A stretch of DNA of 64,000 nucleotides, from the IMG/VR virus record IMGVR_UViG_3300007512_001547, positions 62,001 to 126,000 of that record; one strand, written 5' to 3'. A model generated the notes under the pieces. That model was not told the origin of the DNA, searched no databases, and saw only the letters and a program-made list of their open reading frames with translations. The stretch's first letter is position 1. Every line of letters starts with the position of its first letter. Positions 1 to 64,000 of the stretch are shown here, piece by piece. The translations under genes and the position numbers were made by a program. Source of the stretch: a virus.

Positions 1-2
1 GA

Positions 3-59
3 GCAAAAGCAACATCAGTTACAGCCGGTACAATAACTTCTACACAATTAAATCACTAA
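3..59 (+). CDS. C-terminal end of an upstream gene (partial)
   Basis: Frame 3 is open from the window edge to a TAA at 57-59 and encodes 18 residues rich in Ala, Thr and Ser, ending in Gln-Leu-Asn-His. A promoter and the next gene follow, so a gene end here is expected. The other two forward frames are less protein-like. The function cannot be judged from so short a piece; a structural or fibre protein is possible. Confidence 0.4.
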   Translation, partial: AKATSVTAGTITSTQLNH

Positions 60-121
60 CTTATCCACAATTACCAAAAATAAACCGTTGATTTACTAGG
101 TCTATATAAGACCAACTTTGG

Positions 122-149
122 TTGACATTTACCATTAATATGCTATACT
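122..149 (+). promoter_or_regulatory. Sigma70-type promoter, apparently leaderless
   Basis: TTGACA at 122-127, a 16-nt spacer and TATACT at 144-149. Only 7 nt separate the -10 box from the ATG at 157, so transcription should start at or next to the start codon. It would drive the small membrane protein and the S8 lipoprotein. Confidence 0.75.
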
Positions 150-156
150 AGTATTA

Positions 157-342
157 ATGGACGATAAAGAAATTGAAAAAATACAAACAATAGATATTAC
201 AGTTACAGCTGAATCATTAGATGCTCATGTAATTTGTCTAAGACAAAATGGGTATTCCGTACAAAAAGCATATTATAGATTAACACAATTAGCAATAGCA
301 TTTTTATTAGGTGCATTTATAATGGGTACTATATTAAAATGA
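157..342 (+). CDS. Small membrane protein, unknown function
   Basis: A 61-aa protein with a polar N-terminal half (about residues 1-42) and one hydrophobic segment near residues 43-60 that should span the membrane, leaving a very short C-terminal tail. I do not recognise a family. The ATG lies 7 nt after a strong -10 box with no Shine-Dalgarno, which fits leaderless translation. Its TGA overlaps the ATG of the next gene (ATGA), so the two are probably translationally coupled, and it may assist the membrane placement or export of the lipoprotein protease that follows; that role is only inferred from position. Confidence 0.7.
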   Translation: MDDKEIEKIQTIDITVTAESLDAHVICLRQNGYSVQKAYYRLTQLAIAFLLGAFIMGTILK

Positions 343-3300
343 CATCTAAATTTAAAAATACAATATTAGCTGGATTGGCAGGATTATCATTAACCGCTTG
401 TGGTGGAGGAGGTGGTGGTGCTCCGGGTGCCGTTAACGATTTTATTAATGATGATTTATCCAATTTATCAGGTTCTGAATCTATTGTAAGTTCATATTCA
501 AGTTTATTATCAAGTTTTCAATCAACTATATCAGGTGGTGATTATTCTGCCATACAGGCAGTATTAACAGGACCTAATGCAGAAGATATTGCAACCGCAA
601 ATACATTATTAGGACAACTTAATCAAGCAGAAGCACTTTGGTCAGCAACAGAAGATTTAATCGCACAACAAAGCGATGGTGACAAATACACAATTTATAA
701 CTCTAACTCATACAAAGAAGCATATGCGGCCATTCTCTATATGAAAAATTATGTTAAACCTATTATACAAAAAGTATCAAATGGTAATGCAGTTTCTATT
801 ACAGAATATAATTTAGTTGTAAAAGAAGCTAAAGCACAAGAAATTATTAATATAGAAAAAGATACAACTGCAACAAGTTATGCTGAAACTAAAAAAATTA
901 AAAGTACGGCAACAATTGCTGGCACACCTACAATTTCTACTGTTGATTCACAAGGTGAAGTACAATCATCTACTAGTTCATGGGTAACTGTATATCAAGG
1001 GGGTGGACAAGAAACAAGAACAATTACAACTACTACACCTAATTATCGAACTACTACAACAACACCTTGTACGATAGTTAGAACGACTTTATTAAATGGT
1101 TCAACTGTTGATAGTGCCTGCACATATGGAACACCGACTGTTTCTACAACAACTTTAGACCCAACAATTACAGAAGTTACTGAAACTAGAGAAGGAGACA
1201 ATCCAGTTACAGGTACAACAACATTAGAAGCAACAGTAACTACGGTTACTGAAACAAGCGACAACTATGTTGTAACAAATTATGCAGATGGTGACGAACA
1301 AACATCTACTACAAATGGCACGACAACAACTACAACTGCTAATAGAGATGTAGTAACTGACGTTAACAATGGAAACAATACTACAACAAGAACGACAGTT
1401 AGATATGTTGATACTACCGTGACAACTCCTGTAACAACAAGAGTATATTTTGTTAGAACATACACAGATATTACAAAGAAAAATACAAGAACAATTACAA
1501 CTACTACACCTAAAATACAAAACACATACAAAGATGGTACAACTGAAATTATAAATGGTACTGCAACAGTAGTGACTGGCGACTGGGTGGCTTCTACTAT
1601 TGATACTTCTACAAGAACCGAAGAAAGAGAAGTAAGTTCAACAACTGCAAACACAGTTAGTACAACTGCTGATTCAGGTACACAGATTGCACAGGTTGTT
1701 ATATCAAATGCATACACAGATACAGATAACACACTTGGAACAAAAACAGAAAATATGTCTACAGTTGTATCAGATCATAAAACTACTGAATTTAATAGAA
1801 ACCACGGATTGAATACAATAAATGCCGCGGAGGCTTATGCTAAAGGGTGGACAGGTAAAGGTGCAGTATTAGGAGTAATTGATACATACCAACAAACTAA
1901 TCACCCAGAATTAAATGGCAAATATAAATTTTACAATGATTATACAAGATATGACAACACGGTATCTACTTCAGGTAATACACAGGTTCACGGTACACAC
2001 GTTGCAGGTATTATAGCAGGTAAAAAAGATGGCACAGGAAATCACGGTGTGGCTTTTGATGCAGATCTAGTTGGTGCTAATGTTGACTATTATGGATTTG
2101 GTGGTATCTCAAAAAGTTATGCTCAACAGGCATTACACGATTTTGCAAAATTAAAAGATCCAAATGGTGAAAACTTAAACATTGTTGCAGTTAATATGAG
2201 TTTTAACTCTCCAACAGTATTTACTAGTGGTTCAAATGATTGGACATGGAATAATGGTTCAACAGTAATTCAATTATCAGATGGCACATACAACGCAACA
2301 GAAATTACTGCGGCAGTCAACGTTGGTGACGGTCAAGGAAAATATTGGAAAATTGCAACAGACAATGATATTATTTTAGTAAACTCGGCAGGTAACACCG
2401 GACATAATCACGCAGGTGATCCTGGTATATGGGCAGTTGAAACCGATGCAAATGGAAATCTTGTGTTAGGTGGCAAAATGGTTATAGTAGGTAACTGGGA
2501 TGGCTCAAATGTTCAAGGTAACAAAGCAGGCCATGTATGTTTAGATATTAATACATCTAACAATACTTGTAATGATACAAACAAAATTTCAGACTTTTAT
2601 ATATTAGCACCGGGTGATATGATTTATAGTTCAACACCTACACATTTATCGGGTAATGGATATATGAATATGTCTGGTACTAGTATGGCGGCACCCCACG
2701 TTACTGGTGCATTTGGTGTAATAAATCAAATGTGGCCACACATGAAAGGTGAAAATTTAGTTAAACTTGTATTATCGACAGCAGATAAAAATTTAACAGG
2801 TTATGATGTTAATGTACATGGACAAGGATTATTAGATTTAGACGAAGCAACAAAACCTCAAGGTGCAGTAGGTATTCCTACAACAGGTAGAACAAATGGA
2901 CCATTAGTAGGAACATATGGAACATATTTCTCAACTGGTACTGCGTTGCCAAGTAATTTAGCAAATTTAAAAGTAATGATACTAGACGAATATGAAAGGG
3001 ATTATTATATTAATTTAGGATCTGGTTTTACAGTTAAAGATACGAGAAAAATTTCTGACGTTGATGCAACAATGCAAGGGAACACATATCTTCCAATACA
3101 ATCTATGTACGGTAATTTTACACAAGGTGGAAATTACGATCTAGGATTTATGAACTTTGGCTTATACACAGGTGATGGTGGTAATGGAGACTATTCTTTA
3201 AATGTAGGTAAAAACTTTATGTTAAGTGATAAATTTAAATTAAAAACATCAATAGGACAAATGAACGAACAAGACAACTGGTTAGGTAACTCTTCAGATG

Positions 3301-3962
3301 GTGTTCTTGCAGTTGGTGATAATAACATTACAAACTTTGGACAAATAGGTGTTGAATATCAATTAGGTAACAATGTATTAAGTTTTGATTATTCAAAAGG
3401 TTACACAGATGTTAATACAATTGACAATAGTTTAATAACAGGATTTGATAATATTGAAACAGAATCAATGAAACTAGCATATAAAATACACAAAGATCAA
3501 AATAACACTTGGGGATTTACATTATCAACACCAAGTCATATTACAAATGGTACAATGAATTTATCAGTCCCTGAATCTAGAACATTAGATGGAACAGTAA
3601 ATTATACAGATATTAATTCTGAGATGAGTTCAAGCACAATAGAGAAAGACATTGGATTCTTTTATAAACACACTCCAAAAAATGACATGGATTTTTCTTT
3701 TAATTTTAAAACAGAATACAGAAAAGATATATCAGGTGTTGCTGGACAGGACGGTGTTAACCTAGCATTCAACTTTGTTAAAAAGTTAAACACAAATTGT
3801 AATTTTTTATGGAAGAAAAATCCAAAATGTTATGAAAAAAATGAAAATGGTGAAGAAGTATTAAAAGCAAATCTATATTCCAATAACAACGAAAACAACG
3901 CAACAAAACACGGATTAGTTTACGATTTAGAAACTGACAAATTTATACCAATAGAAAAGTAA
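339..3962 (+). CDS. Secreted lipoprotein with subtilisin-like (S8) protease domain
   Basis: A 1207-aa protein. The N-terminus is a lipoprotein signal peptide with lipobox L-T-A-C, the acylated Cys being residue 21, followed by a run of glycines. Residues about 190-480 are extremely Thr-rich and repetitive, probably an extended stalk. The S8 domain follows with Asp515 (VIDT), His551 (HGTHVAG), oxyanion Asn686 (SAGN) and Ser782 (SGTSMAAPH), so the triad is complete. Residues about 930-1150 alternate in a pattern that could form an outer-membrane beta-barrel, as in autotransporter proteases, but the C-terminus lacks the usual terminal aromatic residue and has a roughly 60-residue tail. Similar secreted proteases occur in marine alphaproteobacteria, so this may be acquired from the host. 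A tail-associated or surface-acting protease is an alternative. Domain call is firm; role is inference. Confidence 0.85.
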   Translation: MTSKFKNTILAGLAGLSLTACGGGGGGAPGAVNDFINDDLSNLSGSESIVSSYSSLLSSFQSTISGGDYSAIQAVLTGPNAEDIATANTLLGQLNQAEALWSATEDLIAQQSDGDKYTIYNSNSYKEAYAAILYMKNYVKPIIQKVSNGNAVSITEYNLVVKEAKAQEIINIEKDTTATSYAETKKIKSTATIAGTPTISTVDSQGEVQSSTSSWVTVYQGGGQETRTITTTTPNYRTTTTTPCTIVRTTLLNGSTVDSACTYGTPTVSTTTLDPTITEVTETREGDNPVTGTTTLEATVTTVTETSDNYVVTNYADGDEQTSTTNGTTTTTTANRDVVTDVNNGNNTTTRTTVRYVDTTVTTPVTTRVYFVRTYTDITKKNTRTITTTTPKIQNTYKDGTTEIINGTATVVTGDWVASTIDTSTRTEEREVSSTTANTVSTTADSGTQIAQVVISNAYTDTDNTLGTKTENMSTVVSDHKTTEFNRNHGLNTINAAEAYAKGWTGKGAVLGVIDTYQQTNHPELNGKYKFYNDYTRYDNTVSTSGNTQVHGTHVAGIIAGKKDGTGNHGVAFDADLVGANVDYYGFGGISKSYAQQALHDFAKLKDPNGENLNIVAVNMSFNSPTVFTSGSNDWTWNNGSTVIQLSDGTYNATEITAAVNVGDGQGKYWKIATDNDIILVNSAGNTGHNHAGDPGIWAVETDANGNLVLGGKMVIVGNWDGSNVQGNKAGHVCLDINTSNNTCNDTNKISDFYILAPGDMIYSSTPTHLSGNGYMNMSGTSMAAPHVTGAFGVINQMWPHMKGENLVKLVLSTADKNLTGYDVNVHGQGLLDLDEATKPQGAVGIPTTGRTNGPLVGTYGTYFSTGTALPSNLANLKVMILDEYERDYYINLGSGFTVKDTRKISDVDATMQGNTYLPIQSMYGNFTQGGNYDLGFMNFGLYTGDGGNGDYSLNVGKNFMLSDKFKLKTSIGQMNEQDNWLGNSSDGVLAVGDNNITNFGQIGVEYQLGNNVLSFDYSKGYTDVNTIDNSLITGFDNIETESMKLAYKIHKDQNNTWGFTLSTPSHITNGTMNLSVPESRTLDGTVNYTDINSEMSSSTIEKDIGFFYKHTPKNDMDFSFNFKTEYRKDISGVAGQDGVNLAFNFVKKLNTNCNFLWKKNPKCYEKNENGEEVLKANLYSNNNENNATKHGLVYDLETDKFIPIEK

Positions 3963-3963
3963 T

Positions 3964-4152
3964 ATGGACAAAATTGAAATTACTTGTACAAATAATGGCA
4001 AAACTAAAACTGCAGACATACTATTTCGTAGTGATAAACATCTAAAAGTAGCCATTGAGGGTACTCAAATAACAATTGAGATGCATCGACTAGACGTAAA
4101 TAAACCGTATATAGGGCATACAGCAGGATTAGAGTTTACATATGGCAACTGA
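3964..4152 (+). CDS. Small conserved-looking protein, unknown
   Basis: A 62-aa protein beginning one base after the stop of the S8 protease gene, and overlapping the next gene by 11 nt. The sequence looks like a small all-beta protein (alternating polar and hydrophobic residues, several Thr and Ile) with no cysteine pair, signal peptide or membrane segment. I do not recognise a family. The tight packing suggests it is cotranscribed with the protease and the following gene. Confidence 0.6.
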   Translation: MDKIEITCTNNGKTKTADILFRSDKHLKVAIEGTQITIEMHRLDVNKPYIGHTAGLEFTYGN

Positions 4153-4621
4153 AAAATTAAAATTTAAATTAGAACTATACGCAACAATGTGGGATAAGCC
4201 ACCAATTGCTGATATAAAAATTAATGAGAAGAGTCATTTCAAAGAAGAAATCACAGGTACTAACGATAAACCAACTATTATAGAATTTGAGCACGAATTT
4301 GAAGAAAATAAATCATATAATTTTATCATAGACAGATTAGGTAAAGATAAAAAACAAACAATAGTTGAAGATGGAAAAATTGTTAAAGATCAACTATTAC
4401 ATATAAAATCTATAGAAATTGACGAAATTGAGCTTGGTTCATTAATATACGAAGGTGTATATAAACCTAACTATCCAGAACCATGGGCATCACAACAAGC
4501 AGAAGCAGGCAACAAACTACCAGAAACTCTTAAAAATGTTACCCAAATGGGTCATAACGGTACCTGGACATTCTCATTTACTTCACCCTTTTATATGTGG
4601 CTATTAGAAAACCTTTACTAA
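4142..4621 (+). CDS. Hypothetical beta-rich protein, possible virion or carbohydrate-binding component
   Basis: A 159-aa protein predicted from composition to be mostly beta strand, with a Trp/Pro-rich C-terminal half (motifs near YPEPWASQQ and WTFSFTSPFYMWL). From memory, similar proteins of this length occur in marine T4-like phages as unnamed conserved proteins, sometimes likened to carbohydrate-binding modules; I cannot verify that. It is the last gene before the first T4-type late promoter, so it may end the transcript that begins at 122. Confidence 0.6.
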   Translation: MATEKLKFKLELYATMWDKPPIADIKINEKSHFKEEITGTNDKPTIIEFEHEFEENKSYNFIIDRLGKDKKQTIVEDGKIVKDQLLHIKSIEIDEIELGSLIYEGVYKPNYPEPWASQQAEAGNKLPETLKNVTQMGHNGTWTFSFTSPFYMWLLENLY

Positions 4622-4627
4622 TAAATA
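4622..4627 (+). promoter_or_regulatory. T4-type late promoter
   Basis: TAAATA followed by TGCTTAT, 7 nt before the ATG at 4635. There is no Shine-Dalgarno between the element and the ATG. Confidence 0.6.
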
Positions 4628-4634
4628 TGCTTAT

Positions 4635-4991
4635 ATGAGAGCAAATCAATTCATAACAGAAGCACAAGATTCAGACGCAATAAACGAGTTAGACTTGTTT
4701 ATTATGAACGATGAAGATTTATATCGTAGACGTTTTATGCCTATTATAACAAATATTAAAAGAAAAATGAAAAGAGGCATATACGATCACGAAAAAGTAA
4801 TTAAATTATGGATGTATCTTGTTGATGATGCCGCAAGACAATACGTACAAGAATTTGGCACACCTGACCAAGATGTTAAAGATATGTTTCCTAAAGAAAC
4901 TAGACTGCAAGTTGCTCAAATAATTGCAAATAGAGAAAAAGAAAATATAGAACAAGGCGAATACGATGCACCTAAGGGAATTGTTTCTTAA
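4635..4991 (+). CDS. Late protein with capsid-targeting-like N-terminus
   Basis: A 118-aa protein beginning MRANQFITEA. This matches the T4 capsid-targeting propeptide of internal proteins (IPIII begins MKTYQEFIAEA), which the gp21 prohead protease cuts after I-x-E. Here the cut would fall after Glu9. The rest is helical and charged, with a Leu/Tyr/Arg-rich core (about residues 20-75, DLYRRRFMPII ... KRGIYDHEKVIKLWMYL) that I associate from memory with conserved unnamed proteins of marine T4-like phages. Its 3' end overlaps the next gene by 26 nt. Likely a protein packaged in the head; its job after that is unknown. Confidence 0.75.
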   Translation: MRANQFITEAQDSDAINELDLFIMNDEDLYRRRFMPIITNIKRKMKRGIYDHEKVIKLWMYLVDDAARQYVQEFGTPDQDVKDMFPKETRLQVAQIIANREKENIEQGEYDAPKGIVS

Positions 4992-6138
4992 GGAGGATGA
5001 CAGGTCCACAGCCGTCTTTGCATTTGGCCGATTCAATCCTCCCACAATAGGACACCAAAAATTAATAGAAAAAGTACAGTCAATGGCTAGACAAGTCAAT
5101 GGCAAAGGATATCTATTTTTAACACATACACAAAACAATAAAAAAGATCCATTAACGTTTCAAGAGAAACAAGCATACATTACAAGTCAAGTAAATGATC
5201 CTAATTTGCAAATTGGAAGTGCAGATGTAAAAACAATTATTCAAGCATTACAAAAAATAGAAGCACAAGGTAGAACAAGAGTAATAATGGTTGCTGGTGA
5301 TGATCGTGTAATGGAATTCCAAAAATTTTTAAATCAATATAACGGCAATCCAGATAAGCAAGGTAACATTCCTTATAAATTTGATGACGTCCAAGTAGTC
5401 AGTGCTGGACAAAGAGATCCAGACGCAGATGACATAGCAGGTGTTTCAGCATCTAAGGCAAGAGAGTTGGCACTAAAAGGTCAGGAACATGAATTTTCTA
5501 AAATAGTAATGGGCGGTGATGCTGGTAAAGTACTATACGATAAAATACAAGACGCACTTGGAGTCCAGGTTGCTGAAAACAACAAAAAGTTGTATAATGA
5601 AGATATGGACGGTAAACCAATAGTATATATTGACATGGATGGCGTTTTGGCTGACTTCTTTGGTGGTGTTGAAAAAATGTATGGCGTACAACACTGGAAA
5701 GAATTAAGTTCAGACAAAACTAAAGATTTAAAACAAGAAGTTATTAATAGAATATCAGGCACAGATTTTTTTGCAACACTTCCTAAATTTGATAGTGCTG
5801 GTGAATTAATATCAATGGTTAAAGAGTTTACTGGTGGAAACTTTTCAATTAACACATCTCCTTTAAGAGGTGACAATGAAAACTCTACCAAATACAAAAA
5901 ATTATGGATACAAAATAACATTGAACAACCAGATGAAATTGTAATAACAGGACGTAAAGAAAGTTATGCAAAAGACAAAGCATCTGGTACACCAAATATT
6001 TTAATAGACGACAGGCCAGTTAATATTGAACGTTGGCAGGGAGCGGGAGGTTATGGAATTTTATATCAAGCAAATAGAGATTCACTAACTAAAGTAAAAC
6101 AAGCACTTGACCAATATGGTAAATCAGATCAATCATAG
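4966..6138 (+). CDS. Nucleotidyltransferase - HAD phosphatase fusion with capsid-targeting-like N-terminus
   Basis: A 390-aa two-domain protein. Residues 1-10 (MHLRELFLKE) resemble the capsid-targeting propeptide, with a cut expected after Glu10. Residues about 15-195 are a cytidylyltransferase/NMN-adenylyltransferase-type fold: FGRFNPPTIGH (T-x-G-H at 27-30) and the late VSASKAREL, equivalent to the ISxTxxR motif. Residues about 218-390 are a HAD hydrolase with Asp223 and Asp225 in DMDGV and a late IDDRP, like 5'(3')-deoxyribonucleotidases. NadM-like enzymes occur in T4-like phages for NAD salvage. The substrates are not certain, and a general nucleotide or phosphoester function is possible. 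The propeptide is encoded within the 26-nt overlap with the previous gene. Confidence 0.85.
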   Translation: MHLRELFLKEDDRSTAVFAFGRFNPPTIGHQKLIEKVQSMARQVNGKGYLFLTHTQNNKKDPLTFQEKQAYITSQVNDPNLQIGSADVKTIIQALQKIEAQGRTRVIMVAGDDRVMEFQKFLNQYNGNPDKQGNIPYKFDDVQVVSAGQRDPDADDIAGVSASKARELALKGQEHEFSKIVMGGDAGKVLYDKIQDALGVQVAENNKKLYNEDMDGKPIVYIDMDGVLADFFGGVEKMYGVQHWKELSSDKTKDLKQEVINRISGTDFFATLPKFDSAGELISMVKEFTGGNFSINTSPLRGDNENSTKYKKLWIQNNIEQPDEIVITGRKESYAKDKASGTPNILIDDRPVNIERWQGAGGYGILYQANRDSLTKVKQALDQYGKSDQS

Positions 6139-6781
6139 ATATCTTCACTTTGGACCAGTAATAGGTGGCACAAAATGTAATACTGATCTCTGTAAAGAAC
6201 TATTAAATCGTGGTCATAAAACAACTAGATCACACGTTAAAAATCTTGCAGGTCATATGAAAAAGGAAAATATCTTCGAAGACCTAGATAAGAAATGGTT
6301 TGTTGATAATTTTCAAAACTATTTTATTCCTTATTTTAAAAAATTACAAGACAAATCAGATCCCAATTACTATTATGGTATGGATCCTTTTAAAGAAATA
6401 TGGCTCGCAACATTATGGATTAATTTTATGAAAAAGGGAGAATATAATCCTCCACATAATCATACTGGAGACTTTTCATTTGTTTTATACTTGCAAGTTC
6501 CAGAAGAATTAAAAAAAGAAGATCAAGCATTTGAAGGACGAGGTAGTGGACCTGGAACAATAAGTTTTATATATGGAGAAGAACAAAAAGGTATTAGCAC
6601 TGGTCATGGAATACTCCCTACTATAAATGATTTATGGATATTTCATTCATCATTAAAACATACTGTACCACCATTTAGATCAGATGTAGAACGTATTTCT
6701 GTTTCAGGAAATTGGTATATTACAGATCATATAAAAGATAAAAGCAAAGAACTAGAATTTGGAAAAATTTTAATTAAATAA
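6116..6781 (+). CDS. Putative 2-oxoglutarate/Fe(II)-dependent oxygenase
   Basis: A 221-aa protein. Residues 112-128 (PPHNHTGDFSFVLYLQV) and a late segment with HTVPPF and an Arg (SDVERISVSGNW) match the double-stranded beta-helix pattern of the 2OG-Fe(II) oxygenase group common in marine phages and bacteria (TIGR02466-like): a metal His/Asp region, then a distal His and an Arg that binds 2-oxoglutarate. His114, His116 and Asp119 are the candidate ligands, but which pair binds iron is unclear. A start at 6116 is preferred to a TTG at 6107; it overlaps the end of the nucleotidyltransferase gene. The substrate is unknown; nucleic acid, protein or small molecule are all possible. Confidence 0.75.
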   Translation: MVNQINHRYLHFGPVIGGTKCNTDLCKELLNRGHKTTRSHVKNLAGHMKKENIFEDLDKKWFVDNFQNYFIPYFKKLQDKSDPNYYYGMDPFKEIWLATLWINFMKKGEYNPPHNHTGDFSFVLYLQVPEELKKEDQAFEGRGSGPGTISFIYGEEQKGISTGHGILPTINDLWIFHSSLKHTVPPFRSDVERISVSGNWYITDHIKDKSKELEFGKILIK

Positions 6782-6793
6782 CAAAAAGGAAAT

Positions 6794-6973
6794 ATGGCAA
6801 AATTCAGCGGGATCAATAGAGCATACACAACAGGTGAAATACCAAAAACACCACAAGAAAAACAAAGAGAGTTAGATAAAAAAATGCAAGAGTTTTTAGC
6901 CAAAGGCGGCAAAGTAGAAAAATTAAAAGATCATAAGCCTACCAAAGAACAATTAAGATCATGGAAGATTTAG
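6794..6973 (+). CDS. Small basic protein, unknown
   Basis: A 59-aa lysine-rich protein. The ATG follows AAAGGAAAT, an acceptable ribosome-binding site, 12 nt after the oxygenase stop. It contains LAKGGKVEKL (about residues 35-44), nearly identical to LAKGGKVEKV in the 708-aa protein at 12678-14804, so this segment is a shared module. Its end overlaps the start of the next gene by 13 nt. No known domain recognised. Confidence 0.65.
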   Translation: MAKFSGINRAYTTGEIPKTPQEKQRELDKKMQEFLAKGGKVEKLKDHKPTKEQLRSWKI

Positions 6974-7167
6974 AACGTTTAAAAAAATTAGCAGGCATTG
7001 AGAATTTACCTGTAGAAGATTCAATGGGAGAAAACCTTTCTCTTCATGGAACAAAAAAAGCAGAATATCAAAGAAAACATAATGTCCGTCCTGGAACAGA
7101 AGAATGGTTTAAACTGTGGTTTGCTAGACCCAAACTAACAGGTGAGAACCCAATGCCAAAAAAATAA
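6961..7167 (+). CDS. Small late protein with LKKLAGI motif
   Basis: A 68-aa protein beginning MEDLERLKKLAGIENL. The helix ending in KLAG[IL] recurs at the C-terminus of the protein at 15673-15909 and at residues about 55-62 of the protein at 14830-15663, which suggests a shared docking or scaffold-binding motif. The C-terminal half (RPGTEEWFKLWFARPKLTG) is Trp/Pro-rich. The start overlaps the previous gene. No family name recognised; a small head or core-associated protein is a reasonable guess. Confidence 0.65.
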   Translation: MEDLERLKKLAGIENLPVEDSMGENLSLHGTKKAEYQRKHNVRPGTEEWFKLWFARPKLTGENPMPKK

Positions 7168-7185
7168 TACCTAAATTTTACAAAT

Positions 7186-7191
7186 TAAATA
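7186..7191 (+). promoter_or_regulatory. T4-type late promoter
   Basis: TAAATA followed by CTGGCA, 6 nt before the ATG at 7198. The 30-nt gap around it is otherwise empty. Confidence 0.6.
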
Positions 7192-7197
7192 CTGGCA

Positions 7198-8289
7198 ATG
7201 TTTGATGTTAAACAAAACAAAGCAATATGTATTTTACCATGGGTCCATGAGTTTAAAAATATAACTGGACAATCTGCTCCTTGTTGCCATGCACAAAAAT
7301 ACAAAAATAACCAAACCATAGATTATGTAAGAGACTCTATGTTGAAGGGCATACAACCTGATGTATGTAGTAATTGTTACAAAAGTGAAAAAGAATCAAA
7401 TTGGAGTCATAGAATAAGAGAAACCAACGATTGGATTAAAAAATTTGGTACTCCAGACATAGATAATCCAAAAATACAATTTGCAGATATTAGATACAAT
7501 CCAACTTGTAATTTAAAATGTAAAACTTGTAATGCAGAAGAAAGCACTTTATGGGCAAAAGAAAAAGGCATAAAAATTTCTATAAATGAAGAAAATCAAA
7601 ATTATATCCATACATTAGATAAAAAAATACTTAAAAAAGTTTACCTTGCAGGAGGAGAACCCACTTTTATAAAAGACTATTTAGAATTTTTAAATGCTTT
7701 ACATCTTGTTAATCCTTTTTGTGAAGTAATTATTAACACAAATCTAAAAAGACTGCCTGCTCCATGGAAAGAAATAATTAAAAAATTTGAAAATTTAACA
7801 ATAATTTGTTCTTGTGATGCTGTTGGTATACTTGGTACATATGTACGTTATCCTTTAGGTTGGGATGAATTTGAACAAAACGTTAAATTTGTAAGTGAGA
7901 ATGCAAACTTTCTACAATTTAATTTAGTTGCAAGTAATTTAACTTCTCACAAATTATACGAAACTTGCTCATGGATGAAGCAATATTCAAATCATATTAA
8001 TATATCTATTTTAAATGAACCCGAAATTTTTTTAGAATGTAGTGTACCATTGGAATACAGAGAAACATACATTAATAATATTAAAAAACTATTAAAATTT
8101 CCTGTATCTGTTTATTATGCTTCACAATTCAGAAGTGAAATAAACTATCTAATCAAAAAATACTCGACAGCGAAATATGTAAAATCATCACATAATGCGT
8201 TAAAAGACGAAATTACTGAACAAGATTCGCATAGACACTTAAAACTAATAGACGTTGATCCATTTTTACACTCTTGGATATTTCAATAA
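7198..8289 (+). CDS. Radical SAM protein with N-terminal SPASM/twitch-like module (copy 1)
   Basis: A 363-aa protein. The radical SAM core has CX3CX2C at Cys104/108/111 (CNLKCKTC) and a SAM-binding AGGEP. Before the core lies a four-cysteine module: Cys11 (CILPW), Cys29-Cys30, and Cys57/Cys60 (CSNC) followed by a Glu. This resembles a SPASM/twitch auxiliary-cluster domain moved to the N-terminus. I recall the family being named twitch domain-containing radical SAM protein; no substrate is known to me. It is inserted among late genes behind its own late promoter. The C-terminal region after about residue 300 has no recognised domain and differs from the other copies. Confidence 0.88.
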   Translation: MFDVKQNKAICILPWVHEFKNITGQSAPCCHAQKYKNNQTIDYVRDSMLKGIQPDVCSNCYKSEKESNWSHRIRETNDWIKKFGTPDIDNPKIQFADIRYNPTCNLKCKTCNAEESTLWAKEKGIKISINEENQNYIHTLDKKILKKVYLAGGEPTFIKDYLEFLNALHLVNPFCEVIINTNLKRLPAPWKEIIKKFENLTIICSCDAVGILGTYVRYPLGWDEFEQNVKFVSENANFLQFNLVASNLTSHKLYETCSWMKQYSNHINISILNEPEIFLECSVPLEYRETYINNIKKLLKFPVSVYYASQFRSEINYLIKKYSTAKYVKSSHNALKDEITEQDSHRHLKLIDVDPFLHSWIFQ

Positions 8290-8292
8290 ATA
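8287..8292 (+). promoter_or_regulatory. T4-type late promoter
   Basis: TAAATA overlapping the stop of the radical SAM gene and ending 7 nt before the ATG at 8300. It favours 8300 over the upstream in-frame ATG at 8255. Confidence 0.6.
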
Positions 8293-8299
8293 TTCATAT

Positions 8300-8908
8300 A
8301 TGCGAATAAATGAAATCCTAGAAGGTCCACACGATCCTTTTAGACATAAAGCAATATTTTTTGCTGGCTCTCCTGGTGCAGGTAAAACATATGTTGCTAG
8401 AAAATTAGCAGGTGTATTCCAAGGATTAAAACAAGTAAACATGGACACTTGGTTTAAACGTCTCATGACAAAGAAAAACTTATCATGGAAAATGCCTCCT
8501 GAAGAGGAACCTGAACGAGAAAAACAAAGACAAAGATCAAAAGAATTAGTTGCTAAACAACAACAATTACACACCGAAAGTGGATTAGGTTTGCTAATAG
8601 ATTCTACAGGTAGAGTATATGAAACTATTGAAAGAATAAAAAGTGGATTAGAAGATAAAGGATATGAAACAACAATGGTTTTTGTCAACACTGATTTACA
8701 AACTGCTTTACGTAGAAACAAACAAAGAGAACGTCAATTACCTGACGATCTTATACATAAAAATTTTGAAGTTATAGAACAAAATTTAGGAAGATTTCAA
8801 CGTTTGTTTAATGACGTACATATTATTAATAATTCTGATGATGAACAAGACACAATGCCTGAACAAATAGTACAAGTTGAAAAAGACATTAGAAAATTTT
8901 TGCAATGA
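8300..8908 (+). CDS. P-loop kinase (zeta toxin / AAA_33-like) with capsid-targeting-like N-terminus
   Basis: A 202-aa protein starting MRINEILEGP; a gp21-type cut is expected after I-L-E, Glu8. Residues 23-30 are a Walker A motif (GSPGAGKT) preceded by a hydrophobic strand. Later come LLIDSTGR, a conserved Asp/Ser strand, and an Arg-rich lid (about residues 140-155, ALRRNKQRERQLPDD). This is the layout of small kinases of the zeta-toxin/polynucleotide-kinase group. Phosphoryl transfer to a nucleotide, sugar nucleotide or RNA end is possible; the substrate cannot be assigned. The start was chosen because of the late promoter and the N-terminal motif. If packaged, the kinase would enter the cell with the DNA. 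Confidence 0.82.
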   Translation: MRINEILEGPHDPFRHKAIFFAGSPGAGKTYVARKLAGVFQGLKQVNMDTWFKRLMTKKNLSWKMPPEEEPEREKQRQRSKELVAKQQQLHTESGLGLLIDSTGRVYETIERIKSGLEDKGYETTMVFVNTDLQTALRRNKQRERQLPDDLIHKNFEVIEQNLGRFQRLFNDVHIINNSDDEQDTMPEQIVQVEKDIRKFLQ

Positions 8909-9162
8909 AAATACTTAGAATTATATTATGGCCTTTTAAGATGTTGTCAAACATATTATCTGCAAATTACTGGGCAAACAAAATAGCCGATAAAACCAAT
9001 ATGCATGAAAAGGTACAAGGTAGTAGATTTAATAGATGGCAGAATAGTCTACCTCAACCATATAGATTTATATTCAAAACATCTATGTTGATAATATGTA
9101 TCTACCTTATTGAGATGTATTTTAATCTAGTAGGTATGTCAATGTTGCCATGGAGATGGTAG
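8905..9162 (+). CDS. Small membrane protein, unknown
   Basis: An 85-aa protein whose ATG overlaps the stop of the kinase gene (ATGA). It has a hydrophobic, possibly amphipathic N-terminus (residues 1-20) and a clear membrane segment near residues 55-78 (FKTSMLIICIYLIEMYF). Basic and aromatic residues lie between. The following thioredoxin-like gene starts immediately after its stop, so they are probably coupled. No family recognised. Confidence 0.65.
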   Translation: MKILRIILWPFKMLSNILSANYWANKIADKTNMHEKVQGSRFNRWQNSLPQPYRFIFKTSMLIICIYLIEMYFNLVGMSMLPWRW

Positions 9163-9543
9163 ATGAAAAAACTATTATTAACTTTATTTTTTATATTATT
9201 TACTTTTCCAATATATGCAAAAGAACACTTACAATTGTTAATGGCACACAATCCAGGTTGTAATATTTGTCAAAATTTTATTAACGAAGTAGCAGTAGAC
9301 TATAACGATACTGAACAATCAAGGTATCTTCCATTAGTCATAATTAATGTATATAAACAACCTGAATGGTTTAAAGAAGCATATGCTGAAAACAGAATTA
9401 AACATATTAGAGGAACACCAACATTTATTATATGGAATGGTAAAAAAGAGTTATCAAGACTTACTGGTTATAGAGACAAAGGCGATTTTATGATAAGAAT
9501 TAACATTTTTATTGAGGAACACAAATTAGATTATGAGAATTAA
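9163..9543 (+). CDS. Exported thioredoxin-like protein
   Basis: A 126-aa protein with a typical signal peptide (MKKLLL, then a hydrophobic core, cut probably after A19 in IYA-K). The mature part has a CxxC redox motif at Cys33-Cys36 (GCNIC) and the cis-Pro region RGTPTFIIW, both hallmarks of the thioredoxin fold. The length fits a single periplasmic thioredoxin domain of the SoxW/DsbE-like kind. It would act on disulfides or haem-linked thiols in the periplasm of the infected cell, which is unusual for a lytic phage gene. Its 3' end overlaps the next gene by 11 nt. Confidence 0.82.
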   Translation: MKKLLLTLFFILFTFPIYAKEHLQLLMAHNPGCNICQNFINEVAVDYNDTEQSRYLPLVIINVYKQPEWFKEAYAENRIKHIRGTPTFIIWNGKKELSRLTGYRDKGDFMIRINIFIEEHKLDYEN

Positions 9544-10180
9544 TGAAATTATAGGTGAATGGCTGATAATGCCCCAATCAATTAAACCTATGGGTTTAAT
9601 TAGAAAACCTGGTGGGGGTTTTGACTTTAAAAATAAAGGCAACAACAGAGCCAACGAAAAAGCACCTCCTGGCAGAGAAAAACAAGTTAAAGCATTAAAA
9701 GGCAAGGTTGATAATCCATATGCAGTTGCTTGGGCTTCTTATAACAAAAGCAAAAATAAAACTAATGAAGCACCGATAGAACAAGATCATAACAATCCTA
9801 TAGCAAAACCATATGTTGATATGCCAGAATGGAAAGCATTACACGATATGGATGACAAAATTATTGACGCATACATTAAACACAAACAAGTAAAAGAAGA
9901 GGTAGATCAATTTGCACCAGCAAGAGCATTAGGTGAAGCTCAATCTTCTTTAATGCATGGATTACAAATGGCTCAAAATATAATTAAAAAAGATTATAAA
10001 TTGGCAGAAGTTCAAGCCAAAGTCATTGCAGAAAATTGGCCACCTTTGATTGATAAAATTCAAAACATATACAAAAAAGAAGATGCCGCCGGTGTTGGTA
10101 TTATTACCAAACAAAACACCACTAAAGACGTCAAACCTGGCGACGAATATAAGAACGTAAAAAAATTACACCTTAGATAA
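9533..10180 (+). CDS. Late protein with capsid-targeting-like N-terminus and NPYAVAWASY motif
   Basis: A 215-aa protein starting MRINEIIGEW, a propeptide-like N-terminus with a possible cut after Glu9. Residues about 58-75 contain VDNPYAVAWASYNKS, a short motif I have seen in various phage and DNA-associated proteins (N-P-x-A-x-A-W). The rest is helical and charged (about 95-190). No enzymatic motif is visible. A packaged head protein is the best guess from its N-terminus and its place among late genes. Confidence 0.7.
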   Translation: MRINEIIGEWLIMPQSIKPMGLIRKPGGGFDFKNKGNNRANEKAPPGREKQVKALKGKVDNPYAVAWASYNKSKNKTNEAPIEQDHNNPIAKPYVDMPEWKALHDMDDKIIDAYIKHKQVKEEVDQFAPARALGEAQSSLMHGLQMAQNIIKKDYKLAEVQAKVIAENWPPLIDKIQNIYKKEDAAGVGIITKQNTTKDVKPGDEYKNVKKLHLR

Positions 10181-10202
10181 TACAAATAATTACTTTATAC
10201 GT

Positions 10203-10946
10203 ATGATACACCTTAGAAGTTTTGGTAATAATGACGATCCTGTTATGGGAGCAGGAAACTCAACTTGGGACGCTAATTCAGGTTTACGGAAAAAAATAAT
10301 GTTTGAAAATATATCTAAGTTGCCTTACGACTTTAATAATAAAAAAATTTTAACAATAGCAGGAGGAGTAGGCAGAAATGCCGATACTCTTAGAAACTTA
10401 GGTGCAAAAGTAACAAATTCTGATTTAGGTCAACTTTGCGTTAATATTGGAAAAAGATATTACCCTAAAATTAATCATATTGTTTATGACCTGCGTAATG
10501 ATCCTTTGGAAGGATTTGACTATGTTGTATGGGAACAAATATGGACTAGAGCATATGATTTTAAAACATGGGAACATATGTATAAGTGGAAAAATTTTGC
10601 AAGAATTATTCCAAATCCGATACGATTAAAAATTTTTAAATTTAATAGTGATTACATAGATAAGACTTATTATCAACCTGAAAAAATTGGTAATGATTAT
10701 ATTAAAAGACAATTTGGTGATGGAATTTGTAATGTTAAAATGGAAACTGATATAATTGAAGATTTAATTGAAGAAGATATTGAAATTGATCTATTCAATC
10801 TGAACATTAATATACCAAAGGTGTCAAGTCATAGGTATCAAATTTTAGGTTTTAAGACAGAGCTTATTTCTAACAGAATAAATGGAATTTTTATATCCAA
10901 TGGTATAAGATTAAAATTTGAAAACGGAAAAATCAAAAAAATATGA
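10203..10946 (+). CDS. Putative SAM-dependent methyltransferase-like protein
   Basis: A 247-aa protein. Residues about 47-85 (KKILTIAGGVGRNADTL ... VTNSDL) look like strand 1, the glycine-rich loop and strand 2 of a class I methyltransferase, and VYDLRNDPLEGFDYVVWEQ (about 98-116) would be strands 3-4. The C-terminal third is unlike common methyltransferases. The SAM-binding loop is atypical, so another Rossmann enzyme is possible. The last bases overlap the next gene (ATGA). An 11-base stretch around its start (TACACCTTAGA) also occurs at the end of the previous gene, possibly a trace of insertion. Confidence 0.55.
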   Translation: MIHLRSFGNNDDPVMGAGNSTWDANSGLRKKIMFENISKLPYDFNNKKILTIAGGVGRNADTLRNLGAKVTNSDLGQLCVNIGKRYYPKINHIVYDLRNDPLEGFDYVVWEQIWTRAYDFKTWEHMYKWKNFARIIPNPIRLKIFKFNSDYIDKTYYQPEKIGNDYIKRQFGDGICNVKMETDIIEDLIEEDIEIDLFNLNINIPKVSSHRYQILGFKTELISNRINGIFISNGIRLKFENGKIKKI

Positions 10947-11815
10947 GTTATATATTAGGTATTGGTTTACTATATAAAAAGTATAAAAAAAATGCAACAA
11001 TTAGAATTTATATAAACAATAATTTAATTGAAACATATCAATTAACACAAGACATCAATCATATAGAAATACCCACAAGTATAATAAAAAGTTTTATGAA
11101 AAAACTCAAACGGTTTAACCATAATTCTCTCTCCATTCCTGATCTAATTCAAATTAAATGTAAAATTCCAAAATTTTTAAAATTAATTGAAATTGAAGAA
11201 GAAAAACTTACTGGAGAAGTTAGAATTGAAGTTGACAATGATGATAGTAATTATACTAATGGATTTATGTCAAAGTCATCACTAATAGAACCAAATTTTT
11301 TTATACTTTGTCCAAAAGAACTTTTAAAAAACAATGGGCAGTTTTTTTTCGAATTCCAAGAAAACCTATACAAAAAATTAGTATCTAAGATTGAAAAAGA
11401 TAAGGATTTTTCGATCCGGAGCGAAAAACCCAGACTGGAGTGGCCAATACCTCAATTTTTTGATATTGTTTTAGATAGAAACAATAAAATTAATAAAATT
11501 AAAAAAGATTGTGAAAAACAAGAACTTTGGTATCAACGTAATGGGGCATATAAGGATAATCAGAAAAATTATAACTTTCCAAGAACAAAATGGATAGATC
11601 TTTTTAAAAAACGTGGTACTTTAGCTGACCCTTATGTTTTACCATATTTTACACAATATCCACAATATATTGGAGGATCATTTCATATAACATTTAACAT
11701 TAACAAAAAGAATAAAATATATTTTCTAGACGCATATAATGTAACTAGTGGAAACCCTACAGTTTCTATGCAAACCTTTTCGTTTGCCCACTACTTTTCC
11801 CATAAATATAAGTAA
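10943..11815 (+). CDS. Unknown protein
   Basis: A 290-aa, Lys/Ile-rich protein that overlaps the methyltransferase-like gene by 4 nt and the following gene by 1 nt. The N-terminal half (about 1-120) looks beta-rich. The C-terminal part contains RTKWIDLFKKRGTLADPYVLPYFTQYPQYIGGSFHITF, which is well ordered but not a motif I recognise. No cysteine cluster, P-loop, signal peptide or membrane segment. It and its upstream neighbour look like an inserted two-gene accessory cassette between two capsid-targeting-type genes. Confidence 0.65.
   Translation: MSYILGIGLLYKKYKKNATIRIYINNNLIETYQLTQDINHIEIPTSIIKSFMKKLKRFNHNSLSIPDLIQIKCKIPKFLKLIEIEEEKLTGEVRIEVDNDDSNYTNGFMSKSSLIEPNFFILCPKELLKNNGQFFFEFQENLYKKLVSKIEKDKDFSIRSEKPRLEWPIPQFFDIVLDRNNKINKIKKDCEKQELWYQRNGAYKDNQKNYNFPRTKWIDLFKKRGTLADPYVLPYFTQYPQYIGGSFHITFNINKKNKIYFLDAYNVTSGNPTVSMQTFSFAHYFSHKYK
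11803..11808 (+). promoter_or_regulatory. T4-type late promoter
   Basis: TAAATA inside the end of the upstream gene, 6 nt before the ATG at 11815. Confidence 0.5.
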
Positions 11816-12102
11816 TGAAAATTACAGAAATTATAATACATAAACGAATAGGTGAACAAGCAACTGCAGGTGCTACATCAAGCGGCAATATAGCAACAGT
11901 TACATCACCACACGTTGCAATAGGCAAGGATAGAGGTAATAAATCCTATATAGGATCACCAGGACGTTCAGGCACAAAAGCACCAAAACTACCTAAAATA
12001 GTACAAAAGAAAAATAAAGACGGTACAGCTAAACCATGGCATGAATTAGGAAAAGGTACTAGTATGTTTGGTGGGCCTGTACAACGGAGACCATATCCAT
12101 AA
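11815..12102 (+). CDS. Small Gly/Thr/Lys-rich late protein with propeptide-like N-terminus
   Basis: A 95-aa protein starting MKITEIIIHKRIGEQATAG. The first helix and the G-E-Q site resemble a somewhat longer capsid-targeting propeptide, with a cut after Glu14. The rest is low-complexity, rich in Gly, Ser, Thr and Lys, and contains no catalytic motif, like the small DNA-associated internal head proteins of T4. It ends in a TAATG overlap with the next gene. Confidence 0.65.
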   Translation: MKITEIIIHKRIGEQATAGATSSGNIATVTSPHVAIGKDRGNKSYIGSPGRSGTKAPKLPKIVQKKNKDGTAKPWHELGKGTSMFGGPVQRRPYP

Positions 12103-12248
12103 TGGAACTAAAAAAATGCAAGAACTGTGGTGGTGATTCACACTGCGAAACTAGAGCTACAAGAACGGAACATAGGTATCCATCTGAAGGCGGCGAAGAA
12201 TATGAAATAGAAGTATGCCGTGAATGTAGATGCGACACTTGTAAATAA
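12102..12248 (+). CDS. Small cysteine-rich (zinc-ribbon-like) protein
   Basis: A 48-aa protein whose ATG overlaps the preceding TAA. It has CKNCGG near residue 6 and CRECRCDTC at residues 39-47: two CxxC pairs plus extra cysteines, fitting a zinc ribbon or knuckle. Between them is a charged loop. No close family recognised. Such microproteins often bind nucleic acid or another protein; the role here is unknown. Confidence 0.65.
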   Translation: MELKKCKNCGGDSHCETRATRTEHRYPSEGGEEYEIEVCRECRCDTCK

Positions 12249-12251
12249 ATA
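12246..12251 (+). promoter_or_regulatory. T4-type late promoter
   Basis: TAAATA followed by CTACT, 5 nt before the ATG at 12257; with its flank it matches the T4 late consensus core well. Confidence 0.65.
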
Positions 12252-12256
12252 CTACT

Positions 12257-12676
12257 ATGAAAGCACAAGAATTTATTCAAGAAGGCGCATCAATGTTACC
12301 TTACTTTAAAAAAGATGAAAAAACTTGGTCTTTTCCAGATGCTTGGGCAAAAGACGAAGCATTAGACACACCTTATATGAGTAATATGAGTATGCGTCAG
12401 TTTTTAGACACACTAGGATATGACAGTGATTTTGAAAGTGCAAGTCCAGTAGATGCAAAAGAATTTATAGGACGTACTACACAATGGTTACAAAAAAATA
12501 TTGATAAACCATCACAAGAAATTCCAACAACAGTTGATAGATCCGGAGGCGGTGCTACAATGATAGGTGGCGGAAAACCAGAAGGTTGGGATAATAGACA
12601 AGTAAAACATCATAACGAATTAGCAAGAAAAATTTTAGCAAAATATCCAGAAGTAACACATTTTGGATTTAATTAA
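12257..12676 (+). CDS. Late protein with canonical capsid-targeting-like N-terminus
   Basis: A 139-aa protein starting MKAQEFIQEGASM. This is the closest match in the window to the T4 internal-protein propeptide (M-K-x-x-x-E/Q-F-I-x-E, then A/G), with a cut expected after Glu9. The remainder is acidic to neutral with aromatic residues and a Gly-rich stretch (about residues 94-108, RSGGGATMIGGGKPE). No enzyme motif visible. Predicted to be packaged in the head. Confidence 0.72.
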   Translation: MKAQEFIQEGASMLPYFKKDEKTWSFPDAWAKDEALDTPYMSNMSMRQFLDTLGYDSDFESASPVDAKEFIGRTTQWLQKNIDKPSQEIPTTVDRSGGGATMIGGGKPEGWDNRQVKHHNELARKILAKYPEVTHFGFN

Positions 12677-12677
12677 T

Positions 12678-14804
12678 ATGAAATATAACGAATTTAATAA
12701 CCCTAGAGAAAAACCACAAGTTAGACCAGTAACAACCATGACGTCAAAAGAGCTTGGTGATAGAATAGAAAAAGCAAGAGCAAAAAATTATAAAAAACCT
12801 GAACCATTGGACTTTACAAAATTATGGAGTAAAGAAAAACCAGCAGTAGAAGCAGGTGTAACACCAGGCGGAACAAAAGTTGATTATGCCAATATAATGT
12901 TTCGTGGTAAAGAAATAGATCATAATAGTATAGAATATGAAATGCAGGATTTTAGTGATATGATTTATGAGCTACATGGAGCAAAATATATAGATGGTAC
13001 ACCTTTAACTGATGAAGAATTACAAGAACTTGAAAGGACAGACGAATTTACTGACTGGGTTAGTATGGATTATGCATCATCTGGACCAGATGCGCCAGAC
13101 GATTATCCATTTGAAGAAGACGGTATGACATCTGCTGATGTTGATCGAATAAGAAACCAAAAGTTTACTACCAACCAAATTAAACAGGCTTATCGTGTTT
13201 TAAATCATCCAAGAGTTAAAGGTGGCAATTATACAGCCGCTTATAATATTATTAATAGAATTGCTCCTGGTCTAGCAGATCACCCAGATGTTGCAAACGC
13301 ATTAAGAAGAGCAAATGAAATGAAAGAAGATATAACAACAATGGCATCAAGAGTAATCAGAAATTATGCTAGAGAGATTGGTCCGGATTCCATGGACTAT
13401 GGTATGTTTATGACATCAGCAGAACTATTAGACAAAGGTATGCTGAAATCATTAGCACAACTTATAGATAAGTCAGATACCGCTCCAAGAGAATACGTAA
13501 TGAAAAAAATAGCGGATCATGATCCAGAGACATTTAAAAAAATGTATGGTGACCAAGAGGGTTATCTTTCTGTAATGAAACCAGCACAAGATTTAAAAGA
13601 TGCTGACTACAATAACTCTTTACAAAATAAATTAGATAAAGCTATGCAAGAATACGACTCACCAGAAAAGAAAGCAGAACGTGATGCATTAATGAAAAAG
13701 TATCTTGCTAAAGGTGGAAAAGTTGAAAAAGTACCAACAGGAAAAACTGCATACAAAGGAAAAGAATTAAAACCACAATATAAAAAAGATAATGGAACAC
13801 CAATTACAAGTCCAATGAGCGACGAATCAGTGCAAGAAGACATTTCAGAAAAAGGCAGAATTGCTTTAGAAAAAGCAGGATTTGATCCAAATGCAATTCA
13901 TGAGTATATGGCAGTGTTCAATGACCACGGTGATACTTCAGAGTTAGAAGACATGAACGAAGTTAAAATTGGAGTAGCAGATGCTATGGCCATGGTGTTA
14001 GCATCTCACGATGCTGGAGATATGTATCCAAAAAGTCCATATAGTAGTGATCCAAAATATAGAAGTAAAGAATCAGTTGAAGAATCATCTATCAAACCTT
14101 ATGTGTCAATGTATAAAGGTGATGATGGAAAAACTGTATATGACGTACTAGACAAAGACGGTAAATCAGCATACAAAACAAAAGATGAAAGATTAGCACA
14201 GCATTACTTCAAAAAAAATTATCAAAAATTAAAAGAAGACGGCGCTCCATTTGGTTCAGGCATGGAACTTTTAAGAATGGCAATTATGAGAAAGTTTATT
14301 ACTGTTCAAGAATGGGATTTATTAAAACACAAATGGAAAGAAGCGGCCGCTGAAGTTGAACAACAATATAGTGATTGGCCAGAAGGCGAAGGTTTTGGAT
14401 CATCAGATCACAACTTTGCAATTAGAGATTTAATGACTGCTGTTGGATATGAATTTGATGACCAAGATACAAGTGGTAGATTTGTTGTTACAAAACAACC
14501 AGAAGAAATAGAAAAAGCAGGTATTAAAAATGTTAGAATGCAAGGTGAACCTGTTGCAACAGAAGGTGGTATGCCTGCTTCAATTATTAAACATAAACAA
14601 AAACTTGCACATATGTCTGATGAAGAATTAGCAGATAGATTTAAAGATTTTGATGAACAAAGATTAAGACAAATGGCTTGGAGACACGGATATGGTAAAA
14701 TGAGTTCTCATTACTTGGACAGAGTTAGAAACCATATGACTAGCAAAAGAACTGGAACATACGAATCAAAACTTGCTAATATGTTAAATCAACGTCTTAA
14801 ATAA
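12678..14804 (+). CDS. Large late protein, unknown, modular
   Basis: A 708-aa protein starting MKYNEFNNPREKPQ, one base after the previous stop; an in-frame ATG at 12663 lies inside the previous gene and is less likely. Composition is acidic and helical with repeated Lys/Glu-rich linkers and several short modules: NQIKQAYRVLNHPRVKGGNY (about 170-189), LAKGGKVEKV shared with the protein at 6794-6973, YKGDDGKTVYDVLDKDGKSAYKT, and a C-terminal SDEELADRFKDFDEQRLRQM. It lacks catalytic motifs. It looks like a bead-on-string virion or core protein. The N-terminus is reminiscent of the propeptides but lacks a clear cut site. Confidence 0.7.
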   Translation: MKYNEFNNPREKPQVRPVTTMTSKELGDRIEKARAKNYKKPEPLDFTKLWSKEKPAVEAGVTPGGTKVDYANIMFRGKEIDHNSIEYEMQDFSDMIYELHGAKYIDGTPLTDEELQELERTDEFTDWVSMDYASSGPDAPDDYPFEEDGMTSADVDRIRNQKFTTNQIKQAYRVLNHPRVKGGNYTAAYNIINRIAPGLADHPDVANALRRANEMKEDITTMASRVIRNYAREIGPDSMDYGMFMTSAELLDKGMLKSLAQLIDKSDTAPREYVMKKIADHDPETFKKMYGDQEGYLSVMKPAQDLKDADYNNSLQNKLDKAMQEYDSPEKKAERDALMKKYLAKGGKVEKVPTGKTAYKGKELKPQYKKDNGTPITSPMSDESVQEDISEKGRIALEKAGFDPNAIHEYMAVFNDHGDTSELEDMNEVKIGVADAMAMVLASHDAGDMYPKSPYSSDPKYRSKESVEESSIKPYVSMYKGDDGKTVYDVLDKDGKSAYKTKDERLAQHYFKKNYQKLKEDGAPFGSGMELLRMAIMRKFITVQEWDLLKHKWKEAAAEVEQQYSDWPEGEGFGSSDHNFAIRDLMTAVGYEFDDQDTSGRFVVTKQPEEIEKAGIKNVRMQGEPVATEGGMPASIIKHKQKLAHMSDEELADRFKDFDEQRLRQMAWRHGYGKMSSHYLDRVRNHMTSKRTGTYESKLANMLNQRLK

Positions 14805-14816
14805 AACTACAACAAA

Positions 14817-14824
14817 TATAAATA
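14817..14824 (+). promoter_or_regulatory. T4-type late promoter, perfect match
   Basis: TATAAATA followed by CTTAG, 5 nt before the ATG at 14830. This is the exact T4 late octamer. Confidence 0.75.
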
Positions 14825-14829
14825 CTTAG

Positions 14830-15663
14830 ATGGCACATAATAAATCCGAAGATAATAGTTTTAGAGACCTGGTTGCTCGTTTAAACGCAATGAGTAACAT
14901 GACTCCTGAGCAAGAACGTGCATCTCTAATGGAATCAGTTGGCAAGGCACCAAAAGTACTAGACGACAAAGACATTTCATTAGCAGATATTGCCAAATTA
15001 GCAGGTATTAAAGAATATGTTGAACCTGTAAAAGTTTCTAAAAAAGCACAAAAACTAGTTGAGGAAATTACTAAAGAACCAAAAGTAGAATCAAGCATAG
15101 CTAAAGCAATAGCAGAGTCTGACGCTGATGATTCAATATCAACAAACATTAAAAAAGCAGTAACAGAAGAAAGCAATAGATTAGATAAAATTACTGAACT
15201 TGAAGCACAACTAGCAGAATTAAAAGCAGAACAAAAAGAAGAACAAACATATGATAGTAAAGCATTTAGAGACGTTATCTCAACAGATATCGCAGAATAT
15301 ATTAAAAACGCAGAAGAATCTCAACTTGTTGAATTATACAACACTTTCTCAGACAATGAAGCAATTTACAATGAAGAACAAAAAAGCATTCTTGTCAAAA
15401 CTCCAGAAACTACAGAAATAATTGCAGACGCAGAAAAAGCAGAAGCACCTGAAGAAGATGAAGTTGTTCAAGAAAAAGAACCAGAAGAAAGATCAGTAGA
15501 CTTAGATAAAGAAGTTTTACCAGATCCTGGAACACCATCAGTAGAAACACCTGCTGTAGAAGATGGTGGCGAAGAAGTTGAACTAGATGCTGTTGAACCA
15601 GCAATTGAAGTCCCTCAACAAGATAAATTTACCAACGATTTAGACCCAGTAGAAAAAAAATAA
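14830..15663 (+). CDS. Acidic coiled-coil late protein, possibly scaffold/core
   Basis: A 277-aa strongly acidic protein. Residues 1-60 are helical and include DIAKLAGI, the KLAG[IL] motif also seen at 6961 and 15673. Residues about 117-150 (NRLDKITELEAQLAELKAEQ) form a short coiled coil. The C-terminal 80 residues are a Glu/Pro/Val-rich disordered tail. The composition fits a prohead core or scaffold-associated protein. No family recognised with confidence. It is the gene with the best late promoter of the window. Confidence 0.7.
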   Translation: MAHNKSEDNSFRDLVARLNAMSNMTPEQERASLMESVGKAPKVLDDKDISLADIAKLAGIKEYVEPVKVSKKAQKLVEEITKEPKVESSIAKAIAESDADDSISTNIKKAVTEESNRLDKITELEAQLAELKAEQKEEQTYDSKAFRDVISTDIAEYIKNAEESQLVELYNTFSDNEAIYNEEQKSILVKTPETTEIIADAEKAEAPEEDEVVQEKEPEERSVDLDKEVLPDPGTPSVETPAVEDGGEEVELDAVEPAIEVPQQDKFTNDLDPVEKK

Positions 15664-15666
15664 ATA
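15661..15666 (+). promoter_or_regulatory. T4-type late promoter
   Basis: TAAATA overlapping the stop codon of the upstream gene, 6 nt before the ATG at 15673. Confidence 0.6.
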
Positions 15667-15672
15667 CCCTAT

Positions 15673-15909
15673 ATGACGGGTATTCCTTACAACTATAAAG
15701 ATTATATTAATGACGTTACTAAAATGCGTCAAAGAGGAGCCATTAGTGCAGGTGAACAAGTAAAATCTCCTAACAGTGCTGGTAGTAGAGGACTTGCAAA
15801 AGTTGAAGCATTTGCTGATAGTCCAAATCAAATAATGAAAAATAACGATGTAGTTGAAGAACACGATCAAGAATTACAACGTATCATGAAATTAGCGGGT
15901 CTACTCTAA
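15673..15909 (+). CDS. Small late protein ending in RIMKLAGLL
   Basis: A 78-aa protein. The N-terminal half is basic with Tyr and Asn (YNYKDYINDVTKMRQRG), the middle is Gly/Ser-rich, and the C-terminus is a helix ending in ELQRIMKLAGLL. That motif, in a different position, links it to the proteins at 6961 and 14830. It is the last gene of the late block before the replication block. No known family recognised. Confidence 0.68.
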   Translation: MTGIPYNYKDYINDVTKMRQRGAISAGEQVKSPNSAGSRGLAKVEAFADSPNQIMKNNDVVEEHDQELQRIMKLAGLL

Positions 15910-15916
15910 AAACCAT

Positions 15917-15945
15917 TTGCATATCATCTAAAACTGTTATATACT
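15917..15945 (+). promoter_or_regulatory. Sigma70-type promoter
   Basis: TTGCAT at 15917-15922, 17-nt spacer, TATACT at 15940-15945. A short leader with ACAGGAG precedes the ATG at 15968, so this one is not leaderless. It marks the change from the late block to replication genes. Confidence 0.7.
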
Positions 15946-15967
15946 TGTTATAACAACAGGAGAAACT

Positions 15968-16225
15968 ATGGCAGTAAGAAACTTTAACGAAGAAGAAAAA
16001 CAAAAATTAATCCAAATTATATCACAAGGTTCACAAGTGTTAGGTGAAGTTGATGATTTACGATCTGGATTAAGAGATACCGTTAAGTCAATTGCAGAGG
16101 AATTAGAATTAAAACCTGCATTAATCAACAAAGCAATTTCCGTTGCACATAAAGGCAATTACCAAAATATTGCTGATGACATGGACGCATTAGAAAGCAT
16201 ACTAAACTCAGTCGGTAAACTTTAG
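15968..16225 (+). CDS. dsbA: DsbA-like double-stranded DNA-binding protein
   Basis: An 85-aa helical, charged protein. The segment LRSGLRDTVKSIAEELELKPALINKAISVAHKGN (about residues 33-66) resembles the T4 DsbA pattern in which a helix-turn-helix-like pair (KDELGVDGKMFNRLLALYHK in T4) is followed by an acidic tail. T4 DsbA binds late-promoter DNA and stimulates late transcription. The similarity is by eye and length (T4 protein 89 aa), so the name is tentative. Its TAG overlaps the GTG of the next gene. Confidence 0.6.
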   Translation: MAVRNFNEEEKQKLIQIISQGSQVLGEVDDLRSGLRDTVKSIAEELELKPALINKAISVAHKGNYQNIADDMDALESILNSVGKL

Positions 16226-16503
16226 TGTATCGTTTACTCAAAGAATTTTGGGTAACAAGTTACAAACAAGATAAAATTGCTTTTTACCTAGAAGTATTTT
16301 CAGTCTCAGTTACGGTAGCAGGATCATATCTATTAACTTTTACCTCCCCAGGACCAGATATGCGTTTGATTTTTCCATTGTATCTTTTAGGTTCATCTAC
16401 TCTTGCATATGCATCATGGCGTAGAAGGATAATTTGGACTTGCGTTTTGGCATCATGGTTTACTATAATGAATGTAATAGGAAATTTTAGAGTATTTTTA
16501 TGA
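16225..16503 (+). CDS. Small multi-span membrane protein
   Basis: A 92-aa protein with GTG start overlapping the previous stop (TAGTG). Three hydrophobic segments lie near residues 20-40, 45-63 and 68-90, joined by short loops with a basic RRR at about 66-68. From memory, a protein like this precedes gp43 in marine T4-like phages, but I know of no function. The orientation of the basic loops suggests the N-terminus is cytoplasmic. Confidence 0.7.
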   Translation: MYRLLKEFWVTSYKQDKIAFYLEVFSVSVTVAGSYLLTFTSPGPDMRLIFPLYLLGSSTLAYASWRRRIIWTCVLASWFTIMNVIGNFRVFL

Positions 16504-16736
16504 GAACAAAAACAAAATATATTCACGTTAATCAACACAAAATTCGTTCAAATAAAAAACATGGCTTAAATGATCCAGTTATCACAATTAAACAAGGTTC
16601 TAAAAATACTTACTGTCACGAGGTTGCAATATTAGGACCAAGCCAAGTATTATATGGAGGTAATAATAAACCTTTACTTCCTTGTGGTGCTAGAGTTGTT
16701 ATTAAAACAGAAAGTGATGTTGAAATTATTAAATGA
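16500..16736 (+). CDS. Small conserved protein upstream of DNA polymerase
   Basis: A 78-aa basic protein starting MRTKTKYIHVNQHKIRSNKKHG, with a beta-rich C-terminal half that includes the Cys-Gly pair in PCGARVVIKTESDVEI. It overlaps both neighbours by 4 nt (ATGA type), so it is translated with the polymerase. I recall similar small proteins just before gp43 in marine T4-like phages. It could bind the polymerase transcript or the polymerase; this is inference from position only. Confidence 0.68.
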   Translation: MRTKTKYIHVNQHKIRSNKKHGLNDPVITIKQGSKNTYCHEVAILGPSQVLYGGNNKPLLPCGARVVIKTESDVEIIK

Positions 16737-19396
16737 GTTACATAGACGCTCTATATAAAAAAGACGAAGACAAAATTTACGTAGTAGAACGTGATTCTAA
16801 AAAAGGTCGTGTATTTGTAGATTATGATGCTAGGTATGTATTCTATTATCCAGACACAAGAGGCAAACATAAATCCATGACTGGTGAAACATTACAAAAA
16901 GTACAATGTCGTACATCAAAAGAATTCATTAAAGAGCAACGAATAAGGTCTAATAAAACTCTTTATGAACAAGATATCAATCCAGTGTTTAGATGCCTTG
17001 AGGAAAATTATTTAGGTAAAGAAACACCCAAGTTAAACGTACTGTTCTTTGATATCGAAGTGGACTTTGATCCTGAAAAGGGTTATGCCACAACTGATGA
17101 TCCGTTCATGCCCATAACTGCCATAAGTTGTTATATGGAATGGACGGATCAATTAGTTACCCTTGCAATTCCACCAAAAACAATTACAATGCAAGAAGCA
17201 AAAGTACTCACAGAGAGATTTCCTAATACAATGTTATTCGAAAAAGAAAAAGATATGCTTGATGCATTTTTACAATTAGTTGAAGATGCAGATATTTTAT
17301 CAGGTTGGAACTCAGAAGGATATGACATTCCATACACAGTAGGACGAATACAAAAAGTTTTAAGCAGTGATGATACAAGACGTTTATGTTTTTGGGGAGA
17401 AAAACCTAAAAAAAGAGTATTTGAAAAATACGGTAGAGAACATTTAAGTTATGATTTAATTGGCAGAGTACATTTAGATTTATTAGAGTTATATAGAAAA
17501 TACACATATGAAGAACGTCATAGTTTTAGATTAGATGCAATAGGTGAACATGAATTAGGAGAAAAGAAAACTATATATGAAGGATCGTTAGATTCACTTT
17601 ATAAAAATGACTTTGGTTTGTTTATAGAATATAACAGACAAGACACACACTTACTTGCAAAATTAGAAAAGAAATTAAAATTTATAGATTTGGCAAACGA
17701 AATAGCACACCAAAATACTGTATTGCTACAAACTACAATGGGTGCAGTTGCAGTTACAGAACAAGCAATCGTTAACGAAGCACATAGACGTGGCATGATT
17801 GTACCAGGTAGAAAATACAGAGAAAAAGACGCTGAACCAATTACGGCGGCAGGTGCTTATGTGGCAACTCCAAAAAAAGGTATACATGACTGGATAGGAT
17901 CTATTGATATTAACTCACTATATCCATCTGTTATTAGAGCATTGAACATGGGTCCAGAAACTATTGTAGGACAAATAAGACCAGTAATAACATCAGCAGA
18001 AATAAACAGAGCAAAATTACAAAAAAAATCATTTGCGGCGGCTTGGGATAATCAATTTGGCAGTTGGGAATATCAAGCAGTAATGAACAAAGATAAAGGT
18101 ACAGAAATAGTTATAGATTGGGCTGACGGTACTAGTATTAGAATGTCAGCGGCACAACTGTATGATTTAGTATTTGAAAGTAACAACAAATGGATGTTAA
18201 GTGCCAATGGCACAATATTCACATATGAATTTGAAGCAATTATTCCAGGACTACTTAAACGTTGGTATGCTGAACGAAAAGAAATGCAACGTAAAATGCA
18301 ACAGTCTGGAAGTAACGAAATTGAAAGAGCATATTGGGATAAAAGACAATTAGTTAAAAAAATTAATTTAAATAGTTTATATGGAGCACTTTTAAATCCT
18401 GGTTGTAGATTTTTTGATATACGTATAGGACAATCAGTAACATTAACAGGCAGATGCATTACAAAACACATGGCGGCAAAAGTAAATGATATTATTGCAG
18501 GCAAATATAATCATACTGGCGAATCTATAATTTATGGAGATACAGATTCAGTTTATTTTACAGCACATAAAACTTTACAAAATGATATTAACGCAGGTAA
18601 AATTGCTTGGAATAAAGAATCAGTAATTGCATTATATGATAAAATTGCAGAGGAAATGAATACATCTTTTACAGGATTCATGACTAACGCATTTCATTGT
18701 CCACATACACGTGGTTCTGTTATTAGAGCAGGTAGAGAACTTGTAGCAATTAAAGGATTATTCATTACAAAGAAAAGATATGCAGTATTATATTACGACA
18801 TTGAAGGTGAACGTACAGATAACGCAGGTAAAGAAGGCAAAATGAAAGCTATGGGATTAGATTTAAAAAGATCTGATACTCCAATATTTGTACAAGATTT
18901 TTTAAGTGATATATTATATATGGTATTAACAGGTAAAACAGAAAAACAAGTATTAAACAGGATTGGCGAATTTAGATCAGAATTTAAAGCAAGACCTGGT
19001 TGGGAAAAAGGATCTCCAAAAAGAGCAAATAATGTTACAAAATATACCGACGAAGAAAAGAAAAAAGGCAAAGCAAATATGCCAGGACACGTAAGAGCAA
19101 GTATGAACTGGAACAACTGTAAACAAATGTATGGTGACAAGTATTCTTTACCTATATTAGATGGTGCAAAAGTTATTGTATGTAAACTTAAAAACAATCC
19201 ATTAAACTATACAAGTATTGCATATCCTACAGATGAATTACGTATTCCAGAATGGTTTAAAGAACTACCTTTTGATTCTGAAGCTATGGAACAAACAATA
19301 TTAAATCAAAAGATAGACAACCTAATAGGTGTATTAAATTGGGACGTACAAAGTACTGAAACCAGTAATACATTCAACAAACTGTTTGAATTCTAA
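16733..19396 (+). CDS. 43: DNA polymerase, family B, T4 gp43 type
   Basis: An 887-aa replicative polymerase, close to the 898 aa of T4 gp43. The 3'-5' exonuclease domain begins with FFDIEVDFD (Asp107, Glu109). Polymerase motif A is DINSLYPS starting at Asp392, motif B is KINLNSLYGALLNPG, and motif C is YGDTDS with Asp603 and Asp605. All catalytic residues are present, with no intein or split. The C-terminus (NTFNKLFEF) should carry the clamp-binding tail. It overlaps the preceding small gene by 4 nt; gp45 lies one gene downstream. The clamp-loader genes and regA, which sit between 43 and 45 in T4, are not found between them here. Confidence 0.97.
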   Translation: MSYIDALYKKDEDKIYVVERDSKKGRVFVDYDARYVFYYPDTRGKHKSMTGETLQKVQCRTSKEFIKEQRIRSNKTLYEQDINPVFRCLEENYLGKETPKLNVLFFDIEVDFDPEKGYATTDDPFMPITAISCYMEWTDQLVTLAIPPKTITMQEAKVLTERFPNTMLFEKEKDMLDAFLQLVEDADILSGWNSEGYDIPYTVGRIQKVLSSDDTRRLCFWGEKPKKRVFEKYGREHLSYDLIGRVHLDLLELYRKYTYEERHSFRLDAIGEHELGEKKTIYEGSLDSLYKNDFGLFIEYNRQDTHLLAKLEKKLKFIDLANEIAHQNTVLLQTTMGAVAVTEQAIVNEAHRRGMIVPGRKYREKDAEPITAAGAYVATPKKGIHDWIGSIDINSLYPSVIRALNMGPETIVGQIRPVITSAEINRAKLQKKSFAAAWDNQFGSWEYQAVMNKDKGTEIVIDWADGTSIRMSAAQLYDLVFESNNKWMLSANGTIFTYEFEAIIPGLLKRWYAERKEMQRKMQQSGSNEIERAYWDKRQLVKKINLNSLYGALLNPGCRFFDIRIGQSVTLTGRCITKHMAAKVNDIIAGKYNHTGESIIYGDTDSVYFTAHKTLQNDINAGKIAWNKESVIALYDKIAEEMNTSFTGFMTNAFHCPHTRGSVIRAGRELVAIKGLFITKKRYAVLYYDIEGERTDNAGKEGKMKAMGLDLKRSDTPIFVQDFLSDILYMVLTGKTEKQVLNRIGEFRSEFKARPGWEKGSPKRANNVTKYTDEEKKKGKANMPGHVRASMNWNNCKQMYGDKYSLPILDGAKVIVCKLKNNPLNYTSIAYPTDELRIPEWFKELPFDSEAMEQTILNQKIDNLIGVLNWDVQSTETSNTFNKLFEF

Positions 19397-19399
19397 ATA
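19394..19399 (+). promoter_or_regulatory. T4-type late promoter
   Basis: TAAATA overlapping the polymerase stop codon, 5 nt before the ATG at 19405. Confidence 0.55.
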
Positions 19400-19404
19400 G
19401 TATT

Positions 19405-20202
19405 ATGCTGAGTATAGAAGAAATAAAACTGTTAATTGAAAAACTTGAAAAAGTAAAAAAAGAAGATTTACAAAAATTAATTGATTCTAATTTAAAAATT
19501 CTAAAAAATTTAGCAATAGCTATAGATGCTAATAATAACGAAGAAATTAACAGATTAGATAAGACTGTAGAATGGTATAGACTTGATCTGGAACAGAAAA
19601 TAAAAAAGCCTGTTGTTGACCTGATGTTATATAGAACAATACAAACAAAAATATTTCAATTTGCTAAAACCAATATTTACAATAGTTTAGAAATAGGCCC
19701 AGGTACAGGAATGTTTTCCAAAGAATTTAGATCATGGAGGAACAATTTCTTTTTAGAAACAATACCAGAACTAGAACTAAAAATTAGAAGAAGATTTAAA
19801 CCTCCACATCAAAAATATTTAAAATTTTATACAACACGCAGAACAGAATGTTCAAATATTCCACAAGGTTCATGCAACTTTGTGTTTAGTTGGGATACCT
19901 TTGTATTTTTTACACAAAATCATATACAACAATATCTACATGACATTAAAAGAGTGTTAATACCGGGTGGTTATGTGTTTATACAATATGCTGATTGCCA
20001 TTATGATTATGACTTACATCTAGCAAAACGTGGTTATTGGAATTATAATACCAAAACTGCAATGGAAAAAATTATTAAAGAAGAAGGTTATGAAATTATA
20101 GAAATGTTACAATTTAAACCAGGTGCCAATTATGCCATATTTAAAAAACCTGGTAAACAAAATCCTGCTATATATAAAATTTCTGAAATGACACTTGATT
20201 AA
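19405..20202 (+). CDS. Class I SAM-dependent methyltransferase
   Basis: A 265-aa protein. A helical, charged N-terminal region (about 1-85) precedes a methyltransferase fold with glycine loop LEIGPGTGMF (residues 95-104), a strand with TIPELE, then SNIPQGSCNFVFSWDTFVFF (motif IV position, D around 174) and IKRVLIPGGYVFIQY, the standard strand 5 of small-molecule/sugar methyltransferases. Substrate unknown; its place between polymerase and clamp suggests insertion as an accessory gene, and it has its own late-type promoter, unlike its replication neighbours. Confidence 0.8.
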   Translation: MLSIEEIKLLIEKLEKVKKEDLQKLIDSNLKILKNLAIAIDANNNEEINRLDKTVEWYRLDLEQKIKKPVVDLMLYRTIQTKIFQFAKTNIYNSLEIGPGTGMFSKEFRSWRNNFFLETIPELELKIRRRFKPPHQKYLKFYTTRRTECSNIPQGSCNFVFSWDTFVFFTQNHIQQYLHDIKRVLIPGGYVFIQYADCHYDYDLHLAKRGYWNYNTKTAMEKIIKEEGYEIIEMLQFKPGANYAIFKKPGKQNPAIYKISEMTLD

Positions 20203-20223
20203 TATATGAATAACCTATATAAT
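20195..20223 (+). promoter_or_regulatory. Sigma70-type promoter for the clamp gene, apparently leaderless
   Basis: TTGATT at 20195-20200, 17-nt spacer, TATAAT at 20218-20223, then 8 nt to the ATG at 20232. No Shine-Dalgarno in the 8 nt. Confidence 0.65.
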
Positions 20224-20231
20224 AAAGCACT

Positions 20232-20969
20232 ATGATAGATATCTTGAAAGACATTGTCAAGCATACGCATGGCTTGGGATTTTTAGATCTTGTTAAAATT
20301 ACTGGAGACAGTAACGAGACTGTCATTGATTCAATGGCAGAAGACAGATCAGTTATCTTGCAAGGATCTTTTCACAAACCACAATCAGAAATGGTTGGTA
20401 CTTTTGGTATGCCACAGTTAGGCAAACTAGATATTCACTTGAAGTGCCCAGAATATAAAGAAAAAGCAAAAATAACTGTACTCAAAGGAACTAGGAATGG
20501 CGCTGAAGTGCCAACAGGTATTCATTTTGAAAATGAAAAAGGTGACTTTAAGAACGATTACAGATTTATGAATGCTGAAATTATCAACGAGAAACTTAAA
20601 ACAGTTAAATTTAAAGGTGTTAAGTGGGACGTTGAAATTGAACCAAGTGTGGCAAGTGTACAAAGATTTAACTTTCAGTCAGTAGCAAATACAGAACACA
20701 ATTCTTTTGTTGTTAGAACAGAGAATGGTAACCTGGTATTCACATTTGGTGATCAAGCATCACACGGTGGAGAATTTGTTTTTGCAAACGGAATGAATGG
20801 AACTCTAAACAAAGGATGGAGTTGGCCTGTAGCACAGGTATTGCAAATACTGAAACTCTCTGATTCGGCAAAAGTTATGTTGCATTTTTCTAACGAAGGT
20901 GCAATGATGATTTCTGTTGATTCAGGACTTGGCAAGTATCAATATATTATTCCAGCTCAGGCGCAATAA
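20232..20969 (+). CDS. 45: Sliding clamp, T4 gp45 type
   Basis: A 245-aa protein, close to the 228 aa of T4 gp45. It lacks catalytic motifs but has the all-beta layout of the trimeric clamp (conserved start DILKDIVKHTHGLGFLDLVKI, middle IINEKLKTVKFKGVKWDVEIEPS, end SNEGAMMISVDSGLGKYQYIIPA). The clamp tethers the polymerase and, in T4, also activates late transcription. Its stop overlaps the start of the transglycosylase gene (TAATG), so clamp and DNA-modification enzyme would be coexpressed. Confidence 0.85.
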   Translation: MIDILKDIVKHTHGLGFLDLVKITGDSNETVIDSMAEDRSVILQGSFHKPQSEMVGTFGMPQLGKLDIHLKCPEYKEKAKITVLKGTRNGAEVPTGIHFENEKGDFKNDYRFMNAEIINEKLKTVKFKGVKWDVEIEPSVASVQRFNFQSVANTEHNSFVVRTENGNLVFTFGDQASHGGEFVFANGMNGTLNKGWSWPVAQVLQILKLSDSAKVMLHFSNEGAMMISVDSGLGKYQYIIPAQAQ

Positions 20970-22420
20970 TGACAGAAAATAAAAGGCAAGAACATTTAGG
21001 AGATTTTAATCGAAATTTTGCAGTGTTCTTGCCTGCTATTTCCAATTTTTTTAATACATTCATTTCCAGACAAAGAGTTACTAAAGGTACTCATATTCCA
21101 ACAGAAAGAATTCCAAAAGGTTTAGACAGAGGAGTTGAAGGTTTAAACTTTATTAATCCAGACGAAGGTTACTTTACATATCCAACTGCATTATATTCAG
21201 CAGGACACGCTTGTTTAGATATGGATAAAGTTACAGACAGAGATTCTATGTGTGTTAATAGAGATCGAAAATTTAGTACAATAGTAGGCGACTCTGGTGG
21301 ATATCAGATAGCAAAAGGTGTTATACAATTTGATTGGAAAGATTTTGAAGGTAACAAAGCAAATAAAGTTAGATCTAACATATTAAATTGGTTAGAACTT
21401 ATTGCAGACTGGTCAATGACATTAGATGTACCTACATGGGCGGCAGATGATTTAAACAGAGGCAAATCAGGATTAAACAGTTTCCAAGATTGTTTAGATG
21501 CTACAAAATTTAATAATGATTATTTCCAAAAAAATAGATTAGGACAAACAAAATTTTTAAATGTACTACAAGGTGATGATTGGGAGACTGGAACAATTTG
21601 GTATGATCAAATGAAAAAATACGAGTTTGAAGGTTGGGCATTTGGTGGTATTAATATGTGTGATATGGAAATACTACTTAAAAGACTAATTGTAATGAGA
21701 GATGAAAAGCAATTAGATGGCAAAGATTGGATTCACGTATTAGGAACATCACAATTAGATTGGGCTTGTTTCTTAACTGCAATACAAAGACAACTAAGAA
21801 AACATATCAATCCAAACGTTACAATAAGTTTTGATTCAGCATCTGCATTTTTATCAACTGCAAACGGTTTAGTTTATACACAAAATACATTTACTCCAAG
21901 TAGATTCTCATTTATTATGGATAAAGCACCAGATGACAAAAAAATGAAAGGTTCAGATATACCTTTTCCATTCCACAGTCAAATTGGAGATAGATTAACA
22001 ATGGGAGATGTTTGTTGGTATGGCGAAGGCGACCTAAATAAAAACAACAAAGAAGGTGCAACTTCTTGGGATAGTTTTAGTTATTGTTTAATGATGTCTC
22101 ACAATGTTTACAATCAAATCAAAGCAGTACAAGTAGCAAATGATTTAAACGATATTGAAAGTATAAAATATAAACCACAAGTAGGGCATTGGCGAAAAAC
22201 AAAAGGATCAGATACAACCGATGAAATGAGTAATTTTGTTCCAAGAAATATATTATATTTCAATACACTTGTAGAAGAAGTATTCACATCAGAGAATCCC
22301 ATGGAAGTTATCAATAATGCTAGACCATTTTTAGCAGATATAAGAGGAACACGTTGGGCAAGACATACAGGTGGTGGTAAAGGTAAAAACAACTTTAGTT
22401 CATTATTTGAAGGAGGATAA
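20969..22420 (+). CDS. dpdA: TGT-family transglycosylase, DpdA-like (7-deazaguanine in DNA)
   Basis: A 483-aa protein with the tRNA-guanine transglycosylase/DpdA signature in order: GDSGGYQ (Asp108), LDVP (Asp153), NVLQGD (residues 198-203), FGGI (225-228), HVLGTS (256-261) and FDSAS (Asp289, candidate nucleophile). The C-terminal zinc cysteines of bacterial TGT are not evident. DpdA enzymes exchange guanine in DNA for preQ0 or a derivative. The FolE, QueD-like and QueE genes in this window support DNA modification rather than tRNA queuosine. It overlaps the sliding clamp gene, which fits action on newly replicated DNA. The exact base product cannot be told. Confidence 0.8.
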   Translation: MTENKRQEHLGDFNRNFAVFLPAISNFFNTFISRQRVTKGTHIPTERIPKGLDRGVEGLNFINPDEGYFTYPTALYSAGHACLDMDKVTDRDSMCVNRDRKFSTIVGDSGGYQIAKGVIQFDWKDFEGNKANKVRSNILNWLELIADWSMTLDVPTWAADDLNRGKSGLNSFQDCLDATKFNNDYFQKNRLGQTKFLNVLQGDDWETGTIWYDQMKKYEFEGWAFGGINMCDMEILLKRLIVMRDEKQLDGKDWIHVLGTSQLDWACFLTAIQRQLRKHINPNVTISFDSASAFLSTANGLVYTQNTFTPSRFSFIMDKAPDDKKMKGSDIPFPFHSQIGDRLTMGDVCWYGEGDLNKNNKEGATSWDSFSYCLMMSHNVYNQIKAVQVANDLNDIESIKYKPQVGHWRKTKGSDTTDEMSNFVPRNILYFNTLVEEVFTSENPMEVINNARPFLADIRGTRWARHTGGGKGKNNFSSLFEGG

Positions 22421-23592
22421 TGCAAGATAATTTTTGCGTAATGCCGTTTGTACACGCATTTGTTACACCTAACATCATAAGTCCTTGTTGTGCCTATACT
22501 ACACCACTCAAATTTAATTCAAAAAAACAATATTGGGCTTCTGAACAACTCAAAACAATTCAACAAAATATGTTGAGCAACACACGTGACGCAGGTTGCA
22601 GAGTTTGTTGGAAAAAAGAAGACAGAGGGTATAGCAGTTTAAGACAACATAGTAATCAAATTTACAAAGAACACATAGACTCAATTAAAAGCAACAGTAT
22701 TGATAAGCAACCATACTATCTTGATTTACGTTTAGGAAACTTATGTAACCTTAAATGTAGAATGTGTGTAAGTGAATGGAGCAGTCAAATTGCAGGAGAG
22801 ATATTAGATAATCCTAATGAAGACTGGATAGACACACCTAAACAAAAAATAATTGAATTGGACGACGACTCATGGAAACTATTAGATAATTGGATTCCGT
22901 TTGTAAGACGTGTGTTCATGACTGGCGGAGAACCAACAATTATAAAACGTAACTTAGATTATATTGATAAAATTGTAGAATCAGGATATAGTAAAAATGT
23001 TGAACTTATTTTTACAACAAACGCCACAAATATAAATCAAAAATTTATAGAAATTAGTAAGAAATTTAAGAGTGTTAGTTTTAATGTATCAATAGATGCA
23101 GTTGGTAATTTAGCAAATTATATTAGACATCCTAGTAATTGGAAAACTATTAAAAATAATTTACAAAACATTAATAAAAACGGTGTTGGAGTATCTTTTA
23201 ACACAACTATACAATGGTTAAACATGACAAGATTAAATGAGATATTTGATTACATTGAAAATTGCAATATTGATTTTGGTGGTATTTGGTTTCAATTGGT
23301 TACTGATCCATATTATCTTGATTCAATATATGCTCCAAATTTTATGAAAAAAAAATGTATTAACGATATAGAAGAATTTTTACATAGACCTTTTTTAAAT
23401 AATCCAAAATTTAATAACATTCTTTTTGGTGAATTAAAGCAAAGTCTAATACAAACAAAGAACTTTTTGAGTAAAAACTTTAACAATGTAAAATATACAG
23501 ATGAGTTTTTAAAAAGGATGGAAATACTTGATAGATTAAGAAACCAAAATCTATTTGAGGTATTACCAGAATTAAAACAGATAGGAGAATAA
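22420..23592 (+). CDS. Radical SAM protein with N-terminal SPASM/twitch-like module (copy 2)
   Basis: A 390-aa protein preceded by a strong Shine-Dalgarno (GGAGGATA). N-terminal cysteines at 6 (NFCVMPF), 23-24, 60 and 63 (CRVC); core CX3CX2C at 109/113/116 (LCNLKCRMC) and TGGEP after a FMTGG strand. The EWSSQIAGEI following the core, with W/S-S, is shared with copies 3-8. It overlaps the transglycosylase by one base, the closest link between a radical SAM copy and the deazaguanine genes, but it is not QueE (that is at 38510). Substrate unknown. Confidence 0.88.
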   Translation: MQDNFCVMPFVHAFVTPNIISPCCAYTTPLKFNSKKQYWASEQLKTIQQNMLSNTRDAGCRVCWKKEDRGYSSLRQHSNQIYKEHIDSIKSNSIDKQPYYLDLRLGNLCNLKCRMCVSEWSSQIAGEILDNPNEDWIDTPKQKIIELDDDSWKLLDNWIPFVRRVFMTGGEPTIIKRNLDYIDKIVESGYSKNVELIFTTNATNINQKFIEISKKFKSVSFNVSIDAVGNLANYIRHPSNWKTIKNNLQNINKNGVGVSFNTTIQWLNMTRLNEIFDYIENCNIDFGGIWFQLVTDPYYLDSIYAPNFMKKKCINDIEEFLHRPFLNNPKFNNILFGELKQSLIQTKNFLSKNFNNVKYTDEFLKRMEILDRLRNQNLFEVLPELKQIGE

Positions 23593-23593
23593 A

Positions 23594-23791
23594 ATGGCTG
23601 GTAAAAACAAAAAATTAAAAAAATTACAAGATCATCATGATTACCTAAATCGAAAGGTAGATGACCTTACCAAAGACAGAAAAAAAGATAGAAGTGATGA
23701 AAGCAAACAACTTTTAATGCGTTTGAAAAAAACCAAACTTGCGATAAAAGATGCAATCGCTAAAACCAAACAAACATTGACAAAATCTTAG
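23594..23791 (+). CDS. Small YdcH/DUF465-like protein
   Basis: A 65-aa lysine-rich helical protein: LKKLQDHHDYLNRKVDDLTKD then LLMRLKKTKLAIKDAIAK. This is the DUF465/YdcH pattern (two helices with L-x2-H near the start and L-K-x2-K-L-x-I-K-D near the end), widespread in alphaproteobacteria including SAR11. Function not known; a host origin is plausible. It begins one base after the radical SAM stop. Confidence 0.72.
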   Translation: MAGKNKKLKKLQDHHDYLNRKVDDLTKDRKKDRSDESKQLLMRLKKTKLAIKDAIAKTKQTLTKS

Positions 23792-23804
23792 GATATGCTA
23801 TAAT
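23777..23804 (+). promoter_or_regulatory. Sigma70-type promoter, apparently leaderless
   Basis: TTGACA at 23777-23782, 16-nt spacer, TATAAT at 23799-23804. The in-frame ATG at 23803 overlaps the -10 box and would be upstream of the transcript; the next ATG at 23812 lies 7 nt after it and is taken as the start. Confidence 0.72.
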
Positions 23805-23811
23805 GTTAACA

Positions 23812-24348
23812 ATGAAAAGAACTTATGCAACAGGTATAAAAAAAGATGTTACTGTGTTTTCTGGATTGGAAATTGAGCATACGCCTGCATATGGCTTACA
23901 AACACTATTCATTGCTCGTAATGATTTAACATTTGATCAAATACAAGAAATGGCTGTAATAACCAATGCTGAAGCAATTTATTATGGTGCAAATAGAAGT
24001 TATATGCACAATCAGTATATGCAAGTAGCACAAATTATGAAATTTTTAGAACACGGTTATTATGTAACTGTGGAATATCCTTTTGAATTACACCAAATGG
24101 TTGGACAAAAATTTGCATTAGTTTGGAAACATCCAAAATTTATTCCGTTCTGTTCAATTATAATGCCAGATTCAGAAGAAGACTCATCGCTATGTTTTAA
24201 AATTGACGATATTGATTTTAACAAAACTAATCCCGGTGTATGGACAATGAGTATGAAAGATTTTAAAGATAAAGCAGGATTTACTAAATGGGATCAATAT
24301 ATAAAAGATGAACCAATAGAAGAGAACAAAATATGGTCAATGAAGTAG
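23812..24348 (+). CDS. Conserved unknown protein beside the QueD-like gene
   Basis: A 178-aa soluble protein. Notable segments: DVTVFSGLEIEHTPAYGLQTLFIARN (about 11-36), EAIYYGANRSYMHNQYMQ (about 60-77) and FCSIIMPDSEEDSSLCFKIDDIDF. I believe similar proteins sit next to QueD-type genes in marine T4-like phages, which suggests a part in the deazaguanine pathway, but no catalytic motif can be named. Start chosen from the promoter position. It overlaps the next gene by 16 nt. Confidence 0.65.
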   Translation: MKRTYATGIKKDVTVFSGLEIEHTPAYGLQTLFIARNDLTFDQIQEMAVITNAEAIYYGANRSYMHNQYMQVAQIMKFLEHGYYVTVEYPFELHQMVGQKFALVWKHPKFIPFCSIIMPDSEEDSSLCFKIDDIDFNKTNPGVWTMSMKDFKDKAGFTKWDQYIKDEPIEENKIWSMK

Positions 24349-24770
24349 AAGAAAGAAGAGATCAAGCATTAACGGAAAACTTGAGTAAAGCAAGTAAAAT
24401 GATATGGGTTACTTTCCGTAAGGAAGGTATGCACAAATACCCAGCGGCATTAGAAGATCCAAAATTAAAAACAGGTGATGAATATGATGTATCGTTTTTA
24501 GGATACCCACATAGACATACGTTCCATTTTAAAGTTGCAATAGAAGTATTCCACGACGATAGAGATATTGAATTTATACAATTTCAAAGATGGATTTTAA
24601 GTTTATATAGTCAAGGTACATTACAAAACGACTTTAAAAGTTGTGAAATGATGTCAGATGATTTATACATTCAAATAACAAAAAAATATCCTGGCAGAAA
24701 AATTGAAATAGATGTTTCTGAAGATGGAGAAAACGGATCACACGCAGTATATGAAAGAAATAACGTTTAA
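24333..24770 (+). CDS. queD: QueD-like (6-carboxy-tetrahydropterin synthase-type) T-fold protein
   Basis: A 145-aa protein. His34 (MHKYPAA), His60 and His62 (PHRHTF) match the three zinc-binding histidines of 6-pyruvoyl-tetrahydropterin/QueD enzymes, spaced as in that family. DRDIEFIQFQRWI fits the following V-x-DF strand-helix, and SCEMMSDDLYIQI with IEIDVSEDGENGSHAVY fits the P-T-x-E helix and the final Glu strand. The canonical CxxxHGH is altered to PHRH and the active-site Cys has no clear equivalent, so it is a diverged T-fold member. QueD makes 6-carboxy-tetrahydropterin between FolE and QueE. Confidence 0.62.
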   Translation: MVNEVEERRDQALTENLSKASKMIWVTFRKEGMHKYPAALEDPKLKTGDEYDVSFLGYPHRHTFHFKVAIEVFHDDRDIEFIQFQRWILSLYSQGTLQNDFKSCEMMSDDLYIQITKKYPGRKIEIDVSEDGENGSHAVYERNNV

Positions 24771-25071
24771 AGAAAAAAGAGCAACAACAAGAATGGGTTA
24801 CCTACCAATTGGTGGAGGTGGACTTAATGCTTCATATACTTTTGTTGATGCAGTAGCAAATATATGCACTACCGCAGGTAATTTAGGTATGAAATATGGC
24901 AAAGATTTCATTTGGGCATATCACGGATATGACAATGAAGACGATGACTGTGTTACATTAATGGTGAAAGAAGACAAGTATGAAACTTTTTTACATTTAG
25001 CACTACAAAACTCACACAGAATTAAACACACCGTTAACGGCACAATCAAACTAACAAAGGAGAGAGCATGA
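24751..25071 (+). CDS. Small unknown protein
   Basis: A 106-aa protein with the start taken at the ATG at 24751 (MKEITFKEKRATTRMGYLP); the longer frame from 24712 lies wholly within the previous gene. It contains a Gly-rich turn (PIGGGGLNASYTF, about 22-34), which could bind a phosphate or simply be a loop, and a C-terminal beta-hairpin. It overlaps both neighbours, forming a coupled group with the QueD-like gene. No family recognised. Confidence 0.6.
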   Translation: MKEITFKEKRATTRMGYLPIGGGGLNASYTFVDAVANICTTAGNLGMKYGKDFIWAYHGYDNEDDDCVTLMVKEDKYETFLHLALQNSHRIKHTVNGTIKLTKERA

Positions 25072-25307
25072 CTAAACTATACGAAGTGAAGATAGAACTT
25101 ACTGAAAAAATTAAGACACACAAAACCGAGTACATAAAAGCAGAATCAAAACATGAAGCGATGGAGAAGGTCGAAGGATTCGTTACAGACCAATATGTCA
25201 AAGATAACGACTTCAACTACACTGACGCCAATGCCATCAGCGCCAAACCAATCAGTGAGAGGGACTTCTCAAATGACAGGATCGGACTGCCATCAGACAA
25301 CACATAA
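25068..25307 (+). CDS. Small charged protein, unknown
   Basis: A 79-aa protein overlapping the previous gene by 4 nt, alternating beta-like (YEVKIELTEKIKTHKTEYIKAE) and helical (KHEAMEKVEGFVTDQYV) segments, resembling a small alpha/beta unit. No motif or membrane segment. The codon choice here (more C and G at third positions, e.g. ACC, GCC, AGC) is higher in GC than its neighbours, a possible sign of a different origin. Confidence 0.62.
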   Translation: MTKLYEVKIELTEKIKTHKTEYIKAESKHEAMEKVEGFVTDQYVKDNDFNYTDANAISAKPISERDFSNDRIGLPSDNT

Positions 25308-25316
25308 GGAGGCAAG

Positions 25317-25847
25317 ATGAGAGTACCATATGTAAATTTTAAAACAAGAATAGGCGATAACGACGCAGTAGGTGGTTGTACATTTATTGGAGGTGAATGG
25401 AAAGAAGTAGATACTACAGAAATATTTGACAATAAAAAAGTCGTTGTATTTGCACTTCCAGGAGCATTTACACCAACTTGTTCATCACAACAAGTACCAG
25501 GATATGAAAAAATGTATGATGAAATTAAAGCACAAGGTATAGATGAAGTTTATTGCTTATCAGTAAATGATGCATTTGTAATGAATGCTTGGTTTAAAGA
25601 TGAAAAAATTACAAAAGTTAAACCAATCGGCGATGGTGAAGGTGCATTTACACAAGGTATGGGTATGCTTGTGAATAAACCTGGACAAGGTTTTGGCATG
25701 AGGTCTTGGAGATACTCAATGCTTGTTGATAACGGAGAAGTTGTTAAACAATTTATTGAACCGGGTAAAAACGACGCTAGTGATGACAACGATCCGTTTG
25801 AGGTTTCTGACGCTAAAACAATGTTAAATTATTTGAAGGGTGCATAA
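25317..25847 (+). CDS. Peroxiredoxin (Prx5 / redoxin type)
   Basis: A 176-aa protein preceded by a strong Shine-Dalgarno (AAGGAGGCAAG). Peroxidatic Cys55 lies in the signature GAFTPTCSSQQVPGY (residues 49-63), followed by VYCLSVNDAFVMNAW and the Arg in SWRYSM. This is the Prx5/AhpE-like group, which reduces peroxides using a thiol partner. There is no glutaredoxin or NADH domain attached. In the phage it would protect the infected cell or the phage enzymes from peroxide; its several oxygen-sensitive iron-sulfur enzymes (radical SAM) give it a plausible reason to be here, which is inference. Confidence 0.9.
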   Translation: MRVPYVNFKTRIGDNDAVGGCTFIGGEWKEVDTTEIFDNKKVVVFALPGAFTPTCSSQQVPGYEKMYDEIKAQGIDEVYCLSVNDAFVMNAWFKDEKITKVKPIGDGEGAFTQGMGMLVNKPGQGFGMRSWRYSMLVDNGEVVKQFIEPGKNDASDDNDPFEVSDAKTMLNYLKGA

Positions 25848-25853
25848 GTCATC

Positions 25854-25859
25854 TAAATA
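25854..25859 (+). promoter_or_regulatory. T4-type late promoter
   Basis: TAAATA, 6 nt before the ATG at 25866. It favours 25866 over the out-of-frame ATG at 25862. Confidence 0.55.
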
Positions 25860-25865
25860 ACATGA

Positions 25866-27020
25866 ATGTCACGAAAAATACTAGAAAAAAATTTCTGTGT
25901 ATTACCTTGGACAGGTTTTGAACTAGAACCTGACGGTGTAGTAAAAAACTGCATTATCTCAAAAGAAACTATTGGCAACATACATCAAAATAGCATAGAA
26001 GATATTCTTCAATCAGAAAAGAATCTTGAGATTAAAGCTCAAATGCTAAACAAAGAATTCCCAAATAATTGTGCAGGTTGTTATTTTCAAGAAAAAGATC
26101 GTGCAACAAATTTTGAAAGTATTAGTAGTAGACTATATTATGCAAAAGAATTAGGCCCACACATTGACAATAAATTACTAGACAAAAAAGATAACTTTGA
26201 TTTAAGTCATGTTGATCTCAGATGGAATAATAAATGCAATCAGGCCTGTGTTTATTGTTACCCAGAATACAGTAGTAAATGGGCACAAGAATTAAACATT
26301 AAACAAGAGTTTGAAAAAGGAAATGTTGAAAAAGTAAAACAATATGTCTTTAAAAATATTAAAAAATTAAAAAACATCTATCTTGCTGGTGGTGAACCTT
26401 TACTTATAAACGAAAATCGTGAATTTTTAAAATTATTATTAGAACAAAATCCAGATGTACATATAAGAGTAAACACAAATTTAAGTTCAACAAAAACTGG
26501 AGTATTTGAATTATTGTGTAAATTTAAAAATGTCCATTGGACGGTAAGTGTTGAATCCATGGATAAGGAATATGAATATATTAGATACCATAGTTCATGG
26601 AAAGACTTTATAAAAAATCTAAAATACATACAAACACTTAATCATAAAATTAGTTTTAATATGTTGTATTTCATTTTAAACTACAAAAGCATATTTGATT
26701 GCATTGATTACTTTAAATCGATAGGATTTCACAATAATAGTTTTATAATAGGACCATTATATACACCATTGTTTTTAAATGTTAGACATTTACCAAAAAA
26801 TATAAAAGAAGAAGTTATTACTATGTTTGAAAACAAAATTGCTGAACAACCAGGATTTTACCTACAAAATAGTTTGGAAAATTGCTTAAAGTATTTGACT
26901 GAAAATGGTTTTAATGCTAATATAGAACTAACAAGACAAAACATTAAAAAAATGGATTTAAGAAGAAAATTAGATAGCGAAAAAGTATTTCCAGAATTAT
27001 ACAAAGAGGTACTAAATTGA
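25866..27020 (+). CDS. Radical SAM protein with N-terminal SPASM/twitch-like module (copy 3)
   Basis: A 384-aa protein. The N-terminal module is the clearest SPASM match of the set: Cys11 in NFCVLPW, PDG (22-24) and Cys29, then IGN, SIEDI and Cys69/Cys72 (CAGC), the same order as a C-terminal SPASM domain. Core CX3CX2C is Cys124/128/131 (CNQACVYC) and AGGEP follows. No second domain after the core. It overlaps the following glycosyltransferase gene by 4 nt, so both should be made together. Confidence 0.88.
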   Translation: MSRKILEKNFCVLPWTGFELEPDGVVKNCIISKETIGNIHQNSIEDILQSEKNLEIKAQMLNKEFPNNCAGCYFQEKDRATNFESISSRLYYAKELGPHIDNKLLDKKDNFDLSHVDLRWNNKCNQACVYCYPEYSSKWAQELNIKQEFEKGNVEKVKQYVFKNIKKLKNIYLAGGEPLLINENREFLKLLLEQNPDVHIRVNTNLSSTKTGVFELLCKFKNVHWTVSVESMDKEYEYIRYHSSWKDFIKNLKYIQTLNHKISFNMLYFILNYKSIFDCIDYFKSIGFHNNSFIIGPLYTPLFLNVRHLPKNIKEEVITMFENKIAEQPGFYLQNSLENCLKYLTENGFNANIELTRQNIKKMDLRRKLDSEKVFPELYKEVLN

Positions 27021-28192
27021 AAATATTTTACATGGGTTTAGAACCCTATGAAGGACGATATACATTACAATTAACAGAATGGACTAAACGTGTTTATAAA
27101 AAACGTGATATTGACTATGTGATTGTTCCAGGTACTACTATTGACGATTCAAAAGCAATAGTAACAGGACAAGTTTTAGATGCACATGGCAGAAGTTATT
27201 TTGGTATGAGCCAAATGATGAATCTTGTACAAATGATGAAAGCTGGCGAAGTTACTTCCGAGGATATAATATTTTTTGAGGATATGTTCCAACCAGGAAT
27301 GGAATCTCTTCCATATATTTTACACCAAGTTGACAAAGAGCATATGCCAACAATATATTTGAGATGTTTAGCACAGGCAATTGATCCTGATGACTTTGTA
27401 CACGTTTGGGGAATGAGCAAATGGATGAGTTTATATGAACAGATGTGTAATGAAATTCCAAATGTCAATATACTTGCAACAAACGAAGAAATGGTTGCAC
27501 ATATGCGTATAGCAAACTGGAAAGCACCTATATACAATATATCTGGTTTAAGTTTTGGCAAAGAAGAAGTACAAGAAAGAGTTCCTAATAGAAAAGCATT
27601 TAATGATAGAAAAATGAGAGTAATATTTGGAGCAAGATGGGATCAAGAAAAACAACCAGGATTTTTTATGGATATGATTGATCACTGGAAAGCAAATCCA
27701 AAATTACCAGAAGTAGAATTTGCAATATGTTGTGGCGGTCCTTTAAGAAGTAATAACACTTCTTATGTAAACAGAGCAAGAATAATGGAACAAGACGGTA
27801 CATTAAAAATATATGAAAATTTAAAAAAGAATGAATACTACAACATACTTGCAGATTCAAGAGTATTGTTTAATTGTGCATTACAAGATTGGACATCCAA
27901 TACAGTATCAGAAGCAGACTCATTAGGCACAAACGTATTGTTTCCAGCATACAGAACATTTCCAGAAGTATTTGCTAACGATGAAACAAGAATGTATATT
28001 CCATGGAGCGGTAGAGACGCAATGGAAAAATTAAAAGTATTATTAATGAAACCATCCCCTAGTATAGGTCAAATATCTGATTGGACAGACGGTACAATAG
28101 ATAGAATGATTGACATTATGACAGGCACGGGAGAACAATGGAGAAGAGATGGAAAACACTACAGAACACCAGTTTCCGAGTCCAAGTATTAA
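27017..28192 (+). CDS. Glycosyltransferase, GT-B type
   Basis: A 391-aa protein with TTG start, after AAAGAGG at 27003-27009; the TTG overlaps the previous stop. Two Rossmann-type halves: the N-terminal with DIIFFEDMFQPG and HMPTIYLR; the C-terminal beginning VIFGARWDQEKQPGFFMDMI (about 193-212), then ADSRVLFNCALQDW and the acceptor/nucleotide-binding ...EADSLGTNVLFPAYRTFPEVF (about 296-317). This is the GT4-like pattern. Donor and acceptor not determinable. It is followed by an epimerase that would supply a UDP-sugar. Confidence 0.78.
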   Translation: MKIFYMGLEPYEGRYTLQLTEWTKRVYKKRDIDYVIVPGTTIDDSKAIVTGQVLDAHGRSYFGMSQMMNLVQMMKAGEVTSEDIIFFEDMFQPGMESLPYILHQVDKEHMPTIYLRCLAQAIDPDDFVHVWGMSKWMSLYEQMCNEIPNVNILATNEEMVAHMRIANWKAPIYNISGLSFGKEEVQERVPNRKAFNDRKMRVIFGARWDQEKQPGFFMDMIDHWKANPKLPEVEFAICCGGPLRSNNTSYVNRARIMEQDGTLKIYENLKKNEYYNILADSRVLFNCALQDWTSNTVSEADSLGTNVLFPAYRTFPEVFANDETRMYIPWSGRDAMEKLKVLLMKPSPSIGQISDWTDGTIDRMIDIMTGTGEQWRRDGKHYRTPVSESKY

Positions 28193-29180
28193 CACACTTA
28201 CAAGATCTGTATTAGTTACAGGTGGAGGTGGCTATGTGGGTTCTCACACTTGCAAATTATTATCTAAAAATGGATACGTTCCTGTAACTGTTGATAGACA
28301 TTACAGAGAAGGACTAGTATCGTTTGGGCCAAATTATAATTTACATCTACCACAAGAAATTAATAGATTAGATGAAATTATTAAAAGACATAACATTACA
28401 AGTTGTATACATTTTCTGGCCAGCACATCAGTATCTGAATCTGTTACAAATCCCTCATTATATTATAAAAACAATCTTATAAACACAATTACATTACTAG
28501 ACAAATTAGTTTCTTTAGATATTAAATCATTTGTATATTCTTCTAGTGCGGCAGTTTATGGCAATCCAGGAATGAAACTATGCAAAGAAACAGATCAATG
28601 CAATCCAATTAGTTCTTATGGTGGAAGTAAATTAATGATAGAACAAGTTTTAAAAGATTATCATAGAGCATATGGTATATCATCAGTAGGATTAAGGTAT
28701 TTTAATGCCGCTGGAGCAGACCCAGAAGGAGACGTTGGAGAATTAAGAGAAAAAGAAACACATATAATACCATTAGCCATTAAAGCATCTAGGCAACTAA
28801 AAACATTTAAATTATTTGGTGCAAAATTTCCAACAGAAGATGGCACGTGTGTTAGAGATTATGTTCATGTTATGGACCTTGCAGATGCACACATTAAGGC
28901 TTTAAACTATGCTCATGAAAATAATTGTGCCGATGTTTTTAATTTAGGTTCTGGAGCACCTGTTTCTAATAGAGAATTATTAGATGTTATACAAAAGCAT
29001 ACAGGTAAAATGGATATTAAATTTGAGCCAAGCAGAGCAGGGGATCCTGCATATCTTGTAGCAGATATAACAAAGGTAAAAGAAATATTAAATTGGGAAC
29101 CAACACAAAGTTCAATTGATAATATAGTAGCAACTGCATTAAGATGGTATAATAAGATGCACAAGAAAGATATCCATTAA
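28149..29180 (+). CDS. UDP-glucose 4-epimerase-like (GalE) SDR
   Basis: A 343-aa extended short-chain dehydrogenase. NAD-binding GGGGYVGS (25-32), SSAAVYG with Ser, and SYGGSK, the catalytic Tyr-x3-Lys. RYFNAAGADPEGDVGE and CVRDYVHVMDLADAHIKAL are typical of GalE. It lacks any obvious deletion. It overlaps the preceding glycosyltransferase by 44 nt and the following radical SAM gene by one base, so it belongs to a four-gene coupled run, presumably making a UDP-galactose-type donor. Other 4-epimerase specificities remain possible. Confidence 0.88.
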   Translation: MENTTEHQFPSPSINTLTRSVLVTGGGGYVGSHTCKLLSKNGYVPVTVDRHYREGLVSFGPNYNLHLPQEINRLDEIIKRHNITSCIHFLASTSVSESVTNPSLYYKNNLINTITLLDKLVSLDIKSFVYSSSAAVYGNPGMKLCKETDQCNPISSYGGSKLMIEQVLKDYHRAYGISSVGLRYFNAAGADPEGDVGELREKETHIIPLAIKASRQLKTFKLFGAKFPTEDGTCVRDYVHVMDLADAHIKALNYAHENNCADVFNLGSGAPVSNRELLDVIQKHTGKMDIKFEPSRAGDPAYLVADITKVKEILNWEPTQSSIDNIVATALRWYNKMHKKDIH

Positions 29181-30316
29181 TGGATCCAAAGAAAAAATAC
29201 CATTTATTCAAAACAAATAAAAATTTTTGTGTTGTTCCGTGGACTAATTTTGAAATATACACAAATGGAGATGTTAGAACCTGTTCAATGGGTGGCGAAA
29301 CTTTAGGCAATATTAACAATCAAGATATTGAAGATATTTTACAAAGTGATACTATTAAACGAATTAAATCAAATATGCTAGAAAATAAACCAGATAAAAA
29401 CTGTGTATCATGCTATCACAGATCTATTGAAGATAAAAATTTTTCATATCTACGAGATCATTACAACAAATTACTGGTCAAAGCAGATGTTGATTATGAA
29501 AACATTGAAACTTTTGATATGCACTGTATTGATTTGCATTGGTCTAATATATGTAATTTACGTTGTATAATGTGTAATCCACAACAAAGCAGTTTGATTG
29601 CAAAAGATGAAAAGGAAATTATTACTCCAGTTAATAAAAAAAGTGTAGAAAAAATAATACAAATGACTGTTAAAAATCAAGCAAAAATAAAAGAAATATA
29701 CTTGAGTGGTGGAGAACCATTTTATATTCCTTACAATGTACAACTTTTAAAACAACTGGAAAATAAAGATGTACCATTAAGAATTAATACTAATATGCAA
29801 TGGAAAAAAACAAATCCTTTATTACAAGCATTGAAAAATTTTAATAATGTTCAACTCACAATGAGTGCTGATGCTGTAGGTGATAAATTTAATTATATAA
29901 GAAACGGAGCGGATTGGGACTTGTTTTGTAATAATTTAGAATATATTAAAAACAATACAAATTTTTCAATCAGAGTAAACACAATTTTTAGTATAATCAA
30001 TGCTGATTGTATAGATAATTTAATTAATTATTTTTATAACCAAATGAATATAACTGACATGACTATTAATTTAGTATATGTTCCTAATGCAATGGATCCA
30101 AGAAACTACCCTGCAGGAAAAAAAACAAATATCATATCTAAATTGCAAAAAATTAAAAAAACTATATCTAACGAACACACAAATTTACTTAATAATTTAG
30201 AAAATTGTATCATGCAAATAAGTTTGGAAAATATAAAAGATTATGTTCCTACGTTAGATCATGTTACAAAAAAACATAAAACAAATTGGAGACAAGTATT
30301 TGTAGATTTAGTATGA
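29180..30316 (+). CDS. Radical SAM protein with N-terminal SPASM/twitch-like module (copy 4)
   Basis: A 378-aa protein. N-terminal Cys17 (NFCVVPW), Cys35 after NGDVRT, MGGETLGN and IEDIL, then Cys75/Cys78 (CVSC); core Cys125/129/132 (CNLRCIMC) and SGGEP. The N-terminal 80 residues are close to copy 3 in both order and words, so copies 3 and 4 are likely sister duplicates separated by the glycosyltransferase and epimerase. It overlaps the epimerase (TAATG) and the next gene (ATGA). Confidence 0.88.
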   Translation: MDPKKKYHLFKTNKNFCVVPWTNFEIYTNGDVRTCSMGGETLGNINNQDIEDILQSDTIKRIKSNMLENKPDKNCVSCYHRSIEDKNFSYLRDHYNKLLVKADVDYENIETFDMHCIDLHWSNICNLRCIMCNPQQSSLIAKDEKEIITPVNKKSVEKIIQMTVKNQAKIKEIYLSGGEPFYIPYNVQLLKQLENKDVPLRINTNMQWKKTNPLLQALKNFNNVQLTMSADAVGDKFNYIRNGADWDLFCNNLEYIKNNTNFSIRVNTIFSIINADCIDNLINYFYNQMNITDMTINLVYVPNAMDPRNYPAGKKTNIISKLQKIKKTISNEHTNLLNNLENCIMQISLENIKDYVPTLDHVTKKHKTNWRQVFVDLV

Positions 30317-30924
30317 AGACAGCATTATTAATTGGTTGTGGCGGAAAAAGAGGAGAAGATTTAATAAAAGGTTGCCAACAGGCTGACTTTGACGTAATTA
30401 ATATAGGTTCTAGTGAATCTAAATTAAAAAATGTAGAAAACATTAAGATTGATTGGAGAACCTTTGATATAATACAAATGCATAAAATTTATAAACAACT
30501 GTCTTACAATTTTGACTTTATATTTTTTAATCAAAATTCATCGGCGTTGGCAAAAGAAAATTTTATTAATACAATTAAAACTGTAGATTTATGGAGTTTA
30601 ACTAAGAGCTGGAGTAAAAGTTATTGGTTAAGTTGTCAATTTCCTTTTATAATAATCAAAACACTAGAAGAACAAAATAAGTTAGATAAAAATGCTACTA
30701 TAGGTTGGATGCTGTCTAGTTACATTGATAAAAATGTTAAAGGTGTTGACGACTATGCTGATTACAGTGGTTATAAATTTACAAACTATTTAATAATGAA
30801 AAACTTTAATACAAAATACCAATGTTTTGGTATTAATCCCAAATTTGGTTCTTCTGACTATACAGATTTAATTTATAAAATTTGTAGCAACCAAATTAAA
30901 TGCAATGGACAAATAATTGAATAA
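30313..30924 (+). CDS. Putative short-chain dehydrogenase-like protein
   Basis: A 203-aa protein starting MKTALLIGCGGKRGED: a Rossmann start with a glycine-rich turn after the first strand. Later FDFIFFNQNSSAL and DDYADYSGYKFTNYLIM carry a Tyr-x3-Lys, as in SDR enzymes, though the usual catalytic Ser motif is not clear. It could be a reduced or non-catalytic SDR. The start at 30313 is chosen because it overlaps the preceding TGA; a longer frame from 30286 lies inside copy 4. Confidence 0.55.
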   Translation: MKTALLIGCGGKRGEDLIKGCQQADFDVINIGSSESKLKNVENIKIDWRTFDIIQMHKIYKQLSYNFDFIFFNQNSSALAKENFINTIKTVDLWSLTKSWSKSYWLSCQFPFIIIKTLEEQNKLDKNATIGWMLSSYIDKNVKGVDDYADYSGYKFTNYLIMKNFNTKYQCFGINPKFGSSDYTDLIYKICSNQIKCNGQIIE

Positions 30925-30928
30925 TTGT

Positions 30929-30957
30929 TTGACAAAATGGTGCAACTACTGTAAAAT
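30929..30957 (+). promoter_or_regulatory. Sigma70-type promoter
   Basis: TTGACA at 30929-30934, 17-nt spacer, TAAAAT at 30952-30957. A leader with AAGGAG (30965-30970) precedes the ATG at 30976. It drives the small protein and folE. Confidence 0.75.
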
Positions 30958-30975
30958 AGTATATAAGGAGATACA

Positions 30976-31176
30976 ATGACAAATGAAGAAGACAAAAGCT
31001 ATGAAAATGAATCGGCCAGTCCATCACCAATGGTACAAATCTCAATTAAAGAGTATGACAAACTCAAAGAACATCAAAAATATATTACAGATAAAAGTTT
31101 AATTGCTGTAATTGATAAAATTGAAGAGTTAGTTAGAGCATTAAGAAAACACATAGTTAGAACAGATATAGAATAA
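30976..31176 (+). CDS. Small acidic/helical protein upstream of folE
   Basis: A 66-aa protein with a disordered Ser/Glu/Pro start and a long helix (EYDKLKEHQKYITDKSLIAVIDKIEELVRALRKHI), probably coiled-coil forming. Promoter and ribosome-binding site are both good. Three bases separate it from folE, so it is the leader of the folE operon. No family known to me. Confidence 0.65.
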   Translation: MTNEEDKSYENESASPSPMVQISIKEYDKLKEHQKYITDKSLIAVIDKIEELVRALRKHIVRTDIE

Positions 31177-31179
31177 TAT

Positions 31180-31890
31180 ATGGATGACACTTTAAAAGAC
31201 AGTTGGATTGTTAAAGGTCCAATATCAAAAACAATTAAAGACAGAATTAAAAAAGCAGGAAAAAGATTTCACTGTAATGATAATATTTCTGAATATATTG
31301 AGGATGGTGACTTAGAAAAATTACAAGTAGAGGTACAAGAAAAATTACAAGGAGTTTTGGAAAGTCTTGTAATTGATACAGAAAACGATCACAACACACA
31401 AGAAACTGCAAAACGTGTCGCAAAAATGTACATCAAAGAAACATTTGGTGGCAGATATAATCCAATGCCAAGAATTACACACTTTCCTAATATGGGATAT
31501 AAGAGTATGTACACTAGTGGTCCAATCAGTATTAAATCAACGTGTGCTCACCATTTACAAAACATTGTAGGTAATGCTTGGGTAGGTATTATTCCAAATG
31601 GCAAAGTTATCGGATTAAGTAAGTTTAATAGAATTATTCACCATATTGTAGAAAGACCACAAATACAAGAAGAGATGACAACACAAATTGCTGATGCATT
31701 AAAAGAATATGCACATACAAGTCATATTGCAGTAGTAGTTAAAGCAGAACATCATTGCATGACACACAGAGGCGTAAGAGAACACGAATCTGATATGACA
31801 ACTGCAATTATGTTAGGTGCATTTAAAGAAGATCCAGCAACTAGAGATGAATTTTATAAAATTTGTATGAACATGAAGGGTCATGAATAA
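31180..31890 (+). CDS. folE: GTP cyclohydrolase I
   Basis: A 236-aa enzyme converting GTP to 7,8-dihydroneopterin triphosphate, the first step of 7-deazaguanine and folate synthesis. Zinc ligands Cys122, His125 and Cys193 (STCAHH and HHCMTHRG), the GLSK-x-NR motif (145-151) and QIQEEMTTQIADAL are all intact. The N-terminal 60 residues are an extra helical region before the conserved core. The short TAA/ATG spacing to its neighbours places it in an operon with GMP reductase. It supplies the pathway of the QueD-like protein, QueE and the DpdA-like enzyme. Confidence 0.95.
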   Translation: MDDTLKDSWIVKGPISKTIKDRIKKAGKRFHCNDNISEYIEDGDLEKLQVEVQEKLQGVLESLVIDTENDHNTQETAKRVAKMYIKETFGGRYNPMPRITHFPNMGYKSMYTSGPISIKSTCAHHLQNIVGNAWVGIIPNGKVIGLSKFNRIIHHIVERPQIQEEMTTQIADALKEYAHTSHIAVVVKAEHHCMTHRGVREHESDMTTAIMLGAFKEDPATRDEFYKICMNMKGHE

Positions 31891-32158
31891 AAAACAATAC
31901 CAAAAAGAAAAAGAAAGACAAGCTAACTTACAATCAGATAATGTAGAAATGGAAAATTGGGTTCCAAGTGAAGGTTCAATAGGCACCGTCGATACTATGA
32001 ATATAGATTTTGACGTAGGTTATGATTCAGATCAAATGAATTTTGATTTTGAAAGAGATTTAAGAAAAAAATATCCTGCACTAAAAGATGCTTGGGAGCA
32101 TTATCAAAATATAAAACAAATGTGTGAAGCAAGAGAAAAAGAAGAAGATGCGAATTAA
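31883..32158 (+). CDS. Small acidic protein, unknown
   Basis: A 91-aa protein overlapping the folE end by 8 nt. It is strongly charged, with EGSIGTVDTMNIDFDVGYDSDQMNFDFE (about 31-58) in the middle and a C-terminal helix LRKKYPALKDAWEHYQNIKQMCEAREKEE. I recall the LRKKYPAL-x-DAWEHYQ helix from unnamed marine phage proteins. It overlaps the GMP reductase start by 11 nt. Confidence 0.62.
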   Translation: MNKKQYQKEKERQANLQSDNVEMENWVPSEGSIGTVDTMNIDFDVGYDSDQMNFDFERDLRKKYPALKDAWEHYQNIKQMCEAREKEEDAN

Positions 32159-33191
32159 CCAAGATCCAAAACTAAATTACGAAGACGTTTTATTACAACC
32201 AAAACGTTCCACGTTATCATCAAGAAAAGATGTAGACATGACTCGTAAGTTTACATTTCGGAACTCAGACAAAGTAATGAACTTTACACCAATCTTTGCA
32301 AGTAATATGGATGGTGTTGGTACATTTAGTATGGCAAAAATATTACAAGAATATAAAATGATGACTGTTATTACAAAATCCACTACTCCAGATCAATGGA
32401 AAGAGGCAGTAGGCAATGGTGTAAGATTACAAAGTGTTTCTGTATGTACAGGCACAAATAAAATGTTTGATGATGAAGCTGAAGATTATACTAATATGCA
32501 AGAAATATTAAAAAGTTTTCCTGATATTAAAATGATTACAATAGATGTTGCTAATGCATATCATCAAAATATGGTTGGCTTTGTTCAAAAAGTTAGAGAA
32601 GAATATCCAGACAAAGTTATTGTAGCAGGTAACGTAGTAACACCTGAGATGACCGAAGAATTAATTATTAACGGTGCTGACGTAGTTAAAATAGGAATAG
32701 GACCAGGTAGTGTTTGCACTACACGAACAATGACTGGTGTTGGTGTTCCACAATTTTCAGCAATATTAGAATGTGCTGATGCGGCTAATGGTGTTGATGG
32801 ACACATAATGGCGGATGGTGGTTGCACACAACCAGGAGATATTGCAAAAGCATTAGGTGGTGGTGCACATATGGTTATGATTGGCGGTATGTTAGCAGGA
32901 CATAACGAATCAGAAGTAGAAGTAAAAGACGGATTTAGAGAATTTTATGGCATGAGTTCTGATCGTGCAAGAGAAGTACACGGCAAAAGAAAAGACGGAT
33001 ATAGAGGCAACGAAGGTAGAGTAGTACATTTACCTGATAGAGGACCTGTTAAAGAAACTATAGAAAATATACTTGGCGGTGTAAGAAGTGCTTGTACATA
33101 TATTGGTGCAAGACGATTAAAAGATATGCCTAAATGTGCAACTTTTGTAACAACATACAACGTAATTAATAAAGTTTACGAGCAATTTTAA
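32148..33191 (+). CDS. guaC: GMP reductase (IMPDH/GMPR family)
   Basis: A 347-aa protein, the same length as E. coli GuaC. Catalytic Cys190 lies in GIGPGSVCTTR, followed by the DGG strand (HIMADGGCTQPGDIAKALGGGAHMVMIGG) and the GMP reductase-specific EFYGMSSD ... GPVKETIENILGGVRSACTYIGA. There are no CBS domains, which separates it from IMP dehydrogenase. The start at 32148 is used because the longer frame from 32124 lies inside the previous gene. GMP reductase turns GMP to IMP using NADPH and would move guanine toward adenine nucleotides, which suits an AT-rich genome. Beside folE it affects GTP supply. Confidence 0.9.
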   Translation: MRINQDPKLNYEDVLLQPKRSTLSSRKDVDMTRKFTFRNSDKVMNFTPIFASNMDGVGTFSMAKILQEYKMMTVITKSTTPDQWKEAVGNGVRLQSVSVCTGTNKMFDDEAEDYTNMQEILKSFPDIKMITIDVANAYHQNMVGFVQKVREEYPDKVIVAGNVVTPEMTEELIINGADVVKIGIGPGSVCTTRTMTGVGVPQFSAILECADAANGVDGHIMADGGCTQPGDIAKALGGGAHMVMIGGMLAGHNESEVEVKDGFREFYGMSSDRAREVHGKRKDGYRGNEGRVVHLPDRGPVKETIENILGGVRSACTYIGARRLKDMPKCATFVTTYNVINKVYEQF

Positions 33192-33196
33192 ATATT

Positions 33197-33202
33197 TAAA
33201 TA
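33197..33202 (+). promoter_or_regulatory. T4-type late promoter
   Basis: TAAATA followed by CATTAT, 6 nt before the ATG at 33209, in the short gap after GMP reductase. Confidence 0.6.
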
Positions 33203-33208
33203 CATTAT

Positions 33209-34387
33209 ATGATTCCTAATAAGAATACATTTTGTATTGCTCCATGGTTTAGTGTTTTTATTGATTCAAGAAAAAAATTATCACCATGTTGCAAAAGTAA
33301 TAAGACAAACAAATACAATTATTCTCAATTAAACGATTATTTTTTTTCTAACGAATTAGAACAATTACGCAAAGACTTAATTAATGGAATAAAAAACAAG
33401 ACTTGTTCAGCATGTTGGGAAACAGAAGAACAAAACGGAGATTCATTACGAAAACAATACAATAGGACTTTAGCCATGAGATTTGATAAAGGTTCTATTC
33501 TCAATCAAATCAATAATCCATCAGTAAAAAATATAAAAAGTTTTGATCTAGTTCTAGGAAATTTATGCAATTTAAAGTGTATAATGTGTAATCCAGGACA
33601 AAGTAGTCAATTACTAGCAGAAGCAAATTTAAATCCTGAATTGAAAAAATGGTATACAAAAAATACTACATATAATCAAAAATTATTTAATTGGCCAGAA
33701 GACAATGATTTTGTCAACTGGTGTGAGAAAAATCTACCACAAAGTATTCATATAAAATTTACTGGTGGAGAACCTTTTATAATTCCGGGGCTTCATAAAA
33801 TTATAGAACAAATCCCAGACTCACAAAAGAAGAATTGTATTTTGCATTTTACTACAAATTTAACGAATATTAATAAAGATATATTAAATTATTTTACAAA
33901 ATTTAAAGAAGTTTGGCTGAGTGTTTCTTGCGAAGGTATAGAAGAAACACTAGAATATGTAAGATTTGGTCATAAATGGAAAACACTAGATGAAAATTTT
34001 AAAATTATTCAAAATATGAATTCAAAAAACATTATTTTAGCAGTAAATTATGTTGTTCAAGCACTCAGTTATCATTCAATCATAGCTATGGTTAAATATT
34101 TTGATTCACTTAAAATTAAAATAGATCCTATTATGTTATCAGATCCAAAACACTTCCATATTTCATCATTAACCAAATATGCTAAAAACAAATTTATATC
34201 CGATACTAAGGATTATAATGGTTTTAATAAAAGTTTTGTCAATTTTATAAGAAACATGTCTAAAAAATACATTGATCACGATAAAAGTCTTTCTAAAAAA
34301 TGTATTAAACATTTAGAATTACTAGATAAAAGTAGAAAAACAAATTATAAAAAAATAATACCGTTTGAAAATTTACATCAAATATAG
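33209..34387 (+). CDS. Radical SAM protein with N-terminal SPASM/twitch-like module (copy 5)
   Basis: A 392-aa protein. N-terminal Cys9 (TFCIAPW), Cys27-Cys28, Cys66/Cys69 (CSAC, followed by W-E-T-E-E), core Cys120/124/127 (LCNLKCIMC), TGGEP. The double Cys and the W-E pair put it with copies 2, 7 and 8. The C-terminus (after about residue 320) is basic and helical, with no recognised domain. It has its own late-type promoter and its last bases overlap the next gene's promoter. Confidence 0.88.
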   Translation: MIPNKNTFCIAPWFSVFIDSRKKLSPCCKSNKTNKYNYSQLNDYFFSNELEQLRKDLINGIKNKTCSACWETEEQNGDSLRKQYNRTLAMRFDKGSILNQINNPSVKNIKSFDLVLGNLCNLKCIMCNPGQSSQLLAEANLNPELKKWYTKNTTYNQKLFNWPEDNDFVNWCEKNLPQSIHIKFTGGEPFIIPGLHKIIEQIPDSQKKNCILHFTTNLTNINKDILNYFTKFKEVWLSVSCEGIEETLEYVRFGHKWKTLDENFKIIQNMNSKNIILAVNYVVQALSYHSIIAMVKYFDSLKIKIDPIMLSDPKHFHISSLTKYAKNKFISDTKDYNGFNKSFVNFIRNMSKKYIDHDKSLSKKCIKHLELLDKSRKTNYKKIIPFENLHQI

Positions 34388-34393
34388 TAAAAT
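34365..34393 (+). promoter_or_regulatory. Sigma70-type promoter, apparently leaderless
   Basis: TTGAAA at 34365-34370, 17-nt spacer, TAAAAT at 34388-34393, 5 nt before the ATG at 34399. Confidence 0.6.
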
Positions 34394-34398
34394 AAAAT

Positions 34399-34857
34399 AT
34401 GGATACAAAGAAAAACTATTTTACAACAGGTCAAATGCGTAATGCATTAATACAAATAGAAGATCAAATGGTCCACTCCAATTGGATGCCAACTATTATA
34501 TTAGGTATTAATAGAGGTGGTTGTATTCCTGGCGTTTACCTTTCACACAGACTTAATATAGCACACGAAGTACTTGATATACGATTAAGAGATCATACAA
34601 CAAAGCCAAATCTATCTGTATTAGAAAAAGCGTTTGCATTTCAAAAGAAAATTTTAATCATTGATGATATTAATGATACAGGAGCAACGTTCAATTATAT
34701 TGTTGAAAATTTTAGTAAGGGTGATGGTAGAATTAAATTTGCCGCACTTATACATAATAAACCAAGCAAAGCAAAAGTAGATTACCAAGGATACAAAATA
34801 GACAAGTCAAAAGATCCTGCATGGATTGTTTTCCCATGGGAAGAATGGGACAAATAA
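34399..34857 (+). CDS. Purine phosphoribosyltransferase-like
   Basis: A 152-aa protein. The PRPP-binding motif ILIIDDINDTGAT (residues 85-97, Asp89-Asp90) and the flexible-loop region are those of type I phosphoribosyltransferases. GINRGGCIPG at 36-45 is a substrate-side loop. WIVFPWEEWD at the C-terminus is like xanthine-guanine phosphoribosyltransferases. It would convert a purine base (guanine, hypoxanthine or xanthine) to a nucleotide. Next to GMP reductase and folE this looks like purine salvage. The exact base is uncertain. Confidence 0.82.
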   Translation: MDTKKNYFTTGQMRNALIQIEDQMVHSNWMPTIILGINRGGCIPGVYLSHRLNIAHEVLDIRLRDHTTKPNLSVLEKAFAFQKKILIIDDINDTGATFNYIVENFSKGDGRIKFAALIHNKPSKAKVDYQGYKIDKSKDPAWIVFPWEEWDK

Positions 34858-34868
34858 TTTACACTCTG

Positions 34869-34897
34869 TTGACAAATCATCTAAATAATAGTAAAAT
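34869..34897 (+). promoter_or_regulatory. Sigma70-type promoter, apparently leaderless
   Basis: TTGACA at 34869-34874, 17-nt spacer, TAAAAT at 34892-34897, 6 nt before the ATG at 34904. A TAAATA at 34882-34887 lies in the spacer but is too far from the ATG to fit the late pattern. Confidence 0.72.
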
Positions 34898-34903
34898 AAT
34901 ATT

Positions 34904-35293
34904 ATGTCAAATATAGCAGGAAAAATTTGGGGATCTACAGAACTTATTCTCGCAAACAGTTCATTAGAATTTCATAGAATAGATTATAAAAAAGGTGGTG
35001 TTTGCTCTAAACACAAACACGAATACAAATGGAATGGCTTCTATTGTATGACAGGAAAACTAAAAATTAAAGTATGGCAAAAAGATTACAATTTAGTAGA
35101 CGAAACTATTTTAAACCCTGGCGATTTTACTGCTGTCAAACCACAATTATTCCATTCATTTGAAGGCTTAGAAGACGGTGTTGCATTTGAATTATATTGG
35201 GCAGAATTCAGACACAACGATATACAAAGAGAATCTGTAGGACACTTAACAGAAGGCAACGTAGTTAGACTGGATAAGAAAAAAGGAAAGTAA
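34904..35293 (+). CDS. Cupin-domain protein
   Basis: A 129-aa protein with one double-stranded beta-helix: motif 1 at about residues 35-55 (KHKHEYKWNGFYCMTGKLKIKV, His in HKHEYKWN) and motif 2 near LNPGDFTAVKPQLFHSFEGL (PGD, then His). A single metal site made of His/Glu residues is expected. The pattern resembles small sugar-phosphate isomerase or acireductone-like cupins, but no substrate can be assigned. It ends two bases before the amidinotransferase gene. Confidence 0.75.
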   Translation: MSNIAGKIWGSTELILANSSLEFHRIDYKKGGVCSKHKHEYKWNGFYCMTGKLKIKVWQKDYNLVDETILNPGDFTAVKPQLFHSFEGLEDGVAFELYWAEFRHNDIQRESVGHLTEGNVVRLDKKKGK

Positions 35294-35294
35294 C

Positions 35295-36296
35295 ATGATT
35301 CCTATAAAAGGATATGCAACTTTTCACCCATTAAAACATTGTTGGATAGGATCCGGATTTAAAGCAGAATGGTTTCAAGATTTACCTATATATAAAAATA
35401 ACAAAATTATGGATCCTTTGAAACGTATTGCAGAGGAAACCGAAGAAGATTCTCAAACACTAGAAAAAATATTAAAAGATGCTGGTGTAAAAACACATCG
35501 CAGTTGGTTGGATATAGATAAGGTAGGTTCTCTTAAAAATATATTTCGTCCACCAGTTAACCCAAGAGACCATTTTGCAGTAATTGGTGAAAAACTATAT
35601 GCCTGCCATGGATCGGGTACTCCTGGATATGTAGATATTTTAAAACAAATAGACAAAAAAAATCTATACATAAACATACAAGACAGTACAATTACTTCTG
35701 CTTGTATTTGTAGAGTAGGAAAAGATTTGTATTGGGATCACGGTGTTACTGACACAACCGAAGCAACTATAAAAAAATTTACAGACATTTGGACTAAGGA
35801 AGGATTTAGAGTACATAAATCAAACAGAGGTTATCATTCAGATGGTGTGTTTTGTGTTGTGAAACCTGGTTGTATTGTTTCATTAAACGATATACAAGAT
35901 TATAAAACAGAATTCCCAGGCTGGGACGTACTATATCTACCAGATCAATCGTGGGATAAAGTAAGTCCTTTTTTAGAAATGAAAAAAAAAGTAGGAGGAC
36001 GTTGGTGGTTAAAAGGAGAAGAGCATAACGATCAATTAATTGAATTTGTTGACACATGGTTAAATGATTGGGTTGGTTATGTGGAAGAAACTGTATTTGA
36101 TGTTAATATGTTGTCAGTTGACGAAAACAGAATAATATGCAACAATTACAACAAAGACGTATTTGAACATTTTAAAAAACATAAAGTTGAACCAATTATA
36201 TTCAACTTTAGACATAGATACTTTTGGGATGGTGGAATACATTGTATAACACAAGATTTATATAGAGAAGGAAAAATGGAGGATTACTTTGGCTGA
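35295..36296 (+). CDS. Amidinotransferase-family protein (glycine amidinotransferase-like)
   Basis: A 333-aa protein. The RPPVNPRDHF segment, His181-x-Asp183 (YHSDGVFC) and the final GGIHCITQDLYREG with nucleophile Cys317 form the arginine:glycine amidinotransferase / dimethylarginine hydrolase pattern. These enzymes transfer or release the amidino group of arginine. Phage members of the family are known. It overlaps the next gene by 8 nt, whose TTG start follows a GGAGG in its last codons. The acceptor is unknown. Confidence 0.82.
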   Translation: MIPIKGYATFHPLKHCWIGSGFKAEWFQDLPIYKNNKIMDPLKRIAEETEEDSQTLEKILKDAGVKTHRSWLDIDKVGSLKNIFRPPVNPRDHFAVIGEKLYACHGSGTPGYVDILKQIDKKNLYINIQDSTITSACICRVGKDLYWDHGVTDTTEATIKKFTDIWTKEGFRVHKSNRGYHSDGVFCVVKPGCIVSLNDIQDYKTEFPGWDVLYLPDQSWDKVSPFLEMKKKVGGRWWLKGEEHNDQLIEFVDTWLNDWVGYVEETVFDVNMLSVDENRIICNNYNKDVFEHFKKHKVEPIIFNFRHRYFWDGGIHCITQDLYREGKMEDYFG

Positions 36297-36627
36297 CATA
36301 TATCACATTTGGGCAGATCATCATAAAGACGTAGACGCATATGACTTTGCAAAAAAAATGCGAAAGTTTTTAGATGGTTTAGTTGAAATGGGTAAAATGA
36401 AAAGTTACAGACTTACAAGATCAAAATTAGGTTTTAGATCAATGGATATGCCTGAATTTCATGTTATGATGGAATTTACCAATATGCAACAACTAGATGA
36501 TGCTATGACAAGCATAATCCGTAATGAAGAAAAAATAGATGAATCACACGTTTCGTTTAATCAATTAGTAAACAAAGAAACAATACAACACTTTTTATAC
36601 AGAGATTTTCCAGATGAACTCAAATAA
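36289..36627 (+). CDS. DUF6614-like protein, TTG start
   Basis: A 112-aa protein with a TTG start at 36289: GGAGG at 36278-36282 is spaced 6 nt from it and no ATG lies near. The sequence MADIYHIWADHHKDVDAYDFAKKMRKFLDGL ... ITRSKLGFR-type segment, then MPEFHVMMEFTNMQQLDDAM and YRDFPDELK, fits a family I recall as DUF6614 in marine bacteria and phages. Ferredoxin-like alpha/beta, no catalytic residues recognised. It overlaps the following gene by 14 nt. Confidence 0.68.
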   Translation: MADIYHIWADHHKDVDAYDFAKKMRKFLDGLVEMGKMKSYRLTRSKLGFRSMDMPEFHVMMEFTNMQQLDDAMTSIIRNEEKIDESHVSFNQLVNKETIQHFLYRDFPDELK

Positions 36628-37525
36628 AAAAATAGTAATTGCTTACCATCCTGGAATGTATGGCGGATTACTAAGATGGTTATTGGACAGATTTTCTCCT
36701 GATTGTAAATTTAAACACATTAACAATCCATGGGATGAACATGATAGAGTACATGGAGTATTTGAATACAATAACAAATTTAATCGGGCAGATTTAAATT
36801 TTAAAGTACCATCAGATAATTCAACAAATAAGATAGTGATATATTTTAATTTATCTGATTTATTATTTGCAGAAAGATGTACTTTTTATAGAGGTGAGGG
36901 ATTTGAAGATGATACAGGTAGATATAAGATACTTATATCTGACTCTGACATTAAATTGTTAAATTTATTTAAAATTGATAAAACAAAAAACTCTAAAGCA
37001 GTTACTAAAGAACTTTACAAAATACAACTACATGACGGTGAAAATGGAATTTGGTCTGACCGTATTATTAAATTTATGTCAAACCCAACTTACTATCAAT
37101 TTCCTGTTTATGCACTCTGGAACAAAGATCTGTTCATACAACAACTTCGAACTATTAGCAATAAATTTATACTTGATTTAGAAATTGACGAAACTATTAT
37201 TGAAAACGTAACAAAAAAAATAAGTGAAACATTTGTTATAAAAACAAGAAACAGAGCAAAGACTGTATTAGAAGCAATACAAAATAAACAACAAATGAAT
37301 TGCAGTGAATTAGATATATTAGAACAGGCCTGGATAGAAGTTTTATTAGAAAAACAACACGATTCTATAATTTTTCCATATGGTACTAATTGGTTTAAAA
37401 ATACCAATCAAATTAATGAATTTTTAGAAACATATCCTTCGTATCTAAAACATATGAATCCACGATTACCATGGTATAATAATGCAAAAAATCCCTTTTA
37501 TTGGAGTACGTTGACAGAAAAGTAA
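36614..37525 (+). CDS. Unknown protein, first of a tandem pair
   Basis: A 303-aa protein, MNSNKKIVIAYHPGMYGGLLRWLLDRF at the start: a strand, a Gly-rich turn and a helix, which could be a nucleotide- or PAPS-binding start as in sulfotransferase-like folds, but no full motif follows. N- and C-terminal ends are nearly identical in DNA to those of the gene at 37540-38460, while the middle (about residues 55-240) has diverged. I do not recognise the family with confidence. It overlaps the upstream gene by 14 nt. Confidence 0.72.
   Translation: MNSNKKIVIAYHPGMYGGLLRWLLDRFSPDCKFKHINNPWDEHDRVHGVFEYNNKFNRADLNFKVPSDNSTNKIVIYFNLSDLLFAERCTFYRGEGFEDDTGRYKILISDSDIKLLNLFKIDKTKNSKAVTKELYKIQLHDGENGIWSDRIIKFMSNPTYYQFPVYALWNKDLFIQQLRTISNKFILDLEIDETIIENVTKKISETFVIKTRNRAKTVLEAIQNKQQMNCSELDILEQAWIEVLLEKQHDSIIFPYGTNWFKNTNQINEFLETYPSYLKHMNPRLPWYNNAKNPFYWSTLTEK
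36677..36772 (+). repeat. 96-bp direct repeat, copy A
   Basis: Identical over 96 bases to 37594-37689, inside the 5' part of the tandem paralogues. No mismatch even at synonymous sites. Confidence 0.9.
37347..37483 (+). repeat. 137-bp direct repeat, copy A (3' end of paralogue)
   Basis: Matches 38276-38412 with 3 mismatches in 137. It lies in the 3' part of the first paralogue. Confidence 0.85.
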
Positions 37526-37539
37526 ATAGCTTAAACCAG

Positions 37540-38460
37540 ATGAGTAAAATACAAATTGTTTATCATTCAGGCACATATGGAAGATTATTACGTTGGTTAT
37601 TGGACAGATTTTCTCCTGATTGTAAATTTAAACACATTAACAATCCATGGGATGAACATGATAGAGTACATGGAGTATTTGAATACAATCAAAGATTTAG
37701 GAGGGCACATCAAATAAAAAAAAACAGAGGTGAAAGTTCGATTGACCCGGAGGCAAGTAAAATAATTATAAATTTTAATCTAGACGATTTATTGTTTGTT
37801 GAACGTTGTGGATTCTACAGGAACCCAAAAAATTATACAGAACAAGCAAGATACAAATCTATTATTAATGACACAGATATTAAAATTTTAAAATTGTTTA
37901 ACATCAATAAAGACAAAATACACAAATCTGTTGCCAAAGAAATTTACAAAATACAATTACACGATCATGAAAACCATAGACATTGGAAAGAAATGACAAA
38001 ATATATGAAAAACAATAATCATTATCAATTCTCTATATATGCATTATGGAACAAAGAGAATTTTATTAAAGAGCTTAAAGCAATATCTAACAAGTTCTCA
38101 CTTGACCTAAATATCAATGAAGCTATTATAAGCAACATTACAGAAAAAATTAGTAAGATGTATCCAATTTCTACGAAATATAGAGCAAAAAATATTTTAA
38201 AAGCAATTAAAGAAAATACCAATATAGAGTGTAACGAATTAGATATACTTGAACAAGCATGGATAGAAGTAATACTAGAAAAACAACACGATTCTATAAT
38301 TTTTCCATATGGTACTAATTGGTTTGGAAATACCAATCAAATAAATGAATTTTTAGAAACATATCCTTCGTATCTAAAACATATGAATCCACGATTACCA
38401 TGGTATAATAATATAAAAAATCCATTTTATTACAATGAATTGACATACCCGCAAAAGTAG
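37540..38460 (+). CDS. Unknown protein, second of a tandem pair
   Basis: A 306-aa protein, paralogue of 36614-37525 (303 aa). Start at the ATG 37540 (MSKIQIVYHSGTYGRLLRW); a TTG at 37501 lies inside the previous gene. The first ~32 residues after YGR and the last ~65 residues (IFPYGTNWF ... PRLPWYNN) are conserved at the DNA level, and the middle carries different residues of similar type (Lys/Ile-rich helices). No catalytic motif named. An enzyme acting on a nucleotide-activated substrate is possible. Confidence 0.72.
   Translation: MSKIQIVYHSGTYGRLLRWLLDRFSPDCKFKHINNPWDEHDRVHGVFEYNQRFRRAHQIKKNRGESSIDPEASKIIINFNLDDLLFVERCGFYRNPKNYTEQARYKSIINDTDIKILKLFNINKDKIHKSVAKEIYKIQLHDHENHRHWKEMTKYMKNNNHYQFSIYALWNKENFIKELKAISNKFSLDLNINEAIISNITEKISKMYPISTKYRAKNILKAIKENTNIECNELDILEQAWIEVILEKQHDSIIFPYGTNWFGNTNQINEFLETYPSYLKHMNPRLPWYNNIKNPFYYNELTYPQK
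37594..37689 (+). repeat. 96-bp direct repeat, copy B
   Basis: Identical to 36677-36772. Confidence 0.9.
38276..38412 (+). repeat. 137-bp direct repeat, copy B (3' end of paralogue)
   Basis: Matches 37347-37483 with 3 mismatches. Confidence 0.85.
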
Positions 38461-38468
38461 TATACAAT
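38440..38468 (+). promoter_or_regulatory. Sigma70-type promoter for queE
   Basis: TTGACA at 38440-38445, 17-nt spacer, TACAAT at 38463-38468, overlapping the upstream stop. About 35 nt of leader precede the ATG at 38510, with no clear ribosome-binding site in it. Confidence 0.6.
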
Positions 38469-38509
38469 TAAAGAATAGTAGAAACAACAAAAAATATAGA
38501 TCCAAAAAT

Positions 38510-39397
38510 ATGGAAAAAATAAGATATTCAGAAATATTTCATTCAGTACAAGGTGAAGGGCGATTTGTAGGCGTACCTAGTGTATTCTTTAGAGTATTTG
38601 GTTGCAATTTCCATTGTCATGGATTTGGGCAAGGTAGAGATAAAAGTAAATGGCTTAAACCAGAAGAAATGCCATATTCCACGCAAGACCTATCAGAACT
38701 TAAAAATATTAAAGATTTACCTGTTGTTGATATTGGCTGTGACGCAAGTGCAAGTTGGTCAACAAGATATAAACATTTAGTTGATTGGGAACCTATAGAT
38801 AAAATTGCAAAACAAATTATATCTTTCACACCAGAAAATAAGTGGATATGTTCTACAGGACAAGATATACATTTTGTTATAACAGGTGGAGAACCTATGT
38901 TGTGGCAAAGAGAAACACAACATTTATTAAGACAACCACAATTTAATGATTTAAAAAATTTAACTATTGAAACTAATTGCACACAACCATTTAAAGAAAA
39001 CTTTGATAAATTTATGCACGGTTTAACTGCTGGTGATTATACAAAACATCCAGTTCACGTAACTTGGTCAACTTCACCAAAATTATCAATATCAGGTGAG
39101 AAGTGGGAAAAAGCAATTAAACCTGAAGTTGCAAGACAATATTCAGAAATACCAAACACACATTTATATTTTAAATTTGTTGTTGAAGATGAAGAAGATT
39201 TAGAAGAAGTTGATATGGCAAGAAAAGCATATGCAGACGCAGGTGTAGAAGCAGACATATATCTAATGGCAGTAGGTGCCACAGTTGAAGGGCAATCTAA
39301 AACTGCTAAACAAGTCGCTGACTTATGTTTGAAATATGGTTTTAAATATTCTCCAAGACTGCACGTAGATTTATTTGGTAATAAGTGGGGAACATAA
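38510..39397 (+). CDS. queE: 7-carboxy-7-deazaguanine synthase (QueE)
   Basis: A 295-aa radical SAM enzyme of the deazaguanine pathway, converting 6-carboxy-tetrahydropterin to 7-carboxy-7-deazaguanine. The N-terminus YSEIFHSVQGEGRFVGVPSVFFRVFGCN is typical of QueE. The cluster motif is unusual: Cys32 and Cys36 (GCNFHC) are present, but the third cysteine of CX3CX2C is not at 39. The expected C-D-x-x-x-x-W follows a long insert, as GCDASASW with Cys77. TGGEPMLW and the His/Lys-rich C-terminus fit the family. It overlaps the next gene (TAATG). Confidence 0.87.
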   Translation: MEKIRYSEIFHSVQGEGRFVGVPSVFFRVFGCNFHCHGFGQGRDKSKWLKPEEMPYSTQDLSELKNIKDLPVVDIGCDASASWSTRYKHLVDWEPIDKIAKQIISFTPENKWICSTGQDIHFVITGGEPMLWQRETQHLLRQPQFNDLKNLTIETNCTQPFKENFDKFMHGLTAGDYTKHPVHVTWSTSPKLSISGEKWEKAIKPEVARQYSEIPNTHLYFKFVVEDEEDLEEVDMARKAYADAGVEADIYLMAVGATVEGQSKTAKQVADLCLKYGFKYSPRLHVDLFGNKWGT

Positions 39398-39750
39398 TGA
39401 TTGCAAAAAAAGGAAAAACAAACTATAATAAAACAATGAAAGTTAAAAAAACTACAAAACCGAGAGCAAAAAAGAAAACTACTAAAAGTGAGGAACCTTG
39501 GGTTAAGGTTTTAAATATAAATGTTAGTCCAGACAATCCACGTAATGGATTTTTTGAACTAGATTGGAATGACGAATTTGTTAACAATTTAAAACAACAT
39601 GGATATCTTGGTCAATCAGATGAAGAAATAGTTGACAGATGGTTTCAAACTCTCTGTCGAACAATTGGCAATGAGCAAGGTATTGACGTTACTGGCTCTG
39701 GTTATGTTCAAATAAACAGACGAGATGATGGCAAAACAGAGGTCTCGTAA
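39397..39750 (+). CDS. Small basic protein, unknown
   Basis: A 117-aa protein with a very basic N-terminus of about 30 residues (KKTTKPRAKKKTTK), then VLNINVSPDNPRNGFFELDWNDEFVNNLKQHGY and SDEEIVDRWFQTLCRTIG, a helical and acidic C-terminal part. The start at 39397 is overlapped with the QueE stop. From memory, similar proteins precede the exonuclease in marine T4-like phages. The basic tail suggests nucleic acid contact. Confidence 0.65.
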   Translation: MIAKKGKTNYNKTMKVKKTTKPRAKKKTTKSEEPWVKVLNINVSPDNPRNGFFELDWNDEFVNNLKQHGYLGQSDEEIVDRWFQTLCRTIGNEQGIDVTGSGYVQINRRDDGKTEVS

Positions 39751-40736
39751 TGACCCACATATTAGTTGATACAGCAAACACATTTTTTCGTGCTAGGCAT
39801 GTAATTAGAGGAGACACGTCTGAAAAAATAGGTATGGCTATCCATATCACTATGAACTCTATTAAAAAAGCATGGCAAGACTTTAACGGTACACACATGG
39901 TTTTCTGTTTAGAAGGACGTAGTTGGCGTAAAGACCACTATACTCCATACAAAAAAAATAGAAAAGAAGTGTTTGAAGCAATGACTGAAAAAGAGAAAGA
40001 TGAAAATAAAGTATTTTGGGAGTGTTATGATGATTTTATTGATTTTATTAAAACAAAAACCAATGTTACTGTATTACAAAACTCACGTTGCGAAGCAGAT
40101 GACTTAATTGCACGTTGGATTGATAAGCATCCAAACAAAAAACACGTAATTTTAAGTACTGACAAAGATCTAAATCAACTTGTAAGTGAAAATGTTAAGC
40201 AATACAACGGTATTACAGAAACCACTATTACACACGAAGGTTGGTTTGACGGAAAAGGAAATGAAATTATAGACAAGAAAACAAAAACACCAAAAGGAGC
40301 ACCAAATCCAGAGTGGATTATATTCGAAAAAAGTATGAGAGGCGATCCTAGTGATAATATTTTTAGTGCATACCCTGGTGTTAGAACAAAAGGCACTAAA
40401 AATAAAATAGGATTGCAAGAAGCATTTGCAGATCGTAATGAAAAAGGATATACTTGGAATAATATAATGTTATCTAAATGGGTTGATACAGAAGGTACTG
40501 AACATAGAGTAATAGACGATTACGAAAGAAACAAGTTATTAGTAGATCTTCACGCACAACCAGAAGCCATTGTAGAAGAACTAGATCAAACGATTACACA
40601 GGCTAAGGCAGAAAATAAAAGTATAGATCAAGTTGGAATCAGATTCATGAGGTTCTGTGCCAAGTATGATTTAAATAGAATTAGTGAGCAGGCTCAACTA
40701 TACGTAGAGCCCTTTAATGCGAGGTTAAGTGTATGA
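39750..40736 (+). CDS. rnh: 5'-3' exonuclease / flap nuclease, T4 RNase H type
   Basis: A 328-aa FEN1-like nuclease; T4 RNase H is 305 aa. Metal-binding residues: Asp6 in LVDTANTFFR, the ADDLIARW region (SRCEADDLI), STDKDLNQL, then MRGDPSDNIFSAYPGV before the helix-two-turn-helix. It removes RNA primers and flaps. TAATG coupling to the gene before it and a 4-nt overlap with the gene after it place it in a short replication group. All catalytic acids appear present. Confidence 0.9.
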   Translation: MTHILVDTANTFFRARHVIRGDTSEKIGMAIHITMNSIKKAWQDFNGTHMVFCLEGRSWRKDHYTPYKKNRKEVFEAMTEKEKDENKVFWECYDDFIDFIKTKTNVTVLQNSRCEADDLIARWIDKHPNKKHVILSTDKDLNQLVSENVKQYNGITETTITHEGWFDGKGNEIIDKKTKTPKGAPNPEWIIFEKSMRGDPSDNIFSAYPGVRTKGTKNKIGLQEAFADRNEKGYTWNNIMLSKWVDTEGTEHRVIDDYERNKLLVDLHAQPEAIVEELDQTITQAKAENKSIDQVGIRFMRFCAKYDLNRISEQAQLYVEPFNARLSV

Positions 40737-41248
40737 CAATAAAAGCAAAAACACTTGTAAAAGACAAGTTTTGGATTGTTGAAGAACGCGGTCAAAAATT
40801 AGGTACCCTTCAAAAAAAAGAAGATAATGGTTGGATCTTTTTAAGTAAAAAAGATCATAGACAAGTGTTTCACACACAGGAGAGCCTGTTCACCAAATTT
40901 GGTTTTAATATTTTTAAAGAGAAAATTAAAGAAGTAGAAGAAAAGTCAGTTGATAAATGGGACGTAAAACAAGCACAAGATTTTGAAGTACATGGCTATC
41001 CATGTTCACAAAAACCTTATAATTCATTATGGGACGTACAAAAAAAATTACCTCTGTATACAAAAACACCAAAATCCAAATCAATGTTTTGTGCAGGTTA
41101 TTACATTGTAAAATTTGAAACTGTAAATTGGCGTAAAGCATACTGTCCAAAAATTATTACACTACAAAGGTATCCTTACAAAGGACCTATAAAATCAAAA
41201 ACTGAAATGGTATCACAACTAAATGACGCACTCAAAAATTCAAACTAA
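40733..41248 (+). CDS. Conserved unknown phage protein
   Basis: A 171-aa protein overlapping the exonuclease by 4 nt. It has a beta-rich first half (FWIVEERGQKLGTLQKKEDNGWIFLSKKDH, about 12-41) and a Cys/Pro-containing second half (VHGYPCSQKPYNSLWDVQKKLPLYTKT, with C-A-G-Y and AYCPKIITLQRYPYKGPI). From memory, a protein of this type follows T4-like RNase H in marine phages. No function known; DNA or RNA binding is possible. Confidence 0.65.
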   Translation: MTIKAKTLVKDKFWIVEERGQKLGTLQKKEDNGWIFLSKKDHRQVFHTQESLFTKFGFNIFKEKIKEVEEKSVDKWDVKQAQDFEVHGYPCSQKPYNSLWDVQKKLPLYTKTPKSKSMFCAGYYIVKFETVNWRKAYCPKIITLQRYPYKGPIKSKTEMVSQLNDALKNSN

Positions 41249-41471
41249 ACCAATTGAAGATTTGCTAGGTAGAATAAGAACCTTACGTCAAAAAGGTGAA
41301 CGTGAAATTAGGATACCAGCTAGTGAAGCTGACAAGTTAGCAGATTCTTTATCACAAGTCATGACAAGAATAGTCACTATTCAAGAAGAAATAATTGAAG
41401 CACTCAAAACTGCCAAAGAAGCACAAACGATCAATATTGAGATGGACGGTGGCGACTTTAATAAAAAATAG
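41223..41471 (+). CDS. Small helical protein, unknown
   Basis: An 82-aa protein overlapping the previous gene by 26 nt. Charged and helical (RIRTLRQKGEREIRIPASEADKLADSLSQVMTRIVTIQEEIIEALKTA), likely a coiled-coil dimer. No motif or membrane segment. Confidence 0.6.
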   Translation: MTHSKIQTKPIEDLLGRIRTLRQKGEREIRIPASEADKLADSLSQVMTRIVTIQEEIIEALKTAKEAQTINIEMDGGDFNKK

Positions 41472-41502
41472 TAATACAATTATTGGTAAATATAGTTGTA
41501 TC

Positions 41503-41790
41503 ATGAGCAGGCCAAAACCAACAGTGTTACTACAGCACAGTAATAAAACTACCTATAAAATGGACGAAGTCCTTGCGGCTGAAGGCATATGGGCAGTTTT
41601 TTATGATGGTAAACCAATCAACTTAAAATCGTCAAGTTTGGTTGCGAATTATCCAGGACCAAAATACAAGAAAGTATCATTCTCTAATCCAGGCCATGCA
41701 GAGAATTTGGCTAAGAAGTTAAACACACAACACAACACCGATAAATTTGGTGTGTATCTTTTAAAAACTGGCGACAAATTCTCTAGATAA
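41503..41790 (+). CDS. Small unknown protein
   Basis: A 95-aa protein; the start at 41503 (MSRPKPTVLLQHSNKT) is preferred, because the in-frame extension from 41395 lies inside the previous gene and is unlike protein. Predicted beta-rich, with YKKVSFSNPGHAENLAKKLN near residues 58-77. A TAAATA at 41487-41492 lies 10 nt upstream, outside the 5-7 nt spacing of the other late elements, so I do not count it. No family recognised. Confidence 0.6.
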   Translation: MSRPKPTVLLQHSNKTTYKMDEVLAAEGIWAVFYDGKPINLKSSSLVANYPGPKYKKVSFSNPGHAENLAKKLNTQHNTDKFGVYLLKTGDKFSR

Positions 41791-41798
41791 TTAAGTGT

Positions 41799-42194
41799 AT
41801 GGACACAAAGACAGCCTACACTCGAACCTTCCTTACACTCAAGGAACAACCATTACACGATGAAAGTATAAAAGCGGCTTATTTTAGTTGGTGGCAAAAT
41901 GTACGAGAAAGCTACCAAGCAAGATCACTGAGATTAACAAAAATAGGCTATGAATGTGTGAAATCCTTAGATATTAAAACCTATGAAATTAAATTTCCTG
42001 CTAAAATCATATTCAGACCACAAACATTTTTATGGTTAGATGAATTTGTTGACTGCCCATATTATGTAGACAAAAAGCAAATTGTTGTAACCATGGAAAA
42101 AATGGCATTACAACTCATGATGTTTGCTGGAGATGTAACAAAATACGGTTTAGCACGGGCTATGAGCAAGGCCGATGAGGGGAAAAATACGTGA
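41799..42194 (+). CDS. Unknown phage protein
   Basis: A 131-aa protein. Basic and helical, with TLKEQPLHDESIKAAYFSWWQNVRESYQARSLRLTKIGYECVKSL (about 12-56) and FPAKIIFRPQTFLWLDEFVDCPYYVDKK (about 66-93). I believe the F-x-W-x-N-x-R pattern recurs in marine T4-like phage proteins of similar length, without a known function. Its stop overlaps the GTG start of radical SAM copy 6. Confidence 0.62.
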   Translation: MDTKTAYTRTFLTLKEQPLHDESIKAAYFSWWQNVRESYQARSLRLTKIGYECVKSLDIKTYEIKFPAKIIFRPQTFLWLDEFVDCPYYVDKKQIVVTMEKMALQLMMFAGDVTKYGLARAMSKADEGKNT

Positions 42195-43348
42195 ACCAAT
42201 ATTCATGTGAATTTATAGACAAAGGATTATTTGTTTCTCACAGAGGAACAAGTTTATGTTGTGTTAATGAACAAATCGAAAAACCAACGCAACTACCAAG
42301 CAAATTTTGGAATAGTAAAAAAAGACAACAAGCTATAATTAGAAGTCACAAAGATATGCCTGTCGATGGCTGTGCTTCTTGTTATAGACTTGAAAGTAAA
42401 AAGTTGCCAAGTAATAGGACAAGATTGAAAAAACACAATTCTCTTCCTACCAAAGATCTACCAGTACTTTTAGATTTAGATTTTAGCAATTTATGTAATT
42501 TAAAATGTATAATGTGCAATTCAGAACGTAGTTCTGAGTTGGCAAAAGACAAAAAACTATATGTAAACAATAAAGGAGTATCTCAAGTTTCTAAACAAGT
42601 TATAGATGACCTAATTAATATATCCGCAGAAGTAAAAGAAATTCAAATACAAGGTGGAGAACCTAGTATTATGGAAGATAACAATTATTATTTTCAAAGG
42701 CTTGACGAAAAAGGTTACTCAAAAAACATAACCGTATTGATTAACATAAATGGTACAAATTTAAATAAAAAATTTTGTAATTCTTTAAAAAATTTTAAAT
42801 CAGTTAGATTAAGTGTTAGCATAGACAGTTATGGGTTAGCAAACAACTATATTAGATGGCCTAGTAAATTTGAAGCAATTGATAAAAACGTTCGTGCATT
42901 AGCCAAATACAAAAATTTCCATACAGAAGTTTTTAGCACAATTAACGTATTATCTTTATTCGATTACAAAAACTTTTTATTTTGGTGTAAAGAAATGGAA
43001 TCATTTTATGCTACAAACGGAAAAACCTTTAGAGTTACACCATCAAAAATATTAAATCCAATTTATTATAGTCCATTTATTGCAACAAACAATCTTAAAG
43101 ATTACTTTATACACCAAATAAACGATTTTTTACAATATAATAATTTAACCCATAATAGCAAATGGAAATTAGAAATGTTAATGTTTTTAAAATCGTTAAA
43201 AGAAGCAAAAACAAACCATAATGCAATAAAACAATTAATGTATCAAGTAAAATACCTTGATGAGCAACGAAATACAAGCATTGAGCATTTTATTCCTAAT
43301 TTTTCTCTTCTTCTGGACAAAAATCCTAGTAAAATAGCGACTTTTTAG
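42191..43348 (+). CDS. Radical SAM protein with N-terminal SPASM/twitch-like module (copy 6)
   Basis: A 385-aa protein with GTG start overlapping the previous TGA; GAGGGG lies upstream. The N-terminal module is shortened: Cys6, Cys23-Cys24, Cys61/Cys64 (CASC). Here the first Cys is in YSCEFIDKG rather than F-C-x-x-P-W, so this is the most divergent start. Core Cys102/106/109 (LCNLKCIMC), QGGEP. It sits at the end of the transcript before the MoxR promoter. Confidence 0.86.
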   Translation: MNQYSCEFIDKGLFVSHRGTSLCCVNEQIEKPTQLPSKFWNSKKRQQAIIRSHKDMPVDGCASCYRLESKKLPSNRTRLKKHNSLPTKDLPVLLDLDFSNLCNLKCIMCNSERSSELAKDKKLYVNNKGVSQVSKQVIDDLINISAEVKEIQIQGGEPSIMEDNNYYFQRLDEKGYSKNITVLININGTNLNKKFCNSLKNFKSVRLSVSIDSYGLANNYIRWPSKFEAIDKNVRALAKYKNFHTEVFSTINVLSLFDYKNFLFWCKEMESFYATNGKTFRVTPSKILNPIYYSPFIATNNLKDYFIHQINDFLQYNNLTHNSKWKLEMLMFLKSLKEAKTNHNAIKQLMYQVKYLDEQRNTSIEHFIPNFSLLLDKNPSKIATF

Positions 43349-43361
43349 CCATAATACCAGG

Positions 43362-43389
43362 TTGACGTATTACAATACTATGTTATTAT
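43362..43389 (+). promoter_or_regulatory. Sigma70-type promoter for the MoxR gene
   Basis: TTGACG at 43362-43367, 16-nt spacer, TATTAT at 43384-43389. A leader with CAGGAG at 43409-43414 precedes the ATG at 43422. Confidence 0.7.
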
Positions 43390-43421
43390 AGTATTATAAA
43401 CATTTAAACAGGAGTGTACAA

Positions 43422-44525
43422 ATGGCAAGAACCAAAAACAAAGAACAAGCAATAGGCAGTCAAAATAGAACTGTAACGCCAAACGAGGCAAAATCAGCAT
43501 TAACACATTGTATCAAATTACAAAGACCAATAATGATGTGGGGGGCACCTGGTATTGGTAAATCCGACATAGTTAAACAAATTGCAGATTCACAAAAAAG
43601 AGAAGTTATCGATATTAGACTTCCTTTATGGGAACCTACAGATATTAAGGGTATTCCTTATTACAATTCAAAAGAAAACAACATGGTTTGGGCTAGTCCT
43701 GCAGAACTGCCAACTGATCTTAAATCGACTGCTATTGTATTCTTAGATGAATTGAACTCAGCGGCACCGGCAGTACAAGCGGCGGCTTATCAACTTATTT
43801 TAAACAGAAGAGTAGGACAATATCATTTGCCAGAAGGCGTTTCAATTGTAGCGGCTGGTAATAGAGATAGTGATAAAGGTGTCACTTACAGAATGCCTGC
43901 TCCGTTAGCCAACAGATTTGTTCACATTGAACTAAGAGTGGACTATGACGATTGGTTACAATGGGCAACAGACAAACATATCCATTCTGATGTGGTAGGT
44001 TATTGCACATTCGCAAAACAAGATTTATATGATTTTGATCCTAAAGGATCAAGTAGATCATTCGCAACTCCGAGATCATGGAGTTTCGTATCACAACTTC
44101 TATCAGATGACCTGCCAGAAAGTACGCTCACTGACCTCGTTGCAGGTTGCGTAGGAGAAGGCCTGGCCGTTAAGTTTATGAATCATCGTAAGGTTAGCGG
44201 TCAGTTACCTAACCCATCTGATATATTGAGCGGTAAGGTTAAAGATCTTAAAACTAAAGAAATATCAGCGATGTATTCACTTACAGTTTCGTTGTGTTAT
44301 GAATTACAACAGGCACATGAAAAGAAAGTGAAAAATTGGAACGAACAAGCAGATAGATTTTTTCACTATATGATGGACAACTTTGAAACAGAGTTGGTTG
44401 TTATGGGTGCTAAAATTGCACTGACAAACTATAAACTTCCGTTCGATCCTAGCAAGTTGAAATCATTTGATAGGTTCCATAAGAAGTTTGGCAAGTATGT
44501 CATAACTGCTATGGAGTCTAAATAA
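43422..44525 (+). CDS. MoxR-type AAA+ ATPase
   Basis: A 367-aa ATPase. Walker A GAPGIGKS (41-48), Walker B IVFLDE (105-110; Asp109-Glu110), sensor 1 Asn147 (AAGNR) and an Arg165 finger (NRF). This is the MoxR subfamily that works with a VWA partner to remodel or load a metal on other proteins. The partner is two genes downstream. The end of this gene (ITAMESK, then TAATG) carries the 19-nt sequence repeated at 45223-45241. Confidence 0.9.
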   Translation: MARTKNKEQAIGSQNRTVTPNEAKSALTHCIKLQRPIMMWGAPGIGKSDIVKQIADSQKREVIDIRLPLWEPTDIKGIPYYNSKENNMVWASPAELPTDLKSTAIVFLDELNSAAPAVQAAAYQLILNRRVGQYHLPEGVSIVAAGNRDSDKGVTYRMPAPLANRFVHIELRVDYDDWLQWATDKHIHSDVVGYCTFAKQDLYDFDPKGSSRSFATPRSWSFVSQLLSDDLPESTLTDLVAGCVGEGLAVKFMNHRKVSGQLPNPSDILSGKVKDLKTKEISAMYSLTVSLCYELQQAHEKKVKNWNEQADRFFHYMMDNFETELVVMGAKIALTNYKLPFDPSKLKSFDRFHKKFGKYVITAMESK

Positions 44526-44528
44526 TGT
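44510..44528 (+). repeat. 19-bp direct repeat at gene junction, left copy
   Basis: TATGGAGTCTAAATAATGT at the end of the MoxR gene: it holds codons for MESK, the stop and the next ATG. It is identical to 45223-45241. Confidence 0.85.
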
Positions 44529-45238
44529 ATTACCGAGGACCAATAGATTATAAAAAAAGTAAAAATTTTTCAAATAATGATGAATGTATTTGGATAGTAT
44601 ATCCTCCGGGTGCAGGAGGAGATTTACTTGCAACAATAATTAATTATCATTATTTAGAAACAGGTTCTTCATTTTTTGGAATAAGTGATCGAGGAAAAGT
44701 TATGTTTTCTCCTACTGATGGAAAAACTGCTGGATTAGAAGTTGAAGGTACTATTATCTTTAATAAACAACTAATCCATGACATTAATAACGAAATTGGA
44801 AAAAATACATTATCATATAATATGTTAGATATGGTTCTATTTTCTAATCATAATTGGAGAGATTGCGTTGTTGAAAACATATTATCTTTTTTTAAAAAAG
44901 CAAAAATAATAAGAATACTACCAAAAAATAAAAATGAAGCAGAGATTATTAAATGGCTGAGTATGTTTAAAAACCTATCTAAAAACCTATCATTTGATGA
45001 TGATATAATAAAACAAGTCTCATTTGAAAAATTTAAAACTAATTTACAAGATGAAAGATTATTTGAAATAAAATTTCATGAGTTATTAAATAAAAAAAAA
45101 TTTGAGAACGTTTATACAAGATTAATAAAATATTTAAATCTACCGTGCAAATTAATTAGTTTTGATTTTATAGAATTTTGGTTAAGTAACCAACATCCAA
45201 CAATTAGAAAAAATTTAACTAGTATGGAGTCTAAATAA
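44525..45238 (+). CDS. Unknown protein inserted between MoxR and its VWA partner
   Basis: A 237-aa protein starting MYYRGPIDYKKSKNFSNNDECIWIVYPPGAGGDLLATIINYHY. The strand plus P-P-G-A-G-G-D-L-L turn resembles the start of the tandem paralogues at 36614 and 37540 (strand-YHPGMYGGLL), so they may share a nucleotide-binding-like fold, perhaps sulfotransferase-related. The rest is helical and Lys/Ile-rich. It is bounded by the 19-bp repeat, so a gene insertion is likely. Its last residues MESK duplicate those of MoxR. Confidence 0.7.
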   Translation: MYYRGPIDYKKSKNFSNNDECIWIVYPPGAGGDLLATIINYHYLETGSSFFGISDRGKVMFSPTDGKTAGLEVEGTIIFNKQLIHDINNEIGKNTLSYNMLDMVLFSNHNWRDCVVENILSFFKKAKIIRILPKNKNEAEIIKWLSMFKNLSKNLSFDDDIIKQVSFEKFKTNLQDERLFEIKFHELLNKKKFENVYTRLIKYLNLPCKLISFDFIEFWLSNQHPTIRKNLTSMESK

Positions 45239-45241
45239 TGT
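45223..45241 (+). repeat. 19-bp direct repeat at gene junction, right copy
   Basis: Identical to 44510-44528; spans the end of the inserted gene and the ATG of the VWA protein. Confidence 0.85.
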
Positions 45242-46473
45242 CAGACTACCATAATCAAAAAATCATAGACAAACTAGTGACAGCGAGGATTGCCTTACTA
45301 TTGAAACACCCTTTCTTTGGCAACCTTGCTACTAGATTGAAACTTGTGAATGCAGATGATTGGTGTCCTACTGCTGGTACAGATGGTAGATACTTTTATT
45401 ACAATACAAAATTTATAGATTCACTTACACCAAAAGAAGCAGAGTTCTTATTTGGTCATGAAGTTCTACATAATGTATTTGAACATATGTTAGTTAGAAT
45501 TGGAAATAGAGATCCACAACTTTGGAACATAGCGGCAGACTATGCCGTTAACCAAATACTTGTTGACGGAAAAATTGGAGAAATGCCAAAGGGTAAAAAA
45601 GGTGAGAACAAAGGCTTCCAAGATGAAAAATACAAGGATTGGCCAGCAGAAAGAATATATGATGACATCTATAAACAAGCCAAAAAGAATGGTAAGAAGA
45701 TGTTAGACAAATTAGGTAAACTTATGGACGAACACGTTGATTGGGGCAAAGAGCCAGGATCAGGTGGAAAAGGAAAAGATAAAAACGGAAAAGGAAAACA
45801 ACCAGTTTATTCTAAAGAAGAATTAAAAAAAATCAGAGACGAAGTAAAAGAAGCAATGGTGAGTGCCGCACAATCTACAGGTGCAGGTAACTTACCGGGG
45901 GCTTTACAAAGATTAGTTGCTGACTTAACAGAACCAAAAATGGATTGGAGAGAAATACTTCAACAACAAATTATGAGTACAATTAAATCAGATTATACCT
46001 GGATGAGACCTAGTAGAAAATCATGGCACACATCTGCTATACTACCAGGACAAAACAATGACGAAATGATTGATATATGTTTGGCTCTTGATGCTTCTGG
46101 TTCGATAAGCAATGAACAATGTAAAGAATTTTTGACAGAAGTAAAAAACATAATGGATCAATACAAAGATTTTAGAATACATCTTTGGACTTTTGACACA
46201 GAAGTTTTTAATCCAAAAGTGTTTACACCAGATAATGCAGATGAATTATTAGATTATAAATTAGGTTCAGGTGGTGGTACAGAGTTTGAATGTAATTGGG
46301 ATTATATGAAAAGAGAAGGTATAGAACCTAAAAAATTTATAATGTTTACAGATGGTTGGCCATTTAATAGTTGGGGAGATGAAACTTATTGTGATACAAT
46401 ATTTTTAATTAATAACCCATACGAAAGAGGAATAGAAGCACCATTTGGAATGACTGTACAATACAATGACTAA
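45238..46473 (+). CDS. VWA-like metallopeptidase (DUF2201 type), MoxR partner
   Basis: A 411-aa protein. The N-terminal domain has HEVLH (His74, Glu75, His78) and WNIAADYAVN (Asp101), a zinc-peptidase signature. A Lys/Gly-rich linker (about 180-200) leads to a von Willebrand A domain with the MIDAS DASGS (285-289) and a late FTDGWP. Such proteins pair with MoxR ATPases. Whether the HExxH is used for proteolysis is unknown. The target in the phage or host is not evident from the sequence. Confidence 0.88.
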   Translation: MSDYHNQKIIDKLVTARIALLLKHPFFGNLATRLKLVNADDWCPTAGTDGRYFYYNTKFIDSLTPKEAEFLFGHEVLHNVFEHMLVRIGNRDPQLWNIAADYAVNQILVDGKIGEMPKGKKGENKGFQDEKYKDWPAERIYDDIYKQAKKNGKKMLDKLGKLMDEHVDWGKEPGSGGKGKDKNGKGKQPVYSKEELKKIRDEVKEAMVSAAQSTGAGNLPGALQRLVADLTEPKMDWREILQQQIMSTIKSDYTWMRPSRKSWHTSAILPGQNNDEMIDICLALDASGSISNEQCKEFLTEVKNIMDQYKDFRIHLWTFDTEVFNPKVFTPDNADELLDYKLGSGGGTEFECNWDYMKREGIEPKKFIMFTDGWPFNSWGDETYCDTIFLINNPYERGIEAPFGMTVQYND

Positions 46474-46514
46474 TATGCTTTACCAAACTATAACCCCAGG
46501 CTTATATGCACAAA

Positions 46515-46520
46515 TAAATA
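46515..46520 (+). promoter_or_regulatory. T4-type late promoter
   Basis: TAAATA followed by TTTGC, 5 nt before the ATG at 46526. It supports 46526 rather than 46466 as the start. Confidence 0.5.
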
Positions 46521-46525
46521 TTTGC

Positions 46526-46771
46526 ATGATTAAAACAGCCAAAGAACATTTAGAAAATAGTAAAATGAATTATCAAAAACATTTTACTCATTCATTATAC
46601 AATGCTTATCTATTAACAATAATCGTTTTTAGTTCTGTTATCCATGCATTCTTTCCTATGGTGTTAAGACAACATGCCGCTAGAGGAGTTGTAAGAATTT
46701 ATAATTCTATGAAAAAACATGCACACCTAAGAAAAATGATTAATGATGAGAGCAAAAATGTTAAAGATTAA
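46526..46771 (+). CDS. DUF6356-like membrane protein
   Basis: An 81-aa protein starting MIKTAKEHLENSKMNYQKHFTHSLYNAYLLTIIVFSSVIHAFFPMVL. The His-rich helix followed by a transmembrane segment (about residues 26-46) with IHAFFP is the DUF6356 pattern found in alphaproteobacteria and marine phages. An in-frame ATG at 46466 would add 20 residues that are not part of that pattern, and it lacks the promoter spacing. Function unknown. Confidence 0.68.
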   Translation: MIKTAKEHLENSKMNYQKHFTHSLYNAYLLTIIVFSSVIHAFFPMVLRQHAARGVVRIYNSMKKHAHLRKMINDESKNVKD

Positions 46772-47027
46772 TCCAAAAAACTTTTACCAAAGAGAATTAC
46801 ATATATTACCACCACATTTTGTTAATACTGTAATAAAAGCAACTGAATACGATGTTGAGAACATACGAACATGGATTTATGAACATTGTTCAGGTAGATA
46901 TTCAATTACCAATGATATAATAACATACAACGACAAAACTAAACCTGTTACTGTTTTTGGATTTGAAAACCCAGGTGATCTTACTCTATTTGCGTTAAGC
47001 GGTCTAGCTCAAAACAATCAAAAATAA
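46743..47027 (+). CDS. Small unknown protein
   Basis: A 94-aa protein. Starts at 46743 or, 15 nt later, at an in-frame ATG (46758); neither has a strong ribosome-binding site, so the start is open. The middle, ELHILPPHFVNTVIKATEYDVENIRTWIYEHCSGRYSI, is alpha/beta and well ordered; FGFENPGDLTLFAL near the end. No family recognised. It overlaps the preceding gene by 29 nt. Confidence 0.62.
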   Translation: MMRAKMLKINPKNFYQRELHILPPHFVNTVIKATEYDVENIRTWIYEHCSGRYSITNDIITYNDKTKPVTVFGFENPGDLTLFALSGLAQNNQK

Positions 47028-47030
47028 CTA

Positions 47031-47059
47031 TTGCATTTGATAATTAATTTTAGTATAAT
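47031..47059 (+). promoter_or_regulatory. Sigma70-type promoter
   Basis: TTGCAT at 47031-47036, 17-nt spacer, TATAAT at 47054-47059. A leader with TTAGGAG at 47087-47093 precedes the ATG at 47104. Confidence 0.72.
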
Positions 47060-47103
47060 ATATGTATATTAAATAACTAATTGCAATTAGGAGAAATACA
47101 AAA

Positions 47104-47412
47104 ATGGCAACAAAAAAGAGAACTTTAAAAAAGCCAACAACTGCCACTACAAAGGCACCAACAGAAACGGCTACAGCTAATTCGGCACCAGCAGGTGGAC
47201 CACAACCAGATCCTAATGCTTTATCAATTGGCGACTTAAAAAATCTTTCATCAATACTTGATGTAGCATCTACAAGAGGTGCATTCAAGGCTGGAGAAAT
47301 GGCAGGTGTAGGATTTTTATATAACAAACTTCAGGCGTTCTTAGCCAAAGTGGCACCACCTGAACCTGCGAAAGAAGCAGAACCTACAACAACAGGCACA
47401 GGAGGAAAATAA
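47104..47412 (+). CDS. Small conserved phage protein with Ala/Thr-rich linkers
   Basis: A 102-aa protein. A disordered Lys/Thr/Ala/Pro-rich N-terminus (1-40), a helical core LSIGDLKNLSSILDVASTRGAFKAGEMAGVGFLYNKLQAFLAKV (about 40-83), and a disordered acidic tail. From memory the core (DL-x-IDVA-x-RGAFKxxEM) recurs in marine T4-like phages, next to a partner like the following gene. Function unknown; abundant protein likely from the promoter and Shine-Dalgarno. Confidence 0.7.
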   Translation: MATKKRTLKKPTTATTKAPTETATANSAPAGGPQPDPNALSIGDLKNLSSILDVASTRGAFKAGEMAGVGFLYNKLQAFLAKVAPPEPAKEAEPTTTGTGGK

Positions 47413-47413
47413 T

Positions 47414-47962
47414 ATGCCACTAGTAAATGTAAACAACCAGGCTATGCCAATGGATAGTGGAACAGGTAAACCTGGAGAAGGACAAACAGGTCCGAGAAGA
47501 CACTTCAAACATATTGGAGAACTTGCGGATGAAAGTAAGGCAAAGGTAGTAATTGTTTATAGAACTGTACCAGGTGAACCAAATAACTGTTTGATAGTAG
47601 GTACAAAATTTTTACCTGACCTATACCACAATGCACTAATGAGAGCAGTAGAATCAGATGGTGGGCAAGACGCAAAAGAACTAGGTGAATTTTTAGGCAG
47701 ACAAACATTTCCAGATGGAACTAATATGTTGGCCGTATTACATAATGACAACTATATTAAAAAGTTTACAACTAAAGAGATTATAGTTACTTTTGGAAAT
47801 ACTGTAGAAGGTAGAATTGCACTAAACAAATTAAACGAACAAATGGCAAGAGATCTAGGTGTTAAAGTATCTGAATTAGCAGTCAAAGACGAAACACCAG
47901 TTACGGCTGAAGCGGCTACTACTAAAAAAGCAGATGCCAAAAAAACTACCGCCAAAAAATAG
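47414..47962 (+). CDS. Conserved phage protein, partner of the preceding gene
   Basis: A 182-aa protein starting one base after the previous stop. Ordered core from about residue 35: SKAKVVIVYRTVPGEPNNCLIVGTKFLPDLYHNALMRAVESDGGQDAKELGEFLGRQTFPDG, with an Ala/Thr/Lys-rich tail (about 155-182). I recall a similar pair in marine T4-like phages without an assigned role. No enzyme motif visible. Confidence 0.7.
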   Translation: MPLVNVNNQAMPMDSGTGKPGEGQTGPRRHFKHIGELADESKAKVVIVYRTVPGEPNNCLIVGTKFLPDLYHNALMRAVESDGGQDAKELGEFLGRQTFPDGTNMLAVLHNDNYIKKFTTKEIIVTFGNTVEGRIALNKLNEQMARDLGVKVSELAVKDETPVTAEAATTKKADAKKTTAKK

Positions 47963-48278
47963 TAGTTGGGTACAATTAACAAAAGATTTTGTTAAGGAAT
48001 GGCCCGAGATTCTTGAAGGATTACACTTCAAGAATATGCCCGTCAAATATCTACTTTACTGCAATATTAATCTTAAAAATCATATAACGATACATTATGA
48101 TATTAAAAAAGAATTAAAAATTAAAAGTCAAGATTCTATAGCACGTTTTCTTAAAAAAACAATTGAAGCAAATTACTTTAAAATTAAAAATGTAGATTTG
48201 AAATTTGATATTCCTGCACTAAAACGTGATATGGAATCACGAACAAATACAATATTAGCAAAAACTTTTAAGAAATAA
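47934..48278 (+). CDS. Conserved phage protein, unknown
   Basis: A 114-aa protein overlapping the end of the previous gene by 29 nt, and the next gene by 1 nt (TAATG). Contains WVQLTKDFVKEWPEILEGLHFKNMPVKYL near the start and VDLKFDIPALKRDMESRTNTILAKTFKK at the end, an alpha/beta layout I remember as conserved in marine T4-like phages but unnamed. The start may be later, since the first residues are low-complexity. Confidence 0.65.
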   Translation: MPKKLPPKNSSWVQLTKDFVKEWPEILEGLHFKNMPVKYLLYCNINLKNHITIHYDIKKELKIKSQDSIARFLKKTIEANYFKIKNVDLKFDIPALKRDMESRTNTILAKTFKK

Positions 48279-49336
48279 TGATAGCACTATCTGGTTTTGG
48301 CTACGAAAGAAAGCTAAAAAATCCATCTAAGGCATTTGCCGAAACATGGAAGTCTAAAAGTTTTATCAACGGGCCTGCTGTAAAAGAATTTGAAAAGCAG
48401 TTTGCTCAATACTGTGGCACAAATCATTGTGTTGCAGTAAGTTCATGCACATCTGCACTACACTTATCACTTCTAGCCTTAGGTATTGGACCAGGAGACG
48501 AAGTTATTACTGTACCATACACTTGGGTCAGTACAGTTGAGGTTATAAAACAAGTAGGCGCCACACCAGTATTTGCTGACATAAGTCTTAATGATATGTG
48601 TATAGATCCAAAGGAAGTCGCTAAAAAAATAAACAATAAAACTAAAGCAATCATTGGTGTAGATCTTTATGGAAATGTATGCGATATAGACGAATTAAAA
48701 AAGTTTAATGTTCCAGTTATACAAGATTCTGCACAAAGCACAGGTGCTTTTTATAAAAGCAAAAGAGTGGGTAGTGTTGCTGACTTAACTTGTTTTAGTT
48801 TCTATCCTACAAAAAATTTAAGTTGTTGGGGAGATGCGGGTGCTGTCACAGGCAATGAAAAATATTTAAAAACAATCAGGCAATTGAGAAACCATGGTCA
48901 GTCTACTAGATTTAAAATGCATATGGTTGGATGGAATGCAAGAATGGATTCGATACAAGCAGAAGTGCTTCTTAACAAACTACCAGAATTAGACAAACAC
49001 AATGCCAGACGTAGAGCAAATGCTACACTGTACAATGGAACCCTATGGAAGTCTGTGGAAATACCAGTCCAAAATATTAACAGTTTACACGTCTATCATC
49101 AATACATAATAAAACATAAAAAAATTAACAACATCGAAAAGGCTTTACTAGGCAAGGGAATACAGTCTAGAAGATACTATCCAACACCTTTACACAAAAC
49201 AGAAACATACAAAGATGAAAATTCTTATCCAAATTCTGAATATTGTAGCAGTAATGCATTGGCAATTCCTGTACATCAATATTTGACAGATAGCGAAGTT
49301 AAAACTATAATAAAAACTATTAAAGAAGCAACATGA
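48278..49336 (+). CDS. DegT/DnrJ/EryC1/StrS sugar aminotransferase
   Basis: A 352-aa PLP enzyme. CVAVSSCTSALHLSLLALGIGPGDEVI (about 48-74) is the fold-type I cofactor loop, ...VIQDSAQSTGA carries the Asp that holds the pyridine nitrogen, and FYPTKNLSCWGDAGA gives the Schiff-base Lys179. These enzymes add an amino group to a keto-sugar nucleotide. First of four coupled genes (overlaps of 4-22 nt). The pair with the next gene recalls 3-amino sugar synthesis. The exact sugar is unknown. Confidence 0.9.
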   Translation: MIALSGFGYERKLKNPSKAFAETWKSKSFINGPAVKEFEKQFAQYCGTNHCVAVSSCTSALHLSLLALGIGPGDEVITVPYTWVSTVEVIKQVGATPVFADISLNDMCIDPKEVAKKINNKTKAIIGVDLYGNVCDIDELKKFNVPVIQDSAQSTGAFYKSKRVGSVADLTCFSFYPTKNLSCWGDAGAVTGNEKYLKTIRQLRNHGQSTRFKMHMVGWNARMDSIQAEVLLNKLPELDKHNARRRANATLYNGTLWKSVEIPVQNINSLHVYHQYIIKHKKINNIEKALLGKGIQSRRYYPTPLHKTETYKDENSYPNSEYCSSNALAIPVHQYLTDSEVKTIIKTIKEAT

Positions 49337-50232
49337 GATTAGCAGTAATAGGTACAGGATATTGGGGAAGTAAAATTGTAGATACAATTAAAAAAATGAA
49401 TCTACAAGTATCTCTATATGATTTAAATGACAATATAGATGCAATTGTTCCTAGTTTAATTGATGGTGTAATAATTGCCACTCCTGCACAAACACATATA
49501 ACCCTTGCAAAAGTATTTTTAAGAAGAGGTATTGATTGTTTAGTTGAAAAACCTGCGTTTATGAACATGGCTGAATATAACGAGATAGCACCTTATACTG
49601 CTAATGCAAAATTAATGGCAGGACACATATTGTTATATAATGAACACTTTGATTTTTTAAAACAAACAGTTGTTGACAAAGAAATATTACACATTGAACA
49701 TCGTAGATTGGCATGGGGAAGATTACAAAAAGATATTAATCCAATATTACACTATGCACCACACGACATAGCCATTTTAGATAACTTGTTAGGTACTATG
49801 CCAGATGAGATACATAGCACAGGCATACACATTATAAAACAAACACAACCTGACTTTGTCACTTGTAATTTAAAGTATGGCAAAGTAACTGTACAATTAC
49901 AAATGGGTTGGTACTACCATAAGAAAGTTAGGGATATTTCTGTTATAACAGACAAAGGTACACTTATTTGGAATGATGCTGAGAACAAAAGCAAATGGAT
50001 TAGCCAAACAATAGAAGATGGTCGACAGATACAACATATGGATCTAGACAAAACATTTACTGAATCTACGTCTCCTATGCAGAGACAAATATCAGCATTT
50101 ATAGACTATTGCGAGAAAGACAAATTACCAGATTCAAGCATGGAACATATTAAAAAAGTTACATACATTGTAGAGTGTATGGAGAAAAGTTTAAAAACAG
50201 GAGAGGTTGTATGTCCTTCAAAAAAATATTAG
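49333..50232 (+). CDS. Gfo/Idh/MocA oxidoreductase
   Basis: A 299-aa NAD(P)-dependent sugar dehydrogenase. Rossmann GTGYWG (7-12), the conserved CLVEKPAF, which holds the catalytic Lys, then HYAPHDIAILDNLLG with His and Asp expected at the sugar site. It would oxidise or reduce a nucleotide-sugar carbon, e.g. making the 3-keto group used by the aminotransferase. It overlaps both neighbours, so the four genes form one operon. Confidence 0.88.
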   Translation: MRLAVIGTGYWGSKIVDTIKKMNLQVSLYDLNDNIDAIVPSLIDGVIIATPAQTHITLAKVFLRRGIDCLVEKPAFMNMAEYNEIAPYTANAKLMAGHILLYNEHFDFLKQTVVDKEILHIEHRRLAWGRLQKDINPILHYAPHDIAILDNLLGTMPDEIHSTGIHIIKQTQPDFVTCNLKYGKVTVQLQMGWYYHKKVRDISVITDKGTLIWNDAENKSKWISQTIEDGRQIQHMDLDKTFTESTSPMQRQISAFIDYCEKDKLPDSSMEHIKKVTYIVECMEKSLKTGEVVCPSKKY

Positions 50233-50852
50233 CCATAGGTGCACATCCAGACGATGTTGAACTAGGTTGCTCAGGTACATTATTAAAGTATCAAGCAGAA
50301 GGTTCTCACATTGACATTGTTATTTGTAGAGATGATAACGCACCAAAGCCAAGTACTTGGAGAGACAGAGAAAAGATGCAGACAGAATACAAAAAGTCTG
50401 AAGAACTATTTGGAATTAAATTTAATATACTTGAAAATCCTACCGATAACGATGGAAGGCCAGTTCTAGAATGGAATAGTAAGTTTGTTAAGAAAATGGA
50501 CGACATTGTTTATAATGACAACTATGATCTTATAATAACACACAGTCCAGGAGACCATCATCAGGATCATGTGAATACTTTTCACATTGTTAATTCTTCT
50601 TTACGTAGATGGAAAGGAGAGTTTTGGTTGATGGAGGGCGGACCATACAGTAATAAAAATCAACAATTTAACCCAAATGTGTTTATAGACATATCTGATT
50701 ACATAGATAAAAAAATCGAGTTAGTTAGTTGTTATGACAGTTATTTCTCTGATACATTATTACACAATATAAAAGGACTTGCGGCATACAGAGGACAGAT
50801 GACTGACTCTAAATATGCTGAAGCTTTCGAATGCAAATGGAGAACACTATGA
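50211..50852 (+). CDS. PIG-L / LmbE-family deacetylase
   Basis: A 213-aa protein, start at 50211 after GGAGAGG; a frame from 50175 lies inside the previous gene. AHPDD (11-15) supplies zinc ligands and catalytic Asp, with HSPGDHHQDH (about 112-121) giving the third ligand. The family removes an acetyl group from N-acetyl sugars such as GlcNAc. With its neighbours it points to an N-acetylated amino sugar that is modified or made free. It ends in an ATGA overlap. Confidence 0.87.
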   Translation: MSFKKILAIGAHPDDVELGCSGTLLKYQAEGSHIDIVICRDDNAPKPSTWRDREKMQTEYKKSEELFGIKFNILENPTDNDGRPVLEWNSKFVKKMDDIVYNDNYDLIITHSPGDHHQDHVNTFHIVNSSLRRWKGEFWLMEGGPYSNKNQQFNPNVFIDISDYIDKKIELVSCYDSYFSDTLLHNIKGLAAYRGQMTDSKYAEAFECKWRTL

Positions 50853-51850
50853 GAATACTAATATTAGGGGGCTATGGATTTATAGGTAGCCATATTTGTC
50901 AACAATTAAAATCAGAAGGACACACAATAGGAGTTGTAGATTGTTATCATCAATATTACACGTTTCCAGATTGGGAATACTATCCTGTGCTTAATCAAAG
51001 AAAAGAAATTACAAAAACAGATAAAGAATACATAGGACAAATAGAAAACTTTCAATTTATGGAACAAACATTTGAAGATTTTAAGCCAGACAGAATTATT
51101 CATGTTGCTACTTTTCCAAATGCAAAAATGGTTAAAAGAAATGTGTTAGATGCAACTAATAATATGATTACTGCTACTGCATACATATTAGATCTATGTG
51201 TCAAACATAAGGTACAAAAGATAGTTTATGCTTCAAGCAGTATGGTATATGGAGAGTTTAATAATCAAATACCAGACGAAGAAGTTATACCAGAACCAAA
51301 TACATTGTACGGCTCATACAAAAAACAAGGTGAAACTATGTGCAAGATATGGAACAGAGAGTATGGCTTACCTTATATTATTATGAGACCATCAGCACTT
51401 TATGGCACACGTGATACTATATGCAGAGTCATCAGCCAAATGTTAAAGAGTGTATTAACGACCGGTGATATGACTGTGCAGGGACCTGATAATAAATTAG
51501 ACTTCTCAAATGTACTGGATGTTGCCAAATACTTTTCATTAGCTACTACAAACGAAGTACTCAACGAAACATTTAATTGTACTCGTGGTAATGGTAGAAA
51601 AATTATAGACGCGGCAGAGATAATAAAATCAAAAATAGGTACTGGAAATATTATTACTAAACCACATGATTCATTCTATCCAAACAGAGATACACTAAAC
51701 AGTGATAAAGCAAAAACTATGTTTAATTTTAATCCAACAATAGATATAGAAGAAGGTATTCCAAAATATATTAATTGGTTTTTAGAACAACCTTTTTATT
51801 TTAATAATTTAAATATTAATCCAAAGTTTGCTCTGGGTACAAAGACTTAA
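50849..51850 (+). CDS. NAD-dependent sugar epimerase/dehydratase
   Basis: A 333-aa extended SDR. The ATG overlaps the previous stop; a frame from 50831 adds only six residues. GGYGFIGS (7-14), ASSSMVYG with catalytic Ser and TLYGSYKKQGE with Tyr-x3-Lys. RPSALYGTRDTICRVI and the FNCTRG region fit dTDP/UDP-sugar epimerases. It is the last gene of the plus-strand operon and overlaps the convergent gene by 35 bp. Confidence 0.88.
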   Translation: MRILILGGYGFIGSHICQQLKSEGHTIGVVDCYHQYYTFPDWEYYPVLNQRKEITKTDKEYIGQIENFQFMEQTFEDFKPDRIIHVATFPNAKMVKRNVLDATNNMITATAYILDLCVKHKVQKIVYASSSMVYGEFNNQIPDEEVIPEPNTLYGSYKKQGETMCKIWNREYGLPYIIMRPSALYGTRDTICRVISQMLKSVLTTGDMTVQGPDNKLDFSNVLDVAKYFSLATTNEVLNETFNCTRGNGRKIIDAAEIIKSKIGTGNIITKPHDSFYPNRDTLNSDKAKTMFNFNPTIDIEEGIPKYINWFLEQPFYFNNLNINPKFALGTKT

Positions 51851-53132
51851 ACTGCTCTTTAATCCATTCATAATCATAAGAATACATTAATTTATTGTAA
51901 TCATTTTTGTAGTTGTTGTAATGCTTCTGACCATCAACTGCACCTTGATATATCCATTTAGCATTCTCACCATTACCCAACGTACTCCATTTTTTAAGTC
52001 TGTATTTAGATTCCACTGTTGGTTTCATTTGTAATAATTTTATAACTTCCCTAAATGATGACCTATAAGCTAACAATGGTGTTTCGTTACAGTTACTAAT
52101 TGCAGACAATATAGGTACTGAATGATGTGCTTGTGACAATGTAAAATCTAAACCTGGCTTTGTTGTTTTCATTACTAGATCTTTATTGTAAAGTATAACG
52201 CCTCCCCAACCATATGTTAGATCTATCACAGAATTATAACAATCAAATATGTAATGACAAGGGTTCCTTAACCTCTCTGGTTGAAAATCGAATTTAAAAC
52301 TATCTACTATTTCGCTCTTTGGGAACACAGCAAAGAAATATTCTGTTTTACTCATCTGTGCCGCGGCCATGTAAGCAAGTGTCTGTCCTTGTACACCTTT
52401 GCTCCATTTAGCTCTAGGAAATTTTTCTTTTAATTTATTATATCGTTTTTCAGCACTAGGTTCGTCATACGATATAAAAACTATGTCCATTGGATTTATA
52501 TTATAGTCTAAGTCATAATGTACACTTCTTTCTACATCATAAAATTGTTTTAAATTATCTTGCTTTGGTACCAACATAATATCTTTTGTGTTACCCCAAG
52601 AATACAGTTTAACGTCTTCCCAGAAGCTAGGGTAAAAATTTGGCACTTTGTCAGGATCCAATTCTTTATTATACAGCCATGTATAGTATTCTTCACTGTT
52701 ATTGTATGCGGTAATTGGATCACTTAATTTAAATGCAATTTTTGGTATTATGTTTTGAAAAAGATTAGCATGAGCATGATAATTAATGTCTTGAAAATCT
52801 CGCAAATATTGTATGTTGTACATCTGTTCTTTAAATTCTTTTGTAGGTATCAACATAATATTACCTTCTTTATTTGTTCCACCGTTAGGGTGCGTGTTGT
52901 ACCATACGTGTATTTGATTTTTTTCGTGTTGTTCTGGAATGTAATCTATATCTATAGTTTTCATATTAATGAAACTAGAAAAAAACCAGAAGTACTCTGT
53001 CTTAATCTCCCCTACTACACTCTTAAGTATTTCAAAATAACTCTTAACAAAAGGTACTACCCTAGTGTTAGCAAAAGGACTTGGAAAAAATCCTGTATCT
53101 TTAAATCTGACCTGTACACTATCAAACGCCAT
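51816..53132 (-). CDS. GT-A-like glycosyltransferase domain protein with degenerate DxD
   Basis: A 438-aa protein. The start at 53132 is taken because GGAG lies 6 nt upstream on the minus strand; an in-frame ATG is also at 53147. The region MDIVFISYDEPSAEKRYNKL ... RAKWSKGVQGQ...AAAQMSKTEYFFAV matches the gene at 62825-63724 (FISYAEPNKEENWADLL ... FFISVDGDN), so the two are paralogues. The metal-binding DxD of that copy is replaced here by FPKSE, so catalysis by the usual mechanism is doubtful. The N-terminal half is extra. It is the last gene of the minus-strand operon. Confidence 0.65.
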   Translation of the reverse strand: MAFDSVQVRFKDTGFFPSPFANTRVVPFVKSYFEILKSVVGEIKTEYFWFFSSFINMKTIDIDYIPEQHEKNQIHVWYNTHPNGGTNKEGNIMLIPTKEFKEQMYNIQYLRDFQDINYHAHANLFQNIIPKIAFKLSDPITAYNNSEEYYTWLYNKELDPDKVPNFYPSFWEDVKLYSWGNTKDIMLVPKQDNLKQFYDVERSVHYDLDYNINPMDIVFISYDEPSAEKRYNKLKEKFPRAKWSKGVQGQTLAYMAAAQMSKTEYFFAVFPKSEIVDSFKFDFQPERLRNPCHYIFDCYNSVIDLTYGWGGVILYNKDLVMKTTKPGLDFTLSQAHHSVPILSAISNCNETPLLAYRSSFREVIKLLQMKPTVESKYRLKKWSTLGNGENAKWIYQGAVDGQKHYNNYKNDYNKLMYSYDYEWIKEQFKSLYPEQTLD

Positions 53133-53156
53133 AAAAGTCTCCACCATTAAGTTTTA

Positions 53157-54620
53157 TCATAGTACTTTTACTCCATATTTGGCTGTCCAGTCTTTACCAT
53201 CTTTGGTGTCATTTACCATTGGCATACCCTTAATGTTCAAACTGGTGTTTAACAATATTGGACAACCTGTTTTCTTTTTCCATGCTTTAAGTAACTCATA
53301 AAACCCTTCGTTATCGCTTTTAGCGACGGTTTGCACCCTAGATGTATTATCATAGTGTATTATGGCAGGACAGTCTTTACCATGCGTGTACGTTGCTGTA
53401 TATTGCATATAAGGGGTGTTTAAAACACCTTTAGGTAGCTTAAAATACTCGTTTACATCCTCTTCTAAAATGGCAGGAGCAAACGGTCTAAACTTTTGTC
53501 TTCTTTTAATTTGATTTACCATATCCTTAATTTCCAATCCTCTTGGGTCAGCTAAAAGAGATCTATTACCAAGAGCTCTTGGTCCAAACTCTGCTCTACC
53601 ATTTGCAACTCCTACCATTTTATTTTCTGTTAATTCTTTTATAATTTTATCTACTGGATATTCTCCTTCTATGTTATATCCTAAAAATGGACTCTTCCAA
53701 TCTAAGTGTCTTTGTTCCGATGCCGCGATACATCCTAACGAACTTCCTGCATCTCCTGGATTAGGTATAATCCAAATGTTATCAAACAATCCCATATTTG
53801 CTAATGCAGTGTTTGCCGCACAATTAAGAGCAACTCCGCCTGCATAAACTAAATTTCTGCTACCATACTTAGATGCTCTATGCCATAAATCTGCAAGACA
53901 TTCTTCAAGAACTGATTGTATACTTGCGGCTATATCCATAACATCTGCTTCTGGATGCCAATCACTTAACCCTCTATGTAAATTCTTTTTTAATTTAAAA
54001 GGTGATTGTATCACAAAGTCTTCATAGATATCATCTTTATATCTTGGTTTTCCATAAGCCGCCATTCCCATTAAAATATATTCTTCTTCTGCAGGTTTTA
54101 ATCCACAACGTTGTGTAAATGCAGAATATAATATGCCCAAACTATGTGGATACTTTATAGTTTCTTTTCGTTCTATCCAAACTTTGTTAGCAGTAGATAT
54201 TGATACTGTATCCCATTCACCTATTGCATCCACTGTTAAAATAGTTGCTTCTCGAAATGGTGAAGTAAAATATCCTGCCGCGGCATGACTATCATGATGT
54301 TTTACATATTCATCTATTTTAATTTTAAAATTATCTAAATGCCATTGTGGCATTTCTGTATAACTTAAAGCATCACTGTATTGTCCTGCATAAAATTGTC
54401 GTGTTTTCTTTAATAAAGGTTTTTCGTAATAAACAACTTTGTCAAAAGGACCATATGTCATTGCTTCATTTACTATTCGCCAATTTAAATAAAAATCATT
54501 TTTAACTTTTGAATAACGTTCTGCATGAGCGGCCCATAGCACTTCGCCTATACCACTGCTGTAATCAACAACTGCCATTGCGGCATCGTGATTCATACAG
54601 TTTATACCTAATATTCTCAT
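53157..54620 (-). CDS. Carbamoyltransferase (NodU/CmcH/TobZ family)
   Basis: A 487-aa protein, shorter than typical members (about 550-600 aa). N-terminal domain: GINCMNHDAA (5-14) and HHDSHAAAG (108-116), the metal and carbamoyl-adenylate site of TsaD/HypF-like folds. C-terminal domain: GRAEFGPRALGNRSLLADPR and CPILLNTSLNIKG. It would transfer a carbamoyl group from carbamoyl phosphate to a hydroxyl group, for example on a sugar or a modified nucleoside. It overlaps the upstream acetyltransferase-like gene by 4 nt. Confidence 0.9.
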   Translation of the reverse strand: MRILGINCMNHDAAMAVVDYSSGIGEVLWAAHAERYSKVKNDFYLNWRIVNEAMTYGPFDKVVYYEKPLLKKTRQFYAGQYSDALSYTEMPQWHLDNFKIKIDEYVKHHDSHAAAGYFTSPFREATILTVDAIGEWDTVSISTANKVWIERKETIKYPHSLGILYSAFTQRCGLKPAEEEYILMGMAAYGKPRYKDDIYEDFVIQSPFKLKKNLHRGLSDWHPEADVMDIAASIQSVLEECLADLWHRASKYGSRNLVYAGGVALNCAANTALANMGLFDNIWIIPNPGDAGSSLGCIAASEQRHLDWKSPFLGYNIEGEYPVDKIIKELTENKMVGVANGRAEFGPRALGNRSLLADPRGLEIKDMVNQIKRRQKFRPFAPAILEEDVNEYFKLPKGVLNTPYMQYTATYTHGKDCPAIIHYDNTSRVQTVAKSDNEGFYELLKAWKKKTGCPILLNTSLNIKGMPMVNDTKDGKDWTAKYGVKVL

Positions 54621-55171
54621 CTTTTTAATTTAAACCATTTTTTTGCTTGTTTTAAATAATTTTTCCACCATTTATTTTCAATTGTATATTCAAAATTTTG
54701 TGAGGTTTTGTTTACTTGTAATTCTTTAGCACCATTCCTTAAATGAAATTCTCGTGCCATATCTGTTAATGGTGATAATGTAACTAATCGATTTAAATGA
54801 TTTGATTTTTTAATCATTTTAAAAACTTCTTGTATTATTCTTTTTCCACCACCTTTTTTCTTTGACCAAACTGTATAAGCAATAGCAATATTGCCTTGTA
54901 TTCCTGCTCTATGAGTTGCCTGTATAAAAGCATCTTTACTCATTAAATCTAATTCTTCTATCGTCTTTGGTATTTCGTGTGTAAAGGCAAAGCACATAAC
55001 CGCAACAATATCTTTGCCAAGTTTTAAACCATATATTTTTCTACCCCAATCTTTTCTAAACTTATTATCCAATTCAGGCCTCACAGGATCTTCTTTGAAA
55101 TGACAATATTTCATTTCAACTAACTCCACTTTTTTAAGCCAATCAAATGTTAACTTTTTAATTTTTTTCAT
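54617..55171 (-). CDS. GNAT acetyltransferase-like protein
   Basis: A 184-aa protein with the layout of a GNAT: YGLKLGKDIVAVMCFAFTH (strands 3-4), ...GNIAIAYTVWSKKKGGGKRIIQEVFKMIKK (the Gly-rich turn after strand 4 and the following helix, where acetyl-CoA binds), then LVTLSPLTDMAREFHLRNGAKE (strand 5 and the helix ending R-N-G-A). Loop GxGxxG is reduced to GGG, so the donor-binding site is unusual and the assignment only moderate. The acceptor is unknown. Confidence 0.6.
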   Translation of the reverse strand: MKKIKKLTFDWLKKVELVEMKYCHFKEDPVRPELDNKFRKDWGRKIYGLKLGKDIVAVMCFAFTHEIPKTIEELDLMSKDAFIQATHRAGIQGNIAIAYTVWSKKKGGGKRIIQEVFKMIKKSNHLNRLVTLSPLTDMAREFHLRNGAKELQVNKTSQNFEYTIENKWWKNYLKQAKKWFKLKR

Positions 55172-55455
55172 TTGTTTACTTTTATTTCTTCACTCTCTCC
55201 ATAATACGGAGATGCAAGAGAGTGTGGTTTTATTATAAATCCTCTTATATTATACATTTTAATTTGTGCTAATAAATTTCCTGCTTCTGCTAAAGCAAAC
55301 CAAAATGCATTTTTTTCATAGAGATAAATCCAACTAAACTTCCTAGGATATTTCTTACCGTTAATATAAACTTTCCAACCATTAACAATATTATAATTTC
55401 CCCATTTATGTTTAATATTAAACCTTCGACTAAATTTTTTACATTTAATTTCCAT
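55168..55455 (-). CDS. Small unknown protein
   Basis: A 95-aa protein, basic and aromatic: FSRRFNIKHKWGNYNIVNGWKVYINGKKYPRKFSWIYLYEKNAFWFALAEAGN. The beta-rich, Trp/Tyr-rich pattern suggests a compact nucleic acid or sugar binder. No family recognised. It overlaps the acetyltransferase-like gene by 4 nt. Confidence 0.6.
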   Translation of the reverse strand: MEIKCKKFSRRFNIKHKWGNYNIVNGWKVYINGKKYPRKFSWIYLYEKNAFWFALAEAGNLLAQIKMYNIRGFIIKPHSLASPYYGESEEIKVNK

Positions 55456-55462
55456 TTAAATC

Positions 55463-55567
55463 TTATTTGTATATAAACGGGTCTTTTTTCTTTAGTTCTT
55501 TTAATCTTTTACGATAAGCAAGTTCTTGCTTAATCTTATTGATTATTTTTTTAATCCATCCGAACAT
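55463..55567 (-). CDS. 34-aa basic microprotein
   Basis: A 34-aa protein MFGWIKKIINKIKQELAYRK, then a basic helix ending in KKKDPFIYK. It has the best minus-strand Shine-Dalgarno of the region (AGGAGGAAAAA just upstream) and overlaps the previous gene's end by 17 nt. I remember very similar short proteins ending in RKDPFIYK from marine T4-like phages. Amphipathic helix, so membrane or nucleic acid contact is possible; unknown function. Confidence 0.7.
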   Translation of the reverse strand: MFGWIKKIINKIKQELAYRKRLKELKKKDPFIYK

Positions 55568-56372
55568 TTTTTCCTCCTATTATTTCATTAAACTTAGGTT
55601 GCATTAATTTTACAGCATCTCTGTGTGCTTTGTCTAGCGGGTGTGTTGTACCACGTTCATATTCATTCAATAATGCCCATTGATTAAATCCCATACAACG
55701 ATCACCAAAGAAAAACCATCTGGTTAAATCTATTTCTTTATGTAATGCTAACATAAATGGATCTTGATCTTTGTGGTTATCAAAGTCTCTGTAAAACAAA
55801 CTATTATCAGCAAGTGTAAACATATATGGAATTTTCTTTTTTTCTAAAATATTCTGTAACCAAATAATAGATTTCCAGCTCAAATATGTTTCATGATATT
55901 CATTAGCGGCGTGTTTATAAATTGCTTCAGCAAATGGTTTAACTCCTGTATTAATTAATAACTCTTCTCTTCTTTTCCATTGTTCTTGTTGTGCTTCGGA
56001 TCCTACTAACGCAGTATGTCGCTCTTCACTTGCTATTTTAGTGTCCCAGGGAGATATTGTTGCCCAACGAGTTTTTTCTAAATTTCTATGTCGTGGCATC
56101 GCCCAATCATAACGAGATAAAAAACTCCACATTACAACAACACAACCAATATCTGTTGTATTTGCTACTGCATTAAAAACTCTTCTTGCAATTCCTGGAT
56201 TTCCTGTACCAGGTCTTGCTGTACAAATATAATTGTCTGGTTGACAATAATTTTCTTCTTGACTTAAAACATATGCCCAACTTTGCTTAGATGGTGTTTT
56301 ACCTTCATTATCATCAGACAATTCGTGTCCAAATGTAAAACTACAACCTCCTGCTATAAATTTTTTATTCAT
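55551..56372 (-). CDS. SGNH/GDSL-like hydrolase family protein
   Basis: A 273-aa protein. It begins MNKKFIAGGCSFTFGHEL: block I G-x-S with Ser11, and later RPGTGNPGIARRV (block II Gly/Asn), CVVVMWSFLSRYDW (block III-like), and near the C-terminus THPLDKAHRDAV with His, consistent with the SGNH order Ser, Gly, Asn, His. Such enzymes are esterases or sugar O-acetyl transferases/deacetylases. In this operon a carbohydrate esterase role is reasonable, but the family is broad and the middle is divergent. Confidence 0.65.
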   Translation of the reverse strand: MNKKFIAGGCSFTFGHELSDDNEGKTPSKQSWAYVLSQEENYCQPDNYICTARPGTGNPGIARRVFNAVANTTDIGCVVVMWSFLSRYDWAMPRHRNLEKTRWATISPWDTKIASEERHTALVGSEAQQEQWKRREELLINTGVKPFAEAIYKHAANEYHETYLSWKSIIWLQNILEKKKIPYMFTLADNSLFYRDFDNHKDQDPFMLALHKEIDLTRWFFFGDRCMGFNQWALLNEYERGTTHPLDKAHRDAVKLMQPKFNEIIGGKNVRMD

Positions 56373-57531
56373 ATATTTGTAATACCTTATTTAAAAGTGG
56401 AAAAACATCTCCAAAATCTTCTTTTCTATACTTGTCTGTTTGTAATATCCTTGCTTTTCTTTGCTCTCTAATTTCTTCTGAATCTCTATGTGCTGAATTC
56501 ATAAATCTTAATGTGGGTTGAAAATCTGTAAGCATTGAGTATCTACTATTAACAATATTTTTAACCTGTTTAGGTAATGTTTGTATGTTAAAATAATCTG
56601 GATCAAAACAGGTATTAACATAAAAGAATTTAGGTTGATATTGTGCTACCCATAATGAAATTTTTGCTAAACTAAAAATATTAAAAATACTAATTGTTGT
56701 ACAAATTTGAAACTCCATATTATGAGTTTGATATGTTTTAAACTCTACAAGATTATGATTAACTTCTCTCCAGTTAGCAGGGTGTCTTTGATATTGAAAC
56801 TGCTCTCCTACATCATCAATACTAAATGCTATTTCAACTCTTTTAAAATATCTCCACAGGTCAAATATTTCTCTAGGCGGCAATTGTGTTCCATTTGTGT
56901 TGTAGTGTATATCTATATTTTTTGCATAACCTTTTTCAACACAATGCATTAATATTTTAAAATGATCTCGTATCATAAAAGGTTCACCACCTGTAAACTC
57001 AAAATATTCTGCATCTGCTAAACATTCTTGTATGTCATCAAAAAATGTAGGATGTTTTTTTGGCCAACCACCTTCTTTTAGATTTTTTCTTGCGACTGGA
57101 TTTTCTCCATAATCTAATTCTTCCTGTGCCCACTTGCTGGAACTCCAACTGCCACATATTCTACATTTTAAATTACATACGTTGCCCAACTTAAAATCTA
57201 TAAACTTTAGTGTTGGCTCGCTATTAGGGGTCCAGTCTTTTAAACTGTTACGCATTTTATAAATTGAATTCATACGTTTTGATGTTTTTCCAACACTTTC
57301 TTCTTGCCAACAACTTTCACAACTTAAAGGACGTTCTCCATTTTTAAATTTTTGTCTTAATTTTTTCATATATTCAGAACTTTGTATTGTTTTTAAATCA
57401 GTTTCATATACTTTAACATTGGGTATATTTCCTTTATATAAACAACAAGGCGAAGCACCTCCATTTACATCTACTTCTAAATGTGTCCACGGTAATGGAC
57501 ATATATTTGATTTTATATACTTTTCCACCAT
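56365..57531 (-). CDS. Radical SAM protein with N-terminal SPASM/twitch-like module (copy 7)
   Basis: A 388-aa protein. N-terminal Cys11 (NICPLPW), Cys29-Cys30 after NGGASP, Cys71/Cys74 (CESC, then WQEE), core Cys119/123/126 (VCNLKCRIC) and TGGEP. The Pro-Trp in the first motif and the Gly/Pro pattern match copies 3 and 9. First of five consecutive copies in order of decreasing coordinate from 62838. It overlaps the SGNH-like gene by 8 nt. Confidence 0.88.
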   Translation of the reverse strand: MVEKYIKSNICPLPWTHLEVDVNGGASPCCLYKGNIPNVKVYETDLKTIQSSEYMKKLRQKFKNGERPLSCESCWQEESVGKTSKRMNSIYKMRNSLKDWTPNSEPTLKFIDFKLGNVCNLKCRICGSWSSSKWAQEELDYGENPVARKNLKEGGWPKKHPTFFDDIQECLADAEYFEFTGGEPFMIRDHFKILMHCVEKGYAKNIDIHYNTNGTQLPPREIFDLWRYFKRVEIAFSIDDVGEQFQYQRHPANWREVNHNLVEFKTYQTHNMEFQICTTISIFNIFSLAKISLWVAQYQPKFFYVNTCFDPDYFNIQTLPKQVKNIVNSRYSMLTDFQPTLRFMNSAHRDSEEIREQRKARILQTDKYRKEDFGDVFPLLNKVLQIYE

Positions 57532-58859
57532 TCCAATACCTCTGGTTCTTTTATTAATATTTTTGTAATATCTGTTCCACGAATTTTATCTAAACGCTCG
57601 CATTCTTCTTTTCCTGATTTCCAACCTTTCATACAAGTTTCTTTATCATAACGTTGTTCATTAGTAGGATGATTTTTCAAATCGTCCAATCCTTCTAAAA
57701 ATGCCATGTTAAACACTGTAGGTTTTTCGTTTTTAACTTTGTCTTTAACTTTGTCTACCATTTTGTGTAATAATTTTTGAGGCATAAACAAAGGACTCAT
57801 GAATACATCAGGACTAAAAGTAAATACTTTTTTACATAATAACGGTATTTTCAAATCTTTTTGTAATTCATACATATTTTCTAAGTCAAATAATCCAGGA
57901 AGTGTTACAGTAAGATCTAATTGTAATTGTCTTGGATGCCTTACGAATTTTTTTGCATATTGCATATTAGAATACCATTCGTTATATTTTAAACCTGTTC
58001 TAATATATTCACCAATTTCGCCAGTTCCGTCTATTGATGCATTTATTTGCCAATCTTGAAATTTTGAAAGAATATCATCAAATAAATTTAATTTAAAAAA
58101 TTTAATTCTACTCATATTAGAATTATACCTAACATAAACTTGATTTGCATATCCTAATTCTACTACACGTTGCATGGCAATCCAGTGTATTTTCCACATT
58201 AACGGTTCTCCACCGCACCAATAAAACTCTCTAATAGTTTTCTCTTCAATTGCTTTTGTAAATTCTTTAACCATTGTTTGATCATGGAACTTTTGCAATA
58301 TTGCTTGTACATCTTTCCTACCCCAAATTCTATATTTTGTGTATAGTTCAGGTTTGCGATGTTTTTTATTTTCCGCCTCCCAACTACTACTCAACATATC
58401 ACCACACATTCTACAACTAAAATTACAAAGATTAGAAAATCTATAATCCCAACTAACAACTTTCATTGTTGTTACACCGGTGTCATCTGTTGACTCAAAT
58501 GCTTTATCTATATCGTTTCCGTAAAATCTGTTGAAGTGCTGTCTATACACCTGTGCATTAAGCAGTTTATGATTACAAGTAGCACATTGTGGTATTTCTT
58601 CTCCGGCCATTAATTTAAGCCTAACTGATTTCATATATTCAGAATTCCAATGCTCATCTAAACTTTTTAAATTAATTTTACCTGAACTTATATTACTCTT
58701 ATAATCTTTTGGTAGTGTGTCAATATATTGTTTAAAATTATTGGAATCTTCACGACTTGCACAACACAATCGCCTTTCCATTTGAGGTGACATATAAGTA
58801 TGCACCCATGGCGCCATACAGAATGTTTTATTACCTTCGTTTGGTTTAATTTTTTTCAT
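57513..58859 (-). CDS. Radical SAM protein with N-terminal SPASM/twitch-like module (copy 8)
   Basis: A 448-aa protein. The start is placed at the ATG 58859, because a longer frame (to 59018) would lie inside copy 9 and lacks the family N-terminus. Cys14 (TFCMAPW), Cys32-Cys33, Cys92/Cys95 (CATC); core Cys145/149/152 (LCNFSCRMC), CGGEP with an additional Cys before the Gly-Gly. The Cys-x-Cys region is further apart because of an insert of about 20 residues. It overlaps copies 7 and 9. Confidence 0.87.
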   Translation of the reverse strand: MKKIKPNEGNKTFCMAPWVHTYMSPQMERRLCCASREDSNNFKQYIDTLPKDYKSNISSGKINLKSLDEHWNSEYMKSVRLKLMAGEEIPQCATCNHKLLNAQVYRQHFNRFYGNDIDKAFESTDDTGVTTMKVVSWDYRFSNLCNFSCRMCGDMLSSSWEAENKKHRKPELYTKYRIWGRKDVQAILQKFHDQTMVKEFTKAIEEKTIREFYWCGGEPLMWKIHWIAMQRVVELGYANQVYVRYNSNMSRIKFFKLNLFDDILSKFQDWQINASIDGTGEIGEYIRTGLKYNEWYSNMQYAKKFVRHPRQLQLDLTVTLPGLFDLENMYELQKDLKIPLLCKKVFTFSPDVFMSPLFMPQKLLHKMVDKVKDKVKNEKPTVFNMAFLEGLDDLKNHPTNEQRYDKETCMKGWKSGKEECERLDKIRGTDITKILIKEPEVLEWWKSI

Positions 58860-60138
58860 ATTTGTCAAATAATTCTTTCCATTCTGGAAACGTATCAGTA
58901 AACGTTTCGTCTCTAATTTTATCATATTTCTTTGTTTCTCTGAAAAACAATTCAAGTTTATCTGTTTTATCTCTTCTAAAAAGATAATCCAAAGCACTTT
59001 CATATCCTTTAGTTGCACGAGTAAGATGATCTTGTGCTTTTAACCATTCTATATGTTTTTCGTATTTTTCTTTTATTTGTTGCTTAAATTCTTCTGGCAA
59101 AAGATCCATACGTTGCCATAACGGAAACTGCAATAAATTAAAATTAAAATCTTGTGGTTTAATCAATCCTTGCTCTACCCAATTCTTATGAAAATCTACA
59201 ACGTGTAATGCATTTACTAATCCTACTGTTGAACTAATATAAAAATCAACTTGTGGACAAACTACTAACATACGTTTTCTATTTGCTACAATATCTTTCC
59301 ATACAGTTCCTTTACGCATTAATTCTGCTCTTGGTCCTTCTGCATCTAAACTTGCTCCTATAGATACTGAATCAAATTTATTCCATAATTCAAATATATC
59401 TGTACCTTTAAATTTGGACTTACTAAAATTTGTATTATAAATTAACCTAACATGATACATTTTACGTTTGTCTAATTCTTTTAAAATTCTTAGATGTTCT
59501 TCCATTATAATTGGTTCACCACCAGCAAAATAAAACTGTTCCACATGATCAAATTGTTCTAATAATTGATCCCATATATCATTAGAAGTCCTACCAACTT
59601 TCATAATTTTTGCATGGGGTGGTGGACTACCTGTTAATTTTTTGTGATCTTCGTACCAATTAGAACTAAACCATGTACCACAACTTCTACAAGCCATGTT
59701 ACACAAATTACTAAAACGTATATCCCAATATTTTATTACAAAGTCTGCTGAACCATCTGACTGTGTAGTATTAACCATATCAATATTATGTCCAAAATGT
59801 TTGTTTGAACTTAAACGTAAACTAAAGAATCCAGATTTTTCTTGATCATAACACTTAAAACATTCACGTGATGGTTTGTTTGCTAACATATTCAAACGCA
59901 TTTGTTTCATTTTATCACCATTCCAAACTTCAGCCATTGATTGTTTATTAAGATCACCAACTGGCAATTTGTCTAAAGCAAAACAACAAGAATATGCTCT
60001 GCCATCTGGAAATGCGTGAAGGTGCATCCATGGCAACATACAAAAATTGTCACTTTCTATTAATAACTCCTTTTGTTTAGGAGTCATATCTTTTATTTTT
60101 AATTTCTCAGGCTCTTTTGCTCCGTACTCATATGCCAC
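58846..60138 (-). CDS. Radical SAM protein with N-terminal SPASM/twitch-like module (copy 9)
   Basis: A 430-aa protein with a 30-residue N-terminal extension rich in Lys/Glu. Then Cys33 (NFCMLPW), Cys51-Cys52 after PDGRAYS, VGDLNKQSMAEVW, Cys93/Cys96 (CFKC), and core Cys146/150/153 (LCNMACRSC) with AGGEP. PDG and the GD-x-N-x-x-x-x-E-V-W run make this, like copy 3, a near-textbook SPASM. It is adjacent to copies 8 and 10. Confidence 0.88.
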   Translation of the reverse strand: MAYEYGAKEPEKLKIKDMTPKQKELLIESDNFCMLPWMHLHAFPDGRAYSCCFALDKLPVGDLNKQSMAEVWNGDKMKQMRLNMLANKPSRECFKCYDQEKSGFFSLRLSSNKHFGHNIDMVNTTQSDGSADFVIKYWDIRFSNLCNMACRSCGTWFSSNWYEDHKKLTGSPPPHAKIMKVGRTSNDIWDQLLEQFDHVEQFYFAGGEPIIMEEHLRILKELDKRKMYHVRLIYNTNFSKSKFKGTDIFELWNKFDSVSIGASLDAEGPRAELMRKGTVWKDIVANRKRMLVVCPQVDFYISSTVGLVNALHVVDFHKNWVEQGLIKPQDFNFNLLQFPLWQRMDLLPEEFKQQIKEKYEKHIEWLKAQDHLTRATKGYESALDYLFRRDKTDKLELFFRETKKYDKIRDETFTDTFPEWKELFDKYEKN

Positions 60139-61471
60139 GATACCATTCTCCTATTATTGGGAAAGTTTTTTCAAAATCTTTTCCTCTTCGTTTGTCATAT
60201 TGACTATAAAATAACTTAAAGTCTTTTTGTAATTTTTCTCTTGCGGCCGCTCCAGCGTGTGGTGTTTTAACAACATCTAAATAATCAATTAATCTTTGTG
60301 TATGATTAATTTCCATTTCTTCTAAATGTTGTTGATTATTTTTTAAAAATTTTTCAATATCCCCTTTAAACTTATTACGTAAATCATCTGGCAATACCAA
60401 AGGTGATTGAAAACTTGGAAACCTTAAAATATTAAGTGTATAATTTATTGTTGGTCCGTAAATCTTACTTGCATTTTTTAACCATACAATTTTTTCTAAA
60501 AATTCAGCCAGTGATTCTAAACACAATGCATTGATTGTACACATATTGTGAATTTCTGCTGGTACTTTATCAACCATCATGTGTAATACTTGACTATACC
60601 AATCTCCATAATTTAATCCGTCTCTAATATATTCTGCTTGTCTAAATGTTGCTTCATTACTAGTGTACAAGTGAAATCTATCAAAGTTTTTTAATTTCTT
60701 TTTAAAACGTTCTATAATATCTTGTTTTGCACCTAAATTAGAATTAATTGCAATACGCATATGAGGATTCATTTTGTGTCCTTGTGTTTCTATCCAATCT
60801 AACAGTCTCCATAAATTAGGCGACATCATAGGTTCACCGCCTGTTATTCTTAATTCATCTAAACTTTTATGCAAATCTGTTTCCCACCAAGTGTAAAATG
60901 CTTCAACATAAGGATTAGTTTCATCTTTTTTATAAGGTTCTGCTGATTCATGACTGTGAGTAAAATGATTTCTTCCGTCTGTTGTCATATCTGTGTATGG
61001 ACCTTTTTGTTTAATGTCTCTTGCCCATGTTGTGCTAAATGCAGGATTGCAATAAGAACAAGCAAAATTACAAGTTCTGTCAAATGCTATTTCTAATGTT
61101 TTTAAATTCCAATCAATTTCGTGACTCTCAGTAAATGCTTCTTCTAAATGACCACTGTCAAATATTTTTGATTTGTATACCCTATCTGATATAGCATCTT
61201 TGCCAATGTCTTCTATTTTCCAACAATATTCACAACCTGCAGGTCTTTCACCACACTGCATTTGTTTACGTTGCTCCTTCTTTTGCCATGTATTGTGTAT
61301 TGCAGATGGATTTGTTTTTATTTCTTCTAAATCTATTTTGTGTGGTAATGGGTGATGACAACTTGTAGTCATACCACTGCCTAACCATATAGTTGCATTG
61401 AACCATTTAGCACCACAAAAACTTGCTGACTTTGTATCTAATATTTGTTTTTTATATTCTAAATCTTTCAT
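60128..61471 (-). CDS. Radical SAM protein with N-terminal SPASM/twitch-like module (copy 10, His subgroup)
   Basis: A 447-aa protein. N-terminal Cys19 (ASFCGAKWF), Cys38-His39-His40-Pro, Cys80/Cys83 (CEYC), core Cys134/138/141 (TCNFACSYC) and TGGEP. The double Cys of the other copies becomes C-H-H-P, followed by a longer insert with the D-L-E-E-I and N-P-S-A-I-H-N-T segments that copy 11 repeats. Copies 10 and 11 therefore form a separate subgroup. It overlaps copy 11 by 4 nt and copy 9 by 11 nt. Confidence 0.86.
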   Translation of the reverse strand: MKDLEYKKQILDTKSASFCGAKWFNATIWLGSGMTTSCHHPLPHKIDLEEIKTNPSAIHNTWQKKEQRKQMQCGERPAGCEYCWKIEDIGKDAISDRVYKSKIFDSGHLEEAFTESHEIDWNLKTLEIAFDRTCNFACSYCNPAFSTTWARDIKQKGPYTDMTTDGRNHFTHSHESAEPYKKDETNPYVEAFYTWWETDLHKSLDELRITGGEPMMSPNLWRLLDWIETQGHKMNPHMRIAINSNLGAKQDIIERFKKKLKNFDRFHLYTSNEATFRQAEYIRDGLNYGDWYSQVLHMMVDKVPAEIHNMCTINALCLESLAEFLEKIVWLKNASKIYGPTINYTLNILRFPSFQSPLVLPDDLRNKFKGDIEKFLKNNQQHLEEMEINHTQRLIDYLDVVKTPHAGAAAREKLQKDFKLFYSQYDKRRGKDFEKTFPIIGEWYRGI

Positions 61472-62838
61472 GCGTTTTTACACTCCTGCCAAAATTCTGA
61501 CATTTCTGGGAATACTGTTTCAAAGTTTGTTAAGCGTCTACGATCATGTTCGTTAAAAAATGCGTAAAAGTTCTTTTTAGTTTGCGTACTAGTGTCTGCA
61601 TTTTTACGCCAATAAGCTAAATTGCGTAACATTTTTTGAATCTCAAAGTCTTTGAATATGTGTAATCCTTTATCTTCTCCAGAATTTTCTCTCATATATT
61701 CTATGTTGGCTTCATGTATTGCTTGATATGCCTCAGGCAATAATGTTATCTGTTGCCATGCAGGCTGTCTAAGCAATGGTATATCAAACCATACTCGTTG
61801 ATACGTTTTACTATGTCGTTTTCGTAATTCTAAAATACCTTCTAATAACTTATCCAAACTTGTAACACTAAGATTATTGTATGTGATTATAAAAGTAACT
61901 GAATTACGTACTGGTATACGATCCAAAAATTCATCTACATTATCCCACATACGATTAAATTCTAATCCATTTCTAATATATTCTGCTTGTTTACCCCATG
62001 CATCAACTGAAACAAATTGCATGAAATGTTCAACTTTCTCCTCAATACAGATTTTCTTAACCATATCAAAATATTTGTTTTTTAATTTGTTATTAGGTGG
62101 ACACATATTACTGGTTACGTTTAAGTGTAAGTCTTGTTTTGGATTATTAATAACGTATTCAAATACTTTATATGTGTTATTGTCCATCATAGGTTCACCA
62201 CCTGTCATACGAAAATGTTTTAAATTTTTATATAATGTAGGCCACCACTTCCAAAAAGCAGTAACATAAGGATTATCTTCTTTATGTGGTATTGGACGTT
62301 TTCTTCCTTGAAAGTGTTCAGGTGCATTGTGGGGAGGAGATGTTGGATATTGGCCATATACAGCAATCTCCTTCCCCCACGTTGTCGAGAATTGTGGTGA
62401 GCAATAAGAACACTTAAAATTACAAGCATTATTAAAGTTTACTTCCACATATCTCGGTGTCCAACGTTCGTCCATTGGATTTTGTTTAATTGCTGTAAAG
62501 TCTTGCATGGCCCATGGTTCACCAGAACGATAATGTCTATCTGACATTTCGCCTGTGTCTTCCATTTTCCAACAATATGAACAACCCTCAGGCCGTTCTC
62601 CTTTAAGCATTTGTTGTCTTTGATTTAATTTTTCTGCTGTATTATGTAGTGCCGCAGGATTATCTTCTAATTTTGTTGCATCTATTTCATGTAAAGGTGG
62701 ATGATAGCAACTGTTTGTTAATCCAGTAGGCAAGTGTAATGAAACTTGATTCCATTTTGCCAAACACATAGTTGGTGAAACATTATCAAGTAAACTTTTA
62801 GCCAACTCTGCATCTGCTTTATAATTACTTGTACTCAC
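61468..62838 (-). CDS. Radical SAM protein with N-terminal SPASM/twitch-like module (copy 11, His subgroup)
   Basis: A 456-aa protein, the longest copy. Cys25 (TMCLAKW), Cys44-Tyr-His-Pro, NPAALHNT, Cys86/Cys89 (CSYC, then WKMEDTGE), core Cys139/143/146 (ACNFKCSYC) and TGGEP. It shares the inserted segment with copy 10, so the pair arose by duplication. The following GT-A-like gene overlaps it by 14 nt at its start. In the minus-strand operon it precedes all other copies. Confidence 0.86.
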   Translation of the reverse strand: MSTSNYKADAELAKSLLDNVSPTMCLAKWNQVSLHLPTGLTNSCYHPPLHEIDATKLEDNPAALHNTAEKLNQRQQMLKGERPEGCSYCWKMEDTGEMSDRHYRSGEPWAMQDFTAIKQNPMDERWTPRYVEVNFNNACNFKCSYCSPQFSTTWGKEIAVYGQYPTSPPHNAPEHFQGRKRPIPHKEDNPYVTAFWKWWPTLYKNLKHFRMTGGEPMMDNNTYKVFEYVINNPKQDLHLNVTSNMCPPNNKLKNKYFDMVKKICIEEKVEHFMQFVSVDAWGKQAEYIRNGLEFNRMWDNVDEFLDRIPVRNSVTFIITYNNLSVTSLDKLLEGILELRKRHSKTYQRVWFDIPLLRQPAWQQITLLPEAYQAIHEANIEYMRENSGEDKGLHIFKDFEIQKMLRNLAYWRKNADTSTQTKKNFYAFFNEHDRRRLTNFETVFPEMSEFWQECKNA

Positions 62839-63724
62839 GGTCTTGTACTCCTGTGTTGAATGGGCGTGGCATTACAAATTTAAAAAAATTGCTTTGGTCT
62901 TCATCAAAATTTTCACAAGGTATATCTATTCTTTGCTTAAGACTATTGCCATATACTTCTAAATCTTCATCTACTTTATCTTCAACTATACCATTTGCAA
63001 ATAAATCTGCCATTTTATCTAACTCTCTAATTTGTATAAATTCGGTTGAATCCACAGTAGTTGAATAACAACCCATTCTTGCTCCTAACATAGCATACTT
63101 GCCATACTCAACATCTGCACCTACAGTCATCCACGTGGTTAGTATTCTAAGATTGCTACCTTGTATAACACGCATAAAATTTTGTGGTGGTATATGTTTA
63201 CCTTGATTTAAACTCATCTTAACACCTTCTCTATAACCTGCTATCCAAGCCTGTTGTGGTGTTGCATTAATAACAGTAGTTGAATAACAATTATGTAAAT
63301 TTTCATGAGGTACTGTCCAACAAAAATCTATTTCTGCTTTTTCATCTTTTGCGTTTTCGTGTGTTTTCATTTGCAAACAAGTTTCACGTGGCCATCCTAC
63401 CAAACCACCATTGCCATATACTAAATTATTAACATTATTTCTTGCTCGCCAACGATGTACGGCTTTTGGATCTGTTTTAGACCAATCTAAAGTTTGTAAT
63501 AAAAAACTCTCATCTATAATATTGTCTCCATCAACTGAAATAAAAAAATCTGTTTCTGCTTTTTCTGCCGCGGCTTTGTGTGCTGAATCAAATCCTTTAA
63601 CTCCGTCAACACGCTTTGCCCACGGCACTTTGCTTAACAAGTCTGCCCAATTCTCTTCTTTGTTTGGTTCAGCATAACTTATAAAAACAAAGTCTAAATC
63701 CGAGACTCTTACTCTATCCGCCAT
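62825..63724 (-). CDS. GT-A-like glycosyltransferase
   Basis: A 299-aa protein. FVFISYAEPNKEENWADLL (12-30), then KRVDGVKGFDSAHKAAAEKAETDFFISVDGDN (38-69), a nucleotide-binding half with DxD at Asp65-Gly-Asp67. The order is that of GT-A glycosyltransferases. A metal-dependent sugar transfer from a nucleotide sugar is expected. The gene at 51816 is a paralogue that lost the DxD. It opens the run of radical SAM genes in transcription order and overlaps the partial gene before it by 16 nt. Confidence 0.75.
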   Translation of the reverse strand: MADRVRVSDLDFVFISYAEPNKEENWADLLSKVPWAKRVDGVKGFDSAHKAAAEKAETDFFISVDGDNIIDESFLLQTLDWSKTDPKAVHRWRARNNVNNLVYGNGGLVGWPRETCLQMKTHENAKDEKAEIDFCWTVPHENLHNCYSTTVINATPQQAWIAGYREGVKMSLNQGKHIPPQNFMRVIQGSNLRILTTWMTVGADVEYGKYAMLGARMGCYSTTVDSTEFIQIRELDKMADLFANGIVEDKVDEDLEVYGNSLKQRIDIPCENFDEDQSNFFKFVMPRPFNTGVQDREYK

Positions 63725-64000
63725 ACATACCCTTCCTTACCAATATTTTTAACCCAAAAAGGATTTTTTTTATAAAATTTAACTCCGTTATCTGCCTTAT
63801 GCATTAATGGTTGTCGCTGTTCTACAGGTATACGTTTTTTTCTTACAACTTCTCCTTTTTTCCACGTATAATTTTCCTCACCTGCTCTTGTTATTTCTAA
63901 ATAACGTTCTAATGTTACAACTATACTTTGACCTTCGATAGTAACCACGTGAGGTTGTCTTTCTTTTGGCTTAAAATTTTCTAATGCTTCAAAAAATCCT
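63709..64000 (-). CDS. Partial gene running off the right edge
   Basis: The frame is open from the window edge on the minus strand to a stop at 63709. About 96 residues are seen; the GTG at 63948 is probably internal, because coding sequence (GFFEALENFKPKERQPH) continues upstream of it. The residues are basic with short beta stretches (TIEGQSIVVTLERYLEITRAGEENYTWKKGEVVRKKRIP). No motif recognised. It overlaps the next gene of the operon by 16 nt. Confidence 0.6.
   Translation of the reverse strand, partial: GFFEALENFKPKERQPHVVTIEGQSIVVTLERYLEITRAGEENYTWKKGEVVRKKRIPVEQRQPLMHKADNGVKFYKKNPFWVKNIGKEGYVWRIE

Follow-up and report, generated by a model that had tools for sequence, protein, structure and literature searches.

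In phage T4, the internal proteins IPI–III, which are small and basic and are encoded by late-promoter genes, carry an N-terminal propeptide of 8–14 residues ending in L/I-x-E that is cut by gp21; for IPII and IPIII the T4 record gives MKTYQEFIAE|A, and targeting residues are separable from processing residues (PMC9026906). The T4 enzyme Alt, the injected RNA polymerase ADP-ribosyltransferase, likewise starts with a short head propeptide, MELITELFDE|D. In cyanophages, cytidylyltransferase or NMNAT-like proteins have been detected in virions (T4-GC190 of S-SM1, ORF154 of S-CREM2 and ORF91 of S-SCSM1; PMC3037559, PMC10665884, PMC9602691). The available portions of these reports, in which NMNAT-like enzymes and kinases are listed among the virion proteins, do not connect them with any targeting tag, and whether they represent cargo or leftovers carried over from the preparation is left undecided by the authors.

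The window analysed here comprises 64,000 nt (positions 62,001 to 126,000 of IMGVR_UViG_3300007512_001547, an uncultured T4-like ocean phage). The original prediction held that six proteins, enzymes among them, share a capsid-targeting-like N-terminus, and all six were recovered letter for letter at 4635, 4966, 8300, 9533, 11815 and 12257, each ending in hydrophobic-x-Glu. A search pattern modelled on T4 head propeptides was applied in a strict and a relaxed form, the strict form recognising seven of nine T4 head proteins (IPII, IPIII, gp68, gp21, gp22, gp24 and Alt) and none of 47 T4 control genes. Three of the six tags (4635, 9533 and 12257) match the strict pattern and a fourth (4966) the relaxed one, while that of 8300 is one residue too short and that of 11815 carries an insertion. 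The features of the region are as follows.

4621–4627, + strand: late promoter box ATAAATA, T4-type, 7 nt 5' of ATG 4635
4635–4991, + strand: 118-aa tagged protein, no assigned function, predicted cut MRANQFITE|A (from orthologue N-termini)
4635–4661, + strand: predicted capsid-targeting propeptide MRANQFITE (strict T4 pattern)
4966–6138, + strand: predicted fusion of an NMNAT-like nucleotidyltransferase (CTP_transf_like) and a HAD phosphatase of the NT5C type, with the predicted cut MHLRELFLKE|D (Pfam/PHROG, fold search)
4966–4995, + strand: predicted propeptide MHLRELFLKE (relaxed T4 pattern)
6961–7167, + strand: 68-aa untagged late-block neighbour with [IL]xKLAG[ILV] near its N-terminus
8286–8292, + strand: late promoter box ATAAATA, 7 nt 5' of ATG 8300
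8300–8908, + strand: predicted P-loop kinase, predicted cut MRINEILE|G (Pfam, fold search)
8300–8323, + strand: predicted propeptide MRINEILE (residues 1–11 with pLDDT below 50, unstructured in the model)
9533–10180, + strand: 215-aa protein, no assigned function, with the weakest tag, MRINEIIGE|W (strict T4 pattern)
11802–11808, + strand: late promoter box ATAAATA, 6 nt 5' of ATG 11815
11815–12102, + strand: small basic protein with predicted propeptide MKITEIIIHKRIGE, a gp23-like segment and a basic tail
11857–11901, + strand: segment copying the N-terminus that the major capsid protein of the lineage has when mature, QATAGATSSGNIATV
12245–12251, + strand: late promoter box ATAAATA, 5 nt 5' of ATG 12257
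12257–12676, + strand: 139-aa tagged protein, no assigned function, predicted cut MKAQEFIQE|G (strict T4 pattern)
12678–14804, + strand: 708-aa mosaic protein with an MKYNEF start and no usable site
14818–15909, + strand: two late genes (14830–15663 and 15673–15909), ATAAATA 5–6 nt before each ATG

The block resembles the genes of IPI–III in the length and ending of the propeptides, in the late promoters and in having small basic bearers; in contrast to IPI–III, tags occur here on an NMNAT-like/HAD fusion and on a kinase as well, they are predicted, and the contig lacks gp21. Neither gp21 nor gp23 was found on the 137.6-kb linear fragment of this phage; its nearest long relative (G001) encodes gp21, gp22 and gp23, and gp21 is also present in HTVC008M and Melnitz. 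It is likely that the block represents late head-cargo genes and a variant of T4 capsid targeting: the genes would be expressed late by this T4-like marine phage, the N-terminal propeptides of 8–14 residues would bind the prohead core, a gp21-type prohead protease would cut them after [ILF]-x-Glu, and the mature NMNAT-like/HAD enzyme, polynucleotide-kinase-like kinase and small basic proteins would remain in the head and pass into the host along with the DNA.

When relatives are compared, the Glu is kept, as is the hydrophobic residue two positions before it, while neighbouring residues vary, and this comparative evidence carries the case for the predicted tags. All ten distinct orthologue N-termini of the 4635 family contain [FI][IL]xE, with variation at x and at the following residue, and LFLxE|D is found in 11 of 11 close relatives of the 4966 protein, in which E10 is at least 90% invariant in the A1 alignment; the site or the entire extension is missing in the HTVC008M orthologue and many cyanophage-type orthologues of 4966. 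Tags of canonical form occur in distant NMNAT-like relatives, for example MKTFKQFFNE|Q and MKSFKQFILE|Q. In the kinase family M1, E8 and G9 are invariant and [ILF]xE|G abuts the domain in all 16 intact N-termini or junctions, persisting inside ORFs of 995–1528 residues with a changed upstream partner, although this conserved E-G could be part of the kinase domain itself. Similarly, [ILVMF]xE|GA is kept in those relatives where the 12257 protein is part of a fusion and makes up the C-terminal half of the ORF, and the site is present in 11 of 12 members of the 11815 family if V or M is allowed. The proposed capsid targeting is largely supported: it holds well for four proteins (4635, 4966, 8300 and 12257) and probably also for 11815. 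In the case of 9533 conservation extends only to the targeting half and not to the Glu, most orthologues resembling MKIREFIIMP. That the motif MK[IR]xEF[IL] docks proteins on the prohead core without all of them being cut, the Glu sometimes being incidental, is an unlikely alternative that would suit the 9533 family, which retains MK[IR]xEFI, as well as the MKTLKELLRKKVG carried by HTVC008M and the separability known from T4; against it stands the Glu being kept in four families (4635, the close relatives of 4966, 8300 and 12257) and also where the site lies at an internal junction.

As the original prediction proposed, the tags also sit on enzymes, which Pfam and fold searches identify as a nucleotidyltransferase-HAD fusion and a P-loop kinase; their description as nucleotide-modifying stands in outline. 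The 4966 product is predicted to have an NMNAT-like nucleotidyltransferase fold: PF01467 scores above cut-off, the NPPT and H of its NPPTIGH ([HT]xGH-type) motif are invariant, and the top folds are NaMN/NMN adenylyltransferases and phosphopantetheine adenylyltransferase (TM to target 0.5–0.7), with residues 1–10, the tag, unstructured in the model (pLDDT below 50). Its tag is close to that of Alt; unlike Alt, the tagged proteins of the window lack an ADP-ribosyltransferase domain in Pfam and PHROG scans. The 8300 product is a predicted kinase of polynucleotide-kinase/zeta-like fold, with Zeta_toxin and AAA_33 above cut-off in Pfam and Clostridium thermocellum Pnkp (a bacterial Pnkp 5'-kinase) and zeta toxin as best folds; it shares fold and Walker A with these proteins and differs from them in bearing a predicted removable tag. 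A start at the TTG of a longer ORF at 8255 was rejected in favour of ATG 8300, since the late promoter at 8286–8292 precedes the latter and orthologues begin there.

Virion transport of such enzymes is supported by mass spectrometry published for T4-like cyanophages, which covers homologues as well as other enzymes with tags, the tags being identified in the present analysis and the detection taken from the publications. T4-GC190 of S-SM1, a cytidylyltransferase detected in virions (PMC3037559), is a homologue of the 4966 protein and begins MKKFSAFLNE|A; over the enzyme domain, SSM1_190 and the 4966 protein score 35%. A T4-type tag is borne by both the S-SM1 and the S-CREM2 protein, as by the 4966 protein; the latter, unlike these and the S-SCSM1 virion protein, is fused to a HAD phosphatase. 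Among the non-structural proteins of S-CREM2, seven of 14 tagged against 19 of 179 untagged were found in virions (p=7e-4; PMC10665884) by the relaxed pattern, which was composed after some S-CREM2 N-termini had already been seen; the tagged virion proteins include the cytidylyltransferase, a SAM hydrolase and an APH-like kinase. No cut N-termini were found reported in the available parts of the S-SM1 and S-CREM2 papers (PMC3037559, PMC10665884). Given removable tags and the presence of same-type tagged proteins in the particles of related phages, these enzymes probably accompany the DNA into the host. For this phage we infer that the proteins are packaged, cleaved and injected, and that the enzymes act on the host NAD pool or on nucleic-acid ends; repair of RNA ends by the kinase together with the HAD phosphatase, and NAD supply against an NAD-depleting defence, were considered as possible roles. 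With a tag on NMNAT-like enzymes and kinases that can be recognised as T4-type, for targeting and cleavage, the question of cargo versus leftovers becomes directly testable, and the tag offers a sequence rule for cataloguing injected proteins of abundant ocean phages from metagenomes.

Late expression is indicated by ATAAATA boxes 5–7 nt before the ATG of 4635, 8300, 11815 and 12257. Five late promoters had been proposed between 4.6 and 12.3 kb; exact ATAAATA occurs there four times, with two further boxes just downstream (14818 and 15660), and tagged genes 4966 and 9533 have no box of their own. The window contains seven ATAAATA against 53 expected, all seven lying 5–7 nt 5' of an ATG; the control was a shuffle, a reversed pattern being void because ATAAATA reads identically backwards. 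This layout, together with similar first codons in several tagged genes, would fit N-termini that are alike through a shared promoter-plus-start cassette, or as short amphipathic helices that suit leaderless late mRNAs, and that play no part in packaging. Such an origin is nevertheless very improbable, as late genes 14830 and 15673 have the same promoter layout and no tag, the site is also kept internally, far from any start codon, and tagged relatives are found in virions.

On the contig itself the tag signal is modest: a scan beyond the block, as had been proposed, placed the strict pattern at three of 13 block ORFs against four of 168 others (p=0.009), and ORF starts compared with internal Met gave p=0.037. 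At the relatives' loci the pattern occurs at 39 of 1002 starts and 19 of 2753 internal Met (p=9e-11, each orthologue counted separately). The strict pattern matches none of three in S-CREM2, where the tags instead read F..F[LM]xE. Chance scarcely merits consideration: hydrophobic-x-Glu is common near N-termini (loose [ILF]xE in 38 of 219 S-CREM2 proteins) and the own-contig p-values reach only 0.009–0.037, yet orthologue conservation, the T4 control and the S-CREM2 virion enrichment all speak against it.

Relatives of the 708-aa mosaic protein begin MRFHEFKED or MRFHEFEKAEG, and genes 14830 and 15673 each contain a KLAG motif common to the C-terminus of the gp22-like protein of G001. No DUF6267 homologue was found on the contig; in HTVC008M, gp127 (DUF6267) bears the tag MYNDLLVE|D and was considered as a possible ligase on account of a KxDG-like motif.

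Copies of the capsid protein N-terminus were sought in each phage by local alignment to its own gp23. The 11815 ORF is the contig's top scorer against the G001 gp23 N-terminus (74, the next scoring 50), and the G001 gp23 site YLSE|QATAGATSAGNVAT is found again in its product. No clear copy was apparent by score in HTVC008M, G010 or G012; similar segments occur in SSM1_197 of S-SM1, ORF160 of S-CREM2 (virion-detected), gp053 of the Agrobacterium jumbo phage Atu_ph07 and contigs G007–G009. As far as we could find, such a copy on a small cargo protein has no earlier description in the literature. We tentatively suggest that T4-like phages may mimic their own capsid protein, the cargo protein (11815–12102) being processed like gp23 and replacing the gp23 N-arm on the inner shell, where it could anchor or arrange cargo. 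The gp23 copies usually directly follow a predicted gp21 site, and in several lineages a small protein, in one case virion-detected, resembles the mature N-terminus of that lineage's own capsid protein.

All six of the T4-like N-terminal tags that the original prediction had assigned to proteins starting at 4635, 4966, 8300, 9533, 11815 and 12257 were found at those positions, and the tagged proteins are best, and with good confidence, read as capsid-targeted, protease-processed and probably injected cargo; we infer packaging, cleavage and injection in the phage of the window. The source record is a linear viral sequence of 137,583 bases (the window covering 62001-126000), whose isolate relatives are the T4-like marine-bacterial phages HTVC008M (Pelagibacter) and Melnitz (Methylophilales), as well as cyanophages. 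The 4966 protein matched PF01467 and NT5C above cut-offs, its best folds being NaMN/NMN adenylyltransferases, while the 8300 protein, with its start at the ATG at 8300, matched Zeta_toxin and AAA_33 domains and had bacterial Pnkp kinase and zeta toxin as its top fold-search matches.

Conservation of the tags was assessed among IMG/VR relatives. The 4635 family retains an MRAxQFIxE-like start with the Glu in 10/10 members, while x and the residue after Glu vary, as expected for a protease site. LFLxE/D (the slash marking the predicted cut) occurs in all 11 close relatives of the 4966 protein, and distant relatives carry different canonical tags (for example MKTFKQFFNE/Q, MKSFKQFILE/Q and MRSKEFTE/A) immediately preceding the same enzyme domain; the site is absent from HTVC008M and many cyanophage-type relatives. 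In the kinase family M1, E8 and G9 are invariant, and [ILF]xE/G precedes the domain in every intact case, the site being internal, yet present, in ORFs of 995-1528 residues. Similarly, the 12257 family retains [ILVMF]xE/GA even where it forms the C-terminal portion of a fusion ORF. Among IMG/VR relatives of the 9533 protein the MK[IR]xEFI start is retained and the Glu is not conserved. In the structure models the first 10 residues of the 4966 protein and the first 11 of the 8300 kinase have pLDDT <50, most remaining residues being better predicted.

A strict pattern, [EQDN][FIL][ILFVTM]xE close to the N-terminus, was calibrated on the T4 record, where it matched 7/9 head proteins and 0/47 other genes; a relaxed form matched the identical seven plus 4/47 controls. 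Three of the six window tags match the strict and four the relaxed form. The strict form occurs in 3/13 block ORFs versus 4/168 others on the contig (p=0.009). The motif is also commoner at contig ORF starts than at internal methionines (p=0.037); judged from the contig alone, tag enrichment is suggestive only. At the relatives' loci it occurs at 39/1002 starts versus 19/2753 internal methionines (p=9e-11, each orthologue counted separately).

Virion evidence comes from cyanophages. The cytidylyltransferase T4-GC190 was found in S-SM1 virions (Sullivan et al. 2010, PMC3037559); SSM1_190, which bears this cluster label, begins MKKFSAFLNEA and shares 35% identity with the 4966 protein across the enzyme domain. 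Among the S-CREM2 proteins detected in virions (PMC10665884), tags of the MKNFSSFLTE/A type occur on the cytidylyltransferase, SAM hydrolase (ORF6), APH-like kinase (ORF14), ORF13 and ORF136, and further inside the Cas9-annotated nuclease (ORF12). With the relaxed pattern, 7/14 tagged non-structural S-CREM2 proteins were virion-detected (odds ratio 8.4, p=7e-4), which is supportive evidence rather than a blind test, because this pattern was set after some S-CREM2 N-termini had been seen; with the strict pattern, 0/3 tagged S-CREM2 proteins were in virions.

Neither gp21 nor gp23 was found on the 137,583-base fragment. In the closest long relative, G001, whose 4966-type protein is 80% identical, the genes for gp21, a gp22-like protein and gp23 adjoin one another. 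The 11815 N-terminus, KTMDVILENTKKYLSE/QATAGATSAGNVATL, aligns with the G001 gp23 processing region, KITEIIIHKRIGE/QATAGATSSGNIATV, at a score of 74, the next among about 1000 contig ORFs being 50. Likewise, the virion-detected S-CREM2 ORF160 copies a segment of its own gp23 (95, next 46), SSM1_197 likewise resembles gp23 (62 versus 48) and matches a PHROG labelled major head protein, and gp23-like segments occur in a 109-residue ORF of contigs G007 and G009 (78 versus 37), in G008 (76 versus 42) and at the C-terminus of Atu_ph07 gp053. Such copies generally score best against gp23 of their own lineage, with two exceptions (SSM1_197, higher against S-CREM2 gp23, and a G010 ORF, higher against G011 gp23). 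We read them as real mimicry of the capsid N-arm, possibly functional. Atu_ph07 gp053-gp057 are five consecutive proteins tagged M[KR]W[EN][QD]L[TN]E, whose YRGM motif recalls ADP-ribosyltransferases; one of the five occurs as a fusion with a protein related to the 8300 kinase.

The late-promoter box ATAAATA is strongly depleted in the window (7 seen versus 53 expected), and all seven copies have an ATG 5-7 nt downstream; four lie upstream of tagged genes and two upstream of genes for proteins with [IL]xKLAG[ILV] or close variants, a motif present in three proteins of the block and also C-terminally in the G001 gp22-like scaffold.

ATAAATA boxes: window 4621, 8286, 11802, 12245, 14818, 15660 and 46514
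KLAG-motif proteins, window: 6961-7167, 14830-15663 and 15673-15909
KLAG-motif protein, G001: 62525-63589 (gp22-like)

With T4 spacing as the guide to where late mRNAs start relative to the box, this arrangement implies that these mRNAs would be nearly leaderless. The KLAG motif may be a second core-binding motif.

A 59-residue protein at window 6794-6973 has a stretch like the SutA RNA-polymerase-binding domain (PF20661, E 4e-6, under the curated cut-off), and the 12678 protein contains a similar module, LAKGGKV. By eye, many proteins with radical-SAM/SPASM-like starts (NFC..PW) lie among sugar-nucleotide-type genes at window 22420-63000, and DnaK-, ClpS- and Clp ATPase-like ORFs lie upstream of the window, at contig bases 565-2817 and 58196-60544.
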